From: Clostridia bacterium
Lineage (GTDB): Bacteria > Bacillota_A > Clostridia > Christensenellales > Borkfalkiaceae
DNA length: 8,625 bases
Reading direction: 5' to 3'
Assembly (NCBI GenBank): GCA_017399665.1
Contig: JAFQBR010000124.1
Span: 1-8,625 of the forward strand
A program made the position numbers and the translations under genes. The notes under the pieces were generated by a model. The model saw only the letters and a list, made by a program, of their open reading frames with translations, was not told the DNA's origin and did no database searches. Positions 1 through 8,625 of this stretch are shown in pieces. Numbering within the stretch: the first letter of the stretch is position 1; the number at the start of each line of letters is the position of its first letter.

Positions 1-190
1 AGTTGCGCTCCCTGCGGTTAAAAACAAAACGCCGAGTTTGACACGCTTGCATCTAAAACTTATTACATAAGCTTTATCTACTTCGTTATTGGCATAAAAA
101 TTTACGTTTTGGCTCAGTTACGTACGATAGTTGCGCGTCTTTCGCCAAATCCGCATTTTTAAGCCACAACTTGCATCTAAACCTTATTTA
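1..190. repeat. Degenerate intergenic repeat, two diverged copies
   Basis: No reading frame of useful length crosses bases 1-326. Two blocks begin with AGTTGCGC (1-8 and 129-136) and end with CTTGCATCTAAAxCTTATT (46-64 and 170-188), the anchors lying 45 and 41 bases apart. The sequence between the anchors differs. This looks like two worn copies of one dispersed non-coding element and not like a decayed gene. The copy at base 1 may continue beyond the window. The function is unknown. The rest of this gap (190-326) is AT-rich and contains only a G-rich tract at 290-298. Confidence 0.4.
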
Positions 191-326
191 CAATAAAACT
201 TGCTATTTTAGAATATCGGCAAAAGCTTGTGCTTGCCTTTGGTTGTGAATGTAAGAACAGTTTTTTTATTTCGTTATAAATTATAAAAAGAGGGGGAGCG
301 GTTTTTTAAATCGCCAGTTTAGGGGA

Positions 327-1583
327 ATGAAAATTAAGCAAATTAAAAAGAGTTATAGTGAGGTTATGGCTTTGCCGCAAGCTAAACACTATAACCCAAA
401 AAGACCGGGGTGGCTTTTTCCCACTCTTGTAAGACTTCTTTCTGTGGGTGTTTTAAGAAAAACGCAGTTCGAATATTCCACAGATTATGCAGAAATTTTG
501 GATAAAGGGCCTTGCCTAATTCTTATGAATCACAGCTCTTTTATAGACCTGCAAATGGCATCCAAAATACTTTATCCAAGAAAATACAATATTGTTTGTA
601 CAACGGACGGATTGGTTGGTAAAAAATGGCTTATGCAAAGGCTTGGCTGTTTTCCCACTAAAAAATTTGTTTCCGATATGACGCTTATTCGTGATATAAA
701 GTACGCGCTTAATAACGGAACTCACGTGCTAATGTATCCAGAGGCAGGTTATTCTTTCGACGGCAGAAGCACTCCGCTACCAAAAAGGCTGGGCGCGTTT
801 ATAAAAATGCTTAACGTTCCCGTTGTAACAATTATTACAAACGGCGCTTTTGCTTATCAACCGCTGTATAACGGGCTTATTAAAAGAAAAGTAAAAACAA
901 GCGCTCACGTTAAATGCTTGTTTACTAAAGGTCAAACGCAAAAGCTTACAACAGAAGAGCTTTCTGCAAAAATAGAAGAAGATTTTTCTTTTGATAATTT
1001 TAAGCATCAGCAAGAAAACATGATAAAAATAGACCACCCAAAACGTGCGGAAGGTCTAGAGCGTATTTTATATAAATGTCCGCATTGTAAAACGGAAAAT
1101 AAAATGGTGGGAAAGGGCGCAGATATTGAGTGTAAAGAGTGTGGCAAGAGCTATACTCTTACCGAATACGGCTTTTTAAGCGCTAAATCGGGCGAAACGG
1201 AATTTAAACATATTCCCGATTGGTTTGAATGGCAACGCGAAGAGGTAAAGCGCGAAATTATGCAAGGCGAATACTTGCTTGATACAGAAGTTAGTATTGG
1301 GCTTATGGTGGACTACAAGGGGCTTTATATGGTTGGCAAGGGTAGGCTTATGCATAACAAAGAAGGCTTTATGTTAACGGGAGCTAAGAATCAGTTAAAC
1401 TATACTCAGCCTGTAATGGCATCTTATACCTTAAACTCTGACTTTTTCTGGTACGAAATTGGCGACGTTATAGGTATTGGTAATAACGACTGTTTATATT
1501 ACTGTTTCCCGCCAAAAGGCGTAAGCGTTTGTAAGGCAAGACTTGCAACCGAAGAACTTTACAAACTAGCAAAACAAAAATAA
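327..1583 (+). CDS. PlsC-like 1-acylglycerol-3-phosphate acyltransferase with zinc ribbon
   Basis: Probably transfers an acyl chain to a glycerolipid such as lysophosphatidic acid at the inner face of the membrane. The 418-residue protein carries the HX4D acyltransferase motif at residues 69-74 (NHSSFID) and the second conserved block YPEAG at 137-141. A four-cysteine zinc ribbon follows (C251, C254, C269, C272), and then a C-terminal region of about 140 residues (277-418) that is rich in aromatic and beta-prone residues and that I do not recognise. Ordinary PlsC proteins are about 240 residues, so the ribbon and tail are additions. The start is uncertain: GGGG ends one base before the ATG at 327, and the next Met (366) also has a purine tract only two bases away. 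A better purine tract (289-297) lies about 30 bases upstream with no in-frame start nearby. The gene stands alone on the + strand. The acyltransferase fold is secure; the substrate is inferred. Confidence 0.85.
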   Translation: MKIKQIKKSYSEVMALPQAKHYNPKRPGWLFPTLVRLLSVGVLRKTQFEYSTDYAEILDKGPCLILMNHSSFIDLQMASKILYPRKYNIVCTTDGLVGKKWLMQRLGCFPTKKFVSDMTLIRDIKYALNNGTHVLMYPEAGYSFDGRSTPLPKRLGAFIKMLNVPVVTIITNGAFAYQPLYNGLIKRKVKTSAHVKCLFTKGQTQKLTTEELSAKIEEDFSFDNFKHQQENMIKIDHPKRAEGLERILYKCPHCKTENKMVGKGADIECKECGKSYTLTEYGFLSAKSGETEFKHIPDWFEWQREEVKREIMQGEYLLDTEVSIGLMVDYKGLYMVGKGRLMHNKEGFMLTGAKNQLNYTQPVMASYTLNSDFFWYEIGDVIGIGNNDCLYYCFPPKGVSVCKARLATEELYKLAKQK

Positions 1584-1587
1584 TTAA

Positions 1588-1612
1588 ATAAAAAAAGCCT
1601 GTTTTTGCAGGC
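1588..1612 (-). terminator. Intrinsic terminator, minus strand
   Basis: GCCTG (1597-1601) pairs with CAGGC (1608-1612) around a six-base loop. Read on the minus strand, the stem is followed by a run of seven Ts, while the + strand side has no T-run. It therefore acts as a second stop for the PHP-gene transcript, behind the hairpin at 1627-1672. Confidence 0.6.
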
Positions 1613-1626
1613 CTTAGCAAAATAAT

Positions 1627-1672
1627 AAAAACCGCGAAAGGTGCGTTAATCGACCTATATCGCGGTTTTTTT
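1627..1672. terminator. Bidirectional terminator hairpin, core element E1
   Basis: AAAAACCGCG (1627-1636) pairs with CGCGGTTTTT (1661-1670), and T-runs follow on both strands. It can end both the acyltransferase transcript (+) and the PHP transcript (-). The large loop carries the 13-base core TAATCGACCTATA (1647-1659), and AGGT/ACCT (1639-1642/1653-1656) can pair inside it. Bases 1624-1671 match element E2 at 2828-2875 with three mismatches. Confidence 0.8.
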
Positions 1673-1679
1673 ATTTATT

Positions 1680-2708
1680 TTATTTCAAATCTTCAACAAA
1701 ATATGCGTTAGTGTAAGCGTGTTTACCGTATTTGTCTGTTACGGTTATGCGTACGTATAAATCATTGTCTTGAACGCTAAACTCTGCGCTGGTTATTCCT
1801 TCTTCACTTTCTGCATAACAAACTTCCGTTCTTCTGTGTCCCGTTACAAGAGCAATTTTATTTGCGCTAGAGCAAGCGATATGAATTTTTCCGTCTTCGT
1901 AGTAAAGGTCTAAAATTTCTGGACCTTCAGATGCGTAAAAATAACCCTTTGAAAGTGCGGTAGTAATTGCCGTATATTCAAGCTTTGGCGCTTTAATAAC
2001 TGTAAATCCAACACAAGCGTCGCTATATGGAGAAGTGCTTGGGTGAGAGTTGTGGTTATCGTCTGTTGCAATACAAAAATGCTTTTTGCCCGTGCGTAAA
2101 ATATCGTCGTAAACTCTTTCGTTATAGTCGTCGTATCCAGCAACAATACAGCTTCCGTTAATAATTTCCATTGCATCCATTTGATTATAATGTATGTAAT
2201 CAGAATAATCTTCAATTGACCAAGTGGGGTGGTTATAAGTTACAAAAAATCCATTTTCCCTTGCCGTTTTCATCATATCGTTTATACATTCCGGCGTGTA
2301 AGAGCGAACGTAGTCGGGTAGGTTTTCATCAAACTTTAACTGATCCCTAAACTTAGGTGCGTTGCCGAATAAGTACCATTGACGGTGATAGCAAACCTGC
2401 GTTAAATTATCTGGCTTTAAAGCAATAAGGCACATGTGGCAGGTTTTTATATCACTAAATGGCGTTGGTGTAGGTTTTGCTTGGTTAATTTCCATCTCGT
2501 AGCCGTGAAGGGCAAGGAAGTTTTCGTCGTCTAAATCGCTATGCGAAAGTAAAATATCGTGGTCTGTATATGCAATTACGGAATAGCCGTTTGCCTTATA
2601 TAAATTTTTTACTTCTTCGGGCGAAAGCTTGCCGTCTGAACAGGTTGTGTGACAGTGAAGATTAGCTTTGTAAAAGTTTCCGCTATTTGGCAATAAATAT
2701 TTTTTCAT
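1680..2708 (-). CDS. PHP-domain metal-dependent phosphoesterase
   Basis: A 342-residue stand-alone PHP protein, a family of metal-dependent hydrolases that cleave phosphomonoester or phosphodiester bonds. Metal-binding motifs appear in order: HxH at 18-20 followed by SDG (D25), TDHD at 48-51, GxE at 69-71 (E71), a candidate His at 91, NHP at 159-161 (H160) and DNH at 217-219. The full set suggests an active enzyme. Residues 250-342 form a beta-rich tail beyond the barrel. There is no signal peptide, so it is probably cytoplasmic. AAGGAGAG (2713-2720) precedes the ATG at good spacing, and a promoter lies at 2745-2773, so it is probably transcribed alone. Two hairpins follow the stop. The substrate cannot be read from the sequence; nucleotide, sugar-phosphate and histidinol-phosphate substrates are known in the family. 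Closest in style to the PHP_HisII/TrpH-like group. Confidence 0.85.
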   Translation of the reverse strand: MKKYLLPNSGNFYKANLHCHTTCSDGKLSPEEVKNLYKANGYSVIAYTDHDILLSHSDLDDENFLALHGYEMEINQAKPTPTPFSDIKTCHMCLIALKPDNLTQVCYHRQWYLFGNAPKFRDQLKFDENLPDYVRSYTPECINDMMKTARENGFFVTYNHPTWSIEDYSDYIHYNQMDAMEIINGSCIVAGYDDYNERVYDDILRTGKKHFCIATDDNHNSHPSTSPYSDACVGFTVIKAPKLEYTAITTALSKGYFYASEGPEILDLYYEDGKIHIACSSANKIALVTGHRRTEVCYAESEEGITSAEFSVQDNDLYVRITVTDKYGKHAYTNAYFVEDLK

Positions 2709-2744
2709 AATACTCTCCTTAGGTTAGCAGTTTTGCCGTATATA

Positions 2745-2773
2745 ATATTATCACAAATAAAAAAGATAATCAA
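2745..2773 (-). promoter_or_regulatory. Promoter of the PHP gene
   Basis: Read on the minus strand: -35 TTGATT (2768-2773), 17-base spacer, -10 TAATAT (2745-2750). Transcription would begin near 2738, giving a leader of about 30 bases that includes the AAGGAGAG ribosome site. Confidence 0.65.
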
Positions 2774-2830
2774 TAGTTATGTTAAAAAAGGTAAATTTTT
2801 GTTAAATAATTTTAGACTAGCTTAAAGAAT

Positions 2831-2875
2831 AAAAACCGCAAAAGGCGAGTTAATCGACCTATATCGCGGTTTTTT
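2831..2875. terminator. Bidirectional terminator hairpin, core element E2
   Basis: AAAAACCGC (2831-2839) pairs with GCGGTTTTT (2866-2874), and AGG/CCT can pair inside the loop. The core TAATCGACCTATA is at 2851-2863. On the minus strand it follows the CrtO-like gene and ends in a T-run. It overlaps that gene: the last codons and the TAG stop (2859-2861) lie inside the hairpin. Confidence 0.75.
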
Positions 2876-3416
2876 GTTTTTTATTTTGCTGTTTTTGCAG
2901 TAATTTAACAAGTCTTGGTCGGTTATATCGCTGAACTAAAACAAAGTAGCCGTCTATACAAGCGCTTATTAGTGAGGTTATAATAAAAACCCAAAGCGCG
3001 CCGAAAAAAAGATAGGCAACAATAGGTAAAAAGCTTAACAAAATAATAATTTCATGCACAATTTCTGCTTGGCAGGTTACTTTAATAATGTTTTCCAAAC
3101 TGTTTTTGCGTAAATCGTAGTTTTGTGGCGAGTAAGTTGGGGTATTACGCTTTAATTTTTTTATGTTTAGCGCAGAAAAAAGCTTTTCTTCCCACTTTTT
3201 AGGTTTAAACCATTTTTTAGTGTAATCAACGTTGTTTTTAAGTATTGCATTTACTGCATATCCTACTATAAGGCGCATAGCAAAATGATATAAAAAGGTT
3301 GCGCTAGTTATTAGCAAGCTTAAAAGCAAATCGCTTTCAGTCCATAAGTAAAAAGCAAGCAAAAAAATAAAGATTAGTCCTAAAAACAGGGTGACGTATT
3401 TCATTTTTTTAGCCAT
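2859..3416 (-). CDS. CrtO-like membrane acyltransferase family protein
   Basis: A 185-residue integral membrane protein with hydrophobic segments at about 8-25, 29-52, 122-141 and 143-161. Its layout recalls the glycosyl-4,4'-diaponeurosporenoate acyltransferase (CrtO) family, which acylates staphyloxanthin in Staphylococcus: a KKWFKPKKW block (67-75), an acidic/His stretch AEIVHE (117-122), and the family-like ending VQRYNRPRL (161-169) before a Lys/Gln-rich tail. I matched these from memory of the staphylococcal protein. No other carotenoid gene is in the window, so the real acceptor is probably something else, perhaps a glycolipid or cell-wall sugar. The start is supported by AAGGGGG (3431-3437), although the 14-base gap is long; an in-frame stop just upstream excludes an earlier start. 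It lies 45 bases after the regulator at 3462-3681 and may share its transcript. The stop codon sits inside the terminator. Confidence 0.65.
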   Translation of the reverse strand: MAKKMKYVTLFLGLIFIFLLAFYLWTESDLLLSLLITSATFLYHFAMRLIVGYAVNAILKNNVDYTKKWFKPKKWEEKLFSALNIKKLKRNTPTYSPQNYDLRKNSLENIIKVTCQAEIVHEIIILLSFLPIVAYLFFGALWVFIITSLISACIDGYFVLVQRYNRPRLVKLLQKQQNKKQKTAI

Positions 3417-3444
3417 TTTTGTTAATTATTCCCCCTTTTTTATA

Positions 3445-3475
3445 GTTTAATCGGGTTTTGTTTAATCGTTTAATC
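3445..3475. repeat. Three direct copies of GTTTAATC
   Basis: GTTTAATC occurs at 3445-3452, 3460-3467 and 3468-3475, the last two head to tail. They fall between the CrtO-like gene and the regulator, overlapping the regulator's out-of-frame tail. They could be a direct-repeat binding site for the CrtO-like gene or chance in AT-rich DNA. Confidence 0.35.
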
Positions 3476-3498
3476 CAGCAAAATAATCAACTGAAACT
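3462..3498 (-). other. Out-of-frame C-terminal tail of the XRE regulator
   Basis: In the frame one base ahead of the regulator, the minus strand reads EVSVDYFAGLND and then TAA (3462-3464). This is what XRE proteins usually have at this point (compare the common xVSxDYLLG ending). Its intact coding sense argues that the shift is recent, an assembly error, or bypassed during translation. Confidence 0.65.
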
Positions 3499-3681
3499 TC
3501 AAAAAATTTGAGCCCGAGCAATCAAGTTAGAAAGGGTAGGCTCTCTTAACCCATTTTCCCAAAGGCTTATTATACCTTTGCTAACACCTAACTGTTTTGC
3601 AAGCGCAATTTGTCCAATTTCCTTTTCTAAACGCAGTTGCTTTAATCTTTCAGAAAATTTATTTATGATTTTCATTCCCAT
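3499..3681 (-). CDS. XRE-family helix-turn-helix regulator, frameshifted near its end
   Basis: A 60-residue DNA-binding protein made almost only of a Cro/C1-type HTH: QIALAKQLGVSKGIISLWEN at residues 23-42 is the turn and recognition helix, and REPTLSNL follows as in the family. The fifth helix is cut by a TGA directly after AQIF. If one T of the six-T run (3501-3506) is skipped, reading continues in the family's usual style as EVSVDYFAGLND and stops at 3462-3464, for about 73 residues. This could be a real mutation, a homopolymer error, or +1 slippage on TTT-TGA. No ribosome site precedes the ATG at 3681 or the Met two codons later. Upstream are a -10 box and two matching dyads (3720-3765), so it probably represses itself and the divergent transcript. 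It may be cotranscribed with the CrtO-like gene. Confidence 0.75.
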   Translation of the reverse strand: MGMKIINKFSERLKQLRLEKEIGQIALAKQLGVSKGIISLWENGLREPTLSNLIARAQIF

Positions 3682-3715
3682 ATTTATTTTGGCAGGCTAG
3701 CCTTTTAATGTGTCA

Positions 3716-3721
3716 ATTATC
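3716..3721 (-). promoter_or_regulatory. -10 box of the XRE gene
   Basis: The minus strand reads GATAAT directly after the dyad at 3720-3735. No good -35 lies 16-18 bases upstream. Transcription would start near 3709, about 27 bases before the ATG. TTGACA at 3711-3716 is an alternative -35, but no good -10 follows it. Confidence 0.4.
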
Positions 3722-3735
3722 TCACAAAAGTAAGA
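3720..3735. promoter_or_regulatory. Operator 1, 16-bp dyad
   Basis: TCTCAC-N4-GTAAGA is a palindrome with a single mismatch. It directly abuts the minus-strand GATAAT box, so a bound repressor would block the XRE promoter. Probable binding site of the adjacent XRE protein. Confidence 0.65.
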
Positions 3736-3743
3736 AATAATAC

Positions 3744-3772
3744 TTAATTTCTCACAATAGTAAGAGTATAAT
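3744..3772 (+). promoter_or_regulatory. Promoter of the short divergent transcript
   Basis: A perfect -10 TATAAT (3767-3772) has a weak -35 TTAATT (3744-3749) 17 bases upstream. Operator 2 fills the spacer. Transcription would start near 3779, at the foot of a small hairpin, CTTGC-tctg-GCAAG (3781-3794). Confidence 0.55.
3750..3765. promoter_or_regulatory. Operator 2, 16-bp dyad
   Basis: Same TCTCAC-N4-GTAAGA dyad as operator 1, differing only in the N4 centre (AATA against AAAA). The two lie exactly 30 bp apart, about three helical turns. It ends one base before the + strand TATAAT box, mirroring operator 1 at the opposite promoter. Confidence 0.65.
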
Positions 3773-3819
3773 AATAACATCTTGCTCTGGCAAGAATAAA
3801 ATAAGGGAGATAAGATAAA

Positions 3820-3888
3820 ATGAAACAAAAATCACGCAAAACAAGCGTGATTTTTTGTTGTTTAAAATATCTTGTAACAAGTTGTTAA
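3820..3888 (+). CDS. Possible 22-residue peptide with an internal terminator
   Basis: A 22-codon frame opens behind AAGGGAG (3803-3809), ten bases before the ATG. It begins MKQKSRKTSVIF, basic at first and then hydrophobic with three cysteines, and ends at TAA 3886-3888. The terminator hairpin lies inside it, so most transcripts would end near codon 12 without a stop codon. It overlaps the last codon of ldhA on the other strand by a few bases. I recognise no family. It may be a true small peptide, the leftover 5' end of a lost gene, or an accidental frame beside a regulatory RNA. Confidence 0.25.
   Translation: MKQKSRKTSVIFCCLKYLVTSC
3827..3856. terminator. Bidirectional terminator after ldhA
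   Basis: AAAAATCACGC (3827-3837) pairs perfectly with GCGTGATTTTT (3845-3855) around a seven-base A-rich loop. T-runs follow on both strands, so it ends both ldhA (minus) and the short divergent transcript (+). Confidence 0.85.
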
Positions 3889-4919
3889 AAACACTTGCCG
3901 GTTTTGCAGTCAGTTGCTGTACCGCCTTTAAAGCAAACCTCATTAGGGCATTGACCGCTGTTTTCTATATCGCAAATATTTTGTACCGTTGTTTGGGCAA
4001 TGTTTGCAAGCGCCTCTTCTGTTAAAAAGGCTTGGTGAGAGGTAACTATAACGTTTGGCATAGAGATAAGTCTTGCCAAAGTATCATCTTCCATAATATG
4101 TCCAGAAAGGTCTTCAAAGAAAAAGTCAGACTCTTCTTCGTAAACGTCCAAACAAGCACCGCCAACCTTGCGTTCCTTAATTGCGTTAAGCAATGCCTCT
4201 GAATCTACAAGCGCGCCCCTAGATGTGTTTAGAATAATTACACCTTTTTTGCATTTAGCCAAGGATTTTTCGTTAATAACGTGCTTTGTTTCTTCCGTTA
4301 GTGGGCAATGCAAAGAAATTACGTCGCTGTTTTTAAACAGGGTATCAAGATCAACGTAAGTAACCTTTTCGCCGTCTGCAACCGCAGGGTTTGGAAATTT
4401 ATCGTAAGCCAAAACTTTCATGCCAAAGCCCTTGCAAATATTAATAAACACTTGGCCAATTCGCCCTGTACCAATAACGCCAACAGTTTTGCCGTAAAGG
4501 TCAAAGCCCGTCATGTTGGCAAGGCTAAAGTTAAAATCGCGCGTGCGAATGTATGCCTTGTGAATTCTTCTAATAGAGGTAAGAAGTAGCGCCATAGTAT
4601 GTTCTGCAACCGCGTACGGAGAATATGCTGGCACTCTTACAACGTGTACTTTGCCAAGCGCGTGCTTTACGTCCACGTTATTAAAGCCAGCGCATCTAAG
4701 CGCAATAATGTTAACACCGAATTCTTGCAATCTATCAATAACGGTTGCGTTTATGCTGTCGTTAACAAAAACGCAAACACAGTTATAACCCTTTGCCAAA
4801 TAAACGGTGTCTTCGGTTAGTTTCGTTTCGAAATATTTAACGGTAAAGCCCTTTTCCTTAACGTATTTATCAAATGAAGCTTTATCGTAATTTTTAGCGT
4901 CAAAAAATGCTATTTTCAT
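3885..4919 (-). CDS. ldhA: D-lactate dehydrogenase (NAD-dependent)
   Basis: Reduces pyruvate to D-lactate with NADH, a fermentative step in the cytoplasm that regenerates NAD. The 344-residue protein follows the D-2-hydroxyacid dehydrogenase plan. RCAGFNNVD (75-83) and VPAYSPYAVAEH (96-107) are typical of the LdhA branch. The NAD-binding motif is GxGxxG at 150-155 with D173 closing the second strand, which indicates NAD preference. Catalytic residues are R234 (in NTSRGALVD), E263 and H295 (in SHQAF). E. coli LdhA is 329 residues and ends soon after CPNE; here CPNE (324-327) continues into a tail with cysteines at 324, 329, 338 and 343. AAGGAGT (4927-4933) gives a good start. A dyad at 4934-4964 sits just before the ribosome site. 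No terminator with a T-run separates ygiQ from this gene, so partial read-through is possible. Confidence 0.93.
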   Translation of the reverse strand: MKIAFFDAKNYDKASFDKYVKEKGFTVKYFETKLTEDTVYLAKGYNCVCVFVNDSINATVIDRLQEFGVNIIALRCAGFNNVDVKHALGKVHVVRVPAYSPYAVAEHTMALLLTSIRRIHKAYIRTRDFNFSLANMTGFDLYGKTVGVIGTGRIGQVFINICKGFGMKVLAYDKFPNPAVADGEKVTYVDLDTLFKNSDVISLHCPLTEETKHVINEKSLAKCKKGVIILNTSRGALVDSEALLNAIKERKVGGACLDVYEEESDFFFEDLSGHIMEDDTLARLISMPNVIVTSHQAFLTEEALANIAQTTVQNICDIENSGQCPNEVCFKGGTATDCKTGKCF

Positions 4920-4933
4920 AAAAAATACTCCTT

Positions 4934-4964
4934 GCTATTCACATATTTTAGTGTGCGCAATAGC
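4934..4964 (-). promoter_or_regulatory. Dyad or hairpin in the ldhA leader
   Basis: GCTATT (4934-4939) pairs with AATAGC (4959-4964), and CACA (4940-4943) with TGTG (4952-4955), around an eight-base loop and a three-base bulge. In the mRNA the structure ends one base before AAGGAGT. It could be an operator or an RNA hairpin that affects ribosome access. It does not fit a Rex site, whose half-sites have the opposite order (TTGTGA...TCACAA). Confidence 0.45.
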
Positions 4965-4981
4965 TTGTTTTTTATAACCTG

Positions 4982-5016
4982 AAAGTGGTGGTAATCGACT
5001 TATACGCCCACTTTTT
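4982..5016. repeat. Core hairpin element E3, 3' of ygiQ
   Basis: AAAGTGG (4982-4988) pairs with CCACTTT (5008-5014) around a loop holding the core TAATCGACTTATA (4992-5004). The T-run follows only on the + strand, so it is a poor terminator for the minus-strand ygiQ transcript it follows. The stem sequence is unrelated to that of E1 and E2 while the core is kept. Confidence 0.65.
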
Positions 5017-5018
5017 AA

Positions 5019-6935
5019 CTATTTTGAGGATTTTTTAAAAGGTTTTTTGCCTTGTTTTGGCTTAGAAAAAGGCGCGGTTGTTTTTTTGCCTTTTGTTCCC
5101 GTCTTTGTAAAGGCGGACGGAGCGGATTGCTGGGTGGAAGAAAAATCTTCTACTAGGCAGTTTTTGCCCTTACCAATAAGGTCGTATCTGCCAGCCTTTT
5201 TTAATGCGGAAAGTACAAGCTTTCTGTTTTCTGGGCGGAAGTATTGAAGCAACGCGCGTTGCTCGGCCTTTTCTTCTGCCGTTTTAGGAACGTATACCTC
5301 TTCTAATGTATATGGGTCTAGACCGGTATAGAACATAGCGGTGGAAATTGTGCCGGGGGTGGGATAAAAATCTTGTACTTGCTCGGGGTGTAAGTTTTCG
5401 CTTTTTAAAAATAGCGCAAGCTCTATCGCGTCGTTGACGGTACTACCGGGGTGGGAGGACATAAGGTAGGGCACTAAGTATTGCTTTTTATTAACTTGAG
5501 CGGTAAGCTCGTAAAAGCGTTTTTTAAAGGCGTTGTATACCGAAAGGTTGGGTTTTCCCATTCTTTTTAAAACGTTATCAGAGCAATGCTCGGGCGCAAC
5601 CTTTAACTGACCGCTAACGTGGTGCTCGACAAGCTCTTTAAAAAAGCTTTGGTCTTTATCGGCAATAAGGTAGTCAAATCTTATACCCGAACGGATAAAT
5701 ACCTTTTTAACCTTTGGTAACTTGCGAAGCTTTCTTAAAAGATCTAAATAATCGCTGTGGTCAACCTTTAAAGCTGGGCAAGGGGTTGGAGCAAGACACT
5801 TTTTATCTGCGCACATTCCCTTATTTTTTTGGCCTGCGCAAGAGGGGGCGCGGAAGTTTGCAGTAGGTCCGCCAACGTCGTGAATATATCCTTTAAAGTC
5901 AGGCATATCGGTAATTTTTTTAGCCTCTTCAATTACAGACTCGTGACTTCTTACACTAATAACTCTACCTTGGTGATAAGCAAGCGAGCAAAAGTTGCAC
6001 GCGCCGTAGCAACCGCGGTTGTGAATAATAGAAAATTTAACCTCTTCAATGCCGGGCACTCCGCCAAGCGGTATATAAGAAGGATGAAAATCACGCATAA
6101 AGGGTAGGGCGTAAACCTCGTCCATTTCTTCCATAGTAAGTGGTGGGGTGGGCGGATTTTGTATAAGAATTTTATCGCCGTGGCGCTGAATTACCTTTTT
6201 ACCGCGAACGCTATCGTGCTCTTCTTGCTGAATACGGCAAGCCTTTGCATAATCCCTTTTACCCTCTTTTGTGTTTAGTGAAACCCTTTCAAAGGAGGGA
6301 CATTCCTTGCAAGGTCCAGCCTTATATTCGGTGGTCTTTACAGCATAGCAAGTACCTAAAATATCGGTAAGGTCTTTTATGTTTTCGCCTGCGTTTAATC
6401 TATCGGCAATTTCAACAACGTGCTTTTCCCCCATTCCGTACATTAAAAGGTCGGCAGTACAATCTAATAAAATAGATGGACGCACCTTATCATCCCAATA
6501 GTCGTAGTGCGCAAAACGGCGAAGAGAAGCTTCTAAACCGCCAATGGCAATGGCTACGTCGCCAAAATATTTACGTATATTTTTGCAGTATACAATGGTT
6601 GCTCTATCCGGTCTAGCGCCTGCTTTACCGCCGGGGGTATAGGCGTCGTCGCTTCTTTTTCTTTTTGCTGCGGTGTAATGCGCAACCATACTGTCTATAT
6701 TTCCGCCGTTAACTAAAAATGCAAGGCGGGGCTTACCAAATATTCGGTAATCTTCTTCACTTTTAGGCTGTGAAATTATGCACACCTTATAGCCTTTGCT
6801 TTCAAGCACTCTTGAAATAATAGCCGTGCCAAAAGAGGGGTGGTCTACGTAGGCATCCCCTGTAACAATAACAAAGTCAGGTCTATCCCAGCCCAGCTTT
6901 TGCATATCTTGTTTAGTAATTGGTAAAAACGGCAT
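5019..6935 (-). CDS. ygiQ: YgiQ-family radical SAM protein
   Basis: A 638-residue radical SAM protein of the YgiQ (UPF0313) family, whose reaction is not established as far as I know. The 4Fe-4S cluster motif CxxxCxxC is at C309, C313 and C316 (CYGACNFC) within the family's GxEEVKFSIIHNRGCYGACNFC-type context. The N-terminal part contains the conserved FVIVTGDAYVDHPSFGTAII (21-40), GKAGARPDR and IGGLEASLRRFAHYDYWDD stretches. Further on are DVGGPTANF, a cysteine cluster (CAGQKNKGMCADKKC), VAPEH and the DFYPTPGT block. About the last 35 residues are a Lys/Ser/Thr-rich disordered tail. The length is as expected. AGGAAGGT (6941-6948) precedes the ATG by five bases. A strong promoter at 7035-7062 gives a leader of about 90 bases containing element E4. 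It is followed by E3 and then ldhA. Confidence 0.93.
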   Translation of the reverse strand: MPFLPITKQDMQKLGWDRPDFVIVTGDAYVDHPSFGTAIISRVLESKGYKVCIISQPKSEEDYRIFGKPRLAFLVNGGNIDSMVAHYTAAKRKRSDDAYTPGGKAGARPDRATIVYCKNIRKYFGDVAIAIGGLEASLRRFAHYDYWDDKVRPSILLDCTADLLMYGMGEKHVVEIADRLNAGENIKDLTDILGTCYAVKTTEYKAGPCKECPSFERVSLNTKEGKRDYAKACRIQQEEHDSVRGKKVIQRHGDKILIQNPPTPPLTMEEMDEVYALPFMRDFHPSYIPLGGVPGIEEVKFSIIHNRGCYGACNFCSLAYHQGRVISVRSHESVIEEAKKITDMPDFKGYIHDVGGPTANFRAPSCAGQKNKGMCADKKCLAPTPCPALKVDHSDYLDLLRKLRKLPKVKKVFIRSGIRFDYLIADKDQSFFKELVEHHVSGQLKVAPEHCSDNVLKRMGKPNLSVYNAFKKRFYELTAQVNKKQYLVPYLMSSHPGSTVNDAIELALFLKSENLHPEQVQDFYPTPGTISTAMFYTGLDPYTLEEVYVPKTAEEKAEQRALLQYFRPENRKLVLSALKKAGRYDLIGKGKNCLVEDFSSTQQSAPSAFTKTGTKGKKTTAPFSKPKQGKKPFKKSSK

Positions 6936-6968
6936 AAAACACCTTCCTATAATTTTTTGCTATTGTAT

Positions 6969-7004
6969 AAAAGTGTGCCTATAAGTCGATTATCGGCAGT
7001 TTTT
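6969..7004. repeat. Core hairpin element E4, in the ygiQ leader
   Basis: The + strand core TATAAGTCGATTA (6980-6992) is inverted relative to E1-E3. TGCC (6976-6979) pairs with GGCA (6995-6998), and AAAA/TTTT can extend the stem past a mismatch. It lies inside the transcribed leader of ygiQ. Within it, minus-strand TCGACT is 16 bases from TACAAT, a possible second, weaker promoter. Confidence 0.6.
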
Positions 7005-7034
7005 GCTTTATATTTTGCGTTTTTCTACAATATA

Positions 7035-7062
7035 ATTATACTGTTTTGGCGTTTATTGTCAA
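7035..7062 (-). promoter_or_regulatory. Promoter of ygiQ
   Basis: The minus strand reads a perfect -35 TTGACA (7057-7062) and a perfect -10 TATAAT (7035-7040) with a 16-base spacer. Transcription would start near 7028. Confidence 0.8.
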
Positions 7063-7160
7063 GAAAATTTTAAATCTTTCGCTTAATAAAAAATAATTTA
7101 CAAAATCCGTTAATTTAAGAGGCTTTTTACAAAATGCCATTATTGCGCGTTTTTTTTAAC

Positions 7161-7179
7161 CTTTTTACAAGGTAAAAAG
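7161..7179. promoter_or_regulatory. Perfect dyad just upstream of promoter P1
   Basis: CTTTTTAC (7161-7168) and GTAAAAAG (7172-7179) form an 8-bp perfect inverted repeat with a three-base centre, two bases before the -35 box of P1. No T-run follows, so it is not a terminator; the position suits an activator site. GCTTTTTACAA at 7114-7124 resembles the left half. Confidence 0.45.
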
Positions 7180-7181
7180 CG

Positions 7182-7211
7182 TTGACTTATGCGCGCGAAA
7201 TATGTTATACT
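7182..7211 (+). promoter_or_regulatory. Promoter P1 of the short transcript
   Basis: -35 TTGACT (7182-7187), 18-base spacer, -10 TATACT (7206-7211). Transcription would start near 7218. It is the only good + strand promoter upstream of the terminator at 7329-7363. Confidence 0.7.
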
Positions 7212-7217
7212 TATTAA

Positions 7218-7363
7218 GTATTTATTTAATTGTAATTAAAAAGCAAAAAATGCTTAATAAAAGTATACTTTTCTTTTTTATGCAAAAATCTCAGTTAAGG
7301 GGTAAAATTTAGATTTTTTATGACGTATAAACTGTAAAACCTGCGGGTTTTGCAGTTTTTTTT
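7218..7363 (+). ncRNA. Candidate structured short RNA or attenuated leader
   Basis: An AT-rich unit of about 146 bases runs from promoter P1 to a strong terminator, with no frame that has a ribosome site at working distance. It holds five successive inverted repeats: TTTAATT-gt-AATTAAA (7225-7240), AAGCA-N5-TGCTT (7241-7255), the 14-base palindrome AAAAGTATACTTTT (7259-7272), AAAAATCT-N19-AGATTTTT (7284-7318) and the terminator stem. The fourth loop displays AAGGGG. It could be a free small RNA, or a leader whose terminator controls the gene at 7505. I do not recognise a known riboswitch. Confidence 0.45.
7329..7363 (+). terminator. Strong intrinsic terminator
   Basis: AAACTGTAAAACC (7329-7341) pairs with GGTTTTGCAGTTT (7346-7358), 13 bp including one U-G pair, with a TGCG loop and eight Ts (7356-7363). 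No annotated + strand gene precedes it within 5.7 kb, so it must serve the P1 transcript. Confidence 0.85.
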
Positions 7364-7396
7364 ATGCCATTTTTTACTCTAAAAAAAGTATGCTTT

Positions 7397-7425
7397 TTTA
7401 CAGCGGATAAATATTTTTGTTTAAT
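7397..7425 (+). promoter_or_regulatory. Promoter P2 of the zinc-ribbon gene
   Basis: -35 TTTACA (7397-7402), 17-base spacer, -10 TTTAAT (7420-7425). It would give a leader of about 70 bases with a small CGCC/GGCG hairpin (7438-7455). A near-palindrome, AAAAAG-TATG-CTTTTT (7383-7398), overlaps the -35 box and resembles the palindrome at 7259-7272. Confidence 0.5.
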
Positions 7426-7504
7426 TGGTAAAACCGTCGCCTTTTTAGGTCGGCGAAATATATTAACAATGTGAAAAAATGACATAACTAAAGGAGAATG
7501 GGCA

Positions 7505-8625
7505 ATGTCAAATTTTAAATGCAAAATGTGCGGTAAGCCGTTAGAACTTCAAAACGGCCAAACCATGTGCGAATGCAAGGCGTGCAAATCAATTCAAACC
7601 GTACCAAAATTAGAAGGCGGTGTTCGTGAAGAACTTTATGCGCGCGCAGGCGAACTACTTTTCCGCCAAAAGTTTAACGAAGCAAGCGAAATTTACAAGC
7701 AACTTATTAGCGAGGATGCGACTGATGCCGAAGCGTATTGGTCACTTGTTCTTTGCCGTTTTGGGGTAGAGTACGTAGAAGTCCCCGTTACACACAAAAG
7801 AACACCTTTTGTTAACAATCCGCAGCCAGAGCCTATTTTTAGTGACACTAACTATAATCTTGCTCTTCAATATGCAGATTCTTACCAAAAAGTGATTTAT
7901 GCTGAAGAGGCAAAAATTATCAATCAAATAAGCAAGTCTGCAATGCCAAGTGCTCCAGCAAATGCAAGTGCGCCTGTTAACGCACAGCCTCAAGCGCCCG
8001 TTGCCGAGCCTGAAACGGTTGCAACCGCTCCCGTTGCTGAAAGTAATCAGCCTCAAGCACCCGTTGCAGCACAACCTCAAAAGCCCGCGGTTGAAAATGC
8101 TCAGAACAACGCAGCTGTAAACACCGACGCGCAATCAACAAGCAAAAGCAATCTAGCTAACTCTTTAAGCGAAACGGAAAATGCTGAAATTTATTTAAAA
8201 GCAACTACCGCTATGCGCTTACACAAATATGACGAAGCTATAAAGCACTATCAACAGATAGCGGAATATAAAGATAGCGCAAGCAAAATTGAAGAATGCA
8301 AGAAAAAGATTGCAGAAGAGGGCGGCGCTACTTACGATTTAGCATGCAGATTTTTAAAGAAAGGTCAGTTTGCTCAAGCAGAAAGCACCTTTGCCTCACT
8401 TGGCGACTATAAAGATTCAAAACAGCTAAAAGAACTTGCCCACAAAGAGGGTATTTATGCTGCTGCTCTTAATTTAATGGCGCCCAAGACCGCCAGCGCA
8501 ATCGCTTTAACAAGAGCGGTTGAGCAATTAAAGAGCATTAGCGGATTTAAGGATGCTGACGCAAAGCAAAAAGAGGCTAAATCAAGATTAGAAATGATAG
8601 AAGCTGCGCAAAAAGCGGCTGAAGA
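7505..8625 (+). CDS. Zinc-ribbon and TPR-like protein, TIR domain apparently absent (partial)
   Basis: The frame stays open from ATG 7505 (ribosome site AAAGGAG 7490-7496) to the window edge, giving 373 codons without the C-terminus. Residues 1-28 form a zinc ribbon (C6, C9, C24, C27, with an extra C22). Residues 40-144 are helical TPR-like sequence containing DAEAYWSLVLCRFGVEYVE (74-92), which I recognise from clostridial zinc-ribbon/TIR proteins. There the TIR domain follows this helical part; here a Pro/Ala/Gln linker (about 146-215) follows, with QPQAPVA occurring twice. TPR-like repeats ending in YKDS, YKDS and FKDA (255, 302, 348) come next. There is no signal peptide or membrane segment so far, so it is probably a cytoplasmic scaffold. 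An overlapping ATG at 7498 is out of frame and stops after six codons. Function unknown. Confidence 0.85.
   Translation, partial: MSNFKCKMCGKPLELQNGQTMCECKACKSIQTVPKLEGGVREELYARAGELLFRQKFNEASEIYKQLISEDATDAEAYWSLVLCRFGVEYVEVPVTHKRTPFVNNPQPEPIFSDTNYNLALQYADSYQKVIYAEEAKIINQISKSAMPSAPANASAPVNAQPQAPVAEPETVATAPVAESNQPQAPVAAQPQKPAVENAQNNAAVNTDAQSTSKSNLANSLSETENAEIYLKATTAMRLHKYDEAIKHYQQIAEYKDSASKIEECKKKIAEEGGATYDLACRFLKKGQFAQAESTFASLGDYKDSKQLKELAHKEGIYAAALNLMAPKTASAIALTRAVEQLKSISGFKDADAKQKEAKSRLEMIEAAQKAAE

Follow-up and report, generated by a model that had tools for sequence, protein, structure and literature searches.

A repeat family with a near-fixed 13-bp core and symmetric, helically phased flanks at gene 3′ ends in Clostridia: candidate strong sites for DNA gyrase

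The window analysed here, a stretch of 8,625 nucleotides from a Clostridia bacterium, carries four copies of a 13-bp core that belongs to a repeat family of related genomes. Copies of the family favour gene 3′ ends, lie at the centre of a symmetric G+C wave of about 130–140 bp and are retained at shared gene junctions in two species. We propose, with a probability of about 0.6, that the copies are strong DNA gyrase sites, at which the enzyme would dock at fixed places after genes; a vertically kept family of such sites is our best reading of the sequences. The term strong gyrase site is used here in the sense of "works like", and membership in that class is provisional. Gyrase as the wrapping protein, the position of the cut and the role in supercoil relief are what we infer from the pattern.

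The core in the window and in related genomes

Exact copies of TATARGTCGATTA lie at 1647-1659, 2851-2863 and 4992-5004 on the reverse strand and at 6980-6992 on the forward strand, each with 0 mismatches and each where the original prediction had placed it. None of 200 dinucleotide shuffles of the window gave four matches at ≤2 mismatches. Flank wave scores are given below as percentiles among the positions of the window, whose four sites were kept out of the template, and each predicted wrapped footprint spans the core centre ±66, a length inferred from relatives. Site 1 (core TATAGGTCGATTA, footprint 1587..1719) is located between two convergent genes, at percentile 97.2 with the local maximum 1 base off the core centre. 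It is overlapped by a hairpin read from the sequence (1632..1665, CCGCG/CGCGG, with A and T runs at its sides), plausibly a terminator superimposed on the site. Site 2 (core TATAGGTCGATTA, footprint 2791..2923, percentile 99.7, maximum at the core) is at the 3′ end of a CrtO-like gene (ORF 2859-3416, reverse strand), whose TAG stop lies within the core. Site 3 (core TATAAGTCGATTA, footprint 4932..5064, percentile 99.6, maximum at the core) is directly 3′ of a YgiQ-type gene, and site 4 (core TATAAGTCGATTA, footprint 6920..7052, percentile 99.3, maximum at the core) is in the divergent gap upstream of that YgiQ-type gene. The dyad assumed below would put a 4-base cleavage overhang at 6985..6988 of site 4 (core positions 6-9), and sites 1-3 would be cut in this register too. 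The copies had been described as always between genes, which applies to cores 1, 3 and 4, with main ORFs on either side, and not to core 2, into which the end of the CrtO-like ORF extends. The stems described for copies 1, 3 and 4 are present, while in copy 2 CCGCG faces TGCGG and one pair is G-T. An Rfam scan of the window gave one sub-threshold match, away from the sites, which was taken as chance.

Three related genomes contained 118, 59 and 23 exact copies of TATARGTCGATTA and 0 copies of the reversed word, and of 398 genomes, 24 carried at least five exact copies of the core. A degenerate form of the core, TATA[AG][GC][TGC]CGATTA, was searched at ≤1 mismatch in fetched genome parts and in three Markov-1 shuffles of each. 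It occurred 250 times in 1.18 Mb of G258 (shuffles 32, 26 and 29) and 126 times in 0.34 Mb of G259 (shuffles 7, 13 and 13), whereas 0.18 Mb of G063, a genome without the family, gave 4 matches (shuffles 3, 7 and 5). The exact core was present 73, 26 and 0 times in these parts, against 0-1 in shuffles. The genome-wide excess over shuffled sequence on which the original prediction had staked its case is thus present in these two relatives. A search of G063 for another core with the flank template gave no convincing candidate. In viral contigs, we found 0 exact matches to the extended pattern and no YgiQ relative.

Placement relative to genes and retention between species

Sites favoured gene 3′ ends, mostly after stop codons, and occurred in both orientations. 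Before counting, we dropped sites deep in ORFs (57/250 in G258, 24/126 in G259), sites near stretch ends and duplicates. For gaps of at least 35 bases in G258, we counted 48 sites in 75 convergent, 119 in 365 tandem and 11 in 91 divergent gaps; the corresponding ratios of sites to gaps in G259 were 22/23, 74/147 and 3/24. This placement, mostly directly 3′ of genes, suggests fixed spots for the relief of DNA twist. No association with longer directons upstream of sites was detected (p 0.16), and a search for regular spacing of sites found none (CV 0.99, against 1.14 in random gaps). As a side observation, the last gene before a site was slightly longer (p 0.009, one of several tests, uncorrected).

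At 66 syntenic junctions of two species, a site was present in both at 7, in one only at 4 and 2, and in neither at 53 (Fisher p 1.3e-5), and the orientation was the same in 6 of the 7 shared cases. The arrangement at window site 3, a YgiQ-type gene followed by a site in the same orientation, was also found in G258 (L081:3405) and G259 (L082:1372).

Phased flanks, the core and the gyrase model

Around the core runs a symmetric wave of G+C against A+T with a period of ~11 bp, ending ~66-71 bp out. G+C peaks were located on both sides at ~9-10, 20-21, 30-32, 41-45, 53-55 and 62-67 bp. Compared with random intergenic sets, the in-phase signal at 10.8 bp had z values of 10.2 (16-38 bp), 8.5 (38-60) and 7.6 (49-71), and it faded outward to 3.4 (60-82), -0.4 (71-93) and -0.1 (82-104). 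Periods fitted to single flanks were 10.45-11.6 bp, and 11.2-12.2 bp in an earlier smaller fit. Joint fits gave best periods of 11.85-12.1 bp, in opposite phase, in G258, G259 and G338, and 10.45 bp in G396; because single flanks give the shorter periods, the ~12-bp value is taken as an alias from fitting two separated flanks.

The flanks preserve base class and barely the letters: chi2/df in G258 and G259 was 3.00 and 3.96 for S against W, 1.23 and 1.36 for A against T, and 1.13 and 1.00 for G against C. On held-out sets, the template had its local maximum ≤1 bp from the core in 16/25 (G338), 12/14 (G396) and 3/4 (G260) cases, with 3/11 expected. Known cores of the five carrier sets had median percentiles of 0.82-0.91. 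The flank template alone failed to locate sites, since only 2 of its top 100 scorers in each of G258 and G259 fell at a core, which equals the base rate. The original prediction that the repeat is a conserved signal, as opposed to simple copying, is supported by a constant core, outer letters that are nearly free and positions retained between species; its further claims, a kept loop with changing paired arms and the roles it named, fared poorly, as described below.

In the cited sections of PMC6379681, the E. coli gyrase motif is 130 bp long and symmetric, with a 10.75-bp GC wave in flanks from -63 to -17 and from 20 to 66, and in those of PMC12324340 all gyrases show a 10-11 bp GC periodicity across 120 bp. 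The family shares with this motif the symmetric wave of ~10.75 bp in two flanks and the total length of ~130 bp. For the core, the dyad was assumed between positions 7 and 8, a choice made for the published -2A/+6T preference; the mirror axis was best at core position 7.0 (G258) and 6.5 (G259), not 7.5, and by itself permits 6.5-7.5. Under this dyad, -2A and +6T (core positions 4 and 11) and also -3T and +5A are present in nearly all copies, a constancy that is partly by construction, as sites were collected at ≤1 mismatch to the core. PMC12324340, as far as cited, reports -2A/+6T for all enzymes and -4G/+8C likewise; -4G/+8C is also given for pneumococcal gyrase and topo IV in the cited part of PMC3814380, together with -3T and -1T/+5A for the pneumococcal enzymes. 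The core lacks -4G/+8C, having A at both positions, and has R at -1, where pneumococcal gyrase prefers T. It is also tighter than the gyrase preferences in the cited parts of PMC6379681 and PMC12324340. All 20 GyrAs compared have an identical GIAVGMAT stretch, although the core is without -4G/+8C. This stretch contains the wedge isoleucine.

In the proposed mechanism, the core TATA-R-SKCG-ATTA would sit in the DNA gate, and the 4-base staggered cut of gyrase is predicted within SKCG. To either side of the core, a flank of about 45-50 bp, in which A/T and G/C blocks set the phase at every helical turn, would wrap around the pair of GyrA C-terminal pinwheels. Positive supercoils from transcription would accumulate directly 3′ of genes, which is where most sites lie, so that gyrase may dock and act at fixed places. 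A bolder form of this model, about an even bet and if anything slightly short of one, is that gyrase here truly recognises a sequence, in which a near-fixed 13-bp core for the gate is combined with a phased wrap of 130 bp; selection would keep this sequence at gene 3′ ends by the hundreds, and supercoiling would be set by a genome-encoded docking map and not by transcription only.

The strong gyrase site (SGS) of phage Mu served as a mixed control. The flank-only template had a local maximum at 17881, the annotated cut being at 17879/17880, but its rank was only 2850 of 36586; the whole template ranked 3660, and a version shifted by 5 bp in phase did better (1424). GyrA C-terminal repeats were matched in 36/36 genomes, carriers and non-carriers alike, 35 of them above the curated cut-off. 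A comparison of GyrA residues between 12 carriers and 8 related non-carriers gave one dividing column, too weak for use.

Alternative explanations and comparison with known systems

Wrapping or bending by another protein, such as a nucleoid protein that requires a specific core, HU acting with a partner, or topoisomerase IV, is an unlikely explanation that still deserves attention. It would account for a core more specific than the gyrase preferences in the sources cited and for GyrA repeats that do not separate carriers from non-carriers, and PF00521 was matched twice in each of 20 genomes. On the other side, the symmetric wave does not continue beyond ~66-71 bp, near the length reported for gyrase in the cited material, and topo IV is reported in the cited part of PMC12324340 not to wrap DNA fully. 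Lrp and histones were rejected as wrappers, with Lrp/AsnC matches in 0/12 carriers and archaeal-type histone matches in 0/20 genomes.

The three roles named in the original prediction fit less well. Spread of a REP- or MITE-like palindrome by a transposase is very improbable, despite the high copy number, the mostly intergenic location in both orientations, the AAAAGTG/CACTTTT ends of a number of copies and a probable local duplicate (G259 C4, two copies 101 bp apart). Y1 transposase matches were found in 6 of 15 carriers, were missing in the other 9, which disfavours RAYT mobilisation, and were present in 7 of 21 non-carriers; moreover, sites recur at orthologous junctions, mostly in the same orientation, and flanks share base class over letters. 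A role at transcript ends, as a terminator or as an RNA motif bound by protein, has a very slight chance. Sites do follow stop codons, and window copies 1 and 2 are terminator-like, but in tandem gaps the strand with and against transcription was near random (64 and 55 in G258, 30 and 44 in G259), and a helical wave of ~130 bp is needless for RNA. Of 11 possible Watson-Crick pairs, arms formed 4.70 in 191 G258 copies (4.54 in shuffled arms; 34/1000 shuffles reached the native value) and 4.95 in 101 G259 copies (4.87; 216/1000). Pairing of the arms is thus close to that of arms exchanged between copies, the stems of the window do not extend to the family, and on arm-shuffling a hairpin or RNA element is rejected for the family as a whole. 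Folds below -10 kcal/mol were commoner in native copies (28% in G258, 25% in G259) than in swapped halves (18% and 17%; p 0.0017 and 0.063), so that a hairpin is present in a minority of copies. The family thus shows neither orientation along transcription nor the arm covariation of such elements. An uptake word of the kind known from Neisseria or Pasteurellaceae would also be repeated many times within a clade; it is the least credible role, as it leaves the 130-bp helical wave unexplained, and we know of no uptake model with a long symmetric wave or a 3′-end bias. Uptake words in known systems are denser than the ~0.2 per kb found here (250 in 1.18 Mb).

If the gyrase reading is true, scores to hundreds of sequence-specified gyrase sites would make the encoding of gyrase placement in a genome, and its effect on supercoiling, testable. 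The family would also be a natural collection of optimal wrapping sequences, and quinolone cut sites would become predictable in bacteria known from metagenomes only.

Nucleosome-positioning sequences have periodic AT/GC phasing for wrapping. The family resembles them in this phasing and differs in its fixed central core, its length of ~130 bp and the lack of archaeal-type histone matches noted above. BIME-2/REP elements of Enterobacteria, described in the cited part of PMC6379681 as transcription-independent strong gyrase sites, are likewise present in many copies, mostly intergenic, at gene 3′ ends and in both orientations. Paired arms and an associated Y1/RAYT transposase, which mark REP, BIME and MITE elements, are not features of this family, whose flanks are kept by base class over letters and whose carriers have no consistent Y1 transposase. 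Known strong gyrase sites (Mu SGS, pSC101 and pBR322), as described in the cited sections of PMC6379681 and PMC12324340, share with the family the ~130-bp length, the symmetric GC/AT wave of ~10.75 bp, a central cut region and, given the assumed dyad, A at -2 and T at +6. Mu SGS gets only a moderate score under the family's template, and the family differs in the missing -4G/+8C, in its almost fixed 13-bp core and in its scores to hundreds of chromosomal copies. In the literature cited, the gyrase motif is long and degenerate and the named strong sites are few; what would be new here are clade-wide sites with a near-fixed core at fixed gene ends.

Distribution of the core

The 13-base core was found as an exact match at window positions 1647-1659, 2851-2863, 4992-5004 (−) and 6980-6992 (+), here sites 1 to 4, and none of 200 shuffles reached four matches. 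According to Pfam, the neighbour genes encode an acyltransferase, a weak PHP domain, a CrtO-like acyltransferase, an HTH regulator, a D-2-hydroxyacid dehydrogenase, a YgiQ-type radical SAM protein and a weak TPR. The original prediction placed the cores always between genes. This held for cores 1, 3 and 4, which lie between the main ORFs, but the stop codon of the CrtO-like ORF falls within core 2. Window 3721-3766, ahead of the small HTH gene, contains a pair of similar words, CTCACAAAAGTAAGAA and CTCACAATAGTAAGAG, possibly the operator of that gene. The hairpin AAAATCACGC...GCGTGATTTTTT at window 3829-3858 is a terminator-like repeat of the ordinary kind.

Relatives were located via the acyltransferase and then via the YgiQ-type protein; among 398 genomes from a single family, the latter had matches in 39 (76-83% identity in six). 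Exact cores numbered 118, 59 and 23 in relatives G258, G259 and G260; none was found in G063, G277 or G278, and the reversed word was absent from all six. AAAAGTG plus the core, with at most 3 mismatches, gave 215, 315, 116, 0, 0 and 1 matches in G258, G259, G260, G063, G277 and G278, and its reversed control 0, 0, 1, 2, 0 and 0. No core was detected in twelve more distant genomes. Across the 398 genomes, 43 contained the exact core, 19 of them one to three times and 24 five times or more, the latter falling into three handle blocks (G258-260, G335-349 and G396-402); among the listed genomes, the reversed control never exceeded one match per strand. The predicted genome-wide excess over shuffled sequence was borne out in relatives: for G258 and G259, Markov-shuffled sequence yielded about a tenth as many sites as the real one, and for the non-carrier G063 it yielded just as many.

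A GyrA tree built from 20 genomes placed all 12 carriers in one group, with one non-carrier (G252) nested inside; the core family therefore looks ancestral to one clade and lost in the G252 line. The YgiQ-type proteins of G063, G277 and G278 (L083, L086, L085) are 76-81% identical to that of the window, and their GyrA only about 63-66% identical to GyrA of G258-260; these identities suggest that ygiQ may have been transferred between lineages. Two sites in G259 (contig C4, 3355 and 3456; L118) are 101 bp apart with nearly alike flanks, a probable local duplication. In G338, cores of opposite orientation overlap as a near-perfect palindrome (L234:17276-17298). Exact cores also apparently lie within the coding sequence of homologous genes (L111 and L113; L116 and L130), by eye RNase R-like and tRNA-dihydrouridine-synthase-like, two loci each.

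Placement and retention of the sites

For tandem gaps, the median spacing between stop codon and site centre was 23 bases across 50 sites in G258 and 40.5 bases across 72 sites in G259. Sites per gap of at least 35 bases were 48/75 convergent, 119/365 tandem and 11/91 divergent in G258, and 22/23, 74/147 and 3/24 in G259, where the numerators are sites, some of which may sit in shorter gaps or share one gap. Two small sets gave 9, 14 and 0 (G338) and 3, 6 and 2 (G396). Site counts thus roughly track the number of 3' ends; window site 4, in a divergent gap, is an exception. Such tracking would be expected of sites that meet positive supercoils, but also of any promoter-avoiding element.

Between the retrieved portions of the G258 and G259 genomes there were 136 reciprocal best hits (median identity 63%) and 66 adjacent orthologous gene pairs. 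A site was present in both species at 7 of these junctions, only in G259 at 4, only in G258 at 2 and in neither at 53 (Fisher p 1.3e-5); for gaps of at least 25 bases the counts were 7, 2, 2 and 25 (p 1.4e-4). Orientation was the same in 6 of the 7 shared pairs, which by eye are largely unlike outside the core. The window, G258 and G259 each have a site after the YgiQ-type gene, all three oriented alike; at that position, G260, G063, G277 and G278 yielded none.

Arm pairing and the helical G+C wave

The aligned copies have the rough consensus AAAAGYSSSC-TATARSKCGATTA-WCGGCWWTTT. The original prediction was of hairpins in which the loop is kept while the paired arms change, in which case each arm should fit its own partner best. 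Own arms formed 4.70 of 11 pairs versus 4.54 for shuffled arms in G258 (191 copies; reached by 34 of 1000 shuffles) and 4.95 versus 4.87 in G259 (101 copies; 216 of 1000), and a smaller first copy set agreed. This near-equal pairing rules out the hairpin as a family-wide feature. Folds below -10 kcal/mol were slightly more frequent in native copies than in swapped halves (28% versus 18%, p 0.0017, in G258; 25% versus 17%, p 0.063, in G259); therefore some sites carry an overlaid hairpin, and window copies 1 and 2 resemble such cases.

The repeat reads as a wrapping signal in the DNA. G+C around the core oscillates in step with the helix, the left side mirroring the right. In G258 the left-hand peaks fall at 9, 20, 31, 42, 53 and 65 and the right-hand ones at 10, 20, 32, 45, 55 and 65. 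The wave stops about 66-71 bp from the centre. Its 10.75-bp amplitude was reached by size-matched random intergenic sets in 0 of 1000 draws each for G258 and G259, in 25 of 1000 for G338 (25 sites) and in 1 of 1000 for G396 (14 sites). The flanks are constrained in strong-versus-weak base class and hardly in the individual letter, which argues against a copied repeat, as predicted. A template was built from G258 and G259 and then run on sequences outside that set. Relative to all window positions, sites 1-4 scored at percentiles 97.2, 99.7, 99.6 and 99.3, and the local maximum fell on the core or one base off; the maximum lay within 1 base of the core at 16/25 sites in G338, 12/14 in G396 and 3/4 in G260. 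The flanks without the core failed to find sites.

Gyrase as candidate wrapping enzyme

GyrA C-terminal repeats were matched in 36 of 36 genomes, and each of 20 genomes has two gyrA/parC-type genes. No Lrp/AsnC match was found among the 12 carriers tested and no archaeal-type histone among 20 genomes. The GyrA catalytic tyrosine motif is AAYRYTE in 12/12 carriers (L325-L336); among non-carriers it is AAMRYTE in G063, G277, G278 and G018, with the Y form in four others. Phage Mu, whose record annotates a gyrase cut at 17879-17880, served as control, with a mixed outcome: the flank template peaked locally at the expected dyad, 17881, but ranked it 2850 of 36586 positions, and the whole template ranked the true phase 3660, a 5-bp phase-shifted version being better (1424).

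The exact string TATAAGTCGATTA was absent from the open-licence papers searched; partly loose queries there returned no report recognisable as such a gyrase-site family, which leaves absence unproven. A palindromic-repeat survey covers three Bacillota species, none evidently of the window's group (PMC12306157).

Pneumococcal enzymes favour -4G, -2A and -1T, and gyrase additionally -3T (PMC3814380). With the dyad set between core positions 7 and 8, nearly all copies have -2A and +6T, and also -3T and +5A, an agreement partly by construction since the search admitted no site with more than one core mismatch; unlike the preference described there, the family core is without -4G and -1T. The E. 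coli gyrase motif spans 130 bp, is symmetric about the cut and has a 10.75-bp GC wave in its flanks (-63 to -17 and 20 to 66), ascribed to DNA winding around the C-terminal domains of GyrA (PMC6379681); the motif and its wrapping meaning are restated in PMC12393610, and PMC12324340 gives a GC periodicity of 10-11 bp across 120 bp for all gyrases studied. The wrapping agent is most likely gyrase, and the family would provisionally belong to the strong gyrase sites as a candidate member.
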